Assembly (NCBI GenBank): GCA_035310145.1
Contig: DATGEL010000031.1
Location: 1-53,062 of the forward strand
Direction: 5' to 3'
From: Dehalococcoidia bacterium
Lineage (GTDB): Bacteria; Chloroflexota; Dehalococcoidia; CAUJGQ01
Length of the DNA stretch: 53,062 nucleotides
Of the stretch, positions 1 to 53,062 are shown in pieces. Position 1 is the first letter of the stretch, and the number at the start of each line of letters is the position of its first letter. The notes under the pieces were generated by a model that had not been told where the DNA came from, searched no databases, and was given only the letters and a program-made list of their open reading frames with translations. Position numbers and translations under genes: made by a program.

Positions 1-180
1 ATTGCCTGGCAGGAGCGGCGCAAGCACCGCCCACGCTGCGTCCGTCAGTTCTCCCCGCCCGACCATGCCCAGCTCCTGTGGTGTGCACACCCTCCTGCAC
101 AGGATACCGGGCAACGGGTCCATTCATCAGACAGACCCTAACCGGGGTGAGATGACTCGTCTGCGGCGCCGATGGCCGCC

Positions 181-1296
181 TCATTGTCTGATTCCTCGTT
201 CGCCCACGCGAATCGGCACCTCCTGAATCTGGTTGGTCGCATAGCCGAGTCGATTCCACTCGGGTTGCTCGGGCTGGACGCGACCGGCCAGATCTGTTGC
301 CCGAGCGCGGATTCCGATCAACCCGCACTGCTCGACGCGGGTAAGCAACTCCCACCATTGCCAGCCGTGGCGCTGCCGCTCGCCGATCAAGCGAGCCGCT
401 TGCCACACGCCGCCGCCAACGCTGAGCTCGACGTGCGCGATCGGCGCCGCTCCGGACCAGGCGACGCCGCGGATGGTCAACGTGCCGCGTGCGACCCGTG
501 CGCCCGGCTCGGGCTCCGTAATCAAGGCGCGGACCCGCTGGAGCGTTACTGGCTCGCTCACCGCCCGGCCGCACTGCTCGCGCTCAACGATGTACCGCTC
601 CGTTTGGAAATGGCCTCGGAACGCCCGGTCGATGACCTCGATCTCGGTCAGCCACTTGACCGACGCTACCGCATACCAGCCGGGAACGATCAGTCGCAGG
701 GGATAGCCGTGCTGCACCGGCAAGGGTTCACCGTTCATGGCATAGGCCAGCAGCGCCCCCGAATCCCGCGCATCGGCGAGCGTCAGGCTGCGTTCGAAGT
801 GGATCGCGCCGGTTTCCGTCTCCAGCGATCCCGCGTCGGCGCCCCGAAACAGCACCTCCCGCGCACTCGCCTTGATGCCGGCGCGTTCCAGGACTTCCAC
901 CAGCGGCACGCCTGCCCACTCGGCCGTGCTTACCGCTCCCAACTGCCACTGTTCACCCTCAACCGCCGGGTGCAGCAGCGAGCGACCGTTGCCCGCGCAC
1001 TCCAATGTGGCGACGAGCGTTTGCGAGCGCAGGCTGCGCATGCCGCGCAGGCCGAGACTCAACGGCCTCTCGACGACTCCGCCCACGCTGAGCCGCCAGG
1101 TCTCTGGATCGAGCCGGGGAATCTGAAAATGATTGCGTACGTAGAAGTGCGCGTTCGGCGTCACAACCCCACCGATAAGCGCGTGAATCGGCGTCTCACA
1201 GTTGAGCGGATGCGCGCAACGGACGATGAGGCCGGCAGCGATGGCACGCTGGCAGGACTCCTGAGGATCAAGTACGGGCGCCGGGTTGCCTCCCAT
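181..1296 (-). CDS. Sulfite-oxidase-like molybdopterin oxidoreductase
   Basis: This 371-residue protein belongs to the sulfite oxidase/SorA/YedY fold, in which a molybdenum-pterin cofactor oxidises small substrates. The N-terminal half carries the cofactor-binding signature LECAGNGRSLL, whose cysteine is the expected Mo ligand, followed by AVSTAEWAGVPL and PGWYAVASVKWL. The C-terminal ~110 residues resemble the Mo-co dimerisation immunoglobulin-like domain (SVGGGVWQAA). I chose ATG 1296 because GAGGGG lies seven bases upstream; an in-frame TTG at 1326 has no such site. No signal peptide is visible, so a cytoplasmic location is likely and the true substrate is uncertain. A paralogue lies at 14077-15186. 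DsrE-like and TusA-like genes sit next to it on the same strand, which suggests sulfur chemistry, but that is inference. Confidence 0.85.
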   Translation of the reverse strand: MGGNPAPVLDPQESCQRAIAAGLIVRCAHPLNCETPIHALIGGVVTPNAHFYVRNHFQIPRLDPETWRLSVGGVVERPLSLGLRGMRSLRSQTLVATLECAGNGRSLLHPAVEGEQWQLGAVSTAEWAGVPLVEVLERAGIKASAREVLFRGADAGSLETETGAIHFERSLTLADARDSGALLAYAMNGEPLPVQHGYPLRLIVPGWYAVASVKWLTEIEVIDRAFRGHFQTERYIVEREQCGRAVSEPVTLQRVRALITEPEPGARVARGTLTIRGVAWSGAAPIAHVELSVGGGVWQAARLIGERQRHGWQWWELLTRVEQCGLIGIRARATDLAGRVQPEQPEWNRLGYATNQIQEVPIRVGERGIRQ

Positions 1297-1422
1297 CGGA
1301 AGCCCCCTCTCTGCAGCCTGTTGCAAACGGCCGGGAGCGGTTTCGCGCGATCGTCATGGAGCCGCCCGGCCGTGAGGCGCCAGTCGCTCACGGGCAAGAG
1401 ACGCGGCAAGACTCCAAACGGC

Positions 1423-1842
1423 TCAGCCCGCTGCCACCCGGCAAAGGACAGCGCTGACCAGGAACGCCGCCCAGCCGGGATGCTTCCCTCTGGTCCCGGC
1501 GAACCACACGACGGCGCACACCGAGAGAGCGACGGCGGTCGTCCTGACGACGAACCGCTCACCGGCCCCGAGTTCTGTGCGGGACGCGTAGCGACCGAGC
1601 AGCAGCGCGAATGCCCAGCCAAGCAGCGTCGGGGTGTGCCAGGCGGTGCGGAGCGTCCGCGTCGCCGCCGCCGGCGTGTCGGCGCAAAACACCCTGGCGA
1701 GGGTGTCGCTGCCCGGAAGTGCGGGAAATCCTTGCACGCTCTCCAGTTCCATGAGGCGGAGCAGGAGCAGCTCGCCAAAGCCGGAGTGAGCCAGGCCAGC
1801 CGCGAACAGCATCAGGCTGGCAGCGCGGAGACGACGGGACAC
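1423..1842 (-). CDS. Small multi-pass membrane protein, unknown function
   Basis: A 139-residue hydrophobic protein with about four predicted membrane spans, for example LRAASLMLFAAGLAHSGFGE near the start, a central LLGWAFALLLGRY and a final segment WAAFLVSAVLC. I do not recognise the family. The start is GTG 1842, which has GGGAGG eight bases upstream; an ATG at 1893 adds an Arg-rich stretch that looks non-native. It lies between the sulfite-oxidase-like gene and the DsrE-like gene on the same strand, with gaps of 126 and 96 bases. It could be a membrane partner of the molybdoenzyme, as YedZ is for YedY, but it lacks the size and the obvious haem-histidine pattern to claim that. Confidence 0.6.
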   Translation of the reverse strand: MSRRLRAASLMLFAAGLAHSGFGELLLLRLMELESVQGFPALPGSDTLARVFCADTPAAATRTLRTAWHTPTLLGWAFALLLGRYASRTELGAGERFVVRTTAVALSVCAVVWFAGTRGKHPGWAAFLVSAVLCRVAAG

Positions 1843-1938
1843 GACCAGACCCTCCCTTCGCCCAGCCGGCCGACGAGTATATCTCCGACCCATGCCGCCA
1901 GCGCGGACGCCGTGCGGACTGTGCCCCGGCGCACCGCG

Positions 1939-2298
1939 TCAGAAGCTCAGCGTCGCGGCGCCGGCGGCCATGTATTCGACCACGTTCGCGGCGGTGACGA
2001 TGCGTGCGCCATCGATCAGGTCTGCCGCGCCGATGCCGCGCGGTTTCGTGCAGGCGCCGCAGGCCCAGATCTGCCCGCCGTTGGCGACGAACGACTGCAC
2101 CACCTCTTGCAGCGGCGGAAAGCCATCCTTCTGGACAGCGCCGGCGCAGCGGTTGGTCGCCAGCCAGACGCCCTCGATCGTCAGCAGCACCACCGCCTCC
2201 TGGTCGGCCGTCGCCGCGACGTTGCCGACGACGAACGGCAGGATCGCCCGCTCCGCGTCCTCTGGCCCATGGGTTGCGTTCACCAGCAGCTTGCTCAC
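1939..2298 (-). CDS. DsrE/DsrF-like small sulfur-relay family protein
   Basis: A 119-residue soluble protein beginning SKLLVNATHGPEDAERA, the typical first strand of DsrE-like (predicted peroxiredoxin) proteins, with EAVVLLTIEGVWLA in the middle and the cysteine motif WACGACTKPRG where DsrE-type proteins hold a sulfur-carrying cysteine. The start is GTG 2298 with GAGGGAG upstream (minus-strand TTGAGGGAGACCGCC then GTG); the 29 residues before it do not fit the family. DsrE proteins pass persulfide sulfur between TusA-like carriers and enzymes. Here the next gene upstream encodes a TusA-like domain, so a sulfur-transfer pair is plausible. The exact reaction is not shown by the sequence. Confidence 0.8.
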   Translation of the reverse strand: MSKLLVNATHGPEDAERAILPFVVGNVAATADQEAVVLLTIEGVWLATNRCAGAVQKDGFPPLQEVVQSFVANGGQIWACGACTKPRGIGAADLIDGARIVTAANVVEYMAAGAATLSF

Positions 2299-2403
2299 GG
2301 CGGTCTCCCTCAACCGATGACTGATGATGACTGCGTGGCCCGGCAGTTTGGTGGTTGCGGTGTGGACGATCACAGGCACGGCCAATTCCAGCCCTGGCGG
2401 CTG

Positions 2404-3042
2404 TCAAGTTCGCTTGCGCAGGTAGAAGCGCGTTCGCCCCGTTTCCTCCTCAACCGTTGCCAGCAACGCGTTGCCGGTCAACCGGCTCCAGGCGGCAATG
2501 CCCTCACACGCCTCGGGCTCGTCGGCGCAGACTTCCAGTACCTGGCCGCTCGCCAGCGTTCGCATCGTGCGCTGAATCAGCGGCGTGAGCGTGGCGCAGG
2601 TCGCTCCGATCGCATCCAGCACCGCGGCCGGGACTGCCGCCTGGCCCGGAGCGAGGAACGGCCGGAACCCTGAGCACAGGAGGTCCAATCGCACGAGCTT
2701 GCCGTCCTGCAGGTCGCCATAGGCCTGCTGCTCCACGGTCTGTCTGCCGTCGGCATCCACGACGAGGAAGCGGTAGCGCACATGCAGCCGGTCGGCCAGC
2801 GTGCCGGCGTCACTCTCAAGCAGCTCCAACTGATCGGCGTCGCCGAACCAGCGCTGGAAATACGCCACCGCATCCTGCGCGCCCGTCGCTTCGCGCACAC
2901 CGGGCGGAACCAGCGCCCGAAACCGGATCTCGGGATGAAAGCACGCTTCCAGTGCCGCGAAGTCGCGCTTCACTACGGCGGCGATCAACGCTTCGCCCAT
3001 TCGCCGGTGCTCGTCGCCGGTGTCGTTGACGTCCTCGTGCAT
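2404..3042 (-). CDS. SnoaL-like domain fused to a TusA-like domain
   Basis: A 212-residue protein in two parts. Residues ~10-120 read as a SnoaL/NTF2-like alpha+beta cone (MGEALIAAVVKRDFAALEAC, then FQRWFGDADQLELL). Residues ~140-210 match the TusA/SirA fold: VLDAIGATCATLTPLI, the strand SGQVLEVCADEPEA, then IAAWSRLTGNALL and RTRFYLRKR. In TusA the sulfur-carrying cysteine sits in CPxP; here it is CATLTP, so the cysteine is kept but the proline spacing is changed. Start ATG 3042 has AGAGG upstream; an earlier in-frame start adds 44 low-complexity residues. The DsrE-like gene follows 105 bases downstream. The SnoaL part may bind a small ligand, but its substrate is unknown. Confidence 0.75.
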   Translation of the reverse strand: MHEDVNDTGDEHRRMGEALIAAVVKRDFAALEACFHPEIRFRALVPPGVREATGAQDAVAYFQRWFGDADQLELLESDAGTLADRLHVRYRFLVVDADGRQTVEQQAYGDLQDGKLVRLDLLCSGFRPFLAPGQAAVPAAVLDAIGATCATLTPLIQRTMRTLASGQVLEVCADEPEACEGIAAWSRLTGNALLATVEEETGRTRFYLRKRT

Positions 3043-3436
3043 CGGGCCCGCCTCTGTCTGGCTCGTGAGACCTGCGTCCGTTACTTGCGATCCTGGCTGT
3101 CCGCCGCGGCGCCGGCATCGGACGAGTGTCCCATTTTGACCAGCGATCGCTGGCTCGTCGCAGCGGGGCGCCATTCGCTCAGGTAGATACGGCCCACACG
3201 CGGGGGTAGGTTCGTCAGGACACTATCCACCGCCCCGCTCCGCTGTACACGCAGCGCCCGTGCGCCAGCAGATCCGCCGCGCGCAACGGGCACATGGGCG
3301 AGCGCTGTGCTCAAATTGAGCAGAAACCGGAGCAGGCCGAGACATAGCGATCCGGCTGGAGCGCCCACCGCCGGCTCACGCCTGTGATCGAGAGGCACGC
3401 ACAGGTTCAGAGAACGGGAGACGAAGGCCGCCCCTT
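3043..3436. other. Intergenic region, no gene recognised
   Basis: About 390 bases lie between the SnoaL-TusA gene and the end of the HD-GYP/LuxR gene. Frames on both strands stay open because of high GC, but none gives a recognisable protein or a good ribosome-binding site. I see no hairpin followed by T residues. It presumably holds the promoter of the minus-strand sulfur-related set. Confidence 0.4.
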
Positions 3437-5044
3437 TTACGGCAGCAGGCCGTGCTCAACGGCGAACAGCGTTGCGGCGACGCGCGTGCTGACGCCAACC
3501 TTGTTGTAGATATGCTCCAGGTGGTGCCGCACGGTGTGCTCGCTCAACACGAGCTGCTGCGCGACCTGGCGGCGGCTCGCGCCGCGGGCGAGCAGGCGCA
3601 GGATCTCGACCTCGCGATCGGTGAGCCCCGCCGGCCACTGCCGCGGCGGCTGCCTGCGCTGAGCCGCCGCGGCCGGCCCGCCCAGCGCCAACGTGTCATC
3701 AAGGGCCCCGAGCGCCTGCGGACAGAGGTTGCTCCCCGCCTCCACGCGCAGTTGCTGCAGCGCCGTGCGCGGGTCGAACGCGGGGTGGCCGGGGGCAGCG
3801 TGCGTGAGTTCGTCGAAGCGATCGGCGACGGCGATGATACGGGCGCCGAGCGGAATCTGCGAACCGGAGAGACCACGGTAGTAGCCTTGCCCGTCGATCC
3901 GCTCGTGGTGCGCGGCGATCAGCGGCACGGCCGGCGCCAGCGCGGGGACGCTCGCGAGAATGCGCTCGGCGTGATAGGGATGCAGGCGCAGGCGCTCCCG
4001 CTCGATCGCGGTGCGCTTCGCCTCGGGTTTCTCAAGGGTGAAGGACGGCACGGCCACCAAACCGAGGTCGTGCAGCAGCGCGGCCCGGCGCACGTGTGCC
4101 GTCTCCGCAGCGGGCAGCGCCAGCCGCCGGGCCATGCGCTCGGACACGTCAGCGGTGCGCCGCGAGTGGCCGGCGGAGAAAGCCGACTTCAGGTCCGCGA
4201 AGTCGGCGAAGGCGAGCGCGACGTCCTCCAACTGCGCGGGGGCAACGTAGCGCCAGGACGACACCGGCTCCAGCGCGAGCACCGTGGACCACACCGACTC
4301 CTGCTCCAGTCCTTCCCAGAACGCGGCGCCGCGGGACACGGCGAGGAAGGCATCGACCACCGCGGGGTCGAAGGCGGAGCCTCGCCGGCGCCGCGCCAGC
4401 CGCAGGGCCGCCGCGCGGCCGCCGATACGATGGAACGCCTCGATGAAGCTTGTCGCATAGACGATGCGCGAGACGAGGGGAATCTGCTCTCCGCGGGCGC
4501 CGTGCGGGCCGTGACCATCCCACTGTTCGAAGATTGAGAGCAGGGCGCGTTGCACCTCGGCCGGCATCCCGAGCCGCCCCGCAAAGCGTTGCGCCACCTC
4601 GCAGGTGTTGCGAAACGCCTCGCGCGCGTTCGCCCGGCCGTGCAGCGCAAAGGCGAGCACCCGTGCCGCCCGCAGCGGGGGCGGAGCCTCTACGCCCACA
4701 TAGTCCTTCAGCCAGCTGAGCACGTCGAACGGGTTGCGGTCGTCGCCGCGGTAGACGAACGCGCGCCGGGCCACGATCTCATCGCCGACGATGGCCACGG
4801 CCAGCTGGCTCGTCCAGGCGGTGCAGCCGGCGTCCATCAGCAGTTCGGCGTAATAGAGCGCCGCGCGCTGATCGGCTGAAAGCCCAAGCCGCTCGGCGAT
4901 GTGCATACCGATATAGCAGGCGCGAACCGCGTGCTCTTCGGGCAGCCCAACGGCGAGATCGGCGGCCAGCGAAAGGGCGCCGAGCAGGTCGGCCGTCCGC
5001 AGCTGGCTCAACAGCGTCTCCGGCTCAACCGGAACCTGCGCCAC
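3437..5044 (-). CDS. HD-GYP-type phosphohydrolase with LuxR-type HTH
   Basis: A 535-residue cytoplasmic regulator. The central and C-terminal part holds an HD-GYP domain (AALLHDLGLVAVPSF with the HD pair, then AAHHERIDGQGYYRG), and the last ~62 residues are a LuxR/GerE helix-turn-helix (LTDREVEILRLLARGAS ... HHLEHIYNKVGVSTR). Canonical HD-GYP enzymes hydrolyse cyclic di-GMP and read HHExxDGxGYP; here the P is Y, so activity or ligand may differ. The first ~150 residues look like a degenerate HD half (ALYYAELLMDAGC). GTG 5044 is preferred because AGGAG lies eight bases upstream; GTG 5050 is also in frame. A paralogue of almost the same length is at 46260-47825. Likely output is DNA binding tuned by a nucleotide. 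Confidence 0.85.
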   Translation of the reverse strand: MAQVPVEPETLLSQLRTADLLGALSLAADLAVGLPEEHAVRACYIGMHIAERLGLSADQRAALYYAELLMDAGCTAWTSQLAVAIVGDEIVARRAFVYRGDDRNPFDVLSWLKDYVGVEAPPPLRAARVLAFALHGRANAREAFRNTCEVAQRFAGRLGMPAEVQRALLSIFEQWDGHGPHGARGEQIPLVSRIVYATSFIEAFHRIGGRAAALRLARRRRGSAFDPAVVDAFLAVSRGAAFWEGLEQESVWSTVLALEPVSSWRYVAPAQLEDVALAFADFADLKSAFSAGHSRRTADVSERMARRLALPAAETAHVRRAALLHDLGLVAVPSFTLEKPEAKRTAIERERLRLHPYHAERILASVPALAPAVPLIAAHHERIDGQGYYRGLSGSQIPLGARIIAVADRFDELTHAAPGHPAFDPRTALQQLRVEAGSNLCPQALGALDDTLALGGPAAAAQRRQPPRQWPAGLTDREVEILRLLARGASRRQVAQQLVLSEHTVRHHLEHIYNKVGVSTRVAATLFAVEHGLLP

Positions 5045-5268
5045 GGCCACGTCTCCTGGTCCGCGTCATGCCACGCAATCGGGGTTCGCAGCACCGCGCG
5101 AGCCCCCTCCGCACGTGCAGCATAACGCGCTTAGGGCGGCGCTGACGCGCCGGACATTTGGCTGCCCAACGTGAGGCGAGGGCTTGCCCCCGCTGGCTCC
5201 GCGGAGTTCGCCGCCCGCCCCGGCAACGTGGGGTGGGCGGCGGGGGCAGATGTGCGGGTAGTCGGCCC

Positions 5269-6213
5269 CTACGACTGCGGCACGCCGACCAGGGTGAAGT
5301 TGACCCAGTCGCTCCAGACGGCGTTCGGCTGCAGGCTGAGCCGCGCCCGTACCCGCCAGGTGCCAACAGCCTGCGGCGTGGTGTACGGCGCGAATGCGGC
5401 GAACGGGATCTGGATCGCGTGGGTGGAGACGCGGGCGTCGAAGCTGGCGACGATCGGCGGCGCGATCGTGTAGGTGCCCGAGGCATCGGCGTACTCCCAC
5501 TCGACGTCGAAGACCGGATCGACGCCGTCGAGCGCGGCCGTGCAGCCGTCCGCGGCACCGCGCTTCACGTTGAGCGGCACGGAGCTGGGAGAAGTGATCT
5601 GCTGGCCCTCGCTGGGCAGGAGCACCAGGCTCGTGTACTCGGCATCGCCGAAACAGGGGTTCGGGAAGAGCGCTGCCTTGTCCTTGTAGTCGGCGATCAG
5701 CCGCAGTAGGACGTTCTGCCGGGCATCGCCGGTCAGATAGCCCGCGCTCACGGGCGCAGCCTGACTCGCGTCGATGATCCTCTTGGCGACCGGGGGATAG
5801 ACGCCCTCGAAGGACTGGCGAGTGCAGTGGGCGTCGGGCGCCACCCACGGGTCGAGGTCGCAGCTCCACTCCGAGCGCACATTGAGGCCCGTGCCACGGA
5901 TCTCCTCGCGCGCCTCGTGCTCCCCCGGATGGTATTCGTCGTACACGTAGAGGTTTGTGACGGTCCAAACCTCTCCCGTCAATATGTCGCCGTCACTCGT
6001 CCGTACGTCGCAGCTGCCCGAGAGGTTGTAGGCGCGGTTGACGCCGGAGATGTCGGGCGGACCGAAGTACCCCGTCGGACTCGACACCGTGGCGCTGCCG
6101 CTCTGGATGTTGCAGATAATGTCGGGTCCTCTCCCTTGAAAACCGCAGGCGCTGGAGAGCAGGGCGCTCAGCCCGAGCGCGGTGAGGGAAACGGTCGGAA
6201 CAAGGCGATGCAT
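5269..6213 (-). CDS. Predicted lipoprotein, unknown function
   Basis: A 314-residue exported protein. It starts with a signal sequence (MHRLVPTVSLTALGLSALLS) and a lipobox-like SSAC at about residue 23, so it is probably lipid-anchored on the outer face of the membrane. The mature part is rich in Ser, Thr, Gly and Cys pairs (CDLDPWVAPDAHC, FPNPCFGD) and ends with a beta-rich stretch (TWRVRARLSLQPNAVW) like a Fibronectin/Ig fold; I do not recognise the family. ATG 6213 has a strong AGGAGG six bases upstream. It stands alone, with a 224-base gap to the HD-GYP gene downstream. Confidence 0.7.
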   Translation of the reverse strand: MHRLVPTVSLTALGLSALLSSACGFQGRGPDIICNIQSGSATVSSPTGYFGPPDISGVNRAYNLSGSCDVRTSDGDILTGEVWTVTNLYVYDEYHPGEHEAREEIRGTGLNVRSEWSCDLDPWVAPDAHCTRQSFEGVYPPVAKRIIDASQAAPVSAGYLTGDARQNVLLRLIADYKDKAALFPNPCFGDAEYTSLVLLPSEGQQITSPSSVPLNVKRGAADGCTAALDGVDPVFDVEWEYADASGTYTIAPPIVASFDARVSTHAIQIPFAAFAPYTTPQAVGTWRVRARLSLQPNAVWSDWVNFTLVGVPQS

Positions 6214-6714
6214 GGCTTGCCTCCTTGCATGAACGCAGGCTCAACGGAATGCGTGGGCGCCGGTGAGGGAGGGTTGCCCCATCGGCGGACCGTGCGCCGC
6301 ACCCGCGCGGTCCTGGGTCCACTGGCCCGTACGGCAACTCACCCGGCTGCCGGCGCGGCGACGCCGCTGCATGGGCTGGAGGAATGACTCGCATCAAGAC
6401 TGGCGATCGCAGTTCGAGGGACGCCTGGCGGCGGAACTGCAAGCTGGTCTTGAACCCCTGCACAAGTGTAGTTTGCACACGGAATGATCGCAGTGAGGCC
6501 GCGAACACGGTCTGCGTGAGGTAGACCACCGACGCGCTGCGGTGATACGCGGCAAGAGCCGTGCGCGCCGGCGGCCGCATGCGGCACAGCAATCGGCACT
6601 GCAACGGCAGCGCGCTGCTGGCCGGGCCGAGGCCATGGAGGCAGCCGACCGCTCCAGCGCAGAGTCCGCCCGGGAACGCCGCGCAGGGCCGGATGCGAAA
6701 GGGCGAAACAGGCT
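6214..6714. other. 500-base intergenic region without a recognised gene
   Basis: This stretch separates the lipoprotein gene from the flavin monooxygenase gene. Codon usage is erratic and no frame gives a family I know. It presumably contains the promoter of the lipoprotein gene. A decayed gene cannot be excluded. Confidence 0.4.
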
Positions 6715-7890
6715 CTAGAAGAACGGCATGCCGGCCGGCAGATCGAGCTCGACTCGCCCGGCTGCTTCGTAGGTAAGCGGGCCAACCATCACGTGCGCGG
6801 CCGCCGTGCGCATGTCGCGGAACTGCCGTTCGAGCGGGCTGCCGGCGAAGACGGAACTCGTGCCCAGCGCCCCGTGCAGCAGGTCGACCGCCCGCCAGCT
6901 CGCCGTGGCGGCGTGGCTGGTGGCCAGGCGCACCCGCGAGTTGAGCCGGCCCAGATCCTCGCCCCGCTGGGCGGCTCCCCACAGGCGGCCGGCGGCGCCG
7001 TGCAGATGCTCGCGCGCCGACTCCACCAAAACGAACGCCTCGGCAACTTGCAGTTGCAGCCGCCCCTGCTCCGCCAGCGGCCGGTCCGTGCCCCAGCCGA
7101 TCTTGCGCCGCGCCGCCTCGACCGCCGCCTCCACCGCCGCTCGCCCCAGGCCGAGCGCGTGCGCTCCGTGCGTGGTGAACATCAGCGCCAGCGTGCGGTA
7201 GAACGGCCACGGGTGCCAGGGCACGGGCATCATGCGCAGCAGGAAGGCATCGGGCACGAAGACCCCGTCCACGCTGAAGTCGTTGCTCGCCGTGCCGCGC
7301 AGGCCGGTGGTAAACCACGTGTCGTGCACCGTCACCTGCTCGCGGGGCAGGAAGGCCATGTAGCTCACGGCGTTGCCGGCCTCGTCGCGCTGCGGCTGGT
7401 CGCCGCCGCCCTCGTAGCGCAGGCATTCACCGGCAAACCAGTCGGCGTGGCTGCTGCCGCTGGCGAAGGGCCAGCGCCCGCTCACGACGCAGCCGCCGTC
7501 TGCGGGCACGGCGCGGCCGATCGGCCGCGCCGTGCCGGCGATGATGCCGCCGGCGCCGACCATGGCCATGGCCGCCTCCCGCTGCGCGAAGCCGGCGAGT
7601 GCCGCGTTCTGCGCGGCGATCATCACGCACCAGCCGGCGGAGCCGTCGGCCGCGGCGACCTCTTCGATCGCCTGCATCAGCGGCAAGGGTTCGGCCTCGA
7701 GGCCGTGCAAATCGCGGGGAACAGTCAGGTGAAAGAGGCCCGCCTGGCGCATCGCATCGACGGCCTCGGGCGGCAATCGCCGTTCGCGCTCGGTCTGGTC
7801 CGCCAGCGTGCGCAGCAGCGGCGCCAGGGCGCGCGCGGCGTCAAGCGGCGACGCTTGGACGCTATCGGACGGTTGGGTGGTGGTGGTCAT
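6715..7890 (-). CDS. Acyl-CoA-dehydrogenase-fold flavin-dependent monooxygenase
   Basis: A 391-residue protein of the HsaA/DszC-like group, which uses reduced flavin supplied by a separate reductase to hydroxylate aromatic or sulfur compounds. It shows the acyl-CoA dehydrogenase N-terminal helix bundle (DAMRQAGLFHLTVPRDLHGL), a middle strand region (DGSAGWCVMIAAQNAALAG, VVSGRWPFASGSSHADWF) and the C-terminal type-2 domain (VDLLHGALGTSSVF). Start ATG 7890 has GGGAG six bases upstream. It lies 89 bases downstream of a second flavoenzyme on the same strand, and the gap holds the GGGAA-type repeat. The matching flavin reductase is not in the window. The substrate cannot be told from sequence. Confidence 0.85.
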   Translation of the reverse strand: MTTTTQPSDSVQASPLDAARALAPLLRTLADQTERERRLPPEAVDAMRQAGLFHLTVPRDLHGLEAEPLPLMQAIEEVAAADGSAGWCVMIAAQNAALAGFAQREAAMAMVGAGGIIAGTARPIGRAVPADGGCVVSGRWPFASGSSHADWFAGECLRYEGGGDQPQRDEAGNAVSYMAFLPREQVTVHDTWFTTGLRGTASNDFSVDGVFVPDAFLLRMMPVPWHPWPFYRTLALMFTTHGAHALGLGRAAVEAAVEAARRKIGWGTDRPLAEQGRLQLQVAEAFVLVESAREHLHGAAGRLWGAAQRGEDLGRLNSRVRLATSHAATASWRAVDLLHGALGTSSVFAGSPLERQFRDMRTAAAHVMVGPLTYEAAGRVELDLPAGMPFF

Positions 7891-7946
7891 CAGCGGCTCC
7901 CAGCCAAAGATCGGGAGGCGCAGGCAAGAGGGGGGCTGAAGCGGCC

Positions 7947-7979
7947 CCCTCTTCCCTCTGCTCTCTTCCCTGTTCCCTG
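7947..7979 (-). repeat. GGGAAYA-type heptad repeat, copy 1
   Basis: Read on the minus strand this is CAGGGAACAGGGAAGAG followed by further GGGAAGAGGG units. It begins directly after the TGA stop codon (7980-7982) of the flavoenzyme gene at 7980-9164. Loops between GGG tracts are 4, 11 and 4 bases, so G-quadruplex potential is marginal. Four other copies occur in the window. Confidence 0.7.
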
Positions 7980-9164
7980 TCAGCCCCAGCGCGGCTCCTG
8001 GCCGAGCGTGCTGAGCAAGGACTTGCCGACCACCTCGTGCGCCAGCGCCGAGTTCGCCGGGTGGATCGTGGCCAGCGTCACGTCGCGCAACAGCCGTTCG
8101 ATCTCCTGCCCCCGGAAGATGGCGCCGCCGCCCACCACGTCGAGCGCCAGCTTCGCCACCTGGCGGGCGCCTTCCGTGACGCGGCACTTCATCGCCACCA
8201 GCTTCAGCGGCCACAGGCCGCCGTGATCCACGCCGTTCGACCAGTCATCGGCGACGCGCTCCAGGTGCGCCGCCATCGCCTCGATCTCCATTCCGATCTC
8301 GCCGACGATGTACTCGATCATCGGGTTGTAGGCCATGGACTTTCCGCCCAGCGCGATCGAGGTCTTCCTGGTGGCGCTGGCCACGGCCAGGTCGCGCAGC
8401 CGCTCGGCAATGCCGAGGTAGACGCTGGAGATCGTCGGCTCGGCGGCGCCAAACAGACACAACACGAACAGATTGGCGCCGGCAAAGCCGACCGGCGTGA
8501 CGCTGCCGATATAGCGGTCGGGCACGAAGGCGCCCTCGAGAACGGTATCGTCGGAGCGCGAGGCGCGCATGCCGAGCGTGTCCCAGGTCTCGACGACGCG
8601 GAAGCCCGACGTGGCTCGCGGCAAGAAGGCGTGCACGATCTTCGGGCCAGTCGGGTCGTCGTTGTCCTGCGCATGCAGGCCGAGGCGCGTCCAGACCGGT
8701 GACAGCGAGCCGAAGTTCTTGTGGCCGTAGAAGCGATAGCCGCCGTCGACGCGCTCGGCGCGGGTGGTGGAGGCCATGCCGACCAGGTCGTTTCCGGACT
8801 CGGAGTGGCCGGCGGCGAAGACCTCACCCTGGCCTGCTTCCTCGAGCATCCAGCTCGTCGAGGGATCGCCCATCGCCCGCATCGAGGCGGCGAGCACCGT
8901 CCAGTAGAGGTGCATGTTCACGGCGAGCGCGGTGGCGGGGGCGTAGTAGGCGAGGCGGCGCTGCTCGCGGCAGACCTCAGCGAGGCTCATGCCGAGGCCG
9001 CCGAACTCTTTGGGCACCGCCATCTTGAGATAGCCGGCCTCTTTCAGCGCCTCGAAGTCCTCCGTGAAGAAGCGGTTCTCCTTGTCGTAGCCGGCGGCGC
9101 GGCTCGCGCAGCCGTCGAGCAACTCCTGGCTCAGCGGGGAGGCCGGGGCTTCAGCCGTGGTCAC
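7980..9164 (-). CDS. Acyl-CoA dehydrogenase family flavoprotein
   Basis: A 394-residue acyl-CoA-dehydrogenase-fold protein with all three usual regions: N-terminal helices (FEALKEAGYLKMAVPKEFGG), the FAD/substrate beta domain (RVDGGYRFYGHKNFGSLSP, WDTLGMRASRSDDT) and the C-terminal helical domain (LALDVVGGGAIFRG). The length fits the family. Start is GTG 9164 with AAGGAG six bases upstream. It is the first gene of a two-gene unit with the monooxygenase downstream and is divergent from an HTH regulator gene, which may control it. Whether it oxidises an acyl-CoA or acts as a monooxygenase is not clear; the usual catalytic Glu is not obvious. Confidence 0.85.
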   Translation of the reverse strand: MTTAEAPASPLSQELLDGCASRAAGYDKENRFFTEDFEALKEAGYLKMAVPKEFGGLGMSLAEVCREQRRLAYYAPATALAVNMHLYWTVLAASMRAMGDPSTSWMLEEAGQGEVFAAGHSESGNDLVGMASTTRAERVDGGYRFYGHKNFGSLSPVWTRLGLHAQDNDDPTGPKIVHAFLPRATSGFRVVETWDTLGMRASRSDDTVLEGAFVPDRYIGSVTPVGFAGANLFVLCLFGAAEPTISSVYLGIAERLRDLAVASATRKTSIALGGKSMAYNPMIEYIVGEIGMEIEAMAAHLERVADDWSNGVDHGGLWPLKLVAMKCRVTEGARQVAKLALDVVGGGAIFRGQEIERLLRDVTLATIHPANSALAHEVVGKSLLSTLGQEPRWG

Positions 9165-9234
9165 GGTCGTCTCCTTCTTGTGCGGCGTCGTCCGCGTGGC
9201 GCCTTTACACTACGCCAGACAACGTTATACGCTC

Positions 9235-9263
9235 TTATTAGATGAGCGAACCGTTGCTGTCAA
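9235..9263 (-). promoter_or_regulatory. Sigma70-type promoter for the flavoenzyme operon
   Basis: On the minus strand TTGACA (9258-9263) is followed after exactly 17 bases by TAATAA (9235-9240). It points toward the GTG at 9164, leaving a leader of about 65 bases. The match is close to consensus and sits in the only AT-richer patch of the divergent region. Confidence 0.55.
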
Positions 9264-9288
9264 GAAGATCAACGCGCCGCAGACCGCT

Positions 9289-9308
9289 TTTGCATGTGAG
9301 CTTGCAAA
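9289..9308. promoter_or_regulatory. Inverted repeat, candidate operator
   Basis: TTTGCA and TGCAAA flank eight bases, about 17 bases before the ATG of the HTH regulator and just upstream of the divergent promoter. It may be the autoregulatory site of that protein. The arms are short, so the call is tentative. Confidence 0.35.
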
Positions 9309-9324
9309 CACTGAGAATGAAGGC

Positions 9325-9942
9325 ATGTCGGATCGTGATGCAGCCCTGGAGTCCGGCACCCTCGTCGATCAGATCAACCGCGAGGTGCATGCGATCGCGG
9401 CGCGGCTGGGCTGCGAGAACACGACCGACCTCTTCTTTCTCAGTTTCCTGCGGCGAATGGCTCGCTTCGGCTACTTCACGCTCGGCCCCATCACCATCGA
9501 CGTGCGCCTGATCGAGGATCTGGTGGAGCGCAACGCCGTTCCCGGACCGGTTGCCGCCGCCTCGGAGGATTTCGTCCGCTTCTCGCGCCTGCTGATGCAG
9601 GAGGTGCGGCGCAGCGAGCGCACGCAGATCGACGAGTTGCACCTGCTGCTCGCGCTGATGCGCTGGGGCGAAGGGCTGCCGGGGCGGGTGTTCGGCGAGC
9701 TGGGTGTGACGCCGGAACAGATCGAGCGCTACCTGCAGCAACCCCACGGCGCCGCCGGCTCGCTGGAACAGCTCATGACCCCGGAAGAGGTCGCTGACTA
9801 CTTGCAGGTCCACGTGCAGACGGTGCGCGCCTGGATCCGCGCCGGCACGCTGCCGGCCCGCCGCGTCGCCGGTCTGCGGGCGCTGCGCGTGCGCGCGGGC
9901 GATGTCGAACGGATGCTCAAACCGCTCGGCCCCCCCGGCTGA
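9325..9942 (+). CDS. Clp-N-like domain protein with excisionase-type HTH
   Basis: A 205-residue protein. Residues ~80-145 resemble a Clp N-terminal repeat (IDELHLLLALMRWGEGLPGRV...GVTPEQIERYL), a peptide-binding helical module. The last ~50 residues are a MerR/excisionase helix-turn-helix (LMTPEEVADYLQVHVQTV, RAWIRAGTLPARRV). The combination suggests a DNA-binding regulator with an effector domain. I chose ATG 9325 because family similarity starts nearby and an earlier open frame runs through the divergent promoter. It is divergent from the two-flavoenzyme operon, the usual arrangement for a local regulator, with an inverted repeat between them. The ligand is unknown. Confidence 0.7.
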   Translation: MSDRDAALESGTLVDQINREVHAIAARLGCENTTDLFFLSFLRRMARFGYFTLGPITIDVRLIEDLVERNAVPGPVAAASEDFVRFSRLLMQEVRRSERTQIDELHLLLALMRWGEGLPGRVFGELGVTPEQIERYLQQPHGAAGSLEQLMTPEEVADYLQVHVQTVRAWIRAGTLPARRVAGLRALRVRAGDVERMLKPLGPPG

Positions 9943-10066
9943 GGCGCCGCTTCGCTGTCTCCCAGCACCCCTCGTGCGGACCGCTGTGCCGCGCGAGATG
10001 TATCCACTCGTGCTATCATTTTGTTTGCATCGAGTCGGATCGGTTGCCGCGGCGGGAGGCAGTGTG

Positions 10067-10330
10067 ATGGCGCTGTATCGCATCGAGCGAGATCTGGGCG
10101 ACGTCAGCGCGGAGGAGATCGACGCCGCCGCCTTCCGCGCGGTCGCCTGTGCGCCGCTCTTTACCGGTCTCACCTGGCGGCGCTCGTACTACGATGCGGC
10201 CGCCAGGCACATGACCTGCTACTACGAAGCTGCCAGCACCGGGGATTTGCGCAAGCACGCCGAGATGGCGCGCATCCCCTGCGACTCGGTGAACGAGGTC
10301 ACCGAATACCTGCCGGAGCGCTACCGGTAG
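10067..10330 (+). CDS. DUF4242 small protein
   Basis: An 87-residue protein beginning MALYRIERDLGDVSAEEIDA and containing LTWRRSYYDAAARHMTCYYE and VNEVTEYLPE, the pattern of DUF4242 proteins, one of which (Streptomyces SCO4226) binds nickel. The predicted fold is a small ferredoxin-like dimer. ATG 10067 is preceded by GGGAGG at suitable distance; an upstream frame from 9902 overlaps the previous gene and is not supported. It lies 124 bases downstream of the HTH regulator and probably has its own promoter. Metal binding is inferred from the family. Confidence 0.75.
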   Translation: MALYRIERDLGDVSAEEIDAAAFRAVACAPLFTGLTWRRSYYDAAARHMTCYYEAASTGDLRKHAEMARIPCDSVNEVTEYLPERYR

Positions 10331-10582
10331 CGCTTGTCCTGCATTTTGACTCGCCGTACCGGTGAGTCTCAGGCGCACAGAACGACGCCGGCGCCACGCT
10401 GCCTTCCGTGTCCCCATGCCCGGACGCGATCCCACAGACGGCAGAGGACGCATCGACGACGGGGCAACGCGCCCCGCAGGGTGGTGCGCGCCGCCGGTGG
10501 CTATCTTCCACCGGCCGGAGGCGGTAGCCTGACCATGCCGCCGCGGCGGCGGACGCGATCGAACGAGCTGGAGACGCGGCGC

Positions 10583-11113
10583 ATGGCGGCAGTGACGGGT
10601 GTGTACGAGATCGAGGTGGTGCGGCGCGAGTGGATCGGGCGCTCGACGCCGGTGACCGCCGGCCGCTACCCGGTCGAGCACGACCCGATCCGCCGCCACT
10701 GCCAGATGGTCGAGGACCGCAATCCGCTCTTCCTCGATCCGGAGTTCGCCGCGACGACGCGCTTCGGCGGCGTCATCTCTCCGCCCACGCTGACGGATTA
10801 CTTCGCCGGCCGCGGCGCCTGGCCGCCCTCCACGGAAGGAGCGGCGTTCATCCGCCAGGTGCCGACCCGCGGCGACCGGCTGATCAACATGAACCAAACG
10901 CTGGAGTTCCTGCGCCCGGCAAGGGTGGGCGAGCGGCTCGCAAGCCAAATGGTGATCGTGGACGTCTATGAGAAGCCGATCCGGCTTGACCCGCAGGCCG
11001 TCTGGATCGTGTTCGAGACCCGCGTCACCAACGCGGCCGGCGAGCTCGTCTCCGTGACGCGCAACACGCTGCTCACCCACCGCAGCCCCGATGCCGTCGC
11101 CGCCGACGCCTGA
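10583..11113 (+). CDS. MaoC-like dehydratase, N-terminal-half type
   Basis: A 176-residue hot-dog-fold protein like the FAS1-type/MaoC N-terminal hydratase half. Visible features are PVTAGRYPVEHDPIRRHCQM, NPLFLDPEFAATTRFGGVIS and MNQTLEFLRPARVGERL, the last resembling the substrate-entry helix of acyl-CoA hydratases. Start ATG 10583 has GGAG nine bases upstream; ATG 10535 is a possible longer start with a basic leader. A second MaoC-like gene follows after 20 bases, so the two probably form a heteromeric enoyl-CoA or 3-hydroxyacyl-CoA hydratase. The substrate is unknown; the neighbouring flavoenzymes suggest catabolism of an acyl-CoA or aromatic compound. Confidence 0.8.
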   Translation: MAAVTGVYEIEVVRREWIGRSTPVTAGRYPVEHDPIRRHCQMVEDRNPLFLDPEFAATTRFGGVISPPTLTDYFAGRGAWPPSTEGAAFIRQVPTRGDRLINMNQTLEFLRPARVGERLASQMVIVDVYEKPIRLDPQAVWIVFETRVTNAAGELVSVTRNTLLTHRSPDAVAADA

Positions 11114-11133
11114 CTCAGGACGAGGAAGACGCC

Positions 11134-11583
11134 ATGACCACCGCCGCCGCGCCCGCCCAGCGCTACTGGGAGGATGTCTCCGCAGGGGACGATCTGCCCG
11201 GCTTCGACCTTGATCTGAGCGAGACGAAGATCGTGGAGCAGGTCTCGGGCTCGCAGGATTTCTACGCCGTGCATCACGACCGGCCCTTCGCCCGCGCCGG
11301 CGGCCACGAGGATATCTTCGTCAACACCGGCTTCACGCGCGCGGCGCTGGCCCGCCTGCTCACCGACTTCGCCGGCATCGACGGCTGGGTGTGCTGCCTC
11401 AGCTACCAGATGCGGCGCATGAACCGCCCCGGCGACACGATGCGGCTGCGCGGCCGTGTCACGCGCAAGTACACGGCCGAAGACGGCTCGCGCCGCGTCG
11501 ATCTCGACCTCTGGGCGGAGAACGACCGCGAAGGCGTGACGACGCCCGCCACCGCCACCGTGATGCTGCCAGCGCGCGGCTGA
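11134..11583 (+). CDS. MaoC-like dehydratase, catalytic-half type
   Basis: A 149-residue hot-dog protein with RYWEDVSAGDDLPGFDLDL, then QDFYAVHHDRPFARAGGHED and FVNTGFTRAALARLLTDFAG. The segment around DFYAVHHD corresponds to the hydratase motif where Asp and His act in catalysis. A strand resembling RPGDTMRLRGRVTRKY follows. ATG 11134 has AGGAAG upstream. It follows the other MaoC-like gene by 20 bases on the same strand; such pairs form one (R)-specific hydratase with the active site at the interface. Downstream is a 183-base gap before a toxin-antitoxin pair. Confidence 0.8.
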   Translation: MTTAAAPAQRYWEDVSAGDDLPGFDLDLSETKIVEQVSGSQDFYAVHHDRPFARAGGHEDIFVNTGFTRAALARLLTDFAGIDGWVCCLSYQMRRMNRPGDTMRLRGRVTRKYTAEDGSRRVDLDLWAENDREGVTTPATATVMLPARG

Positions 11584-11766
11584 CCCGCCGCCGGCCTCAC
11601 GCCATCCGGCAGCACAGCGGCGCGGCGGGCGTGGGGGGCGATGCAGCGGCCAATCCCTCGGCAAGATTCTCCATCCGCCATCCTCCCAGGTCGAAGGCAG
11701 AACCGCTGCGCCCCATGACCGTTGCGGACGCGCGCCCTGTACCGCAATGCGTTACACTTTGCCTGT

Positions 11767-12051
11767 ATGTTGACGGTTCGCAGACTGGTGTGGGATGGCT
11801 GGAATGTCGCGCACATCGCTCGGCAGGCGGTCACTCCCGACGAAGTTGAAGAAGTCTGCCACGGTGACCCCGAGATGTTGAGCGGGCACTCGGGACGTAT
11901 CCTCTCCGTCGGGCCAACGGCCGGCGGCCGCGTGCTCACGGTCGTCCTGGCTCCGCAGGGCCGCGGCGTCTACTACCCAGTTACCGCTCGGCCCGCGAGC
12001 CGTAAGGAGCGCGTCTATCACGCCGTGCAGAAAGGCGATGGCACACCATGA
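11767..12051 (+). CDS. brnT: BrnT-like toxin
   Basis: A 94-residue small basic protein with the BrnT-like order of elements: RRLVWDGWNVAHIARQAVTP, then EEVCHGDPEM, RILSVGPTAGGRVLTVVLAP and YPVTARPASRKERVYH. BrnT is a ribonuclease with a RelE-like fold that stops translation. ATG 11767 is preceded by the box TTACACT seven bases upstream, which may be a -10 element of a nearly leaderless transcript. The stop overlaps the start of the next gene as ATGA, the tight coupling typical of toxin-antitoxin operons. Divergence from classical BrnT is noticeable, so the symbol is tentative. Confidence 0.65.
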   Translation: MLTVRRLVWDGWNVAHIARQAVTPDEVEEVCHGDPEMLSGHSGRILSVGPTAGGRVLTVVLAPQGRGVYYPVTARPASRKERVYHAVQKGDGTP

Positions 12052-12332
12052 CCAAGCGTGACCGATCAACTCCCGAGCGCATCCCCGCCTTCGCTTCGCG
12101 CGAAGAAGAGGCGGCCTTCTGGGATACGCATGACGTGACCGACTACCTGGACGAGCTCAGGCCAGTCAAGGTTCATTTTGCCCGGAACCTTTCCGAAGGC
12201 ATCACCATCCGTCTCGACGCCGAGACGCTCGCGACTCTGCGCGAGCAGGCGCACAAGAAAGGGATCGGTCCCACGACGCTCGTCCGCATGTGGATTCTCG
12301 AGCGGCTGGAGTCCAGCCGGCAGGGCACGTGA
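12048..12332 (+). CDS. brnA: BrnA/CopG-like antitoxin
   Basis: A 94-residue protein with an N-terminal IPAFASREEEAAFWDTHDV motif found in BrnA/CopG-type antitoxins and a C-terminal ribbon-helix-helix (GITIRLDAETLATLREQAHK, then TTLVRMWILERL). The N-terminal half would wrap the toxin and the C-terminal half bind the operator as a dimer. The ATG overlaps the toxin stop by four bases (ATGA). Toxin first, antitoxin second is the usual brnTA order. Regulation is expected to be autogenous. The next gene is convergent. Confidence 0.75.
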   Translation: MTKRDRSTPERIPAFASREEEAAFWDTHDVTDYLDELRPVKVHFARNLSEGITIRLDAETLATLREQAHKKGIGPTTLVRMWILERLESSRQGT

Positions 12333-12486
12333 TCTCGCCACCATCTCAGGTCCGCAGCCACCAGCACCGTTCACCGCCGGACGCTGGTTGGTTGCCCGGC
12401 GGCGCGGCCGGCGTGCCGGGCGTGAAGCATCTGGTGTGGCCGAATCGCCGCGCCGCGCTGGCTGCCGAGAGTGGGAGCGCGCCGCC

Positions 12487-13212
12487 TTACTCCGGGCGGG
12501 CCAGCGCGTAGATCGCGATCGTGCCGATCAGCGACATCTGGCGCTCGGCCGGCGCGACTCTGCGCCAGCCGTTCGTCGCGAGCAGCGCTTCCAGCGTGAT
12601 CTCGCCCTGTGGGTCGCCGTCCGGCGCTGCTGCATCCGGCGCCGCCGGGTGCTCGGCCGGCAGCGCGCCGTGTGCGTGCAGAGAGCTGCCGTGGCGCTGC
12701 AACCCCAACGTCAGCCGCCGAACCAGGCGCATCAGGCGGTTGTGCGGCCGTGCCAGGTCCCCGATCACCAGCCGGCCGCCCGGGCGCAGCACGCGCCGCA
12801 CCTCCGCCAGCGTGCGCTGCCGCTGGTCCGGCGTCAGGTGGTGGAACATGAGCGTGGAAACCACGGAGTCAAACGAGCCGTCCGCGTAGGGCAGCGCGTA
12901 GGCCATGCCCTCGTCGAACTGCACCGCAATGCCGGCCCGCCGCGCCTTGCGCCGGGCGATGCCCAGGATCGTCGGGTCGCCGTCCACGCCGATCACCGTC
13001 GCGTCCGGCTGGCGGCGATGCGCCATCAGCACCAGCGTGCCCGTGCCGCAGCCCAGGTCCAGCAGCCTCTGCCCGGGCGCAAGCTGAGCCAGGTCGATCA
13101 CGCGGTTCTTGAGCCGGCGCTCGCGCATGCCCAGCCGGGCCATCAGGTCGTAGTACCGTGTTAGGCGGTCCGAGCCGGCCGCCTTGAGGTAGGGCTCGTG
13201 TGTACTCGTCAT
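12487..13212 (-). CDS. Class I SAM-dependent methyltransferase
   Basis: A 241-residue methyltransferase. The SAM-binding motif I is LLDLGCGTGTLVLMAHRR, motif II region VIGVDGDPTILGIARRK, and the post-motif SFDSVVSTLMFHHLTPDQ with EVRRVLRPGGRLVIGD is the UbiE/Methyltransf_11 signature. The substrate cannot be told. ATG 13212 was chosen over ATG 13224 because AGGA lies closer at a usable spacing and the extra residues are charged. It is divergent from a TetR-family gene, and a 23-base operator-like palindrome lies between them, so this gene is the likely repression target. Confidence 0.85.
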   Translation of the reverse strand: MTSTHEPYLKAAGSDRLTRYYDLMARLGMRERRLKNRVIDLAQLAPGQRLLDLGCGTGTLVLMAHRRQPDATVIGVDGDPTILGIARRKARRAGIAVQFDEGMAYALPYADGSFDSVVSTLMFHHLTPDQRQRTLAEVRRVLRPGGRLVIGDLARPHNRLMRLVRRLTLGLQRHGSSLHAHGALPAEHPAAPDAAAPDGDPQGEITLEALLATNGWRRVAPAERQMSLIGTIAIYALARPE

Positions 13213-13283
13213 CGTCTTCCTCATGCAAGAGCGAGATGCAAGAGCGAGCTTCGCCCGCTGGCCGGGCGGCCCCGCGACGGGCG

Positions 13284-13306
13284 ATACTGAACAGGTCGTT
13301 CGGTAT
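13284..13306. promoter_or_regulatory. TetR-type operator palindrome
   Basis: ATACTGAAC and GTTCGGTAT flank the spacer AGGTC; eight of nine positions are complementary. It lies between the divergent methyltransferase and TetR genes, 72 bases from the first start and 103 from the second. Size and symmetry match TetR-family operators. Confidence 0.6.
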
Positions 13307-13408
13307 TTACGCTACGCGGCGAGCGCCACGCCGGCAAGACACAGGCCGCTGCCGCCGTTCCGTAGCGAACGGTGCACGGCGAGCGTTCGGAAACGGGGAG
13401 GCCCGGCG

Positions 13409-14047
13409 GTGGCTGGCGAACGTCGCGACCGGCGCGTGTTGCGCAGCCGCCGGCTGCTGCAGGATGCGCTGGTGGCGCTGGTTCAGGAGCGGGGCTATGC
13501 GGCGGTGACCGTGCAGGCGGTGCTGGACCGTGCCGATGTGGGCCGCGCGACCTTCTACGCCCACTTCGCCGGCAAGGAGGCGCTGCTGCTCAGCATCTTC
13601 GAGGAGCTGCGGCAGCCGCTTGAGCGCGAGCTGGCCGGCATCACGCCGGAGACGGTGGCGCGCTTCGGCACAGGGGTCGGCTTGCTGCAGCCGCTGTTCG
13701 CGCACGCCGCCCAGCACCGGCGGCTGTACCGGGTGTTGCTGGGCTCGCGGGACGGAGCCGCGCTGCTGCGGCTGCTGCGCGAGATGCTCGCCACGCCGCT
13801 GCGGGCACACCTGGAGAGCGCGATCGCCCGGCACCGCGGCCGGCCGGCGGTTGAGGTCGAGCTCGTGGTGACGGCGTTTGTCAGTGCTGTGCTGGGCGTG
13901 CTGGTTTGGTGGCTGGAGGCGGACCTGCCGGGCACGCCGGCGGAGCTGGACCGGGCGATCGAGCGGCTGCTCGCGCCCGGCATCCAGCGCGCCCTCGACC
14001 TGTCCGCCGATGGAGCGCCGCGGCGCCACGCCGACGCCCCCGGCTGA
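13409..14047 (+). CDS. TetR/AcrR family transcriptional regulator
   Basis: A 212-residue regulator. The N-terminal helix-turn-helix is plain: RRLLQDALVALVQERGYAAV, TVQAVLDRADVGRATFYAHF, then AGKEALLLSIFEELRQ. The C-terminal ~150 residues form the ligand-binding helical domain (VELVVTAFVSAVLGVLVWWL). The start is GTG 13409, with GGGAGG about seven bases upstream; the long open frame before it crosses the operator. It is divergent from the methyltransferase gene and likely represses both. The ligand is unknown. Confidence 0.85.
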   Translation: MAGERRDRRVLRSRRLLQDALVALVQERGYAAVTVQAVLDRADVGRATFYAHFAGKEALLLSIFEELRQPLERELAGITPETVARFGTGVGLLQPLFAHAAQHRRLYRVLLGSRDGAALLRLLREMLATPLRAHLESAIARHRGRPAVEVELVVTAFVSAVLGVLVWWLEADLPGTPAELDRAIERLLAPGIQRALDLSADGAPRRHADAPG

Positions 14048-14076
14048 GCGCCGCGAGCCGCCGCGAGCCGCCGCGC

Positions 14077-15186
14077 TCAGCGCACCCGCACGCGGACGCG
14101 CTGCGCCATGTTGTTGCCCATGCCCCGCGCGGTCCACGCCTGCTCCACCGGCTGCACGGCGCCGGTGGCGTCCGTGGCCCGGCAGAGCAGCTCGTAGACG
14201 CCGGGCGTGGCGGCGTCCCAGGTAAAGTGCCACGCCTGCCAGGCGTGCGGGTGCTCCGCGGAGCGCAGCCCCGCCGGCGCCCAGGAAGCGCCGCCGTCGG
14301 TGCTCACCTCCACCCGCGTAATCGGCGAACGTCCCGACCACGCCTGGCCGCTGAGCTGGACCGGCCCGCGCTCCACGATGCGCATGCGGGTCAGGAAGTC
14401 CGGGATGCCGGGCGGCGCCAGCAGCGAGCGCACGCGCATCAGGGCGACCGCCTCACCAACTTCCGCGCGCGATTGGCTGTAGCGGTAGGCCACGGCGTTC
14501 TGGTAGCCGGCAAACGGTTCGTTCAGCGCCGTGATCGCCCGCAGCCACTTGACGTGGGCCATCCCATACCAGCCGGGGATGATCAGGCGCACGGGCGCGC
14601 CGTGCTGCGGCTCCAGCGGTTGGCCGTTCATCGCCCAGGCCAGCAGCGCGTCGTCGTGCTGTGCTTCCGCCAGCGGCAGGCTGCGCTGGTAGTCCTGCTC
14701 GACACCGCCCTCGATGCCGCGGTCCAGCCCGGTGAACAGCACATCCACCACGTCCGGGCCGAGTCCGGCTTCGTCCAGCAGCGGCCGCAGCGGCGTGCCG
14801 GTCCATTCCGCCGTGCCGATGGCGCCGTAGAACCAGGGCTGGCTGAGCGGCCGGGGCGAGAGCAGGGCGCGGCCGTCGCCGGCGCATTCCAGCGTCACGC
14901 GCAGCGTGCGTGCGGGGCGGCGCTGCAGCGCCGCCAGCGAGAGACTGAGCGGCCTCTGCACGGCGCCGTCCAGTGTCAGTTGCCAGGCGTCCGGATCGAC
15001 CAGGGGGATGTCGTAGTGCACGAGCGTGTAGTGGAGGCCGGTAGGGGTCACCGGGTAGCGCAACCCCTCCAGGGGCATGGCGTGGTTGCGCAGGGCCAGC
15101 TCAAGCTCCTCCGCATAGATCCGCGGGTCTGGCTCCAGCCCGCTGCCGTCTCCCACGGCCGGCAGGCCCAGGTCGGTGGTCGTCAA
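14077..15186 (-). CDS. Sulfite-oxidase-like molybdopterin oxidoreductase, second copy
   Basis: A 369-residue paralogue of the protein at 181-1296. The Mo-pterin motif reads TLECAGDGRALLSPRP with the Mo-ligand Cys kept, followed by AIGTAEWTGTPLRPLL and PGWYGMAHVKWLRAI. The C-terminal part is the Mo-co dimerisation domain (VEVSTDGGASWAPAGL). The start is TTG 15186, supported by AGGAG eight bases upstream. There is no signal peptide, unlike periplasmic SorA/YedY. Change of Asn to Asp in the cofactor motif relative to the first copy suggests a different substrate. It is divergent from the TPP enzyme gene. Confidence 0.85.
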   Translation of the reverse strand: MTTTDLGLPAVGDGSGLEPDPRIYAEELELALRNHAMPLEGLRYPVTPTGLHYTLVHYDIPLVDPDAWQLTLDGAVQRPLSLSLAALQRRPARTLRVTLECAGDGRALLSPRPLSQPWFYGAIGTAEWTGTPLRPLLDEAGLGPDVVDVLFTGLDRGIEGGVEQDYQRSLPLAEAQHDDALLAWAMNGQPLEPQHGAPVRLIIPGWYGMAHVKWLRAITALNEPFAGYQNAVAYRYSQSRAEVGEAVALMRVRSLLAPPGIPDFLTRMRIVERGPVQLSGQAWSGRSPITRVEVSTDGGASWAPAGLRSAEHPHAWQAWHFTWDAATPGVYELLCRATDATGAVQPVEQAWTARGMGNNMAQRVRVRVR

Positions 15187-15293
15187 GGCGCATACTCCTG
15201 AACAGCAGTACTCCGCTCAGATTATACGCTGCGCGCTCCGGGCCACCGCGGGGGAGATGAGTCGCGGCTGGACCGCGGCGGTCGCCAACCGCC

Positions 15294-15330
15294 GCCCTCT
15301 ATTCCCTACTCCCTATTCCCTGTTCCCTAG
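15294..15330 (-). repeat. GGGAAYA-type heptad repeat, copy 2
   Basis: On the minus strand this copy reads as five GGG tracts separated by AACA, AATA, AGTA and AATAGA. Four consecutive tracts have 4-base loops, a canonical G-quadruplex pattern. Unlike the other copies it lies in a divergent promoter region, 108 bases upstream of the sulfite-oxidase-like gene and about 33 bases before the TPP enzyme gene. Confidence 0.7.
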
Positions 15331-15362
15331 TACGCTATGCCCCGAACAGGGGAGGGAACGCG

Positions 15363-17144
15363 ATGGCGGCGAGCAGGCAGACCAGGCTTTCCACGGGCAC
15401 GGCGCTGGCCGAGCAGACGGCCGAGACGGCCGAGGCGTTCGTCGAGGCGCTGATCGCGCACGGCGTCGAGTGCCTCTTTCTCAACCCCGGCACCGACACC
15501 TTTCCCGTGCAGGAGGCGCTGGCGAAGTGCGCCGCGCTGGGCAAGCCCGCGCCGCGCACCGTGCTCTGCCTGTTCGAAGTCGTGGCGCTGGCGGCGGCGC
15601 ACGGCTACTACGCCGCCACGGGACGGCCGCAGGCGGTGATGGTCCACGTCGATGTCGGCACGCAGAACCTGGGCGGCACGCTGCACGACGCGCAGCGCGG
15701 CCACGCGGCCGTGCTGATCTGCGCCGGCCGCGCCCCCTACACGACGGATCCGGCGCTGCGCGGCCACCGCGATGGCTACATCCACTGGCTTCAAGAACAG
15801 ATGGACCAGCACGGCATCGTGCGCAACTACGTGAAGTGGGACTACGAGCTGCGCCGCTCCGAGCAGATCGGTGAAGTCGTCTCCCGCGCCCTACAGATCG
15901 CCGCCAGCGACCCGCCCGGCCCGGTTTATCTGACGCTGCCGCGCGAGAACCTGATGCAGACGATGCCCGAGGGCGGCGCCCCGGCGGCCGGCGGCGGCAG
16001 ACCGGAAACCGCGCCGCCCGTGCGCCTGGGCGCCGGCGACCCCGACGCCCTGCGCGACGTGGCCCGGCGGCTGGTGCAGAGTGAACGGCCGCTGGTGATC
16101 GCCGGGCAGAGCGGCCGCACGGAGGCGGGCTTCCGCGGCCTCGTGCGGCTGGCGGAGCTGCTGGCGCTGCCGGTGGTCGAGAACAGGGCCCGCGTCAACT
16201 TCCCCTCCGACCATCCGCTGCACCAGGGCTACGACGTCTCGCGGCGGCTGGAGCAGGCCGACCTGGTGCTGGTGCTCGACCAGGACGTGCCCTACATTCC
16301 CACGCGCACCGCGCCGGCGCCCGACGCCGCCGTGATCCAGATCGATATCGACCCAATAAAAGAGCGCATCCCGCTCTGGAGCTTCCCGCTCACCAAGGCG
16401 ATCCGCGCCGACAGCGCCCGCGCCCTCGAGCTACTGGCCGAGTACGCCGAGCCGCTCGTTGACGAAGCGGCCAGGCGCCGCATCGCCGCCCGCCGCGCCG
16501 ACTGCGAGGCGCACCACCGCGAGCAGCACGCGGAATGGCAGGCGGCGGCGCGGCGGGCCGAGCACGCGGCGCCGATCGCGCCCGCCTGGCTGGCGCACTG
16601 CCTGGGCGAGCTTTCACGCGAGACGCCCGACGCCCTCTTCGTCGACGAGACGGTGACCAACAGCGGCGTGCTCTGGCAGCAAACGGCGGCGAACGAACCG
16701 GGGCGCTGGTTCGGCAGCGGCGGCTCTGGCCTCGGCTGGGGGCTGGGCGCGGCGCTGGGCGTGCGCCTGGCCAACCCCGAGAAGCCGGTGATCGCGATGG
16801 TGGGCGACGGTTCGTTCGTCTTCGGCGAGCCGCTGGCGGCCTTCTGGGCGGCGCAGCAGCAGCGGGCGCCGTTCCTGGCCGTGATCTTCAACAACGCCTG
16901 CTACAACGCCACGAAGCGGCCGCTGGTCGCCGCCTATCCCGAGGGTTACTCCGTGGCGCGGGACGAGTTCATCGGCATCGACCTGGCGCCGGCGCCGCGC
17001 TACGACCTGCTGGCGCCGGCGGTCGGCGCCCACGGCGAGCGCGTGGAAGAGCCGGCCGAAGTCCTGCCGGCGCTGCGCCGCGGCCTGGAGCGCGTGCGCG
17101 CCGGGCAGGCGGCGATCGTGGACGTCCAGCTCGCGCGGCCGTAA
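15363..17144 (+). CDS. Thiamine-pyrophosphate enzyme, acetolactate synthase-like
   Basis: A 593-residue protein with the three domains of ThDP decarboxylases. The N-terminal PYR domain holds the catalytic glutamate in CLFEVVALAAAHGYYAATG. The middle domain follows (RRLVQSERPLVIAGQSGRT, VLDQDVPYIP). The C-terminal PP domain carries the ThDP/Mg motif MVGDGSFVFGEPLAA ending with IFNNACYNATK. ATG 15363 has GGAGGG upstream. The family includes acetolactate synthase, benzoylformate decarboxylase and oxalyl-CoA decarboxylase; specificity is not clear. The next gene is a MetE-like protein 48 bases downstream, probably the same transcript. Confidence 0.85.
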   Translation: MAASRQTRLSTGTALAEQTAETAEAFVEALIAHGVECLFLNPGTDTFPVQEALAKCAALGKPAPRTVLCLFEVVALAAAHGYYAATGRPQAVMVHVDVGTQNLGGTLHDAQRGHAAVLICAGRAPYTTDPALRGHRDGYIHWLQEQMDQHGIVRNYVKWDYELRRSEQIGEVVSRALQIAASDPPGPVYLTLPRENLMQTMPEGGAPAAGGGRPETAPPVRLGAGDPDALRDVARRLVQSERPLVIAGQSGRTEAGFRGLVRLAELLALPVVENRARVNFPSDHPLHQGYDVSRRLEQADLVLVLDQDVPYIPTRTAPAPDAAVIQIDIDPIKERIPLWSFPLTKAIRADSARALELLAEYAEPLVDEAARRRIAARRADCEAHHREQHAEWQAAARRAEHAAPIAPAWLAHCLGELSRETPDALFVDETVTNSGVLWQQTAANEPGRWFGSGGSGLGWGLGAALGVRLANPEKPVIAMVGDGSFVFGEPLAAFWAAQQQRAPFLAVIFNNACYNATKRPLVAAYPEGYSVARDEFIGIDLAPAPRYDLLAPAVGAHGERVEEPAEVLPALRRGLERVRAGQAAIVDVQLARP

Positions 17145-17192
17145 GCGCGGGCGCGGCGCGCCGGCATTCCGACGCCATGGAGGGCGCAAGCC

Positions 17193-18359
17193 ATGCTGCG
17201 CAGCGAGACGCGCATTCTCACCACGCACGCCGGCAGCCTGCCGCGCCCGCCGGAGCTGGTCGAGCTGTTCGTGCGCCAGAGCCACGGCGAGACGGTCGAT
17301 CCGGCCGCGCTGGAAGCGGCGGTGCGCTCGGCGACGCGGCGCGTGGTGGCAAGGCAGCTTGAGGCGGGCATCGACATCGGCAACGACGGCGAGCAGGCGC
17401 GCGAGAGCTTCTTCACCTACGTGCGCCGGCGCATGAGCGGCTTCGGCGGCGAGGCCGAGCGCCCGCCGTTCAAGGACATGCAGGCCTACCCGAGCTACCG
17501 CGAGCGCTTCCTCGCCGGCGCCGCCTCGCGCCAGCGGGTCAGCCTGGTCCGTCCGCCGAAGGCGATCGGCGCCGTGGCCTACAGCGATCGCGGGCCGCTG
17601 GAGCGCGAGTGCGCCGGCTTTGCCGAGGCGCTGGCGGAACAGCCGGCGCCGTTTGCCGAGGCGTTCATGACGGTGCCCTCGCCCGGCATCATCGCGGCGG
17701 CGATGGTGAACGAGCACTATCCCTCGCTGGAGGCCTATCTCGACGCCGTGGCCGAGGCGCTGGCGGTCGAGTACGGCCGCATCGTGGCGCAGGGTTGGCT
17801 CTTGCAGATCGACGCGCCGGACCTGGCGATGGAGCGCCACGTCTACTTCGCCGAGCGGCCGCTGGCCGACTTCCTCGCCTTTGTCGAGCGTGTGATCGCC
17901 GCGATCAACCGCGCGACGGCCGGCCTGCCGCGCGATCGCATGCGGCTGCACGTCTGCTGGGGCAACTACGGCGGCCCGCACACCTTCGACGTGCCGCTGG
18001 CCGAGATCCTGTCGCTGCTCTACCGCGCCAACGCCGGCGCCCTCTTGCTCTCGATGGCGAACCCGCGCCATGCGCACGAGTACCGCTGCTTCGCGCGGCA
18101 GCCGCTGCCCGACGGCATGCTGCTGATCGCCGGCGCGATCGACACCACCACCAACTACGTCGAGCATCCCGAGGTCGTGGCCGAGCGCATCGAGCGCGCG
18201 GCGCAGGCGGTGGGCGATCCGCGCCGCGTGCTGGCCGGCACGGACTGCGGCTTTGACACGGCCGCCGGCGCGCAGATGGTGGCCGACGACCTGGTCTGGG
18301 AGAAGCTGCGCGCGCTGCGCGCCGGCGCCGACCTGGCCTCGCGGCGCCTGTTCGGCTGA
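17193..18359 (+). CDS. MetE-like (cobalamin-independent methionine synthase C-terminal fold) protein
   Basis: A 388-residue TIM-barrel protein of the UroD/MetE superfamily without the MetE N-terminal domain. It begins LRSETRILTTHAGSLPRPPE, shows the zinc-ligand region RLHVCWGNYGGPHTF and ends with VLAGTDCGFDTAAG, so the expected His, Cys and final Cys ligands are present. These short MetE-like proteins transfer alkyl groups to thiols, but most have no proven substrate. ATG 17193 has GGAGG nine bases upstream. It is 48 bases after the TPP enzyme gene. A paralogue is at 22992-24212. Confidence 0.85.
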   Translation: MLRSETRILTTHAGSLPRPPELVELFVRQSHGETVDPAALEAAVRSATRRVVARQLEAGIDIGNDGEQARESFFTYVRRRMSGFGGEAERPPFKDMQAYPSYRERFLAGAASRQRVSLVRPPKAIGAVAYSDRGPLERECAGFAEALAEQPAPFAEAFMTVPSPGIIAAAMVNEHYPSLEAYLDAVAEALAVEYGRIVAQGWLLQIDAPDLAMERHVYFAERPLADFLAFVERVIAAINRATAGLPRDRMRLHVCWGNYGGPHTFDVPLAEILSLLYRANAGALLLSMANPRHAHEYRCFARQPLPDGMLLIAGAIDTTTNYVEHPEVVAERIERAAQAVGDPRRVLAGTDCGFDTAAGAQMVADDLVWEKLRALRAGADLASRRLFG

Positions 18360-18427
18360 GCGTGAAGCGGGCTGGGCTGCGTATCATACGGCCAGAAGCA
18401 ACGGTGGTGATTCGGGGAGCGACGGTC

Positions 18428-18847
18428 ATGGCGGACATACGGGTTTACAGCACGGACGCGATCGAGGTGCACTGGGATGCGAGCCGCTGTATCCACTCGG
18501 CCCGCTGCATCGCCGGGGCGCCGCGGGTGTTCGATCCGCGCCGCCGGCCCTGGATCGTGCTGGAGGGCGCGGAGGCCGATCACGTGGCCGACGTGATCCA
18601 GCGCTGCCCCAGCGGCGCCCTGCACTTCCGCCGGCTGGACGGCGGCGCCCAGGAGCAGCCGAACGAGCCGCCCGTCGCCCTGCCCGTGCCGAACGGCCCG
18701 CTCTACCTGCGCGGCGACATCCGCCTGGAAACGATCGACGGCACGCTGATCGCCGAGGACACGCGCATGGCGCTCTGCCGCTGCGGCGGCTCCGCCAACA
18801 AGCCCTTCTGCGACAACACGCACTTGCGCATAGGGTTCAAGGGGTAG
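18428..18847 (+). CDS. Fer4-like and CDGSH iron-sulfur protein
   Basis: A 139-residue protein with two iron-sulfur modules. The first ~70 residues resemble the divergent single-cluster ferredoxin domain Fer4_19: RCIHSARCIAGAPRVFDP then VIQRCPSGALHF. The C-terminal part is a CDGSH domain: MALCRCGGSANKPFCDNTH, giving the three-Cys one-His ligand set of a [2Fe-2S] cluster. ATG 18428 has GGGAG eight bases upstream. It follows the MetE-like gene by 68 bases. The stop codon TAG is the first part of a GGG-rich repeat. A role in electron transfer or Fe-S handling is likely. Confidence 0.85.
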   Translation: MADIRVYSTDAIEVHWDASRCIHSARCIAGAPRVFDPRRRPWIVLEGAEADHVADVIQRCPSGALHFRRLDGGAQEQPNEPPVALPVPNGPLYLRGDIRLETIDGTLIAEDTRMALCRCGGSANKPFCDNTHLRIGFKG

Positions 18848-18940
18848 GGCGCAGGGCGTAGGGAACAGGGAACAGGGAATAGGGAATAGAGGGTCGCGAC
18901 GCTCACCCTATTTCCTGTTTCCTCTGTTCTCTTTCCTCGC
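18848..18940 (+). repeat. GGGAAYA heptad repeat, copy 3, with complementary arm
   Basis: Seven GGG tracts with 4- to 6-base loops (units GGGAACA and GGGAATA) start right after the TAG stop of the Fe-S gene, up to 18893. From 18906 a C-rich stretch (ACCCTATTTCCTGTTTCC) is largely complementary, so the transcript could form either a G-quadruplex or a hairpin. It lies between two convergent genes and may act as a terminator. Confidence 0.7.
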
Positions 18941-18982
18941 ACAGGGCATTGCGGTTGCTCGCGCTGGCGCCCGACGCCGACG

Positions 18983-20995
18983 CTATGCGCCCGGCGTCGC
19001 TCCTGCAACGAAGCGGCTGAGGAAGTCGTGCATCGCCTCCGCGCCGAAGATGCGCGGGTCATCGGCCGTCCACGCGCTCGGGAAGAGCAGGAACGGCCGC
19101 GTTTGCAGGCCGCCGGCGCCGCCGTGGCAGCCGATCAACTCCTCGAAGGCGGCTACCTGGCCGCTCTCCGCGTCAAGGCTGCTGTTGATGACGATGTCGC
19201 CGGCGTTCGTGAAGGTTGAGAGGCGGCGCAGACTGTCCGCCGTGCTTGGCTCGAAGCCGGCGAGCGGGTCCGTGCCCGTGATCGTGCCGTCGTCGAGCCG
19301 CCGCACGCCGTGCTTGCCGAGCACCAGGGCGCCGCGCGTCTGCGAGAGCACGAGCAGGAAGCCGATGTCCTCGTGCTGGATCAGGCCCTCGATCAGGCCG
19401 GGGTAGGCGGCCTCGATCGCCTCCAGGCTGAGCCGCCCGGGCTTGTCGCTGAAGTAGAGCAGCGCCAGGTTGCCGGAGGCGCAGACGATCGTTTTGCCGT
19501 GCGCCTCGGCCTCGCGCATTTCGGCGTCCGGGCCGAGGTCCACCATCCCGTCCTCGCCGCCCAGCATGCGGCGGGTGCCCCTGCCCGCCAGCCCCGGCGC
19601 CGAGGCGGCCTGGTTGAGCAGGGCGCTCAGCATCGCGTAGCCTTCGCCGGTGCCGCCGGCCATCAGCGCCGAATCTTCGCCTGCAATCAGGCGGTCCACC
19701 AGTTCGGCCAGCGTGTAGCCGTGCCGCTGGCGGAAGGTGGCGCCCGTGCTCTGACCATGGTCGGAGAGCAGGACGAACTGGTAGCGCCGAGGCGCCCGCC
19801 GGGCCGCGACCGCGAGTGAGCGGAAGACGCGGTCCAGCTTGCGCAGTTCGCCCAGCGCGTCCTCGCTGCTCGGGCCGGAGTGATGCGCGACCTCGTCGTA
19901 GCCGAGGAAGTCGCTGTAGCTCACCAGCCGGCCGCTGAACATGTCGTCGACGATCAGATACTCGGCGATGTTGCGCAGCAAGATCGCGCTGGAGGCGCGC
20001 AGCAGCGGATAGATGCCGCCGCGGTGCATGTGTGGCTCGACGTGCTTGCGCCGCTGCCGCCACGCCTGCCAGTACTCCAGCACGACCTCCCCGATCATGC
20101 CCGCGAACGTGCGGTAGAGGTTGTAGGGATTGATCAGGTAGCCGAGGAAGTCCCGCGGGCTGATTTTCAGGTTGCCCTCGGCGTCGACCAGGCCGGCCTG
20201 CGTCATCACCAGGCGCTCGGCCTCGCCGGAGAAGATGTTGCTGTTGCTGGCGCCGTTCTGCCGCAGCAGGCCGTGGCCGGTGGCCTGGCGCTTGTCGATC
20301 CAGACGGCGTCCTTCGGATGGTTTGCCACGACGAGCCGCTTCAGATCTTTCTCGTACCAGCGGAAGGCGGGGATGTTGGCGTTGTTGCCGTGCAGAATGC
20401 CCGCCTGGCTGCCGGGCGTCATCGAGGGCACGCCGCAGTCCCAGCGCACGAGGCGATGACTGCCCGCCTCCAGCCAACCCTTGAGCGTGGGCAGACGGCC
20501 CGCCGCCAGCTCCTGCCGCAGGATCGGCTCGGCCAGGCCGTCGATCTGGATGATGACCGTGCCGGTCTGGCGCAGATCCCCCCGCGGCGCCCGCAGGCGA
20601 TCGATGCGGCGGATCACGTTGCGGTAGTACGAGTCGTCGTCGTTGATGCTGAGCATCGCCGTGAACAGCGAGTTGAGCAGTGTCAGGCCGAAGGAGAAGA
20701 GCAGCGCCGTGACGACGTTGTCGATATGAAACCCGGGCACGAACGCCGCCGCGAGGTAGACGATCAGCACGTTCAGCGCCAGCGTGATCAGCGCGAAGAG
20801 CAGCAGGCCGAGGTTGGCGGCGAGGAGCAGGATCAGCGGCCGCACCGAGGCGTTCAGCAAACCGACCGCCAACACCAGCGCCACGCCGCTCTGCCAGCGG
20901 TCCACGCGAATGCCCGGCAGCAGCCAGCGCAGGACCAGGAAGGCGACCGCCTCGATCGCCCAGGTCGCCAGGGCACGGAGCAGCAGCTTGATCAC
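18983..20995 (-). CDS. Holin-like membrane domain fused to alkaline-phosphatase-fold phosphodiesterase
   Basis: A 670-residue membrane protein. Residues 1-120 form about four membrane spans of the phage-holin-4 type (LRALATWAIEAVAFLVLRWL, then NVVTALLFSFGLTLLNSLF). From ~145 on is a nucleotide pyrophosphatase/phosphodiesterase-like alkaline phosphatase domain: TVIIQIDGLAEP, VPSMTPGSQAGILHGNN with the candidate nucleophile, YSDFLGYDEVAHHSGP and VLLSDHGQSTGATF with metal ligands. The start is GTG 20995, which overlaps the stop of the upstream hydrolase gene as GTGA, so the two are translationally coupled. The catalytic domain presumably faces the cytoplasm or the outside depending on span number. 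The substrate is unknown. Confidence 0.8.
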   Translation of the reverse strand: MIKLLLRALATWAIEAVAFLVLRWLLPGIRVDRWQSGVALVLAVGLLNASVRPLILLLAANLGLLLFALITLALNVLIVYLAAAFVPGFHIDNVVTALLFSFGLTLLNSLFTAMLSINDDDSYYRNVIRRIDRLRAPRGDLRQTGTVIIQIDGLAEPILRQELAAGRLPTLKGWLEAGSHRLVRWDCGVPSMTPGSQAGILHGNNANIPAFRWYEKDLKRLVVANHPKDAVWIDKRQATGHGLLRQNGASNSNIFSGEAERLVMTQAGLVDAEGNLKISPRDFLGYLINPYNLYRTFAGMIGEVVLEYWQAWRQRRKHVEPHMHRGGIYPLLRASSAILLRNIAEYLIVDDMFSGRLVSYSDFLGYDEVAHHSGPSSEDALGELRKLDRVFRSLAVAARRAPRRYQFVLLSDHGQSTGATFRQRHGYTLAELVDRLIAGEDSALMAGGTGEGYAMLSALLNQAASAPGLAGRGTRRMLGGEDGMVDLGPDAEMREAEAHGKTIVCASGNLALLYFSDKPGRLSLEAIEAAYPGLIEGLIQHEDIGFLLVLSQTRGALVLGKHGVRRLDDGTITGTDPLAGFEPSTADSLRRLSTFTNAGDIVINSSLDAESGQVAAFEELIGCHGGAGGLQTRPFLLFPSAWTADDPRIFGAEAMHDFLSRFVAGATPGA

Positions 20996-21780
20996 GGCGA
21001 CGGGTCCGCGGGCATGAACAGCGTCTCGCCCGGCTGCAGGACGCGCACGTCTACGTCGGGGGCGCGGCGCCGCGCGTAGGCGGCGAAGCGCAGCGGCGGC
21101 CGCGTCAGGAAGTGGTGGCGCCAGCGGCCAAGACCGAGGGGAAACAGGGCGCCCCAGTGGATCGGCACGGCGATCCGCGGCCGGATCAGGGCGAGCGCCT
21201 CGGCCGCGCTGCGCGGGTCGAGATGGCCAGCGCCCAGCGTCGGACCCCAGCCCCAGACCGGCAGCAGCGCCACGTCGATCGGGCCGAGGTCAAGCATCTC
21301 GGGAAAGAGATCGGTGTCGCCGGCGAAGTAGACGCGACGGCTGCCTGCGACGACGAAGCCGTTGCACTGCGCCGTCGGCCCGAACGGCGGGCGCCAGCCG
21401 TGATGCCGGGCCGGCGTGGCGGTCACCTCGACCTCACCGACGCGTGTGACTTCCCCTGCCTCCAGCTCCTGCGTGTGCGGGAATCCACGCCGCCGCAGCA
21501 GCCGCCCGGCGCCCGGCGGCACGATCACGGGCACGTCTCTGCCGATCCGCTTGAGGCTGGGGAAGTCGAGGTGATCCTGGTGGATGTGCGAGATCAGCAC
21601 GGCGTCCGGCGTGTGCCGCAGCGTTGGCGCCTCGAGGGCGTGATGCCGCAGGTGCACCACCCGCCGGCGCAGCAGGGGATCGGTCAGCAGGGTCACGCCG
21701 TCGAGGCTCACCGCCAGCGTGGCGTGGCCGAGAAACCGCACCCGCAGCCCGCTGCCTCCCGGTGTGGCGTGGGCCTCCAA
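20992..21780 (-). CDS. Metallo-beta-lactamase-fold hydrolase
   Basis: A 262-residue protein of the UlaG/NAPE-PLD-like metallo-beta-lactamase family. The metal motif is VLISHIHQDHLDFPSL, with further ligands in ATPARHHGWRP, YFAGDTDLF and VPIHWGALFPL. The frame opens at a TTG (21780); a GTG at 21741, starting VRFLGHATLAV after a GGGAGG, fits family starts better and may be the real one. Its stop overlaps the start of the phosphodiesterase fusion gene, suggesting joint action on a phosphodiester or lactone. It lies downstream of the VOC gene and copy 4 of the heptad repeat. Confidence 0.8.
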   Translation of the reverse strand: MEAHATPGGSGLRVRFLGHATLAVSLDGVTLLTDPLLRRRVVHLRHHALEAPTLRHTPDAVLISHIHQDHLDFPSLKRIGRDVPVIVPPGAGRLLRRRGFPHTQELEAGEVTRVGEVEVTATPARHHGWRPPFGPTAQCNGFVVAGSRRVYFAGDTDLFPEMLDLGPIDVALLPVWGWGPTLGAGHLDPRSAAEALALIRPRIAVPIHWGALFPLGLGRWRHHFLTRPPLRFAAYARRRAPDVDVRVLQPGETLFMPADPSP

Positions 21781-21797
21781 TCCTCAGTCCCTCTACG

Positions 21798-21860
21798 AGG
21801 AAATAGAAGGGAGGGGTGCGGGCTGCCCGTTCCTCTATTCCCTGTCCCCCATTCCCTGCG
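21798..21860 (-). repeat. GGGAAYA-type heptad repeat, copy 4, with complementary arm
   Basis: On the minus strand CGCAGGGAATGGGGGACAGG follows the TGA stop (21861-21863) of the VOC gene directly. About 20 bases later comes CCTCCCTTCTATTTCCTC, partly complementary to GGGAATAGAGG, so a hairpin can form as in copy 3. Confidence 0.65.
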
Positions 21861-22259
21861 TCAAAGGTACTGGATCAGCTCGATGCGCACGTCGACGGGC
21901 GCCTTGATGAAGGCGATGCGCATCTTCGGCCCGGCCTGCACCGGGCCGTCCAGCAGCTCGGCGCCGAGTCCCTTCAGCCGCTCGATGTCCGCTTCCAGGT
22001 TCGTGGAATCGAAGCCGAAGTGCTCCAGGCCGTGGTGCGGCGTCGCATCGCCGGGGCCGAGCGCCTGGCTGGTGAGCGGACCGGAGATGTTGACGGCCAT
22101 GCCGCCGTCCTCGCTCTGGCAGCGGATGAAGCGATCGCCGAAGGGAGCGGGGCGCACGGAATCGTCCGCGATCGTGAAGTTAAAGGCACGCACGTACCAT
22201 TCGGCCGTGGTGCGCGGGTCAGACGACTTCAGATGGATATGATTGATGCGGTACGGCAT
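21861..22259 (-). CDS. VOC (glyoxalase/dioxygenase) family protein
   Basis: A 132-residue vicinal-oxygen-chelate protein starting MPYRINHIHLKSSDPRTTAE, with the paired beta-alpha-beta units typical of the fold: HIHLKSSDP in the first half and HHGLEHFGFDSTNLEADIER in the second, ending MRIAFIKAPVDVRIELIQYL. The His in HIHL, the His in GLEHFGF and the final Glu in RIELIQ fit metal ligands. ATG 22259 has AGGAGG just upstream. It stands alone, with the heptad repeat directly after its stop. Substrate unknown; family members include dioxygenases, epimerases and resistance proteins. Confidence 0.85.
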   Translation of the reverse strand: MPYRINHIHLKSSDPRTTAEWYVRAFNFTIADDSVRPAPFGDRFIRCQSEDGGMAVNISGPLTSQALGPGDATPHHGLEHFGFDSTNLEADIERLKGLGAELLDGPVQAGPKMRIAFIKAPVDVRIELIQYL

Positions 22260-22420
22260 ACGTCCTCCTGCCGGCGGCTGCGCCAGCCCAGCATAGGCCG
22301 CGTGGCCGCAAGCCGCTATCCTGAGCGTCGCGCGAACCGGAGTGCGGCCGGCGTCGTGGGGGAAGTCCGGCTGCGCCTGCCAGGCTTTGCCGCACAGCCG
22401 ATGGGGAAGGAGCAGCAGCC

Positions 22421-22846
22421 GTGGCGGAGCAGTTGCGTATCGACCCGGCCGACGCGGCGGCGCGCGTCCAGGCGGGCGAGGCGATGATCCTCGACGTGGT
22501 GGCGCCGCTGGCCTGGGAGCAGCTCGATCGGGCCGTTCGCGGAGCCGTCCGCATCTCGCCGGACGAACTCGGGGAGCGCTGGCGCGAGCTGCCACGCGAC
22601 CGCGCGATCATCGCCTACTGCACCTGACCAAGCGAGCACACCAGCGCCAGTGTGGCGCAATTCTTGCGCGAGCAGGGCTACCGGGCGTACGCGTTGCGCG
22701 GCGGCTTCGACGCCTGGATCCAGGCCGGTCTGCCCACCGAGCCGAAGGCGGTGGAGTCGGGCCGCCCGCTGCCCGATCTCTGCCCGGATTGTGGCGCCCC
22801 GATGAGCAGCCACGTCGGACGGCAGCGCGGCGCCGGCGGGCGGTAA
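22421..22846 (+). CDS. Rhodanese-like sulfurtransferase, candidate selenoprotein (TGA codon 69)
   Basis: The 142-codon frame is open except for one in-frame TGA at 22625-22627. Residues 1-68 form the first half of a rhodanese domain (LDVVAPLAWEQLDRAVRGAV, then DRAIIAYCT). After the TGA the domain continues in the same frame: PSEHTSASVAQFLREQGYRA, YALRGGFDAWIQAGLP and a CPDCG pair. In cysteine homologues the loop reads YCxCPxExTS, so TGA occupies the catalytic cysteine position, giving YCTU. A hairpin with a GTG loop starts 16 bases later. The start is GTG 22421 with AAGGAG eight bases upstream. A nonsense mutation is the alternative, but the position and intact downstream half favour selenocysteine. 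Confidence 0.8.
22644..22658 (+). ncRNA. SECIS-like hairpin in the rhodanese gene
   Basis: GCGCCA, loop GTG, TGGCGC: a perfect six-pair stem. The apical loop begins 22 bases after the TGA and its first two bases are GU. Bacterial SECIS elements have a small stem with G in the first two loop positions at 16-37 bases, so this fits. Confidence 0.7.
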
Positions 22847-22854
22847 GCGCCTCT

Positions 22855-22890
22855 GCAGCGGCGCGTGTCGCGGTGAGCGAGCGCCGCTGC
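22855..22890 (+). terminator. Hairpin after the rhodanese gene
   Basis: GCAGCGGCGC and GCGCCGCTGC are perfect 10-base arms with a 16-base loop, starting eight bases after the stop codon. There is no T-tract, so the terminator role is a guess. Confidence 0.35.
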
Positions 22891-22940
22891 CTGCAATCGC
22901 CTTCGCCGCGGCGCGCTGCTGCGCATGCCTGACAAGACCG

Positions 22941-22966
22941 AGCGGCGCGAGCCGGCTCGCGCCGCT
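22941..22966. terminator. Perfect 26-base palindrome between convergent genes
   Basis: AGCGGCGCGAGCC is followed immediately by its reverse complement. It sits 25 bases beyond the end of the convergent MetE-like gene and 95 beyond the rhodanese gene. No T-tract; a bidirectional terminator or protein site are both possible. Confidence 0.4.
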
Positions 22967-22991
22967 GGAACTCATCGCTGGCCGCGGTGTT

Positions 22992-24212
22992 TCAGCGCCA
23001 GAGCCGCTTCGTCGCCAGCGCGGCGCCCTCGGCCAGCGTCTGCAGCTTGGCCCAGGCGAGCTGCGGGTGGATACGGCCGCCCAGGCCGCAGTCGGTGCCG
23101 GCGATCACGTTCTCGCGCCCGGCCAGCTTCGCAAACCGCTCGATCCGATCGGCCACGAGCTCGGGGTGCTCGATCACGTTGGTCGCGTGGCTGACCACGC
23201 CCGGCATCAGGATCTTGCCCGCCGGCGGTGTGATCTCCTCCCACACCTTCCACTCGTGCTCGTGGCGCACGTTGCCCGCCTCGAACGAGTAGGCGCCCAC
23301 GTCGATCGCCAGCATCACAGTGACGATGTCGCGCATGGGAATATCGGTCGTGTGCGGGCCGTGCCAGCTGCCCCAGCAAAGATGAAAGCGCAGCCGGTCC
23401 TGCGGCAGCCCTTTGAGCGCGTGGTTCAGCGCCTCCACGCGCACCATGCTGAACTTCTGGTAGTCCTCCACGCTCGGCGCCGGCGTGATCATGTCCCAGT
23501 TCTCGGCGATGCCCGGGTCGTCCAGTTGCAGGACCAGGCCGGCATCGACGATCGCCCGGTACTCCTCGCGCATGGCGTCGGCGCAGGCGTAGACAAACTC
23601 CTCTTCGCTGGCGTAGTAGGTGTTGCCGATGCGCGAGGCGCTGCCCGGCGCGATCGAGGCCATGAAACCCTCTTGCACGCCGGCCGCCGCCAGCGCGGCC
23701 TTGAAGTTGGCGATGTCGGTCTTGATCGCTTCTTGACCGGTGTAGGTCAGCGGCCCCGTGCAGACGGGCAGCATCATGCGGCGGCCGCTGCGGGCGCGGG
23801 CCGAGACGCCGGAGTCGGGGTCGGCGTAGGCCTCGGCGAAGGCCGTCCAGTCGCGCCGCCTGGCAAACGTGGTGAGGCGCACGTTGCCTGCCTTCGGCGG
23901 GTTCTGCGGCACCTCGGTCGAGTCCACCGTCAGGCTGAGGCCGCCGAGCCGCTGGAACGAGTAGCTCCACCAGGCGCCGTAGTCGATCTTCTGGCTCATC
24001 GCCTTGCCGTATTCGCCGTCGCCCGGCACGTCGATGCCGATCTGGGCCTGTCGGCGAACGACCTCCGCGGTCGCCTGCTTCACCTCGGCGGCGTAGGCCG
24101 CGGGATCGACCGCCTCGCCCTCCTGGCGCCGGCGGTTGAGCTCGACCAGCTCGTTGGGGCGCGGCAGGCTGCCGGCCTGGCTGGTGAGAATGTGCGTGTC
24201 GCTGTGCCTCAT
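22992..24212 (-). CDS. MetE-like (cobalamin-independent methionine synthase C-terminal fold) protein, second copy
   Basis: A 406-residue paralogue of the protein at 17193-18359. It begins RHSDTHILTSQAGSLPRPNE and shows the zinc region RFHLCWGSWHGPHTTDIPM and ENVIAGTDCGLGGRIHPQ, so the expected His and Cys ligands are present. Length fits the short MetE-II family that lacks the N-terminal half. ATG 24212 has AGGG upstream. It follows the RraA-like gene by 49 bases on the same strand and may be in its transcript. The presence of two such genes suggests catabolic alkyl or thiol-transfer roles, not methionine synthesis. Confidence 0.85.
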   Translation of the reverse strand: MRHSDTHILTSQAGSLPRPNELVELNRRRQEGEAVDPAAYAAEVKQATAEVVRRQAQIGIDVPGDGEYGKAMSQKIDYGAWWSYSFQRLGGLSLTVDSTEVPQNPPKAGNVRLTTFARRRDWTAFAEAYADPDSGVSARARSGRRMMLPVCTGPLTYTGQEAIKTDIANFKAALAAAGVQEGFMASIAPGSASRIGNTYYASEEEFVYACADAMREEYRAIVDAGLVLQLDDPGIAENWDMITPAPSVEDYQKFSMVRVEALNHALKGLPQDRLRFHLCWGSWHGPHTTDIPMRDIVTVMLAIDVGAYSFEAGNVRHEHEWKVWEEITPPAGKILMPGVVSHATNVIEHPELVADRIERFAKLAGRENVIAGTDCGLGGRIHPQLAWAKLQTLAEGAALATKRLWR

Positions 24213-24261
24213 CGCGCTGTCCCTGCTGCTCGTGATCTGCGCTAGCCCCCGGCCCGGCGTC

Positions 24262-25020
24262 TCAGCCCGGCTGCTGCTTGCGCCAGGCCTCGTACTCGGC
24301 CTGCCGCGACGGCTGCAGCGGGAAGACCTCTTCGACGGAGACGCCCTCCAGCACCTTCATGCGCGAGAAGGCGTCGCGCATGTCCGTCTCGAAGCCCTTC
24401 TCCGCCACGTCGGCCGCCAGCGCCTGCGGCACCACGATCACACCCGACGGGTCGCCGACGAGCACGTCGCCGGGCATCACCAGCACGCCGGCGCACTGCA
24501 CCGGCACGTTCAGGTCCATCGCCACGTGGCGCTCGGGAAAGGAGCCGGCGTTCATGCCGCGGGCGAAGACGGGCAGCTCGACCTCCTGCATCGCCGCCAG
24601 GTCGCGGATGGCGCCGTCGGTGACCAGCGCCACGCCGCCGTTGCTGATGATCGTCGCGGCGTAGATGTCGCCCAGCACGCCGGCTCCGAGGTCGCCGCGG
24701 GCATCGATCACCACCACTTCGTTCTTGCCCACGCGCTTGAACGTCTCGCGGTGCAGCGAGCCGCGCCCCTGCATCGCCTTGGCGACATCGGCGCGGGTGG
24801 GCAGCGTGCGCAGGGTGAAGGCCGTGCCGGCGAAGTTCTGGTGCGCGTTGCGCGGCATCACCTCGCGCATGTAGGTGTTGCGCACGCCGTGCTGGGCCAG
24901 CATGCCGGCGATCGTGGTGACCGCGACCTGCTTCAGCTTCGCCAGCACGGCCTCCGGCACGGCGACGGGTTCCAGCGCCATGTCGGCATGTACGGGTGCG
25001 TTTCTCGTGCTCGTGGTCAT
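24262..25020 (-). CDS. RraA-like / HMG aldolase family protein
   Basis: A 252-residue protein of the RraA/dimethylmenaquinone-methyltransferase-like fold, which includes 4-hydroxy-4-methyl-2-oxoglutarate aldolases. Diagnostic segments are TIAGMLAQHGVRNTYM, VVVIDARGDLGAGVLGDIYA and GGVALVTDGAIRDL, with the catalytic-type D-G-A-I-R-D, then VLVMPGDVLVGDPSGVIVVP. ATG 25020 has AAGGAGGG six bases upstream. It is the first gene of a likely unit with the MetE-like gene. An 11-base tandem repeat directly upstream may be regulatory. Lyase activity is plausible; a role as RNase E regulator is unlikely. Confidence 0.85.
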   Translation of the reverse strand: MTTSTRNAPVHADMALEPVAVPEAVLAKLKQVAVTTIAGMLAQHGVRNTYMREVMPRNAHQNFAGTAFTLRTLPTRADVAKAMQGRGSLHRETFKRVGKNEVVVIDARGDLGAGVLGDIYAATIISNGGVALVTDGAIRDLAAMQEVELPVFARGMNAGSFPERHVAMDLNVPVQCAGVLVMPGDVLVGDPSGVIVVPQALAADVAEKGFETDMRDAFSRMKVLEGVSVEEVFPLQPSRQAEYEAWRKQQPG

Positions 25021-25033
25021 GGTCCGCCCTCCT

Positions 25034-25064
25034 TATAGTCACGATATAGTCACGATACTCACGA
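25034..25064. repeat. Tandem 11-base repeats upstream of the RraA-like gene
   Basis: TATAGTCACGA occurs twice back to back and a third time as a nine-base degenerate unit, ending 14 bases before the start codon. On the minus strand the units read TCGTGACTATA, which would include -10-like TATA sequences. They may be activator or repressor sites. Confidence 0.5.
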
Positions 25065-25333
25065 TAGCCACGCCCGCGCTCTGCGTCGTACGCGTTTCGG
25101 ATTCCCGGATGTTCAAAGATAGCTTCCGAGGAAGGAATCAGCGGGCGTGCCTCACGATACTCGCCGGCGCCCGCCTCGGCAACCTGCCGAAGGCGGCGCA
25201 GCAGGGCAGTCCGCCGCGCGGCTGCGCCTGCAGCGAGGCAGTTGCGGGCGGCCTCGCAGCGGGCTACAACACTGACGACCGGCGCGGCCGCATCGGGAAG
25301 CCCGCGGCCGCCGGCAGACGGAGACGAACGCCC
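25065..25333. other. Divergent intergenic region
   Basis: About 270 bases between the RraA-like and nitroreductase genes. Apart from the tandem repeats at one edge I see no gene, clear promoter or hairpin. Confidence 0.35.
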
Positions 25334-25960
25334 ATGGCCGAGATCGAGCTCTTCGAGGCGATCAACAGCCTGCGCCAGATCACCCGTTACACCGCCGAGC
25401 CGGTGCCGCGGGAGGCGATCGAGCGGATCATCGAGGCGGCGACCAGGGCGCCCAGCGGCGGCAACCGTCAGCCGTGGGAGTTCATTGCGATCCTGGACCG
25501 CGGGCTGATCGAGAAGGTCGGCCGGCTCTACCGCGAGGCGTGGATGGAGGCGCTGGGTGCAACGCCTGCCCCGGATGAATCGCCCGTCTACCGGGCGGCG
25601 CGCTACCTGGCCGAGCACATGGCCGAGGTACCGGCGTTGATCCTCGTCTGCGCCGACCACACGCAGGGTTCGGCGCCGTACACGCCCGGAGAGCCGCTGG
25701 TGCGCGGGCGCTACGCCTCGTCGATCTGGCTGGCGGTGCAGAATCTCTTCCTCGCCGCGCGAGCGCTGGGGCTGGGGACGCGCCTGACGACGGCGCACCT
25801 GCGGCGCGAGGCCGAGATCAAGGCGCTGCTCGCGATTCCCGAGCACGTCGAGACGATGGCGCTCATCCCCGTGGGCTATCCGCGCGGCCGCTTCGGGCCG
25901 CCGCTGCGCCGCCCGGCGCGCGAGGTGACCTCGTACAACCGCTACGGCAACCGGGCGTGA
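25334..25960 (+). CDS. Nitroreductase family protein
   Basis: A 208-residue FMN-dependent nitroreductase-like protein. It starts MAEIELFEAINSLRQITRYT and has EPVPREAIERIIEAATRAPS followed by GGNRQPWEFIAI, the FMN-phosphate binding region. The second half has YASSIWLAVQNLFLAARALG and ends with VETMALIPVGYPRG, typical of the family. The usual N-terminal arginine motif (SIRxF) reads QITRYT here. ATG 25334 has GGAGA upstream. Reactions range from nitroaromatic to enone and halide-removing reductions, so substrate is open. It is divergent from the RraA-like gene. Confidence 0.85.
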   Translation: MAEIELFEAINSLRQITRYTAEPVPREAIERIIEAATRAPSGGNRQPWEFIAILDRGLIEKVGRLYREAWMEALGATPAPDESPVYRAARYLAEHMAEVPALILVCADHTQGSAPYTPGEPLVRGRYASSIWLAVQNLFLAARALGLGTRLTTAHLRREAEIKALLAIPEHVETMALIPVGYPRGRFGPPLRRPAREVTSYNRYGNRA

Positions 25961-26029
25961 GGGCGGCCTTCGCCGCCGCGGCCCTGCCGCTCGCAGCGGC
26001 CGGAGGATGAACCTGCGCAGGAGTTCGCA

Positions 26030-26521
26030 ATGAGCATCGAAGAGCAGGTGCAACTGCTGGCCGACCGCGCGGCGATCAGCGACGTGCTGCACCGCTACGC
26101 CACCGGCCTGGACATGCGCGACTTCGCCCTCTTGCGCTCGATCTTCACCGACGAGATCGAGATGGACTATTCGTCCATCGGCATGAAGCCGGGGCGTATG
26201 ATGGCCGACGACTGGGTGGAGAGCGCCCGCGTGCTCTTCGCCGGCTTCGACGCGACGCAGCACCTCAGCGCCAATCACGTGCACGTGATCCGCGGCGACG
26301 AGGCGACCTGCACCTCCTACATGCGCGCCGAGCATTTCGTGCTCAACTCCGAGGGCGAGAACTACTACACGATGGGCGGCTGCTACACGAACCGGCTGAT
26401 CCGCACGCCCGACGGCTGGAAGCTGTGTGGCGTCACGCTGACCGTGACCTGGAACCGCGGCAATCGGCACGTGCTGCGCCTGGCCGCCCGGCGCGGCCGC
26501 GAGCGGCTGGGGCTGGCGTAG
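26030..26521 (+). CDS. SnoaL-like (NTF2-fold) protein
   Basis: A 163-residue alpha+beta cone-fold protein. It begins MSIEEQVQLLADRAAISDVL, then RYATGLDMRDFALLRSIFTD and EIEMDYSSIG, and later SANHVHVIRGDEATCTSYMR, the SnoaL_4/LinA-like arrangement with an Asp and His placed as in dehydrochlorinase and dehydratase members. ATG 26030 has AGGAG six bases upstream. It follows the nitroreductase gene by 69 bases on the same strand and ends nine bases before the convergent LLM gene. The reaction is unknown. Confidence 0.85.
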   Translation: MSIEEQVQLLADRAAISDVLHRYATGLDMRDFALLRSIFTDEIEMDYSSIGMKPGRMMADDWVESARVLFAGFDATQHLSANHVHVIRGDEATCTSYMRAEHFVLNSEGENYYTMGGCYTNRLIRTPDGWKLCGVTLTVTWNRGNRHVLRLAARRGRERLGLA

Positions 26522-26529
26522 CGCTGCAC

Positions 26530-27405
26530 TCAGAGCGCGGCGGCCGGCTCGACCACGCTGCGCGCCAGCTCGGCCAGCGAGGCGAGGAGGTCGTCGCCCG
26601 TGCGGCCGCGCGCGGCGAGGATCAGCTGGTTCACGCCGGCGCGGCCATACGCCTCGATCGTGGCGGCATCGACGCCGCGCGTGTTCGGCGCAATGCTGAC
26701 GACGATCTCGCCGAGGCGGCGCCCGCGCTGCTCCAGCAACCCGCCGAGCACCTGCAGCCGCTCGGCCGTCTGCGCGGGATTGAGGCCGTAACCGAACCAG
26801 CCATGGCCGATCTCGGCCACGCGGCGCAGCGCGGCATCGCTCTCGCCGCCGAAGTGGATCGGCGGGTGCGGCTGTTGCACGGGCTTCGGGTACTGGCGGC
26901 TCGGCGGCAGCCGGTAGTACTCGCCCTCGTAGGACGAGACGGGGTCACACCACAGCCGCCGCATCACTTCAAGATAGGCGCGGGTGCGCTGCGCCCGCTT
27001 CGGCCAGGGCACGCCCAGCGCGGCGAACTCCTCTTGCTGCCAGCCGATGCCCACGCCGAAGTCGACGCGGCCGCCGGAGAGATAGTCGAGCGTGGCGACC
27101 TCTTTCGCCGTATAGACCGGGTTGCGCTGCGGCACGAGGCAGATGCCCGTGCCCAGGCGGATGCGCGTGGTGGCGCCGGCGATGAAGGAGAGCAGGTTGA
27201 ACGGCTCGGGCACGGCGGCATCGCTGGCGTTGCGCATGCGTCCGTTCTCGGTGTAGGGATAGTGCGCGGCGTACTCGTCGAAGAGCAGCACATGCTCCGG
27301 CGCCCAGATGGAGTGAAAGCCGAGCCGCTCGGCCGTGCGCGCGGCCTCGCTGATGAACGCGGGCGTGGCGTAAGGCCCGAGCGGCACGAAGACGCCGATC
27401 TGCAT
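26530..27405 (-). CDS. LLM class F420-dependent oxidoreductase
   Basis: A 291-residue luciferase-like TIM-barrel protein, starting MQIGVFVPLGPYATPAFISE. Features are RTAERLGFHSIWAPEHVLLF, TTRIRLGTGICLVPQRNP, and VDFGVGIGWQQEEFAALGVP, the usual F420-binding pattern of this class. Its C-terminal half has IHFGGESDAALRRVAEIGHG. ATG 27405 has GGAGG seven bases upstream. It is convergent with the SnoaL-like gene and lies 52 bases downstream of the EthD gene. Cofactor F420 is inferred from the subfamily; the substrate is unknown. Confidence 0.85.
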   Translation of the reverse strand: MQIGVFVPLGPYATPAFISEAARTAERLGFHSIWAPEHVLLFDEYAAHYPYTENGRMRNASDAAVPEPFNLLSFIAGATTRIRLGTGICLVPQRNPVYTAKEVATLDYLSGGRVDFGVGIGWQQEEFAALGVPWPKRAQRTRAYLEVMRRLWCDPVSSYEGEYYRLPPSRQYPKPVQQPHPPIHFGGESDAALRRVAEIGHGWFGYGLNPAQTAERLQVLGGLLEQRGRRLGEIVVSIAPNTRGVDAATIEAYGRAGVNQLILAARGRTGDDLLASLAELARSVVEPAAAL

Positions 27406-27457
27406 GGCGAAGCCTCCGACTCTGCAGGAGCTGATTGGAGAGAGTGAGACGGCCGGC

Positions 27458-27784
27458 TCACGCGATCATCACGTTCTCCTGCACGATCACGCTGAAGCGG
27501 GTACTGAGGTCGAACAGGTTCTTTTCGTCCTCCAGCACCACCTGGAACTGCGGCGAGCGGCCGGAGGCGCGCATCGCCTCCTCGGATGCGAACCAGACCT
27601 CGGCGAAGCCGTCATAGGGCAGCTCGCGGCCGCCGCCCGAGAGGTCGGGCGCAAGGTTGATCACGTAGCGCTTGATCCCCGGCACCTGCGTCGCCATCGC
27701 GGCGTGCGGGCCGAGCCAGTAGCGGCCGAACTCCTCGCGCGACATGCCGGGCCGGCGCTTGGCGCCGAAGATCATCTTGTACAT
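27458..27784 (-). CDS. EthD-domain protein
   Basis: A 108-residue dimeric ferredoxin-like-fold protein starting MYKMIFGAKRRPGMSREEFG, with RYWLGPHAAMATQVPGIKRY and PYDGFAEVWFASEEAMRAS, the EthD/muconolactone-isomerase-like signature. ATG 27784 has GGAGG nine bases upstream; an earlier in-frame start adds 13 residues without support. It precedes the LLM oxidoreductase gene on the same strand by 52 bases, a common pairing in degradation clusters, but function is unproven. Confidence 0.85.
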   Translation of the reverse strand: MYKMIFGAKRRPGMSREEFGRYWLGPHAAMATQVPGIKRYVINLAPDLSGGGRELPYDGFAEVWFASEEAMRASGRSPQFQVVLEDEKNLFDLSTRFSVIVQENVMIA

Positions 27785-27859
27785 CGCTGCTGTCCTCCGC
27801 GATCGATCCGCCGCATTGTACATGGAGCGGTTCGCCCTGCGGGTGAGTGACGAACGGCG

Positions 27860-29221
27860 TCAGCCTGAGAGGGCGCCGGCGAAGGCGGTGATCGCCGCGG
27901 CAACGTCGGGCGAGAACGGCAGCGCCACGGCGAGCGAGGGCCGCCCGCCGGGCGGCGCCTCGCGCAGCTCATGGTCCACGTCCGGGAACTCGTCGTCCAG
28001 CACGCCGGCGTTGCCCGCCGCCTGGAAGCCGGCGAGCAGATGCTGGATGTCGCCGTCGTCCACGTTCAGATCGAGGGCGCCGTGCAGCAGCAGCACCGGC
28101 AGGGCCGGCGGCAGCGCCGCCGCGATCAGCGCCGGATCGTAGCCGTCCTCGGTCTGGAGGAAGGGGCCGGCGCCCGGCGGAAACAGCGAGGCGCGCAGTT
28201 GCGCCTCGTCGGCGAAGGCGTCCGGCGGCACGGTGCCGTCCTGGCGGATGCTGGCGATGGTGCGGTCCAGGTCGGCGATCAGGGCGTCGTGCCTCGCCTG
28301 GGAGATCGCGCCGGAGGCCAGCGCCGCATCCGCCTGCGCGACGATCTGCCGCCGCAGCACGTCCAGGATGCGCCGGCCAAGCGGCGCCGCCAGCAGCAGG
28401 GCGGCCGGCGGCGTCTGCGCCTGCCGCTGCTGCGCGACGAGCAGGGCGAAGAGCGCCCCTTCGCTGTGGCCGGCGGGCAGCAGGCGCGAAGCGTCGATCT
28501 CGGGCCGCGCCGCGAGCGTGTCCCAGGCCGCCAGCGCCTCCGCCACGAAGCCGTCGAAGCCGAAGTCCGTGGGCGCGTGCCCGGCGGTGCCGGTCTTGCC
28601 CGCGCCGAACTTGTCGTAGCGCAGCGAAGCGACGCCGGCGCCGGCGAGCGCCCTGGCGATGCCGGCGAGTGTGTTGACCTGTACGGAGAGCAGCGGGCTG
28701 TTGCCGTTGCGGTCGGTGGGGCCGCTGCCGGCGATCAGCAGCGCCGCCGGCGCGTTGGTCACGCCGGCCGGCAGCAGCAGCGTGCCGTACAGCGTGTCGC
28801 CGTTGCTCTGGAACTGCACTTCCTGCTCGTCCGGCGCCAGCGCGTAGTCGAGCTGCAGGAGCCGCAGGCTGGCGATGCGCCCCTGATCGTCGAGCGCGAC
28901 GCGCACCCGCACCGTGCCGCCGGCGAACTGCACGAGAAAGCTGCCGTCGTCCTGCGCCTGCACGGCCCGAAATGCGCCGAACAGCCCGTGCAGCCCGCCG
29001 AACTGCTGCTGGATCTGCGCCGGGCTTGCCGATTGCAGCACCGCGGGGCTGAACCAGCTCGGGTCGATCGGCGCGGCGCCGAACAGCCGCTCCAGCGCCT
29101 GCTGCGGCGTGAGCGCCTGCGCCTCAGCGGCTGTCACCGCCTGCATGCCTCCCAGCGCCGCGGCCGCCGCCAGCGTCGCCGCCGTTGCCAGAAGCCGCCG
29201 CCGTGAAACGCCCGCCGCCAT
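27860..29221 (-). CDS. Tat-exported alpha/beta hydrolase
   Basis: A 453-residue secreted hydrolase. The N-terminus VSRRRLLATAATLAAAAALG fits a twin-arginine signal. Residues ~35-140 form a DUF3887-like NTF2 domain (ALERLFGAAPIDPSWFSP). The rest is an alpha/beta hydrolase: ALLIAGSGPTDRNGNSPLLS with the oxyanion loop, then LLPAGHSEGALFALLVAQ with the nucleophile Ser in GHSEG, LLLHGALDLNVDDGDIQ with Asp, and a final DVDHELREAP with His. ATG 29221 has GAGG seven bases upstream. It lies 76 bases upstream of the EthD gene on the same strand. Esterase or peptidase activity is likely. Confidence 0.85.
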   Translation of the reverse strand: MAAGVSRRRLLATAATLAAAAALGGMQAVTAAEAQALTPQQALERLFGAAPIDPSWFSPAVLQSASPAQIQQQFGGLHGLFGAFRAVQAQDDGSFLVQFAGGTVRVRVALDDQGRIASLRLLQLDYALAPDEQEVQFQSNGDTLYGTLLLPAGVTNAPAALLIAGSGPTDRNGNSPLLSVQVNTLAGIARALAGAGVASLRYDKFGAGKTGTAGHAPTDFGFDGFVAEALAAWDTLAARPEIDASRLLPAGHSEGALFALLVAQQRQAQTPPAALLLAAPLGRRILDVLRRQIVAQADAALASGAISQARHDALIADLDRTIASIRQDGTVPPDAFADEAQLRASLFPPGAGPFLQTEDGYDPALIAAALPPALPVLLLHGALDLNVDDGDIQHLLAGFQAAGNAGVLDDEFPDVDHELREAPPGGRPSLAVALPFSPDVAAAITAFAGALSG

Positions 29222-29344
29222 CGTCCATCCTCGCCAGCGTCTCCTGCCACGATAGTACCGCGGCAGCGGCGGAGAAGCGCACACATGCGCACGGGGCGCC
29301 CGTGCGGACGCCCCGTGCTTTGCCGGCAGACGGCGGGGCGGCGC

Positions 29345-31105
29345 TCAGGTTCCGCGCCACGCCTTCATCAAATGCGTGTAGGGGAACCAGGCCGTGGGCC
29401 GGTAGTTCTGGACGTCGGGCGCCCAGAAGTAGGTGCGCGTGTCCGTGCTCCAGAAGATCTGGTACTGCTGCGCGGCCATGATGTCCTCGATCTGCGCCAG
29501 CGTCTTCTTGCGCTCGTTCAGGTCGAACTGGCCGCGCTGCTTATCGATCAGCGCGTTGAGCTGCTGGTCGTTGATGTAGCTCAGGTTGATGCGGGCGCGC
29601 CCGCCGCTGCCCCAGTAGTAGGCGTCGGTCACGAAGTCCAGCCAGTACGGGATCGCGCGGGGGCTGTGGCCCACGCCCTCGAAGTTGCCCTGGTACGTCG
29701 TGCTGATGTACTGCGAGTAGGGCTGCTGGATGTCCTGCACCGAGACGCCGAGGTCCTTTTTCCACTGCGCCTGTGTCAGCGACGAAGTATCGACGTACGC
29801 CTGCGTGTACACCGAGGCGTCGGCGTGGCTCCACTGGAAGGAGAGGTTGGAGACGCCGGCCGCGGTCATGAGTTGCTTCGCCGCCTGCGGGTCGTGATTC
29901 CAGTATTTGGCCGAGTCGCCCAGCTCCTTCACCGGCCGGGTGATACCGCTGAGGGCGACGTACATCGCCTGGTCCTCGACGCCCTCGCCCTTGGTGATCG
30001 CGTCGCGGATCGCCTTGCGGTCGATCGCCATCGAGAGCGCCTGCCGCACGCGCACGTCGCTGAAGGGAGCCTTATCCGTGCGCAGGTAGACGTAGCCCGC
30101 GGGGCCGTTGGTGAAGTCGTGCTTCGCGTCGGGCCGCTGCTTCAGCAGCTGGTCGCGATCGTCCGGCAGGAACAGCCAGGTCGCGTCCACCGACTTCGAG
30201 GAGAAGTCGGCCACGCGCTTGGCGGTGTCGGTGGTGATGAAGCACTTGACGTCGTCCAGGTACGGATAGGGCTTGTCGTAGTAGTCGGGGTTCTTCTTGT
30301 AGCTGAGGCTGACGCCGGTCTGGTACTCGCTGTGGATGAAGGGACCGCTGCCCACCATCTTGGTCGCGGCGGCGTCGGTCTCGGCGTGCTCCTTGGGCGA
30401 GATGTAGCTGGCGAGATTACCGCCGGCGATCGCCACGAAGTCGGCGTAGGGGAACTTGAGCTTGAAGGTGATCGTCTGCTTGTCCGGCGTTTGCATCGAG
30501 TCCAGGAACAGCCAGAGCGACTTGTGCACGGACTTATCGAAGTTCTTGTAACGGTCGATCGCGTACTGCACGTCCTCGGAGGTGAGATCGCGGCCGTTGG
30601 TTGGCGCCACGTTTTGCCACTTGATCCCCGGCTTCAGCTTCACCGTGATCGTGGTCGGATCGGTGACTTCGGGCAGCGCCTGCGCCAGGTCCGGCTCCAT
30701 CGAAGGGTCGGCGGGTTCGACGTCGGGCGTGCCGGCGCGGAAACGGAACAGCTTGCTGTAGGTCATGCTGTTCATGCCGGAGCAGAGGTAGCTGGTTTGC
30801 GTGTACGGATCCAGCGATGGCGGCGGACTGGGGATATGGAAGGAGAGCGAGCCGCCCGGCTTCGGCTGCTTCGCGCTTGCCGCGGTTGCGCTCTGGGCGC
30901 CCGTCGCCGCCGCGGCGCTGGCGGCCGGCTGGGATGCGGCGGCGGCCGCCTTCGTCGCCGCGCTGTTGGTGGTTGCTTTGCTGGAGCTGTTGTTCCCTCC
31001 TCCGCAGGCGACGAGGAACGCCGTCCCGCCGCCGAAGACGAGCACACGCCGGCGCGAGACGCGCCGTGCCGCAGCGTGCCTGGACCAGTAGTTGCGCTCC
31101 TCCAT
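29345..31105 (-). CDS. ABC-transporter extracellular solute-binding lipoprotein, family 5
   Basis: A 586-residue lipoprotein. VSRRRVLVFGGGTAFLVACG combines a twin-arginine motif with a lipobox Cys, followed by a low-complexity Ser/Ala/Thr/Lys linker to about residue 80. The rest is the peptide/nickel-type SBP_bac_5 fold: GGSLSFHIPSPPPSLDPYTQ, then LKPGIKWQNVAPTNGRDLTS, DVRVRQALSMAIDRKAIRDA and a C-terminal FYWSTDT-like region. ATG 31105 has GGGAGG nine bases upstream. No permease or ATPase gene is adjacent, so it is an orphan binding protein here. A second protein with the same N-terminal design begins at 52832. Ligand unknown; peptides or metal chelates are typical. Confidence 0.9.
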   Translation of the reverse strand: MEERNYWSRHAAARRVSRRRVLVFGGGTAFLVACGGGNNSSSKATTNSAATKAAAAASQPAASAAAATGAQSATAASAKQPKPGGSLSFHIPSPPPSLDPYTQTSYLCSGMNSMTYSKLFRFRAGTPDVEPADPSMEPDLAQALPEVTDPTTITVKLKPGIKWQNVAPTNGRDLTSEDVQYAIDRYKNFDKSVHKSLWLFLDSMQTPDKQTITFKLKFPYADFVAIAGGNLASYISPKEHAETDAAATKMVGSGPFIHSEYQTGVSLSYKKNPDYYDKPYPYLDDVKCFITTDTAKRVADFSSKSVDATWLFLPDDRDQLLKQRPDAKHDFTNGPAGYVYLRTDKAPFSDVRVRQALSMAIDRKAIRDAITKGEGVEDQAMYVALSGITRPVKELGDSAKYWNHDPQAAKQLMTAAGVSNLSFQWSHADASVYTQAYVDTSSLTQAQWKKDLGVSVQDIQQPYSQYISTTYQGNFEGVGHSPRAIPYWLDFVTDAYYWGSGGRARINLSYINDQQLNALIDKQRGQFDLNERKKTLAQIEDIMAAQQYQIFWSTDTRTYFWAPDVQNYRPTAWFPYTHLMKAWRGT

Positions 31106-31212
31106 CAGGTAATGCCTCCCTCTCCATGCCTGGCCGACGCCGCGCGGGCCGCACTTGCCGTGAGCGCGCCGGCCAGGAATGCCGGTCCACCTGCTGAGCA
31201 GGATTGCCCGCG

Positions 31213-31240
31213 ACTGTAGCACCGACGGACAAAAAGTCAA
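31213..31240 (-). promoter_or_regulatory. Promoter of the solute-binding protein gene
   Basis: On the minus strand TTGACT (31235-31240) is followed after 16 bases by TACAGT (31213-31218), pointing to ATG 31105. An AT-rich run of T residues follows the -35 box. This is the only promoter-like pair in the 305-base divergent gap. Confidence 0.5.
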
Positions 31241-31410
31241 CGCCTGCTGATTCGTATCCACAGGATTGCCGCGATGGTTGCGATCTGAAACGCGCTCGCA
31301 CCGGGTAAAGCGTCGCGGAATCGGCGCGGCGGGAGCAGGCACGGCCCTCGCGGGACCGGCTATGCTGACCGGGCCGGTCATTCGGCGATCTTGCGACGGA
31401 GCAGGCAGCC

Positions 31411-32286
31411 ATGTTCGACGGCTTTCAGCGGCGCCGCATCGAGGCCAACGGCGTCACGATCAACCTGGTCACGGCCGGCAGCGGGCCGCCGTTGCTGCTG
31501 CTGCACGGCTATCCGCAGACGCACGCCATGTGGCACCGCGTCGCTCCGGGGCTGGCAGAAGACTTCACCGTCGTCGTGCCCGACCTGCGCGGCTACGGCG
31601 CCAGCGAGAAGCCGCCGGGCGGCGGTGACCATGCCGTCTACACCAAACGCACGATGGCGCTCGACCAGGTGGAGGTGATGCGGGCGCTGGGCTTTCCCCG
31701 GTTCCGCGTGGCCGGGCACGACCGCGGCGCCCGCGTGGCCTACCGCATGGCGCTCGACCACCCGGCGGTGGTGGAGAAGCTCGCCGTGCTCGACATCGTT
31801 CCGACCTACACGATGTTCGCCGGCGTAACCAAGGCGTTCGCCATGGGCACCTATCACTGGTTTTTCCTGGCGCAGCCGTTCGATCTTCCCGAGCACCTGA
31901 TCGGCGGCGACCCGGAGTATTTCATCCGCAACACGCTCTCGCGCTGGAGCGGCAACCTCGACGCCTTCGCACCGGAGGCGCTGCACGAATACATCGACGC
32001 CTTCCGCGGCCCGGCCTGCATCCACGCCACCTGCGAGGATTACCGCGCCGGCGCCACGCTCGACACGGAGTACGACGCGGCCGACCTGGGCAAGCGTAAG
32101 ATCGTCTGCCCGCTGCTGGCGCTGTGGGGCAACAAGGGTGGGCGCTGGAGCGATCGGGACGTGCTCGCGGTCTGGCGCGACTGGGCCGACGACGTGCAGG
32201 GCCGGCCGATCGCCAGCGGCCACTTCCTGGCGGAAGAGGCGCCCGACGAGACGTACTCTGCCCTGCGCGAGTTCCTGCGGGCCTGA
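31411..32286 (+). CDS. Alpha/beta hydrolase, fluoroacetate-dehalogenase-like
   Basis: A 291-residue alpha/beta hydrolase whose active-site pattern fits haloacetate dehalogenases. The nucleophile elbow is VAGHDRGARVAYR with Asp104, and Arg105 and Arg108 match the carboxylate-binding pair of fluoroacetate dehalogenase. MGTYHWFFLAQP supplies the His-Trp pair that holds the leaving halide, and SGHFLAEEAP supplies the general-base His. The oxyanion loop is LLLHGYPQTHAMWH. ATG 31411 has GGAG about ten bases upstream. Family members also include epoxide hydrolases, but those carry different lid tyrosines. Defluorinase activity is a family-based prediction only. Confidence 0.8.
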   Translation: MFDGFQRRRIEANGVTINLVTAGSGPPLLLLHGYPQTHAMWHRVAPGLAEDFTVVVPDLRGYGASEKPPGGGDHAVYTKRTMALDQVEVMRALGFPRFRVAGHDRGARVAYRMALDHPAVVEKLAVLDIVPTYTMFAGVTKAFAMGTYHWFFLAQPFDLPEHLIGGDPEYFIRNTLSRWSGNLDAFAPEALHEYIDAFRGPACIHATCEDYRAGATLDTEYDAADLGKRKIVCPLLALWGNKGGRWSDRDVLAVWRDWADDVQGRPIASGHFLAEEAPDETYSALREFLRA

Positions 32287-32340
32287 CACCACGCCGGCAT
32301 GCGGCCGGACCAACTCGCTGTGCCAGCGCTTCGAGCCGAA

Positions 32341-33249
32341 TCAGTCCGGCGCCGTCTGCGCCCGCGACGAGCGTTGTCCCTCGCTCTCCCGGTTGGCGCG
32401 GCCGCCGAAGGGCGCCCAGCGTCCGCCCTCTCCGGGCGCAAACAGCGGCCGGTCCTGCTCGTATTCGAGCCCCCAGCGCAAGGCCTCGGCGGCTTTTGCC
32501 ACCTCGCGGCCGATGTAGGCCGCGTGCGAGATCTCCGAGATCAGCCCTTCACGCACCAGCGTGTGACAGATCGCCTCCGCGTCGCTGCCCACCACGGCCG
32601 ATTGGTAGCGCCGGTCGGCGCGGTAGTGATCGACAACGATCTCTCCCGTCTCGCGCCGGATGCCGACGAGGAACAGCCCCGCGGGATCGAGCGTAAGCTC
32701 GCCCATGCGGTTCGGTGTGGCGGCCAGCGCCTCCGGGAACGGGTGGCGCAGGCCGGCTCCCCAGGGGCCGGGACCGCGGGCCTGCAGTTGGCGCGCCGTG
32801 GCCAGGATCCTCTCCACGCTCGTCTCGCCGATCAGCGGCACCAGCTCGACCTGCTGCTGGAAGGCCAGGAGCTCTTCAGCGGTGAGGTTGTGAAGATACG
32901 GCTGATAGCCGCTGACGTCCGCGATGCGGTGGTCGGCGTCAAACCCCTTGTCGTGGAGCGCCGCGATGCCGCGCGAGATCTGCGTCGAGGTGTCGTCGCC
33001 GCAGAGCAGCAGGAAGCGGATGGCCGGGTTGGCGATGATGTTCCAGACCAGCTTTTCCAGGCCCAGGTTCAGCGTATACAGGCGGCCGACGATCGCGATC
33101 TCGTCCCGCGCTCCGATCGCGTCCACCAGGTCCGAGGAGGCGAGCGTGCAGACGGCGACACTGCGGCCGGGGTTGCCGACGATGTACCGCCCGCCGATCA
33201 CCGGCCAGCGAAGCGGCGTGCTCACGGATGCAGGCTCGTGCGCTGCCAT
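32341..33249 (-). CDS. MtrA-like protein (tetrahydromethanopterin S-methyltransferase subunit A-like)
   Basis: A 302-residue protein whose first ~150 residues match the MtrA fold: WPVIGGRYIVGNPGRSVAVC, IAIVGRLYTLNLGLEKLVWN, IIANPAIRFLLLCGDDT, then GYQPYLHNLTAEELLAFQQQ and VELVPLIGE. The C-terminal part (VGIRRETGEIVVDHYRADRR and following) fits DUF4346. MtrA in methanogens binds a corrinoid in methyl transfer; bacterial homologues are poorly understood. ATG 33249 has AGGG seven bases upstream. It is divergent from a PadR-type regulator gene. There is no other methanogenesis-type gene here, so the role is likely repurposed, perhaps in one-carbon or pterin binding. Confidence 0.8.
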   Translation of the reverse strand: MAAHEPASVSTPLRWPVIGGRYIVGNPGRSVAVCTLASSDLVDAIGARDEIAIVGRLYTLNLGLEKLVWNIIANPAIRFLLLCGDDTSTQISRGIAALHDKGFDADHRIADVSGYQPYLHNLTAEELLAFQQQVELVPLIGETSVERILATARQLQARGPGPWGAGLRHPFPEALAATPNRMGELTLDPAGLFLVGIRRETGEIVVDHYRADRRYQSAVVGSDAEAICHTLVREGLISEISHAAYIGREVAKAAEALRWGLEYEQDRPLFAPGEGGRWAPFGGRANRESEGQRSSRAQTAPD

Positions 33250-33345
33250 TTCACATCCCTTTTTCGATTCGCCGCCCGCGTCACCCGTGGCAGAGCAACG
33301 GGCGATCGAGCGGGCCGCCCGCCGTGCACCGGCCATGACGAGCGC

Positions 33346-33374
33346 ACCATAACTAATCAACATCAACCAGTCAA
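33346..33374 (-). promoter_or_regulatory. Promoter of the MtrA-like gene
   Basis: On the minus strand TTGACT (33369-33374) and TATGGT (33346-33351) are exactly 17 bases apart, in the AT-rich core of the divergent region. The leader to ATG 33249 would be about 90 bases. A plus-strand TAGAAT at 33382-33387 could be the -10 for the PadR gene. Confidence 0.5.
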
Positions 33375-33417
33375 TATCGACTAGAATGACACGAGAATTG
33401 AGGAGTGTGCGGGCGCG

Positions 33418-33948
33418 GTGACCGATGACGACGAGCTGTTGCTGCTGGGGGCGCTCTCCGATGCGGCGATGCACGGGTACGAGCTGAACGCGCGCCTGCA
33501 GCGCTGGCAGGCGTATCTGCCCGGCGCGCCCCGGCCTTCGACGGCCTACGCGCGGCTGGAGCAACTGGCGCGCCAGGGGCTGGTACAGACGCACGCGGAG
33601 CGGCCCGGGCGCTACGGGGAGCGGCGGGTGTACGGGCTGACCGAGGCCGGCCGCGCGCTCCTGCGGGGGCTGCTGCGCGCGGCGCTGCCGGACCCTGCCC
33701 GCCCCGTCGAACGGCCGGCGCTCTTCCTGCGGGCGCTGCCACCGGACGAATGGCGGGCGCTTCTGCGTGAACGGCTCAGCAAGCTGGATGGTCCGCGCAC
33801 GGAGCTGCAGGCCCTCGTCGACTCGCACAGTCCCCTGATCCCGGTGCACTGGCTTTCGCGCCTGCGCCTCGGCCAGATCGAGACGGAGCGGCGCTGGATT
33901 GAAACGCTGCTCACCGAGGCCACGATCGCGCCGGGCGACGGCGCGTAA
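33418..33948 (+). CDS. PadR family transcriptional regulator
   Basis: A 176-residue PadR-type regulator. The winged helix is DDDELLLLGALSDAAMHGYE, LNARLQRWQAYLPG, then RPSTAYARLEQLARQGLVQT and the wing RRVYGLTEAGRALLR; the C-terminal helices mediate dimerisation. The start codon is GTG 33418; GAGGAG lies 14 bases upstream, further than usual, so the start is less sure. It is divergent from the MtrA-like gene and the AT-rich region between them contains imperfect CTAATC/GACTAG arms that could be its operator. Its effector is unknown. Confidence 0.8.
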   Translation: MTDDDELLLLGALSDAAMHGYELNARLQRWQAYLPGAPRPSTAYARLEQLARQGLVQTHAERPGRYGERRVYGLTEAGRALLRGLLRAALPDPARPVERPALFLRALPPDEWRALLRERLSKLDGPRTELQALVDSHSPLIPVHWLSRLRLGQIETERRWIETLLTEATIAPGDGA

Positions 33949-34013
33949 TCGCGCTGAGCCGCCCGCGGGCTGCCAGAATGCCACGCCCGGCGTCTCATGG
34001 ACCCGCGCCGGAT

Positions 34014-34430
34014 TTACTGCGGATCGCGGCGCGTGATGCCGGGAATGCGGTCGAAGTCGCGGTCGAAGCTGACCACCGCCGCGGTGCCGGTGCGCTCCAT
34101 GTGCGCGGCGATCAGCGCATCTTCAAAATCAACGTTGTGCGCTTCGTAGAGTTCGAGGGCGCGGAGATATGTGCCCTTATGCGCGATGCTCACTCCGGGA
34201 AACGCCAATACCCCGGCGAGAAAGGTGCGAATTGCGGGCCGAGGAAGATGATAGCGCCGCGGAGAACTGAGGACGTACACGACCTCCGCGATCGTGGCTT
34301 CGGTAAGCTCGGCGACCTCCTCGCCGAGCTCCAGCCGGCGCAAATACCGTTGACAGCGGGTGGCTCGAGCCAGATCGTCTTGCGTGATCGTGCGGACCAG
34401 GATGTTCGCGTCAAGGTACGGATCCGTCAC
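34014..34430 (-). CDS. vapC: PIN-domain toxin (VapC-like)
   Basis: A 138-residue PIN ribonuclease. Acidic residues expected for Mg binding are visible: Asp in DPYLDANILVRTI, Glu in TEATIAEVVYVL, Asp in HNVDFEDALIAAH and the last in VVSFDRDFDRIPG. The start is GTG 34430, which overlaps the antitoxin stop as GTGA. VapC toxins cleave tRNA or rRNA. The upstream partner is an AbrB-type antitoxin, the classic VapBC order, and a perfect inverted repeat lies upstream of the pair. Confidence 0.85.
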   Translation of the reverse strand: MTDPYLDANILVRTITQDDLARATRCQRYLRRLELGEEVAELTEATIAEVVYVLSSPRRYHLPRPAIRTFLAGVLAFPGVSIAHKGTYLRALELYEAHNVDFEDALIAAHMERTGTAAVVSFDRDFDRIPGITRRDPQ

Positions 34431-34705
34431 TCTTCGTCATCCAGCGAGGCGAGTTGGCGCGCGAACCGCTCGGCTCGCTCATCGCGAACCTCGGCCTCGA
34501 TCTCTTTCCAGGTTCGCGGCGGATTCAACGCCGGCGCGTACATGAAGTACTTGTCGAGCACGGACTCGTACTTCTCGATATGGACGCCGTGCTCATCGCG
34601 CGTGAAGCGAACCCGATCCTTCGGGCCGAGGCCGAGCGCCTTGCGGATCTCGATCGGGATCGTCACCTGGCCCTTGGGGCTGACCCGGCTGGTCATCGTG
34701 CGCAT
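34427..34705 (-). CDS. vapB: AbrB/MazE-type antitoxin (VapB-like)
   Basis: A 92-residue protein with an N-terminal SpoVT/AbrB DNA-binding swapped-hairpin motif: SRVSPKGQVTIPIEIRKALG, then LGPKDRVRFTRDEHG. The C-terminal half (PPRTWKEIEAEVRDERAERF) would be the unstructured toxin-binding tail. I chose ATG 34705; ATG 34696 is equally possible, and an earlier TTG at 34735 overlaps the operator side. Its stop overlaps the PIN toxin start. It should repress its own operon through the inverted repeat at 34740-34766. Confidence 0.8.
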   Translation of the reverse strand: MRTMTSRVSPKGQVTIPIEIRKALGLGPKDRVRFTRDEHGVHIEKYESVLDKYFMYAPALNPPRTWKEIEAEVRDERAERFARQLASLDDEE

Positions 34706-34739
34706 GGTGCCGCCCGCCTTCCCTTCCCCAACCAAGAGG

Positions 34740-34766
34740 GTACAACCACGATCCTCCTGGTTGTAC
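34740..34766. promoter_or_regulatory. Perfect inverted repeat, VapBC operator candidate
   Basis: GTACAACCA and TGGTTGTAC flank a nine-base spacer, ending 35 bases before the antitoxin start. It also lies 15 bases after the acetamidase stop, so a terminator role cannot be excluded, though no T-tract follows. Confidence 0.55.
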
Positions 34767-34781
34767 TGAGAGTAGCAGGTT

Positions 34782-35711
34782 TTACCCGAAGACGCTCTTC
34801 GGCAGCAGGGCGCTGACCACCCAGTTCGGCGCGTCCACCACCTCGCTCACGCGCAGATCCACGGCCACGGAGCAGAGCATGTACGCCTGCTCGCGCGTGA
34901 AGCCGTGCCGCTCCACCAGGTAGGCGATCATGTGGCGCGTGGCCTGCCGCGCCGCCTCCAGCAGGTCGGGCGAGTGGCCCGTCGTCGCGTAGTAGCCGGC
35001 GGTGATGGCGCGCGGCGAAAGCGGGCCGGCCGTCTCGTACTGCAGCTCGGCCGGCGCGGCGCCTTTGCGCAGGCTGAAGCGCAGCGTGGCCGTCATTTCG
35101 CACTCGATCGCCGTCACGCAGACCTCGCCATCGCCCTGCGCCGCGTGGCCGTCGCCGCAGGAAAAAAGCGCGCCGGGCACGAGCACCGGCAGCCAGAGTT
35201 TCGTACCGGAGGTGAGCTGCTTGACGTCGACGTTGCCGGCGTTGCGCCGCGGCGGCATCGTGCTGAAGCTGCCCGGCTCGGCCAGCGCCACGCCCATCAC
35301 GCCCAGGAACGGCTCCTTGGGGATGTGGACGCCCCGCACGAACGGGGCCGGGTCCTGCGTCAGATCCCAGTGAAAGAGCGCCGGCTCCAGAAAATCCTCC
35401 GGCAGCAGGCCGACGCCGGGCGCGATGATCGTGTAGCCCCAGGGGCCGGTCTCCAGCGCCAGCACCTCGATCTCCAGCGCGTCGCCGGGCTCGGCGCCGC
35501 GCACGAAGACCGGACCGCTGAGCGGATGCCCGGGCGCCCGCGGCCGCGACAGCGCCTCGGCCAGCGTCACCGGCGGCTTGTTGCGGCCGTCGGAGGAGTC
35601 GCGCGTCTGGAAGACGACCGTGTCGCCGGGGTCGATCGCCAGCAGCGGCGGTAGGCTGTTATCCCAGGCGTGGTGAACGCGCTCGGCGGAGAGGTGGTGC
35701 GTGCGGCTCAT
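34782..35711 (-). CDS. Acetamidase/formamidase family protein
   Basis: A 309-residue amidase of the FmdA/AmdA type. It starts MSRTHHLSAERVHHAWDNSL and contains LLAIDPGDTVVFQTRDSSDG, VRGAEPGDALEIEVLALETG, GVMGVALAEPGSFSTMPPRR, and FSCGDGHAAQGDGEVCVTAI, a Cys/His/Asp-rich motif of the family's metal site. The final part, AYMLCSVAVDLRVSEVVDAP, is also typical. ATG 35711 has AGGAAG six bases upstream. It likely hydrolyses a short-chain amide to ammonia. It ends just before the VapBC operator. Confidence 0.9.
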   Translation of the reverse strand: MSRTHHLSAERVHHAWDNSLPPLLAIDPGDTVVFQTRDSSDGRNKPPVTLAEALSRPRAPGHPLSGPVFVRGAEPGDALEIEVLALETGPWGYTIIAPGVGLLPEDFLEPALFHWDLTQDPAPFVRGVHIPKEPFLGVMGVALAEPGSFSTMPPRRNAGNVDVKQLTSGTKLWLPVLVPGALFSCGDGHAAQGDGEVCVTAIECEMTATLRFSLRKGAAPAELQYETAGPLSPRAITAGYYATTGHSPDLLEAARQATRHMIAYLVERHGFTREQAYMLCSVAVDLRVSEVVDAPNWVVSALLPKSVFG

Positions 35712-35872
35712 CGCCAACTTCCTGCCGGCACGGCAGGCGTGCCGCGCCACGGTCTCGCTGCAGCCGGAAAAACCAGGGAATGGGGAGCGCGTCCGCAGCG
35801 TAGCACGCCGCGCACGCGAGCAGCGCGCCGAGATGGATACGACACGCGGGCGATTATGGATGGATCGTGTTG

Positions 35873-36592
35873 CTAGCCGTCGAGCAGCCGTTCGACCTCA
35901 CCGAGCGCCGAGAGCCACGCTCCGCCGTAGCTAACCGGCGGACCGTCGCGGGCGATCAGCACCGCGCCGAGACCGGCGGCGCGGGCGCCATCCACGTACT
36001 CCGGCTCGTCATCCACGAACAGCAGTTGCCGCGGCGGCAACCCGATCTCTCGCGCGGCAAGCTCGAAGATCGCGGCGTCGGGCTTGAGGCAGCCGGCGCA
36101 GGCCGAGATCACGAACGAATCGAAGCAGTCACGCAGGCCGAGCCGGCGGTACTTGCCCTCAAGCGAGGGCCAGGCGTTCGAGATCAGCCCCAGCCGCAGG
36201 CCGCGGGCGCGCACGGCCTCGATCGCGGTGCGGGCATCGGGAAAGGGCTCGAACTCGCACTCGGCGATGTGCGCCCCGGCCAGCGCGGCAAGCAGCGCCG
36301 GCGCTGGCTTCGCCAGGCTCAGCCCGCGGATCACGATGCGGTAGTACTCGCGGAACTGCGCCCGCTCCTCGTCTTCGCTGCTGAGGCGGTGGTTGGCGTC
36401 CAGGTAGGCCATGCCGGACCGGTGCGCCTCGGCGTAGCGCTCCCATGGCAGATCGCCAAGGCCGTGCGCCTCGACGATGCGGCGCACGTGCGGGTACGGC
36501 CACCAGCCCGCGGTCAGCGGCCGCATCAGCGTGCCGCCGGAGTCAAAGATCACGCCCGCAATCGCCTGCTGCACTGCTTCCGCCCTACGCAT
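35873..36592 (-). CDS. HAD superfamily hydrolase
   Basis: A 239-residue HAD phosphatase-like protein. The catalytic motif I reads VIFDSGGTLMRPL, with the first Asp kept and the usual second acidic residue replaced by Gly (DSGGT). Motif II is LGLISNAWPSLEGKYR, motif III Lys in ACAGCLKPDAAIFELAAREI, and motif IV LLFVDDEPEYVDGARAAGLG. ATG 36592 was chosen; it overlaps by eight bases the end of the frameshifted PIN gene. Lack of the second motif-I Asp raises doubt about phosphatase activity. Phosphoglycolate or dehalogenase-like roles cannot be separated. Confidence 0.85.
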   Translation of the reverse strand: MRRAEAVQQAIAGVIFDSGGTLMRPLTAGWWPYPHVRRIVEAHGLGDLPWERYAEAHRSGMAYLDANHRLSSEDEERAQFREYYRIVIRGLSLAKPAPALLAALAGAHIAECEFEPFPDARTAIEAVRARGLRLGLISNAWPSLEGKYRRLGLRDCFDSFVISACAGCLKPDAAIFELAAREIGLPPRQLLFVDDEPEYVDGARAAGLGAVLIARDGPPVSYGGAWLSALGEVERLLDG

Positions 36593-37027
36593 CGGAGCCA
36601 GGGTGCAACCCGCCGGACAGGATGGCAAGGAACCGCGCGGGCCGCACGATCGCCACGTCAGCGTAGCGCCCCAACGCCAACACCGCCGTGTCGCCCGTCA
36701 CGATGTAGTCGGCCCGGCCGGTAATGGCCGCTTCGAGCAGGGCATGATCGGCCGGATCGGGCAGCACTCCACTGATGTGCGTCGTTGGCACGACCTCGAT
36801 CGCCACGGCGCGGTAGCCGCCGATGAAGGCGGCAAGCGCCTGTGGTGTCCAACCGAGGCGGCGGATGATGCGCGGGCGCGCCAGCACGCTGGCGAGTTCC
36901 CCGTGAGATCTGGAGAGGTGATCGGGGCAAAGGCGCCGTGGCGTGCCGCGCGCAGCACGTCTCCGGGCGGACTCTCCCGCTTCAGAACGCCGCTGACAAC
37001 GCTGTTCGTATCGAGCACCGCTCTCAC
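36585..37027 (-). pseudogene. PIN-domain toxin broken by a one-base frameshift
   Basis: The gene starts with GTG 37027: RAVLDTNSVVSGVLKRESPP, GDVLRAARHGAFAPITSPDL. At the C4 run 36899-36902 (GGGG on the coding strand) the reading shifts. The PIN domain then continues in another frame as ELASVLARPRIIRRLGWTPQ, PDPADHALLEAAITGRADYI and VTGDTAVLALGRYADVAIVR down to 36585. One extra G would restore a full ~147-residue PIN toxin. The start overlaps the antitoxin stop (GTGA). It could be a true pseudogene or a homopolymer sequencing error. Confidence 0.8.
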
Positions 37028-37323
37028 GTGCCGGCCGCGCCCCCGGCAGCGTGCCGGTTTCCGCGAACCTCGGCGATCGCTGCCTGGACGTCGGCTTCGA
37101 TTTCAGCGAGCGACGCGGCATACTGGCGCTCCTGCGCCTCCTCGACCAGCTTCCAAAAGCGCTCGCGCTCATGCCTCAGCGCGTCGTACCGCTCCGCGGG
37201 GATCAGGACGGCCATCGGTTTGCCGGCGCGCTCGATCACAATCTCATCATCGCGATAGAACACCCCTTCCAGCAGCTCGCCCAGCCGCTGGCGCGCCTCG
37301 ACCGCCGATACCCTGCGCTGCAT
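37024..37323 (-). CDS. Phd/YefM-type antitoxin
   Basis: A 99-residue antitoxin starting QRRVSAVEARQRLGELLEGV, then DDEIVIERAGKPMAVLIPAE, the Phd/YefM DNA-binding fold, with a long helical C-terminal tail (ERERFWKLVEEAQERQYAAS). ATG 37323 has GGAGG six bases upstream. Its stop overlaps the start of the frameshifted PIN gene. If that frameshift is real, the antitoxin is now without its toxin. Confidence 0.85.
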   Translation of the reverse strand: MQRRVSAVEARQRLGELLEGVFYRDDEIVIERAGKPMAVLIPAERYDALRHERERFWKLVEEAQERQYAASLAEIEADVQAAIAEVRGNRHAAGGAAGT

Positions 37324-37438
37324 CGCCAACCTCCGCATGGCCTCTCGACCATATCGATCAGTATGATCATAGCAGGCGCCGCGTGGCGGCGTGCAGCCGT
37401 AACGGGCACAGCCGCGCGATCGCCGGCCCCGCCTCGGC

Positions 37439-37468
37439 TTGACAGGCGCGGACGGCGCATTCTAGACT
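37439..37468 (+). promoter_or_regulatory. Promoter of the sulfate assimilation genes
   Basis: A perfect TTGACA (37439-37444) is followed after 18 bases by TAGACT (37463-37468). It lies 38 bases before the yezD-like start and points into the yezD-tauE-cysH direction. The surrounding 180 bases contain no gene. Confidence 0.6.
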
Positions 37469-37505
37469 TCGAGAAACTGGATTAGATCAGTCAAGAAAGT
37501 CAACA

Positions 37506-37691
37506 ATGACGGGCGGGGCGCGGGCGGTGAGCCAGATCTCCCTCGAAGCGGCGACGGCGGACGAGCTGCGCGTGCTGCGCGAGGTGCTGGCCGCGATCCG
37601 CGCCGTGCAGCACGGCACCGTTTCGCTGATCCTCCAGGACCGCCGCGTGGTGCAGATCGACCGCACGGAGAAACGCCGCCTCGTGAGCTGA
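37506..37691 (+). CDS. YezD-like small protein (DUF2292)
   Basis: A 61-residue protein with the YezD/DUF2292 core: SQISLEAATADELRVLREVL, AAIRAVQHGTVSLILQDRRV, VQIDRTEKRRL. These small proteins commonly precede sulfur or nitrogen assimilation genes in many bacteria; function unknown. ATG 37506 lacks a strong ribosome site; GTG 37527, seven codons on, is an alternate start that fits the family N-terminus. A strong intrinsic terminator follows 40 bases after the stop, so this gene may also be transcribed alone as a short RNA. Confidence 0.8.
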   Translation: MTGGARAVSQISLEAATADELRVLREVLAAIRAVQHGTVSLILQDRRVVQIDRTEKRRLVS

Positions 37692-37731
37692 CGGGTACGG
37701 CAAACTGACGACCGGCTGACCGGACAACCGG

Positions 37732-37760
37732 AGGCCCGCCTCAAGCGAGGCGGGCCTTTC
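37732..37760 (+). terminator. Rho-independent terminator after yezD-like gene
   Basis: AGGCCCGCCTC, loop AAGC, GAGGCGGGCCT: a perfect 11-pair stem ending in TTTC. It lies between the yezD-like gene and the TauE-like gene, so transcription of the downstream genes needs read-through or another promoter. Confidence 0.8.
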
Positions 37761-37796
37761 GCTGCGCCGCCGGCCGGCGCCGCCAGAGCAGGATGC

Positions 37797-38558
37797 ATGG
37801 AACTCGGCCTGATCTTCGTCGGCTTTCTCGTGGGCGGCCTGATCGGCGCCTCGGGCATGGGCGGCGGCTCGCTGCTGGCGCCGTTGCTGATCGGCGTCGT
37901 CGGCGTCGGGCCGCTGCAGGCCGTCAGCACCGACTTCGTCTTCTCCGCCGCGACCAAGGCGCTGGGCGGCTGGCGCCACTGGCGGCTGGGCGGCGTCGAG
38001 TGGCCGCTGGTGCTGCGCTTGCTCTGCGCCAGCGGACCGGGCGTGGTGGCCGGCGTGGCGCTGCTGCACTGGCTCGGACGCGGCAACCGGGCGCTGACGG
38101 ACGGCTTCGTGATGCACACACTCGGCGTGGCGCTGATCTGCGCCGCCGCGGCCACGGTCTGGCAGGCGCTGCGGCCCGCGCAGCGTCCCGTACTGGCTGC
38201 CGGCGGCGAGCCGCGCTGGGCGCTGCTGCTGCCCGCCGGCTTCGTGCTGGGGTTGCTGGTCGGCGTGACTTCGGTCGGCAGCGGCAGCCTCTTCCTGGTG
38301 CTGCTCACGGCCTCCTCGCCGCTGCCGCTGCGCCGCGCCGTGGGCACGGACGTGGCGCACGCGGCCCTGCTCACCGGCATCGGCGCCGTCGCGCATCTTT
38401 CGGCCGGCGCCGTCGATCTGCGCCTCTCGCTCAACCTGATCGCCGGTTCGCTGCCGGGCGTGTGGCTGGGCAGCAGCCTGCCGGCGCGGCTGCCGCGGCG
38501 GGCGCTCTCCGGCGTCGTCGCCTCGGTGCTTGCCGTCAGCGGCCTGCGCTTTCTGTAG
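37797..38558 (+). CDS. TauE/SafE-family sulfite exporter-like permease
   Basis: A 253-residue integral membrane protein with about eight spans and the two family repeats: FLVGGLIGASGMGGGSLLAP in the first half and LLVGVTSVGSGSLFLVLLTA in the second. TauE/SafE proteins export sulfite or sulfoacetate, or import related anions. ATG 37797 has an AGGA close upstream. It sits between yezD-like and cysH-like genes, where it may remove sulfite produced by APS reduction or move sulfate; the direction is not shown by sequence. Confidence 0.8.
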   Translation: MELGLIFVGFLVGGLIGASGMGGGSLLAPLLIGVVGVGPLQAVSTDFVFSAATKALGGWRHWRLGGVEWPLVLRLLCASGPGVVAGVALLHWLGRGNRALTDGFVMHTLGVALICAAAATVWQALRPAQRPVLAAGGEPRWALLLPAGFVLGLLVGVTSVGSGSLFLVLLTASSPLPLRRAVGTDVAHAALLTGIGAVAHLSAGAVDLRLSLNLIAGSLPGVWLGSSLPARLPRRALSGVVASVLAVSGLRFL

Positions 38559-38578
38559 CCACCCCTGGAGAAACTGCC

Positions 38579-39301
38579 ATGACCATCACCGCAACCGCCC
38601 GTCCCGACGAAGCGCAGCTTGCCGCCCTCAATGCCCGCTTCGCCGGCGCCGAGCCGCAGGAGCTGATCGCCTGGGCGGCCGCGCAGTATCCCGGCAAGCT
38701 GGCGATCTCCTGCTCCTTCGGCGGGCCGAGCGGCATGGCGTTGCTCGACCTCGCCCTGCAGGTCGACCGTGCCATGCCCGTGATCTACGTGGACACCGAC
38801 TACCTCTTCCCCGAGACCTACGCCACGGTGCGGGCCGTCGAATCCCGCTATGGCATCACGCCGCTCGCGTTTCGTTCGACGCTGACGCCGCGGACGCAGG
38901 AGCTGCTGCACGGCCCGGCGCTCTGGGAACGCGATCCCGATGCCTGCTGCGCCATGCGCAAAGTGGCGCCGATGCGCGAGGCGCTCGCGCATTTCTCGGC
39001 CTACCTCACCGGGCTGCGCCGCGACCAGGCCAGCACCCGCCGCGAGACGCCGCTTGTGCAGTGGGATGCGCAGTTCGGCGTGTTGAAGCTCAACCCGCTC
39101 GCCGCTTGGAGCGAGGCCGCGGTCTGGGCCCACATCGCCATGCACAACCTGCCCTACAACTCGCTGCACGACCGCGGCTACCCCAGCATCGGCTGCACCA
39201 ACTGCACCCGCGCCGTGCAGCCGGGCGAGGACGCCCGCGCCGGCCGCTGGAGCGGCAGCGACAAGATCGAATGCGGCCTGCACGTAGGGAATAGTGGTTA
39301 G
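38579..39301 (+). CDS. cysH: Adenylyl-sulfate (APS) reductase, CysH family
   Basis: A 240-residue CysH. The PP-loop motif is [20 protein letters not shown]; the iron-sulfur ligand pairs DACCAMRKV and [10 protein letters not shown] mark the [4Fe-4S] APS-reductase type, not the cluster-free PAPS type. The substrate helix [14 protein letters not shown] and the catalytic KIECGLH near the end are present. It reduces APS to sulfite with thioredoxin. ATG 38579 has GGAG eight bases upstream. The last residues (VGNSG) and the TAG stop are encoded by heptad repeat copy 5, beyond the usual ECGLH end. Confidence 0.9.
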
Positions 39302-39330
39302 GGAAGAGGGAACAGGGAATAGACGGGTGG
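39284..39330 (+). repeat. GGGAAYA heptad repeat, copy 5
   Basis: GGG tracts separated by AAGA, AACA and AATAGAC follow the last cysH codons and supply the TAG stop codon. Four tracts have loops of 4, 4 and 7 bases, a canonical G-quadruplex pattern on the mRNA strand. Confidence 0.7.
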
Positions 39331-39366
39331 CTCTCCGCTCCTTCAAAACAACCCATACCTCACTTC

Positions 39367-39393
39367 CCCCCTCTCCAGACACTGGAGAGGGGG
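39367..39393. terminator. Perfect 12-pair hairpin between cysH and cysC
   Basis: CCCCCTCTCCAG, loop ACA, CTGGAGAGGGGG. It is not followed by a T-tract, so it could be an attenuator, an mRNA-stability element or a dispersed palindrome. Two GGAGG sites follow at 39412 and 39424, in tandem copies of CAAGGAGGC. Confidence 0.5.
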
Positions 39394-39432
39394 CCAGGGG
39401 GTGAGGCGACAAGGAGGCAACAAGGAGGCGAC

Positions 39433-39987
39433 ATGGCGACGGCAATCCCCGGTTTCACCCTCTGGCTCACCGGGCTTTCGGGCGCGGGCAAATCGACGCT
39501 GGCCGAGTACCTGGCGCCGCGGCTGCGCGAGCGCGGTGTGCCCGTCGAGGTGCTCGACGGCGACGAAGTCCGCACCAACCTGAGCAAGGGCCTCGGTTTC
39601 TCCCGCGAGGACCGCGACACCAACATCCGTCGCATCGGCTACGTGGCGAAGCTGCTCTCGCGTAACGGCGTCGGCGTGATCAGCGCCGCGATCTCGCCCT
39701 ACCGCGAGGTGCGCGACGAGGTGCGCGGCACGATCCCCAACTTTGTCGAGGTCTTCGTGCGCTGCCCGCTGGACGAGCTGGTGCGGCGCGATGTGAAGGG
39801 CCTGTACGCGAGGGCGCTGCGCGGTGAGATCGCCAACTTCACCGGCGTCACCGACCCCTACGAGGAGCCGCTCGCCGCCGAGGTCGTCGTGGACTCCTCG
39901 CTCGAAACCGTCGAGCAGAGCGCGGCGCGGATCCTGGAGACGCTCGAAGCGCTGGGCTATGTCGAGCGCGCGGAGGTGGCGGCATGA
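39433..39987 (+). CDS. cysC: Adenylyl-sulfate kinase
   Basis: A 184-residue APS kinase. The P-loop is [18 protein letters not shown]; further signature segments are [60 protein letters not shown] and [20 protein letters not shown]. It makes PAPS from APS. ATG 39433 has two GGAGG sites upstream. It overlaps sat by four bases. With an APS-type reductase next door, this kinase would serve sulfonation or PAPS supply and not the reductive route. Confidence 0.95.
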
Positions 39988-41168
39988 CGGCGCTCGTAGA
40001 ACTCCCGGCGTCCGCGAGCCCCTTGCAGGTGCGGCGGGCGACGCCGGCGCAGGCCGCGGCCCTGCGCGAGCGGCTGCCCGGCCTGCCGCGGCTGGCGATC
40101 GACGCGCGGCGGCTGAACGACATCGAGCTTTTGGCGATCGGCGGCTTCAGCCCGCTGCGCGGCTTCATGGGCGAGGCCGACTACCGCGCCGTGGTGCGCA
40201 CCCTGCACCTGGCGGACGGCGCCCCGTTCCCGATGCCGGTGGTGTTGCCGGTGAGTGAGGACGAGGTCACGCGGCTGCCGGCGCGGGGCGAGGTTGCCCT
40301 GACCTTCGGCGGCGAGATCGTGGCCGTGCTCGACCTGACCGAGCGCTTCCGCTACGACGCGCGGGAGGAGGCGCGGCTGGTCTACCGCACGGAAGAAGCG
40401 GCGCATCCCGGCGTCGCCGCCGTCTACGCGCAGGGGCCGTGGCTGCTGGGCGGAGAGCTGACGGTGCTGGAGCTGCCCGCGCAGCCGTTCGCCGAGTTCC
40501 GCCTCACGCCGGAGCAGAGCCGCGCCGAGTTCGCGGCGCGCGGCTGGCAAACGGTCGTCGGCTTCCAGACGCGCAACCCCGTGCACCGCGCCCACGAATA
40601 CATCCAGAAGTGCGCCCTGGAGATCGTGGACGGCCTCTTCCTGCATCCGCTGGTGGGTGAGACGAAGGGCGACGATGTGCCCGCCGCCGTGCGCATGCAG
40701 TGCTACCAGGCGCTGCTGCAGCACTACTATCCGCGTGAGCGCGTGCTGCTGGCGGTGAACCCGGCGGCGATGCGCTACGCCGGCCCGCGCGAGGCGGTGC
40801 TGCACGCCGTGGTGCGGCGCAACTACGGCTGCACGCACTTCATCGTCGGGCGCGACCACGCCGGCGTGGGCAATTACTACGGCACGTACGACGCGCAGCG
40901 CATCTTCCGCGAGGAGTTTCGGCCGGGCGAGCTGGGTATCGCGACCCTGAACTTCGAGCACACCTTCTACTGCCACGCCTGCGCCGGCATGGCCAGCGCC
41001 AAGACCTGCCCGCACGCTGCCGAGGCGCACGTCACCCTCTCCGGCACACGCGTGCGGCAACTGCTCGCCGCGGGCGAGGCGCCGCCGCCGGAGTTCAGCC
41101 GGCCCGAAGTCGCACGGATCCTGATCGCGGCCTACCGCGCGCCGGCGGCGGCGGAGGCCGCCTCGTGA
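39984..41168 (+). CDS. sat: Sulfate adenylyltransferase (ATP sulfurylase), homomeric type
   Basis: A 394-residue ATP sulfurylase. It has the PUA-like N-terminal domain ([20 protein letters not shown]) and the catalytic domain with [60 protein letters not shown], and [18 protein letters not shown], a Cys-rich zinc site. It activates sulfate to APS. Its ATG overlaps the cysC stop (ATGA), so the two are coupled. Absence of cysDN-type subunits is consistent with the single-subunit enzyme. Confidence 0.95.
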
Positions 41169-41311
41169 GCACCAGGCCCGCGATCCGCTGCGCCCCGGCC
41201 CGGCCGCACGGCAGAGCGCGCCGTTCAACGCCGCTGCGTGACCGCCTGCACCGCCTCTGGCAGTTCATCCGCAGCAACGAGCTGCGCGGCCTGGACGACG
41301 TGCCGTTCTGA
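41165..41311 (+). CDS. Putative 48-residue protein coupled to sat
   Basis: A GTG at 41165 overlaps the sat stop as GTGA and opens a 48-codon frame rich in Arg ([20 protein letters not shown]) that ends [16 protein letters not shown]. The last 20 residues look like a real amphipathic helix and a conserved-looking tail, but I know no family. Tight coupling to sat and position at the end of the sulfate operon suggest it is translated. It may be a chance frame. Confidence 0.4.
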
Positions 41312-41375
41312 GCGAACCGGCCGCTTTGCGCCGTCGAAGACGAGGCTGCCAACGCCGGAGATTGCGGCCGCGCGC

Positions 41376-42170
41376 TCAGCCGTCGACCGCGCGCAGGCAG
41401 GTGTCGAGCAGGGCGTTGAAGGCGGCGGGCCGCTCGAAGTAGGTCGAATGGCCGGCCTTCGGCACTTTTTCCAGCCTCGCGTTCGGCAGCAGCGCGGCGA
41501 ACGCCGCGACGGCCGCCGTTGGCATCACGGCGTCTTCCTCGCCGCTGATGCAGAGCACCGGTAAGCGCAATGTGGCCAGTTGAGCCGGCGTCGTGGTGCG
41601 CGCCGCGATTAGCCGCGCCCGCAACGCCATTTTGTCGAGGCCCACGGTTTCGGCGTCGATCGCGCGGTAGAGGAAGTGCAGCGCCGGCTGCTCCCCTGCC
41701 ATACGCTCGCCCGCCGCGGGGTGAATGCCGCGCTCGAACAGGGCGCGCTCCGGCTCGGCGGTCGCATGCGCGGCGAAGATGCGCTGCAGCTCCGGACTGG
41801 TGGCCGTGCCGGTGCTGCCGGCCATCACCAGCGCCTTGACGCGGCCAGGCTCGCGCAACACGTAGTCGAGGCAGCTCCAGCCGCCCATGGACTGTGCCAC
41901 CAGCCGCACGTCGGCGAGCCGCAGGTGCTCGATCAAGGCGGCGAGGTCGCTCACGAACGCTTCGGGGCCGGGTTCGCCGCCGGGCCGTGTGCGCGAGAGA
42001 GCGAAGCCGCGGTGCGCGAAGGTGATGCAGGTGTAGCGATCCTGGAACGCGGGAACCTGCTGCCACCAGGAGAGCTGGCTGCCGCCCAGGCCATGCGCGA
42101 AGAGCAGCGCCGGGCCGGCTCCGTGCGTCTCGTAGTAACGGTCGCAGCCCTCAAGCGGCAGGAAGGGCAT
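41376..42170 (-). CDS. Alpha/beta hydrolase
   Basis: A 264-residue alpha/beta hydrolase. It begins PFLPLEGCDRYYETHGAGPA, with oxyanion loop LLFAHGLGGSQLSWWQQVPA, nucleophile elbow LVAQSMGGWSCLDYVLREPG with Ser, acid in VLCISGEEDAVMPTAA and base His in VPKAGHSTYFERP. ATG 42170 has GGAGGG eight bases upstream. Substrate is unknown; small lactonase, esterase or MhpC-like functions are possible. It is convergent with the sulfate operon. Confidence 0.85.
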   Translation of the reverse strand: MPFLPLEGCDRYYETHGAGPALLFAHGLGGSQLSWWQQVPAFQDRYTCITFAHRGFALSRTRPGGEPGPEAFVSDLAALIEHLRLADVRLVAQSMGGWSCLDYVLREPGRVKALVMAGSTGTATSPELQRIFAAHATAEPERALFERGIHPAAGERMAGEQPALHFLYRAIDAETVGLDKMALRARLIAARTTTPAQLATLRLPVLCISGEEDAVMPTAAVAAFAALLPNARLEKVPKAGHSTYFERPAAFNALLDTCLRAVDG

Positions 42171-42233
42171 GGCGGCTACCCTCCGACGATGTTCTCGCTG
42201 TTGTCCGCGTGGTACGCAGCGCGGGCAGGGGCG

Positions 42234-42482
42234 CTACACCAACACGGGAAAGCCGTGGCCGCTGGCGCGCACCAGATCTTCGATCTCCCGCGGCAGGCCG
42301 CGTAGGTTGATGCCTCGGCTTGCGTTGACGAACTCGACGCTGACGATGGCGCCGTTCACATCGAGATCGACGTTGCGCCATACATCACCGCCGTCCACGG
42401 TCTTTTCTATGGCGGCATCTCCAAGTTCGATGAACAGGATGTCGATGTCTTTGAGATACTCGACGCGCGGAAACTGGCTCAT
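42234..42482 (-). CDS. DUF2283 family protein
   Basis: An 82-residue protein with YLKDIDILFIELGDAAIEKT, DVNGAIVSVEFVNASRGINL, the beta-rich DUF2283 pattern. ATG 42482 overlaps the stop of the upstream DUF4258 gene (ATGA). DUF4258 and DUF2283 genes frequently sit together and have been suggested to form toxin-antitoxin pairs; activity is unproven. DUF2283 would be the antitoxin-like partner. Confidence 0.8.
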   Translation of the reverse strand: MSQFPRVEYLKDIDILFIELGDAAIEKTVDGGDVWRNVDLDVNGAIVSVEFVNASRGINLRGLPREIEDLVRASGHGFPVLV

Positions 42483-42721
42483 CGCTCGTCTCTCCAGGCG
42501 ACCGTTCGCACTAAAGGCGGGTTGCTCTCATTCTGCACGTATACTTTCAACTCACGCCCGGCGATGGTTCCAACGAACACGGTTGCGCCAAAAGGGTCGT
42601 TTGGCAGCGGCTCGGCTGGATAGCTGGTATGGAAGCTGGCCAGCACCTCTTCAACATCGGCTTCGTTCACACGCCGCGACCGCATGCGGCGACGTGCATG
42701 GGGAAGGTACGTGACATTCAC
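42479..42721 (-). CDS. DUF4258 family protein, putative toxin
   Basis: An 80-residue protein with YLPHARRRMRSRRVNEADVE then EVLASFHTSY, GATVFVGTIAGRELKVYVQN, PPLVRTVAW, the DUF4258 fold related to RelE/BrnT-type ribonucleases. The start is GTG 42721, which directly follows a TTACACT box that may be a -10; an upstream open frame adds 24 unrelated residues. It overlaps the DUF2283 gene by four bases. Confidence 0.75.
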   Translation of the reverse strand: MNVTYLPHARRRMRSRRVNEADVEEVLASFHTSYPAEPLPNDPFGATVFVGTIAGRELKVYVQNESNPPLVRTVAWRDER

Positions 42722-42909
42722 AGTGTAACACGCTCCGGTGCGGCGGAGTTCGGAACGCCCGCTCAGCATGAGGCGCTGCGTCCATCTGGACAACGGCGCA
42801 CGGCCGGCGCGTTTCTGCTACTGTGCAAACAGGCGCTTGCCTCGCGGATCCGGCCGCGCGGCGGGTGCCCGGATGGTCGAATCCGCAGGACCACGCAGGA
42901 GGGTTCGCC

Positions 42910-44040
42910 GTGAAGTTCGGTATCTTCTACGAGATCTCGGTGCCGCGGCCGTGGGAGAATGGCGCCGAGAAGACCGTCTACGACCGCTGCCTGGAGCAGG
43001 TGCGCCTGGCCGACGAGCTGGGCTTCGACCAGGTCTGGGCGGTCGAGCACCACTTTCTCGAAGAGTACAGCCACTGCTCCGCGCCGGAGATCTTCCTCAC
43101 CGCCTGCGCCATGTCCACGAAGAAGATCCGCGTGGGCCACGGCATCGCCGTCTGCGTGCCGCAGTTCAACCATCCCGTGCGCCTGGCCGAGCGCGCCGCT
43201 GTGCTCGATATCGTCTCGAACGGCCGGCTGGAGTTCGGCACCGGCCGCTCGGCGACGTGGACCGAGCTTGGCGGCTTTCAGGCCAGCCCCGATGAGACCA
43301 AGAAGACCTGGGACGAGTTCACGCGCACGATTCCGAAGATGTGGACGCAGGAGCGGTTCGGTTATCAAGGCCGCGCCTTCTCCATGCCCGAGCGCGCCGT
43401 GCTGCCCAAGCCCGTGCAGAAGCCGCACCCGCCGATGTGGGTGGCCGTCACCAGTCCCGGCACCGAGCTGGACGCCGCCGACCGCGGCATGGGCAGCCTG
43501 GGTCTCACCTTCGGCGGCTTCGCGGAGCAGGAGCACAAGGTCAACGAGTACCGCCGCCGCATCGCCGTCTGCGAGCCGGTCGGCGAGTTCGTCAACAACC
43601 AGGTGAACACGGTCAACTTCCTCTTCTGTCACGAAGACCTGGAAGAGGGCGTGAAAACCGGTCGGCGCCTCTCCGGCACCTTCCAGTACATGGCGGCACA
43701 GCTTCTGGCCGCGCGCGAGGCGTATCCGGCGGCGTCCTATCCCTCGCTCGGCCTGTTGCCCTCGCTGCGCCAGGAAGCGTCCGGCCCCGGCGACCCCAGC
43801 GGCGCGCCGGAGGGCCTGGCGATCGGCAACCCCGACCGCATCGCCGACCAGATCAGGAAATGGGAGTCGGTCGGCGTGGACCGCATCAACTTCCTGCTCA
43901 ACTGCCTGGAGACGGTGCCTCAAGACCAGGTGCTGGCCAGCATGCGCCTCTTCGCCAGCGAAGTGATGCCGCAGTTCGACCCGGACTGCCCGGCGGCGCA
44001 GGCGAAGCGCGGCCAGGGCGCCGCGGCGGGGGTGCGCTGA
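42910..44040 (+). CDS. LLM class flavin-dependent oxidoreductase
   Basis: A 376-residue bacterial-luciferase-like protein starting with GTG 42910: KFGIFYEISVPRPWENGAEK, LADELGFDQVWAVEHHFLEE, STKKIRVGHGIAVCVPQFNH, PVRLAERAAVLDIVSNGRLE and FGTGRSATWTELGGFQ. These are the FMN-binding and substrate-barrel features of the class. AGGAGG lies seven bases upstream. Its stop shares a base with the start of the next gene (TGATG), so it works with the acetoacetate-decarboxylase-like protein. Likely a monooxygenase, substrate unknown. Confidence 0.9.
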   Translation: MKFGIFYEISVPRPWENGAEKTVYDRCLEQVRLADELGFDQVWAVEHHFLEEYSHCSAPEIFLTACAMSTKKIRVGHGIAVCVPQFNHPVRLAERAAVLDIVSNGRLEFGTGRSATWTELGGFQASPDETKKTWDEFTRTIPKMWTQERFGYQGRAFSMPERAVLPKPVQKPHPPMWVAVTSPGTELDAADRGMGSLGLTFGGFAEQEHKVNEYRRRIAVCEPVGEFVNNQVNTVNFLFCHEDLEEGVKTGRRLSGTFQYMAAQLLAAREAYPAASYPSLGLLPSLRQEASGPGDPSGAPEGLAIGNPDRIADQIRKWESVGVDRINFLLNCLETVPQDQVLASMRLFASEVMPQFDPDCPAAQAKRGQGAAAGVR

Positions 44041-44792
44041 TGCCGCTCTCCGGCGTGCGCGACGTTTCCCCGTTGCTCGCCCAGGCGCCCGAGCTGGCGG
44101 ACCTGAAAACGCAGCCCGCCGAGCTGCGCGGCGCCGAGATCCTGCACGTCATGTACGAGATCGCCAGCGGCGAGATGCTCGCGATCCTGCCGCAGGCGCT
44201 GCACCCGACGATCCCGCCGACGATGACCTTCTGGGTGTGGCACTGCCCGGAGAGCGAGGCGGGGCCGTTCACGCTGGCGCAGGTGCGCATCGGCAGCCGC
44301 GCGGGCGTGCGCCCGCGCGGCTGGCCAACGGCGGCTTACTGCGACTCGGCGCGGGCCGGCGAGTGGCTGAGCAGGCGCTGGGGCTTTCCCTGCCGGCAGG
44401 GCGACGTCAGGCTGCGGCATCTGCACGACCGTGTGCTGGCGACTGTGCAGGCCGGCGGCAGCGAGATCCTGCGCGTGGAGCTGGTGGACCCGCAGCCGAT
44501 CTCCGGCGCCGACGTGCAGTACACGGCGAGCATGCACCTGGCGCGCGTGCCGCTGGCGGACGGCGTCAAGCCGCGCCTCGTGCAGGTGGACCCGGAGTTC
44601 ACCTTTCACAAGGCGGAGCGCGGCCGCCCGCACCTGCACGGCTTCGACCGCGCAGCCTGGCGCGCCGAGGGCGTGGACCCGGTTTACGCCGTCTCCGCGA
44701 CGTACGCCGTGGCCGACGTGACACTGCCGCGCATCCGCTACATCATGAACCCCGATCTGCCCGCGATGCAGGGCACGGAGACCGTGGGCTAA
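44040..44792 (+). CDS. Acetoacetate-decarboxylase-fold protein lacking the usual lysine
   Basis: A 250-residue protein I place tentatively in the acetoacetate decarboxylase superfamily from PPTMTFWVWHCPESEAGPFT, the RVGSRAGVRPRG-like strand and SRRWGFPCRQGDVRLRHL. In true decarboxylases the segment after GFP/GYP holds the Schiff-base Lys; here it reads GFPCRQ, so classical chemistry is unlikely. The C-terminus is YIMNPDLPAMQGTETVG. Its ATG overlaps the LLM stop (TGATG), so both are made together. A similar C-terminal tail without the rest of the gene is at 45903-45990. Confidence 0.6.
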   Translation: MPLSGVRDVSPLLAQAPELADLKTQPAELRGAEILHVMYEIASGEMLAILPQALHPTIPPTMTFWVWHCPESEAGPFTLAQVRIGSRAGVRPRGWPTAAYCDSARAGEWLSRRWGFPCRQGDVRLRHLHDRVLATVQAGGSEILRVELVDPQPISGADVQYTASMHLARVPLADGVKPRLVQVDPEFTFHKAERGRPHLHGFDRAAWRAEGVDPVYAVSATYAVADVTLPRIRYIMNPDLPAMQGTETVG

Positions 44793-44801
44793 ACGGCTCG
44801 C

Positions 44802-45371
44802 TCAGGGCAGGCGCAGCGTTTCGCGCATCAGCGCGGCAAAGCCCGGCGCCTGCCCTGCCAGGTTCTCGATCACGCGGTCTGGCGTGGTCGGAGGCCGGAC
44901 CAGTGCAGCGGCTTGCCGACGAATGATCGCGGCCAACGCTATGCGTTGTGTTTCACACAAGGCCAGCAGGAACTCGTCCGGCGATTGCGCCTGGATCTCG
45001 TGAGGTGCGAGCGCCTGCGTGGGGAAGTCTCGCAGGTTGCTGGTGACGATGCTGCCAGCGGCTGACGCAACGGCCGCGGCCAGCACATGCCGATCCTTCG
45101 GCTGGTTCGTCATCGTGGGCAGCAGGCGGCGAATGCGCTGGGCTGGCACGATCGCATCGGGAAACTCGGCGCGAATGCGTTCGATGAGCGAACGTGCCCG
45201 CGGCGCCGACGTGAAGCTGCCGGCGAGCGTGCGCTCGACCTCATTCAGGATCTGGTCGCTCCAATGCGCCCGGTACAGTTCGGCCTGAAACGCACGCAGC
45301 AGCGTGTCTCGCAGGGCGGCGGGAACAAGGACGCAGGCATCGAGGACGGCGACCAGCGGCGGGAACGTCAC
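44802..45371 (-). CDS. PIN-domain toxin, longer type
   Basis: A 189-residue PIN protein. The first Asp is in LVAVLDACVLVPAALRDTLL, then RAHWSDQILNEVERTLAGSF, and the later acidic cluster in NQPKDRHVLAAAVASAAGSI, VTSNLRDFPTQAL. A further ~60 residues form a C-terminal helical extension (DEFLLALCETQRIALAAIIR), as in VapC50-type toxins. The start is GTG 45371, overlapping the stop of the HTH antitoxin as GTGA. Confidence 0.85.
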   Translation of the reverse strand: MTFPPLVAVLDACVLVPAALRDTLLRAFQAELYRAHWSDQILNEVERTLAGSFTSAPRARSLIERIRAEFPDAIVPAQRIRRLLPTMTNQPKDRHVLAAAVASAAGSIVTSNLRDFPTQALAPHEIQAQSPDEFLLALCETQRIALAAIIRRQAAALVRPPTTPDRVIENLAGQAPGFAALMRETLRLP

Positions 45372-45838
45372 GAATGCGCTGGAGCCACGCTGGCGTCATA
45401 TAACCCGTATTCGTCGCTAAGCGCCGTGAGTTCGTCAAGGGCGCGCTCGCGACGGGCAGCCCACGCCCGCTTGTAGGTCAGCAGGTCGTCGAGGCGGATG
45501 CGCCGATGGCTGCCGACGCGGTGAGAAGGCAGATCGCCTCGATCGAGCAGTCGAACCAGGTAGGGTCTGGAGACACCGAGTAACGCGGCGGTCTGACTTG
45601 TGGTCAACGACTTGCCGCTGGCGACGACCGCTACCGCGTTGCCCTGGGCGAGCTGGTGTGCCGTTTCGCGGAGCAGGCGCAGCAGTGCAGGCGGCACCGG
45701 CACTGGATCGCCGTCGGGGCCTGTTAGCGACAGAGAGTGCACGGCTGCACCCGCCATTAGCCGATCAAGTCGCTCCATCGCAAAACGTTCATCTTCGTCG
45801 GCGGCGATCAGTGCCGTGTCTAGGATGGTTGCATGCAT
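45368..45838 (-). CDS. HTH (excisionase-type) antitoxin
   Basis: A 156-residue protein. Residues ~75-130 form the excisionase/MerR helix-turn-helix (SLTTSQTAALLGVSRPYLVR, LLDRGDLPSHRVGSHRRIRL); the N-terminal ~70 residues are helical. Its C-terminal tail would bind the PIN toxin encoded by the overlapping next gene. ATG 45838 is used; GGAGG lies 11 bases upstream. Two direct 9-base sites at 45877-45900 upstream may be its operator. Confidence 0.8.
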   Translation of the reverse strand: MHATILDTALIAADEDERFAMERLDRLMAGAAVHSLSLTGPDGDPVPVPPALLRLLRETAHQLAQGNAVAVVASGKSLTTSQTAALLGVSRPYLVRLLDRGDLPSHRVGSHRRIRLDDLLTYKRAWAARRERALDELTALSDEYGLYDASVAPAHS

Positions 45839-45876
45839 GCTCGCACCTCCGCTGCCGCAGACACACCGATCCGCTC

Positions 45877-45900
45877 AGCGTAACTGTTCTAAGTGTAACT
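45877..45900. promoter_or_regulatory. Direct repeat, candidate operator of the HTH/PIN pair
   Basis: AGCGTAACT and AGTGTAACT (eight of nine identical) are six bases apart, 39 bases upstream of the antitoxin start. On the minus strand each contains TTACRCT; the second copy, TTACACT, may be a -10 box. Confidence 0.45.
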
Positions 45901-45902
45901 CA

Positions 45903-45990
45903 TGGCATGGTCGACGTGGCGCTGCTGCGCGTCCGCTACCTGATGCACGCCGACCTGCCGGCGATGCAGGGCACGGAGACGGTGGGATAG
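45903..45990 (+). pseudogene. Leftover C-terminal tail of an acetoacetate-decarboxylase-like gene
   Basis: The last 28 codons read MVDVALLRVRYLMHADLPAM then QGTETVG and stop, closely matching the end of the gene at 44040-44792 (VADVTLPRIRYIMNPDLPAM, QGTETVG). Similarity continues a few bases past the stop (ACGGCTC). Nothing upstream belongs to such a gene; the HTH/PIN pair lies there instead. It looks like the remnant of a second paralogue whose 5' part was lost. Confidence 0.7.
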
Positions 45991-46117
45991 ACGGCTCCCA
46001 ATCCGGAAAACCGCGCGCTGCACAATGCGCAGATCGCTTCTTGCCTGTCGCTCTCGGCAGTGGGGTTCGCATTCACGAAGAGCGTTCGTCAGTCAGGAAC
46101 ACCAGACGCTCGAAGGC

Positions 46118-46132
46118 CGGACCGGTGGTCCG
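46118..46132. repeat. Short perfect inverted repeat
   Basis: CGGACC and GGTCCG flank GGT in the otherwise gene-free stretch 45991-46259, about 130 bases upstream of the HD-GYP/LuxR gene. A protein-binding site is possible. I see no other structure in this stretch apart from a TACACT box at 46233-46238. Confidence 0.3.
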
Positions 46133-46259
46133 CCGCTGGTGATGGTAGTCCGTCCCCGCTGAGCCGCGGCGGAGGCTGCTGTCGGCGTCGTTCGCCGGCC
46201 GGGAGCATCCCCCGGTGCTGACCGTGGCCGAGTACACTGTCGGTGGCAAAGGGTGCCGC

Positions 46260-47825
46260 ATGGACGGGGAGCGCTCGACCGAGGCGCGGTTGCGATGCGC
46301 CGACCTGCTGGCGGCGCTCTCGCTGGTCACCGACCTCGGGATGGGCAACCCACCCGAGGCGGCGATGCGCGGCTGCCTGCTCGCTACGGCCCTGGCTCGT
46401 CGCGTCGGACTCGACGAGCGCACAGCCGCCGACGTCTACTACACGACCCTGCTCAGGTACGTCGGCTGCACCGCACCCGCCCACGAGCAGGCGTTCCTGG
46501 CCGGCGGGGACGACATCAGCCTGCGGTCTGGCGGCGCCCGGCTGGATTGGGGCGAGCCACGCGAGGCGCTCAGCTTCGTCTTCTCCCATGCTGGCCGCGG
46601 CCAGCCGCCGCTCAGGCGCGCCCGGCAGCTCGCCATCGCCCTGGCCCACCCGGCAGCTCAACGGCAGGTCAAGACTGCCGACTGCGAGGTGGCGAGCACG
46701 ATGGCTCGCCGATTGGGCCTCTCCGCCGCTGTCCAGCGCGGCCTGCACGAGGTGTTCGAGCGCTGGGACGGCCGGGGCGCGCCGCAGGGTCTGCGCGGGG
46801 AGGCGATCGCGCTGCCGGCCCGCTTCGCGCAGGTCGCCACGCACGCGGTGTTGCTCGAACGTCTGGGAGGCCGAGATGCGACCCTCGCCGCGCTCCGCCG
46901 ACGAGCGGGCGGCCAGCTCGACCCTGCGCTGACGGCCGCCTTCGTCCGCCACGGCCCCGAACTGCTGGAGGAGATCGCGGCCGGCGACGTCTGGCAAGCG
47001 GTATTGGCGGCCGAGCCCTCACCCCAGGACACGATCCCCCACGACGGCTTGGACGAGGTGGCCAGGGCGTTCGGCGATGTCGTCGACCTGAAGACCCCCT
47101 ATACGCCCGGACACGCGGCCGGCGTGGCTGAACTTGCAGAAGGCGCGGCGCGCGGACTCAAGCTGGGCGCGGCCGAGGCCGTGGTGCTCCGGCGCGCCGC
47201 CCTGCTCCACGACCTCGGCCGCGCCGGCGTCCCAAACAGCGCCTGGGAGCGCCGCGGACCGTTAACCACCGCCGATTGGGAGCGGGTGCGGCTGCATGCG
47301 TACCACAGCGAGCGCATCCTGGCCCGCTCGCCATTGCTCGCACCGCTGGCCTCCATCGCCGGCATGCACCACGAACGGCAAGATGGTTCGGGTTATCACC
47401 GCCAGGCTCGCTCGGCCGCGATCCCCCTGGCCGCCCGCATCCTCGCCGCGGCCGACGTTTTTCAGGCGCTTACTCAGGACCGGCCCCACCGTCCGGCCCT
47501 GCCGGCCGAAACCGCCGCCGCTCGCTTGATCGCCGAAGCGCGGGCAGGCCGCCTGGACGGAGACGCGGTCGACGTGGTCCTCTCCGCGGCCGGGCACCGT
47601 TCGCTGAGACCGCGCCGCGCCCGGCCCCACGGTCTGACCGACCGCGAGGTCGAGGTGCTGCGGCTGGTGGCGCGCGGCTGCTCAACCCGCGCGATCGCCC
47701 AGCAGCTCGTGATCTCGCCGAAGACGGCCGACCACCACGTGCAGAACGTGTACGCCAAGATCGGCGTCTCAACGCGCGCCTCGGCCACGATGTTCGCGCT
47801 CGAGCATGACCTGCTCCGCGCCTGA
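46260..47825 (+). CDS. HD-GYP-type phosphohydrolase with LuxR-type HTH, second copy
   Basis: A 521-residue paralogue of the protein at 3437-5044, same domain order. The N-terminal ~150 residues are a degenerate HD half (LRCADLLAALSLVTDLGMGN, ADVYYTTLLRYVGC). The central HD-GYP domain has RRAALLHDLGRAGVPNSAWE and GMHHERQDGSGYHRQARSA; the GYP signature is GYH here. The last 63 residues are LuxR HTH (LTDREVEVLRLVARGCSTRA, KTADHHVQNVYAKIGVSTRA). ATG 46260 has AAGGG six bases upstream; an earlier in-frame GTG adds 15 residues. Ligand and regulon are unknown. Confidence 0.85.
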   Translation: MDGERSTEARLRCADLLAALSLVTDLGMGNPPEAAMRGCLLATALARRVGLDERTAADVYYTTLLRYVGCTAPAHEQAFLAGGDDISLRSGGARLDWGEPREALSFVFSHAGRGQPPLRRARQLAIALAHPAAQRQVKTADCEVASTMARRLGLSAAVQRGLHEVFERWDGRGAPQGLRGEAIALPARFAQVATHAVLLERLGGRDATLAALRRRAGGQLDPALTAAFVRHGPELLEEIAAGDVWQAVLAAEPSPQDTIPHDGLDEVARAFGDVVDLKTPYTPGHAAGVAELAEGAARGLKLGAAEAVVLRRAALLHDLGRAGVPNSAWERRGPLTTADWERVRLHAYHSERILARSPLLAPLASIAGMHHERQDGSGYHRQARSAAIPLAARILAAADVFQALTQDRPHRPALPAETAAARLIAEARAGRLDGDAVDVVLSAAGHRSLRPRRARPHGLTDREVEVLRLVARGCSTRAIAQQLVISPKTADHHVQNVYAKIGVSTRASATMFALEHDLLRA

Positions 47826-48025
47826 TCTCAGCCCGGACTCTGCCTCGCTCAGCCAACAAATGGGGTGAACTCCCGATGCCCCAGCGGCGATCGGGCACGA
47901 TGCTGCCCTCGTCCTCCTTGTGCGCACGGCGGGCAGGCGGGGACGTGGATCCGAGTGCACCCGCGACGATCGGGACGAGCTTGCGCACAGACCCCGCACG
48001 CCTGGCGGCTGGAAAGGAAACCTTC

Positions 48026-49063
48026 ATGATGAATCCACGGTTCGCGCTCGCCCTGAGGAGCGGGCGCCCGCTGGGTCTCACCGTGCGCTCTGTGGTGCTC
48101 GGCGCGGCGCTGGCTCTGCTGCTGCCGGCCTGCGGGGGCGCGACTCCCGCTGCCCGCACCGCGCCCTCTCCCAGCCCCAACGTGCGGCGAGCACTCGTGC
48201 TCGGCGGCGGCGGACCGACCGGTCGTGCCTTCGAGCTTGGTCTGCTGAAGGGGCTGCGTGATGCGGGCATCGATCTGACCCAGGCGGATCTCGTCGTCGG
48301 GACATCGGCCGGCGCCGTGCTCGGCTCGCAGATCCGCGCCGGCGAGTCGGTAGACACATTGTATGCTGCGCTGCTGGCGGACCCGAACAGCCCAAGCGTG
48401 GCACACGGTGACCCAGGCTATGACCCGGCGTATTTTCAACAGACGGTCCAACTAATCAATGGAGCGCCCGAGGTGACGCCGGCCCTGCGCATCGAGGTCG
48501 GCAAACGAGCGCTGGCAGCCGCGAAGGCGCTGTCAGAAGATACGCAGCTCCGCTTCATCGAGACTGACCTTGGGGGGCTCGTCCACGAATGGCCGGGCCA
48601 GCCCCTCAAGGTTGCAGCAGGCGATGTCGCGGACGGCACGATGCGGTTCTTCGACAGCACCCAGGGCGTGCCGATTGAGCAGGCCCTAGCCGCGAGCACG
48701 GCGGCCCCGGGGCGAGTGGCGCCGATCGCGATCGGCGACCGGCGCTACATGGACGGATTCGTCGGCGGGCCTTGCCCCGGAGGATGTTGGCCCAACCTGG
48801 ATGGTGCCGCCGGCTACGGGCTGATCGTGGCAGTGACGCTGGGCAGCGGGCCGCAGCTGACACAGCAGATCGAGCTGCTGCGTTCCAGGGGGAGCCGGGT
48901 AGTTATCATCTCACCGGATGCCGAATCGGCAGCGGCAAGGGGCACCGACCCATTCGACCTCAGCCGCCTGGCACCAACGGCGGCCGCCGGCCTGCGGCAG
49001 GCGGGCACCGTGGCCACGGAGGTTCGCAGCATCTGGAACGAGCGCTTGCCGGCCCGTCGCTGA
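48026..49063 (+). CDS. Patatin-like phospholipase lipoprotein
   Basis: A 345-residue exported protein with signal and lipobox (VVLGAALALLLPACGG), followed by the patatin domain: RALVLGGGGPTGRAFELGLL with the oxyanion glycines, LVVGTSAGAVLGSQI with the nucleophile Ser in GTSAG, and GDRRYMDGFVGG with the catalytic Asp in DGF. Patatins are Ser-Asp lipid acyl hydrolases. ATG 48026 has AAAGGA seven bases upstream; a second ATG follows. The anchoring Cys suggests action on the outer surface, unusual but seen in other high-GC bacteria. Confidence 0.85.
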   Translation: MMNPRFALALRSGRPLGLTVRSVVLGAALALLLPACGGATPAARTAPSPSPNVRRALVLGGGGPTGRAFELGLLKGLRDAGIDLTQADLVVGTSAGAVLGSQIRAGESVDTLYAALLADPNSPSVAHGDPGYDPAYFQQTVQLINGAPEVTPALRIEVGKRALAAAKALSEDTQLRFIETDLGGLVHEWPGQPLKVAAGDVADGTMRFFDSTQGVPIEQALAASTAAPGRVAPIAIGDRRYMDGFVGGPCPGGCWPNLDGAAGYGLIVAVTLGSGPQLTQQIELLRSRGSRVVIISPDAESAAARGTDPFDLSRLAPTAAAGLRQAGTVATEVRSIWNERLPARR

Positions 49064-49095
49064 CGACGGACGGTGCGCCATCAGGAGGCGCAGGG

Positions 49096-49713
49096 GTGGC
49101 CAGGTGGAAGATTCCGGAGCCGCTTCCCTTCGACTGGACGATGCGCGACACCGCGAGCGCGCGGATCGGCGTGCGCGAGCTGGACGACGGCAGGCTGGAG
49201 CAGACGATTGAGCATGCGCCGCTTCCGGGCGTGAAGCCGGAGATGTTGCTCTGGATGCTCGAACATATGGGACGCGAGATCGAGTGGCACGGGCAACGCT
49301 GCATCGTCTACCGCTGCTGGCATCCCCTGGACCATATCCGCTTCGAGGTGCTGGGGCCGTTTGGGCCGGGTTGCCGGTTTCACATCGTGGAGGCCTTCCA
49401 GGCGAGGCCGGAGTATCTGCAAGATCTCGTCTTCGACGTGCCGAAGCTCGATCGGAGCGGCTTTCGCCTGGAGCTTCGCCGGCTCGGCGCGCTCGTCGTG
49501 AGCATGGATGAGGATTGGGAGGAGCGGCCCGAAGGGATGGGCTACCGCGTCCGCCAGATCGTGGGCGCGTCTGCGCCCGTTCTGCGGCCGCTCAGCCGCT
49601 GGGTGCGCCGCCGGCGCGCGGCGATGCTGGCGGCGTGGCGGCTGCACAACATCCAGGAGGTCGGCAACCTCCCGCATGTGCTTCCCGAACTGTATGCCAG
49701 GTACGCGTCGTGA
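49096..49713 (+). CDS. DAPG-hydrolase (PhlG)-like protein
   Basis: A 205-residue protein I place by resemblance with the 2,4-diacetylphloroglucinol hydrolase PhlG family, an SRPBCC-like fold: DTASARIGVRELDDGRLEQT, IEHAPLPGVKPEMLLWMLEH, CWHPLDHIRFEVLGPFGPGC with a His-x3-Asp-His-type metal site, then VPKLDRSGFRLELRRLGALV and LHNIQEVGNLPHVLPELYAR, giving another His/Glu set. GTG 49096 has AGGAGG seven bases upstream. It follows the patatin gene by 32 bases and may share its transcript. C-C bond hydrolysis is a family-based guess. Confidence 0.65.
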   Translation: MARWKIPEPLPFDWTMRDTASARIGVRELDDGRLEQTIEHAPLPGVKPEMLLWMLEHMGREIEWHGQRCIVYRCWHPLDHIRFEVLGPFGPGCRFHIVEAFQARPEYLQDLVFDVPKLDRSGFRLELRRLGALVVSMDEDWEERPEGMGYRVRQIVGASAPVLRPLSRWVRRRRAAMLAAWRLHNIQEVGNLPHVLPELYARYAS

Positions 49714-49910
49714 CCAGCCCCGGCAGCGACGTCGCCATGCCGGAATAGCGGTATAAATGGAGCTGCTCATTGAACCGGCGCGGGCCGCGGCGGTCGATGT
49801 CGCGAGAGTCCGTGACCTGCCAGGTGGGTCGTGGCCGGCTGACGCCGCGCGGCGGGGCCATGCCACACCGGTTGCGCGAACAGCATGCGCGTGCCGATGG
49901 CGCCGGCTCG

Positions 49911-50007
49911 CCGGTCTTGAAACCATACCTTGGACATGGTTTCAAAACCGGCCTGCGGACCCGTTCCTGAGCGTTCCACGGCATCTGGCCGCCGGTTTAG
50001 AGACCAT
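49911..50007. repeat. Three copies of a 16-base element, two forming a hairpin
   Basis: CCGGTCTTGAAACCAT (49911-49926) and the reverse complement of CCGGTTTTGAAACCAT (49936-49951) are separated by nine bases and could pair over 15 of 16 positions. A third direct copy, CCGGTTTAGAGACCAT, is at 49992-50007, four bases before the stop of the convergent propeller gene. The 297-base gap 49714-50010 holds no gene; a bidirectional terminator or dispersed repeat are possible. Confidence 0.6.
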
Positions 50008-50010
50008 CTG

Positions 50011-51267
50011 TTAGCCGTGGATCGCGTAGAGCGTGCCGCTGGCCGAGCCGACCAGCAGCGTGCCGTCGGCCGTGAGCGCCGGATAGCTGTCCACCGTACC
50101 GCCGGTGTCGACGTCGAACAGCTTCGTGCCGGCGAAGCTGTAGCCGAGCACGTGGCCGCCCTTCGTCCCGAAATAGGCGTTGCGGTCGCGATCCACGGCC
50201 GCGGCCGTCCAAACTTCATCGCCGCCCTGGTAGCGCGCCACCAGGCTGCCGTCTGCCGCGTGCACCACGTTCATGAAGCCGTTGTGGTCGCCGAAGTAGG
50301 CGAGGCCGTCGGCCGTCACGACCGGCGAGGAGTAGGAGAGGCTGTTGCGTGGGTAGCGCCAGCGCACGCGGCCGTCGCGTCCCAGACCGTACTCGAACGC
50401 GTCGTTCGTGCCGAAGACGGCGACGCCCTCGCGGCTGACCGCGGGCGACACCTCCGTGCCGCTGTGGATGTCGAAGTGCCAGAGGATCGTGGCGTGGCGG
50501 CCGTCGTCACGCAGCGCCACGATGCGGTTGCCGATCGTCGTGTAGATCGTGCCGTCGTCGCCCAGCGCCGGGCTGCCGAAGCTCGTGTCGTGCGTGCCCA
50601 GGCTGCTGACCCAGCGCTCGCGCAGGCCATCGGCCAAGAGATCGAAGGCATGCAGGCGGCCGTTCATCTCCATGATGTAGAGGCGGCCGCCCGCGCCGAC
50701 GAGCGGCGAGAGCACGAAGCTCTCGAAGCGTCGCTGCCAGCGCAGCCTGCCGGCGGCGTCGAGCGCGAAGAGCGTGTCGTGCGGCCCCGGCCAGAGTACC
50801 GAGCCGTCGCTCAGCACGGCCGGCGCGGTGGAGAGGTCGCTGCCGTAGCTGCCGCCGCCGTCAAAGCTCCAGCGGTCGGCGCCGCTCCGCGGGTCGAGCG
50901 CGTGCAGCACGCCGCCGTTGCTCGCCGCGTAGATCGTGCCGTCCGGGCCGACGACGGCGCCCGGTGTCACCGCACCCTCCAGCTTGCGCGTCCAGCGCAC
51001 GTCGCCGTGGCGCGGGCCGGCCACGCTCGCCGCGGCGCCGTGGCGCGCATCGCCTTCGAACGCCGGCCAAACAGAGCCGGCGAGTGCGGCCCCGCCCGCG
51101 CTGGGAGCCGCGCCGCCTCCCGCTTGCGCCGCGGACTTTCCGTGAGCTCCGGAACTGCACGCCGCGGCCAGCAGGCCGAGCGCTGCCAGGACTGTGCCGG
51201 CCGTATGGACGCTCGGCCCGCCGCCCCGGCCCGATCTCACTGCCGCTGCCGATGCACGCGTGTCCAT
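50011..51267 (-). CDS. PQQ-type beta-propeller lipoprotein
   Basis: A 418-residue exported protein. The signal sequence AGTVLAALGLLAAACSSGAH ends in a lipobox AAC. After a Gly/Ala-rich linker come repeated propeller blades: VVGPDGTIYAASNGGVLHAL DP, LGDDGTIYTTIGNRIVALRD, VDRDRNAYFGTKGGHVLGYS and a last LTADGTLLVGSASGTLYAIH. These PQQ-like repeats build a 7- or 8-bladed scaffold. ATG 51267 has GGAGG four bases upstream. It may be a scaffold such as BamB or an enzyme-free sensor; no PQQ-dehydrogenase motifs are seen. Confidence 0.85.
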   Translation of the reverse strand: MDTRASAAAVRSGRGGGPSVHTAGTVLAALGLLAAACSSGAHGKSAAQAGGGAAPSAGGAALAGSVWPAFEGDARHGAAASVAGPRHGDVRWTRKLEGAVTPGAVVGPDGTIYAASNGGVLHALDPRSGADRWSFDGGGSYGSDLSTAPAVLSDGSVLWPGPHDTLFALDAAGRLRWQRRFESFVLSPLVGAGGRLYIMEMNGRLHAFDLLADGLRERWVSSLGTHDTSFGSPALGDDGTIYTTIGNRIVALRDDGRHATILWHFDIHSGTEVSPAVSREGVAVFGTNDAFEYGLGRDGRVRWRYPRNSLSYSSPVVTADGLAYFGDHNGFMNVVHAADGSLVARYQGGDEVWTAAAVDRDRNAYFGTKGGHVLGYSFAGTKLFDVDTGGTVDSYPALTADGTLLVGSASGTLYAIHG

Positions 51268-51490
51268 CACCCCTCCACCACCACGCCGCGCCACCCACTG
51301 GCATGCCGAGTGCGGCGATCGTAGCGTGGCAGGCAGGCGGATCGGGTTTCGGCGCTCACGGGCGGCTGGCCCGATCTGTACGGCCGCTCACACGTGCGCA
51401 GGCCGATCCGCCGCACACCGCCCATGCGGTGTAGACTCGGTGACAACACCGCGGCAATGAGCACCTAATACCCCGGCGCCGGAGGGCCGC

Positions 51491-52087
51491 ATGTCCTGGA
51501 TTCGTGAGGTCGAGCTGCCGCCGGACGATCCCTGGGCGCAGGCCAACATCATGCGCTGCATGAGCATCGACCCGCCGATGCTGCGCGCCGTGGCCCAGCT
51601 CAGCCGCACCGTGACCTTCGGCGGCAGTACGCTGACGCGCGTGCAGGAAGAGCTGATCGCCACCACCGTTTCGACCTGCAACCGCTGCCGCTACTGAACG
51701 ATCTCGCACGGGGCGTTGCTCCGTCATGAAGCCGGCGACGACGCGCTCGCCAACCACGCCATCCACAACGAGGACGACCCGGCGCTCGGCCCACGCGAGC
51801 GCGCCATGGCCGCCTACGCCCGCAAGCTCACGCGCGAGCCCTGGAGCATGACCGCGGCCGATCTGGACGGCCTGCGCGGGACCGGCCTCTCCGAGGAGCA
51901 GGTGCTGGACGTGGTCGCGGTCGCCTGTCTGTTCAACTTCATGACGCGCCTGGCCGACGGCCTCGGCGTGGACATCGAAGAGCGCAAGGCGGCCGCCGTG
52001 CGCCCCTGGCTGGAGCAGCGAACCGGCGCGGGCTGGGATTTTCTGCGCCTGCCGCCGGCGACGGCCCGGCGCTCCGCCGCGGACTGA
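51491..52087 (+). CDS. AhpD-like peroxidase, candidate selenoprotein (TGA codon 69)
   Basis: The 199-codon frame is open except for one in-frame TGA at 51695-51697. Residues 1-68 read as the first AhpD/carboxymuconolactone-decarboxylase half (LPPDDPWAQANIMRCMSIDP, LTRVQEELIATTVSTCNRCR, Y). After the TGA follow TISHGALLRHEAGDDALANH, LGPRERAMAAYARKLTREPW and VVAVACLFNFMTRLADGLGV. The family motif is CxxCxxxH; here it is C66-R-Y-TGA69-T-I-S-H73, so TGA takes the second redox cysteine. A hairpin with a GTT loop starts ten bases later. ATG 51491 has GGAGG upstream. Selenocysteine peroxidase is the simplest reading; nonsense mutation is the alternative. Confidence 0.85.
51708..51724 (+). ncRNA. SECIS-like hairpin in the AhpD-like gene
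   Basis: ACGGGGC, loop GTT, GCTCCGT: seven pairs with one G-U. The apical loop starts 17 bases after the TGA and its first two bases are GU, matching the bacterial SECIS consensus distance and loop. Confidence 0.7.
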
Positions 52088-52091
52088 GGCG

Positions 52092-52427
52092 ATGGAGGAG
52101 CCGTCCGAAGCGATCCAGACGGTCGCCTTGCCCCGCTGCGGGCAGTGCGGGCGCGTGCTGCGGCCGGGATTCCGCCTGCGCGGCGGCGACCTGCGCTGCG
52201 GCCAGCACGTGATCCAGCATCCGGCGGTCTGGAAGCGATCGCTGGCCACGGCCGCGATCGTCGGCACCGTGCTCACGGCGATCAACCAGGGCAACTTCAT
52301 CCTCGGCCACGGCTTTTCCCAGCAGATCCTGCTGAAGATGGGGCTGACCTACTGCGTGCCGTTCTGCGTTTCCACCTCCGGCGCGCTGGGCGCGGCACGC
52401 ATCCGGCCCGAGACGCCCGGCGGCTGA
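52092..52427 (+). CDS. NrtS-like small membrane protein with N-terminal Cys motif
   Basis: A 111-residue protein with a Cys pair region (ALPRCGQCGRVLRPG, LRCGQH) that could hold a zinc ribbon, followed by two membrane spans: KRSLATAAIVGTVLTAINQG and LLKMGLTYCVPFCVSTSGAL, the NrtS nitrate/nitrite transporter family pattern. NrtS forms dimers that move nitrate and nitrite. ATG 52092 follows the AhpD gene by four bases, so both are likely co-transcribed. The Zn-ribbon extension is unusual and may add metal or redox control. Confidence 0.75.
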   Translation: MEEPSEAIQTVALPRCGQCGRVLRPGFRLRGGDLRCGQHVIQHPAVWKRSLATAAIVGTVLTAINQGNFILGHGFSQQILLKMGLTYCVPFCVSTSGALGAARIRPETPGG

Positions 52428-52536
52428 AGCGTGTTGCGACGGGCGGCGTGGCGCATTCGCACGGGGTTGCCGGGCGGTTGCCGTTCTGCGAAGAAATTGA
52501 AGGTCGTTCGGTGCTGGCGTTACGCACAAAGCGGAC

Positions 52537-52542
52537 TATACT
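52537..52542 (+). promoter_or_regulatory. -10 box upstream of the binding-protein gene
   Basis: TATACT lies eight bases before a 14-pair hairpin, so transcription would begin at or near the hairpin. The matching -35 (CTGGCG at 52514-52519) is weak. Confidence 0.45.
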
Positions 52543-52549
52543 CTTCGCA

Positions 52550-52581
52550 CCGAGGGCGCGAAAACGGTTTCGCGCCCTCGG
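52550..52581 (+). ncRNA. Perfect 14-pair hairpin at the start of a ~280-nt leader
   Basis: CCGAGGGCGCGAAA, loop ACGG, TTTCGCGCCCTCGG, starting just after a TATACT -10 box. It could be a 5' stabilising hairpin of the binding-protein mRNA or a terminator of the NrtS gene 122 bases upstream; no T-tract follows. The leader to 52831 contains more stems (52756-52788 and 52791-52818) and no gene. Confidence 0.5.
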
Positions 52582-52755
52582 CCGGATGCGATGAGCGGGC
52601 GCCATTCCGCGGTGGCCGCTCGTCTGGATCAGCCGGTGAAGCCTTGCCGCGCCGCTGCGGCTATGCGGCGCGCCGTCCGGTCTTCGGCGGCAGGATGAGA
52701 GGAGGCGCATTCCAACCGATTCGCTGTCTAGCTTATCAAGGTGGTTGGCCGAGAC

Positions 52756-52818
52756 GCCGCGCGGGCAGCAAGCCCTGACGGGCGCGGCGCCGTTCGGGAA
52801 GCGTGGTGGCCACGAACG
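52756..52818 (+). promoter_or_regulatory. Stem-loops next to the ribosome site of the last gene
   Basis: GCCGCGC pairs with GCGCGGC around an inner GGGC/GCCC hairpin (52756-52788). CGTTCG pairs with CGAACG around CGTGG/CCACG (52791-52818). They end directly before GAGGAGGAGG, so they could affect translation. No known riboswitch class matches. Confidence 0.35.
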
Positions 52819-52831
52819 AGGAGGAGGCACC

Positions 52832-53062
52832 ATGAGCGACCTCTGGACGGATACCTATTGGCAGCGAGTAAGGGAGGGACGGGTCAGCCGCCGGCGCGCG
52901 CTGGGCGCGGGCGGCGCGGGCATGACGGCCCTCTTCCTCGCCGCCTGCGGCAGCAGCAACAACAACAAGGCGGCGAAGACGACGACCAACAGCGCCGCCC
53001 CCGCCGCCTCAGCGGCAGCGGCGGCCAGTGCGGCACCGGCCGCATCTGCTGCCGCGGCCGCC
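52832..53062 (+). CDS. Solute-binding lipoprotein, N-terminal part (runs off the window)
   Basis: The frame starts at ATG 52832 after GAGGAGGAGG and is open for 77 codons to the end of the window. It encodes a twin-arginine motif (RVSRRRALGAGGAG), a lipobox in LFLAACGSS, and a Ser/Ala/Thr/Lys/Asn linker, the same design as the solute-binding protein at 29345-31105. The mature domain lies beyond the window, so family 5 membership is inferred only from that resemblance. A structured leader of about 280 bases precedes it. Confidence 0.7.
   Translation, partial: MSDLWTDTYWQRVREGRVSRRRALGAGGAGMTALFLAACGSSNNNKAAKTTTNSAAPAASAAAAASAAPAASAAAAA

Follow-up and report, generated by a model that had tools for sequence, protein, structure and literature searches.

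The gene at positions 51491–52087 (plus strand) of the window, the 53,062-nucleotide stretch of Dehalococcoidia DNA analysed here, very probably encodes an AhpD-like oxidoreductase of the TIGR01926 type and CMD fold whose second catalytic cysteine is selenocysteine, inserted by SelB-dependent decoding (probability about 0.96, judged from sequence). We regard it as a clean and strongly supported example of an AhpD-like enzyme with selenocysteine in its catalytic position. The frame has 199 codons, which specify 198 residues and a final TGA, and its sole internal stop is a TGA at codon 69 (51695–51697). The product reads MSWIREVELPP...STCNRCRY-U-TISHGALLRH..., with the motif C66-R-Y-U69-T-I-S-H73. 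The initial annotation had described this frame, with TGA where a CxxC motif would have its second Cys, and had proposed that the domain continues in phase beyond it; both points are borne out. GC3 is 0.912 5′ of the TGA and 0.922 3′ of it, and the protein is identical to its best relative (genome G006) at 34/63 positions before the TGA and 54/107 after it. Because GC at the codon positions is similar and identity is even across the TGA, the two halves behave as one coding unit.

The ATG start at 51491 is supported by the N-terminus MSWIRE, which is shared with both G006 homologues, and a Shine–Dalgarno-like site, GGAGGG (51481–51486, plus strand), lies 4 nt 5′ of the ATG. Standard annotation would end this gene at residue 68 or place its start too late. 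A mechanical open reading frame does run from a TTG at 51716 to 52087, and a functional product of 123 residues could in principle begin there, leaving the upstream part unused. The chance of this is negligible in our view: such a product would be without Glu54, Cys66 and Sec69, the upstream half that it discards is 54% identical to G006 from the first residues onwards, the ribosome-binding-like site precedes 51491, and the TTG begins inside the loop of the SECIS hairpin described below. On the minus strand, an overlapping reading frame at 51356–52300 (314 amino acids) has no Pfam match and was judged to be a mechanical product of sequence with 70% GC.

For the family programs, the in-frame TGA was entered as Cys. 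The recoded protein matches Pfam CMD with 47.7 bits (cut-off of 23) and belongs to NCBIfam TIGR01926, ‘peroxidase-related enzyme’, with 121 bits (cut-off of 81.8). The model NF041238, AhpD_rel_CFYUT (seleno)protein, describes a homologous domain with a C-F-Y-U-T motif that resembles that of the present protein; the match spans positions 175–342 of the 357-position model and, scoring 82.5 bits where the cut-off is 175, leaves the protein outside that family. The match to TIGR00777, an AhpD subfamily model, is weak (16 bits, cut-off of 192). The Cys-type peroxidase-related AhpD structures 2oyo, 6k40 and 3c1l are related to the protein in sequence up to about residue 160, and the two printed alignments, those of 2oyo and 6k40, both have Cys where the present gene has TGA.

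The AhpD-like active site E-x11-C-x2-[C/U]-x3-H is present, and its four positions are invariant in a nine-sequence alignment, A1, in which U was entered as C. They are Glu54 (codon 51650–51652), which aligns with the proton-relay Glu of AhpD (E-x11-C); Cys66 (51686–51688), the first Cys of CxxU; position 69; and His73 (51707–51709), the active-site His of CxxC-x3-H, whose codon supplies, with its last two bases, the start of the SECIS stem. The proton-relay residues of Mycobacterium tuberculosis AhpD are Glu118, Cys130, Cys133 and His137 (PMC3141380), an E-x11-C-x2-C-x3-H site that is matched here by E54, C66, U69 and H73. The M. tuberculosis protein is the adaptor of AhpC.

We searched 393 genomes of the class to which the source genome belongs for relatives of the gene, using a profile built with TGA entered as Cys and accepting matches at E ≤ 1e-15. 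This gave 98 matches in 71 genomes: 55 contain exactly one internal stop, and the other 43 are free of internal stops. The internal stop is TGA in 55/55 cases, and TAA or TAG occurs in 0/98 matches. In all 48 TGA forms read, a set that includes the window gene and a paralogue from its own genome, the TGA is the U of CxxU, usually within C-x-Y-U-T-x-x-H. Opposite the TGA of the window gene, the other 47 TGA forms read have TGA as well, and homologues of the Cys type have Cys, the two states that the initial annotation had predicted for this position; the other stops that it had named as contrary evidence are those missing from the matches. A Cys codon, TGC or TGT, needs a single base change to become TGA, and a decaying pseudogene could have arisen in this way. 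We consider that very improbable, given that dozens of homologues from many families carry TGA at the identical codon without a TAA or TAG among them, that conservation is even on either side of the TGA with GC3 maintained, and that a covarying hairpin is restricted to the TGA forms.

Some of these relatives have several TGA-bearing copies, with a maximum of six in one genome. One genome, G238, has six matches, and a run of four TGA-bearing AhpD-like genes occurs at one of its loci (L109, G238:C22:19250-22500). A contig search that used the protein by itself as query recovered no more than two distant Cys homologues. The paralogue in the source genome (L024, G000:C80:52775-53260, minus strand) is a second TIGR01926 gene with TGA at CxxU (AQDCTYUTQSHA), and a SECIS-like hairpin of nine pairs follows its TGA at the distance seen in the window gene.

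The hairpin of the window gene (51708–51724, plus strand) pairs 51708–51714 with 51718–51724 around the loop GTT (51715–51717). It has seven pairs, one of them G-U, and starts ten bases 3′ of the TGA, as the initial annotation had stated together with its GT-starting loop and bacterial SECIS distance. Its loop starts at a distance of 17 nt from the TGA. The bSECIS model has an apical loop of 3–9 nt, with G as one of its first two bases, located 16–37 nt after the UGA (PMC13188914); the GTT loop, its distance of 17 nt and the covariation of the stem agree with that description. Considered by itself, the hairpin is weak evidence and ordinary for such GC-rich DNA. Its folding energy is no better than that of shuffles (z = 0.49), at least seven such pairs are found at 11.8% of sampled positions in this window of 70% GC, and the codon-shuffle test gives P = 0.053. 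A scan of 51400–52200 against Rfam at a permissive threshold matched no family.

Comparison across the relatives carries more information. The best hairpin is at the identical position in nearly all TGA forms read; the exceptions are G216, G242 and G092, in which the best stem has its loop at 26 nt, G328 and G131 (loop at 33 nt), as well as G271 and G341d, in which a different stem, at 25 nt, had the higher score. Across 32 distinct TGA sequences, 94.6% of cells are paired, compared with at most 57% when the partners are slid. Two-sided changes number 29 cells versus 10.1 ± 3.8 in shuffles, and although 0/500 shuffles reach 29, this fraction is not a probability because the shuffle control ignores relatedness. 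That concern is addressed by the control with slid partners and by the Cys forms. Covarying pairs include C-G/G-C/U-A at columns 17–27 and G-C/A-U/C-G at columns 20–24. The first loop base is G in 37/39 distinct TGA sequences as opposed to 2/26 distinct Cys sequences. Pairing at the outermost position is seen in 79% of TGA forms and 4% of Cys forms. Because the loop G and the outermost pair are largely confined to TGA forms, the hairpin goes with the TGA; the protein sequence by itself does not account for it. On the strength of these sequence comparisons, we consider that the hairpin is a bacterial SECIS element. In a TGA subgroup with the motif CAYUTKAHS (L119, L120 and L121), the hairpin at the usual place is absent and a longer stem places its loop 26 nt 3′ of the TGA, which suggests that the SECIS of this subgroup was gained separately or moved. 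The coexistence of Cys and TGA forms in one class, with the SECIS in the TGA forms only, provides a data set for the gain and loss of SECIS elements.

The source genome, a draft of 5.32 Mb in 148 contigs (99.8% complete), has the machinery for selenocysteine insertion. We found full-length selB (E = 7.3e-97, 325 bits, cut-off of 242), selA (E = 8.8e-156, 520 bits), selD (E = 3.5e-109, 366 bits) and tRNA-Sec (selC; 74 bits, ARAGORN anticodon TCA). The initial annotation had held that an absence of selB or selC would speak against a selenoprotein; the presence of the whole set, together with the relatives and the covarying SECIS, supports its reading of the gene as one. These genes are spread over different contigs, and contamination is possible gene by gene, but the level reported for the genome as a whole is 3.6%. 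The tRNA-Sec model also matched a second sequence (contig C104), which proved to be a tRNA-Ser carrying the anticodon TGA. The selD gene (L019, G000:C119:309-1241, minus strand) has an in-frame TGA of its own, in SCGGUASKVG (SCGGU), and SelD of this genome thus appears to be a selenoprotein itself. Were TGA read as another residue, for example Trp or Cys, by a general change of code or a suppressor, neither the TGA that ends this same gene nor the complete Sec system would be expected, and TGA would not always stand for the catalytic Cys with a covarying SECIS following; we give this explanation almost no weight.

Among the relatives checked, strong tRNA-Sec matches (66–70 bits) occur in the TGA-form genomes G001, G021, G054, G025 and G056, and genomes with Cys forms only (G033, G059 and G031) have matches of at most 49 bits. 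A strong tRNA-Sec match was not found in G006, the closest relative, which is approximately 80% complete and has two TGA genes; its SelB is above the cut-off, at 347 bits with the pieces joined. Two genomes of the class, each one contig of 1.4–1.5 Mb, have 26–27 matches to the reductive dehalogenase family, as Dehalococcoides does, in keeping with a probable placement of the class as Dehalococcoidia (Chloroflexota).

The UGA at 51695–51697 would be decoded by Sec-tRNA-Sec brought by SelB, which would in turn be recruited by the hairpin with its loop starting 17 nt after the UGA. Sec69 would then form the AhpD proton-relay site with Cys66, Glu54 and His73. By analogy with AhpD, Sec69 is the likely nucleophile on peroxide or another oxidised substrate, with Cys66 as a possible attacker too, and a Cys66–Sec69 selenylsulfide may form and subsequently be reduced by a thiol partner. 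Sec insertion itself, the peroxidase chemistry, the substrate and the reducing partner are inferred.

A gene for an NrtS-domain protein (52092–52427, plus strand; NF038050 NrtS, 35.6 bits, cut-off of 25) begins 4 nt after the selenoprotein stop, encodes a short Cys-rich N-terminus (CGQCGRVL...RCGQH) and is possibly co-transcribed with the selenoprotein gene. A speculative and rather unlikely extension is that the multiplied Sec-AhpD paralogues have separate substrates and constitute a lineage-specific selenium-based defence against peroxide or nitrosative stress, instead of one generic AhpD; if this were true, the NrtS-type neighbour would be functionally linked.

AhpD-like selenoproteins with CxxU are known from other bacteria, as the initial annotation had stated: 27 sequences were reported in the Sargasso Sea survey (Zhang et al. 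2005, PMC1088965), the GOS survey lists AhpD-like 1 and AhpD-like 2 selenoproteins (PMC2398784), and a table in a 2026 review has the line ‘AhpD-like protein, TIGR01926, CxxU’ (PMC13188914). As the family has been known since 2005, the window gene adds a member to a known selenoprotein family, and the multiplication of the gene in relatives and the uniformity of the SECIS make it mildly interesting. The known TIGR01926 protein (PMC1088965, PMC13188914) and the window gene share the family, the CxxU motif and a hairpin immediately after the UGA, and Cys homologues are widespread in both settings. Nothing essential differs between them; what the relatives examined here add is a TGA copy number that reaches six in a genome and a SECIS of great uniformity (17 nt, 3-nt loop).
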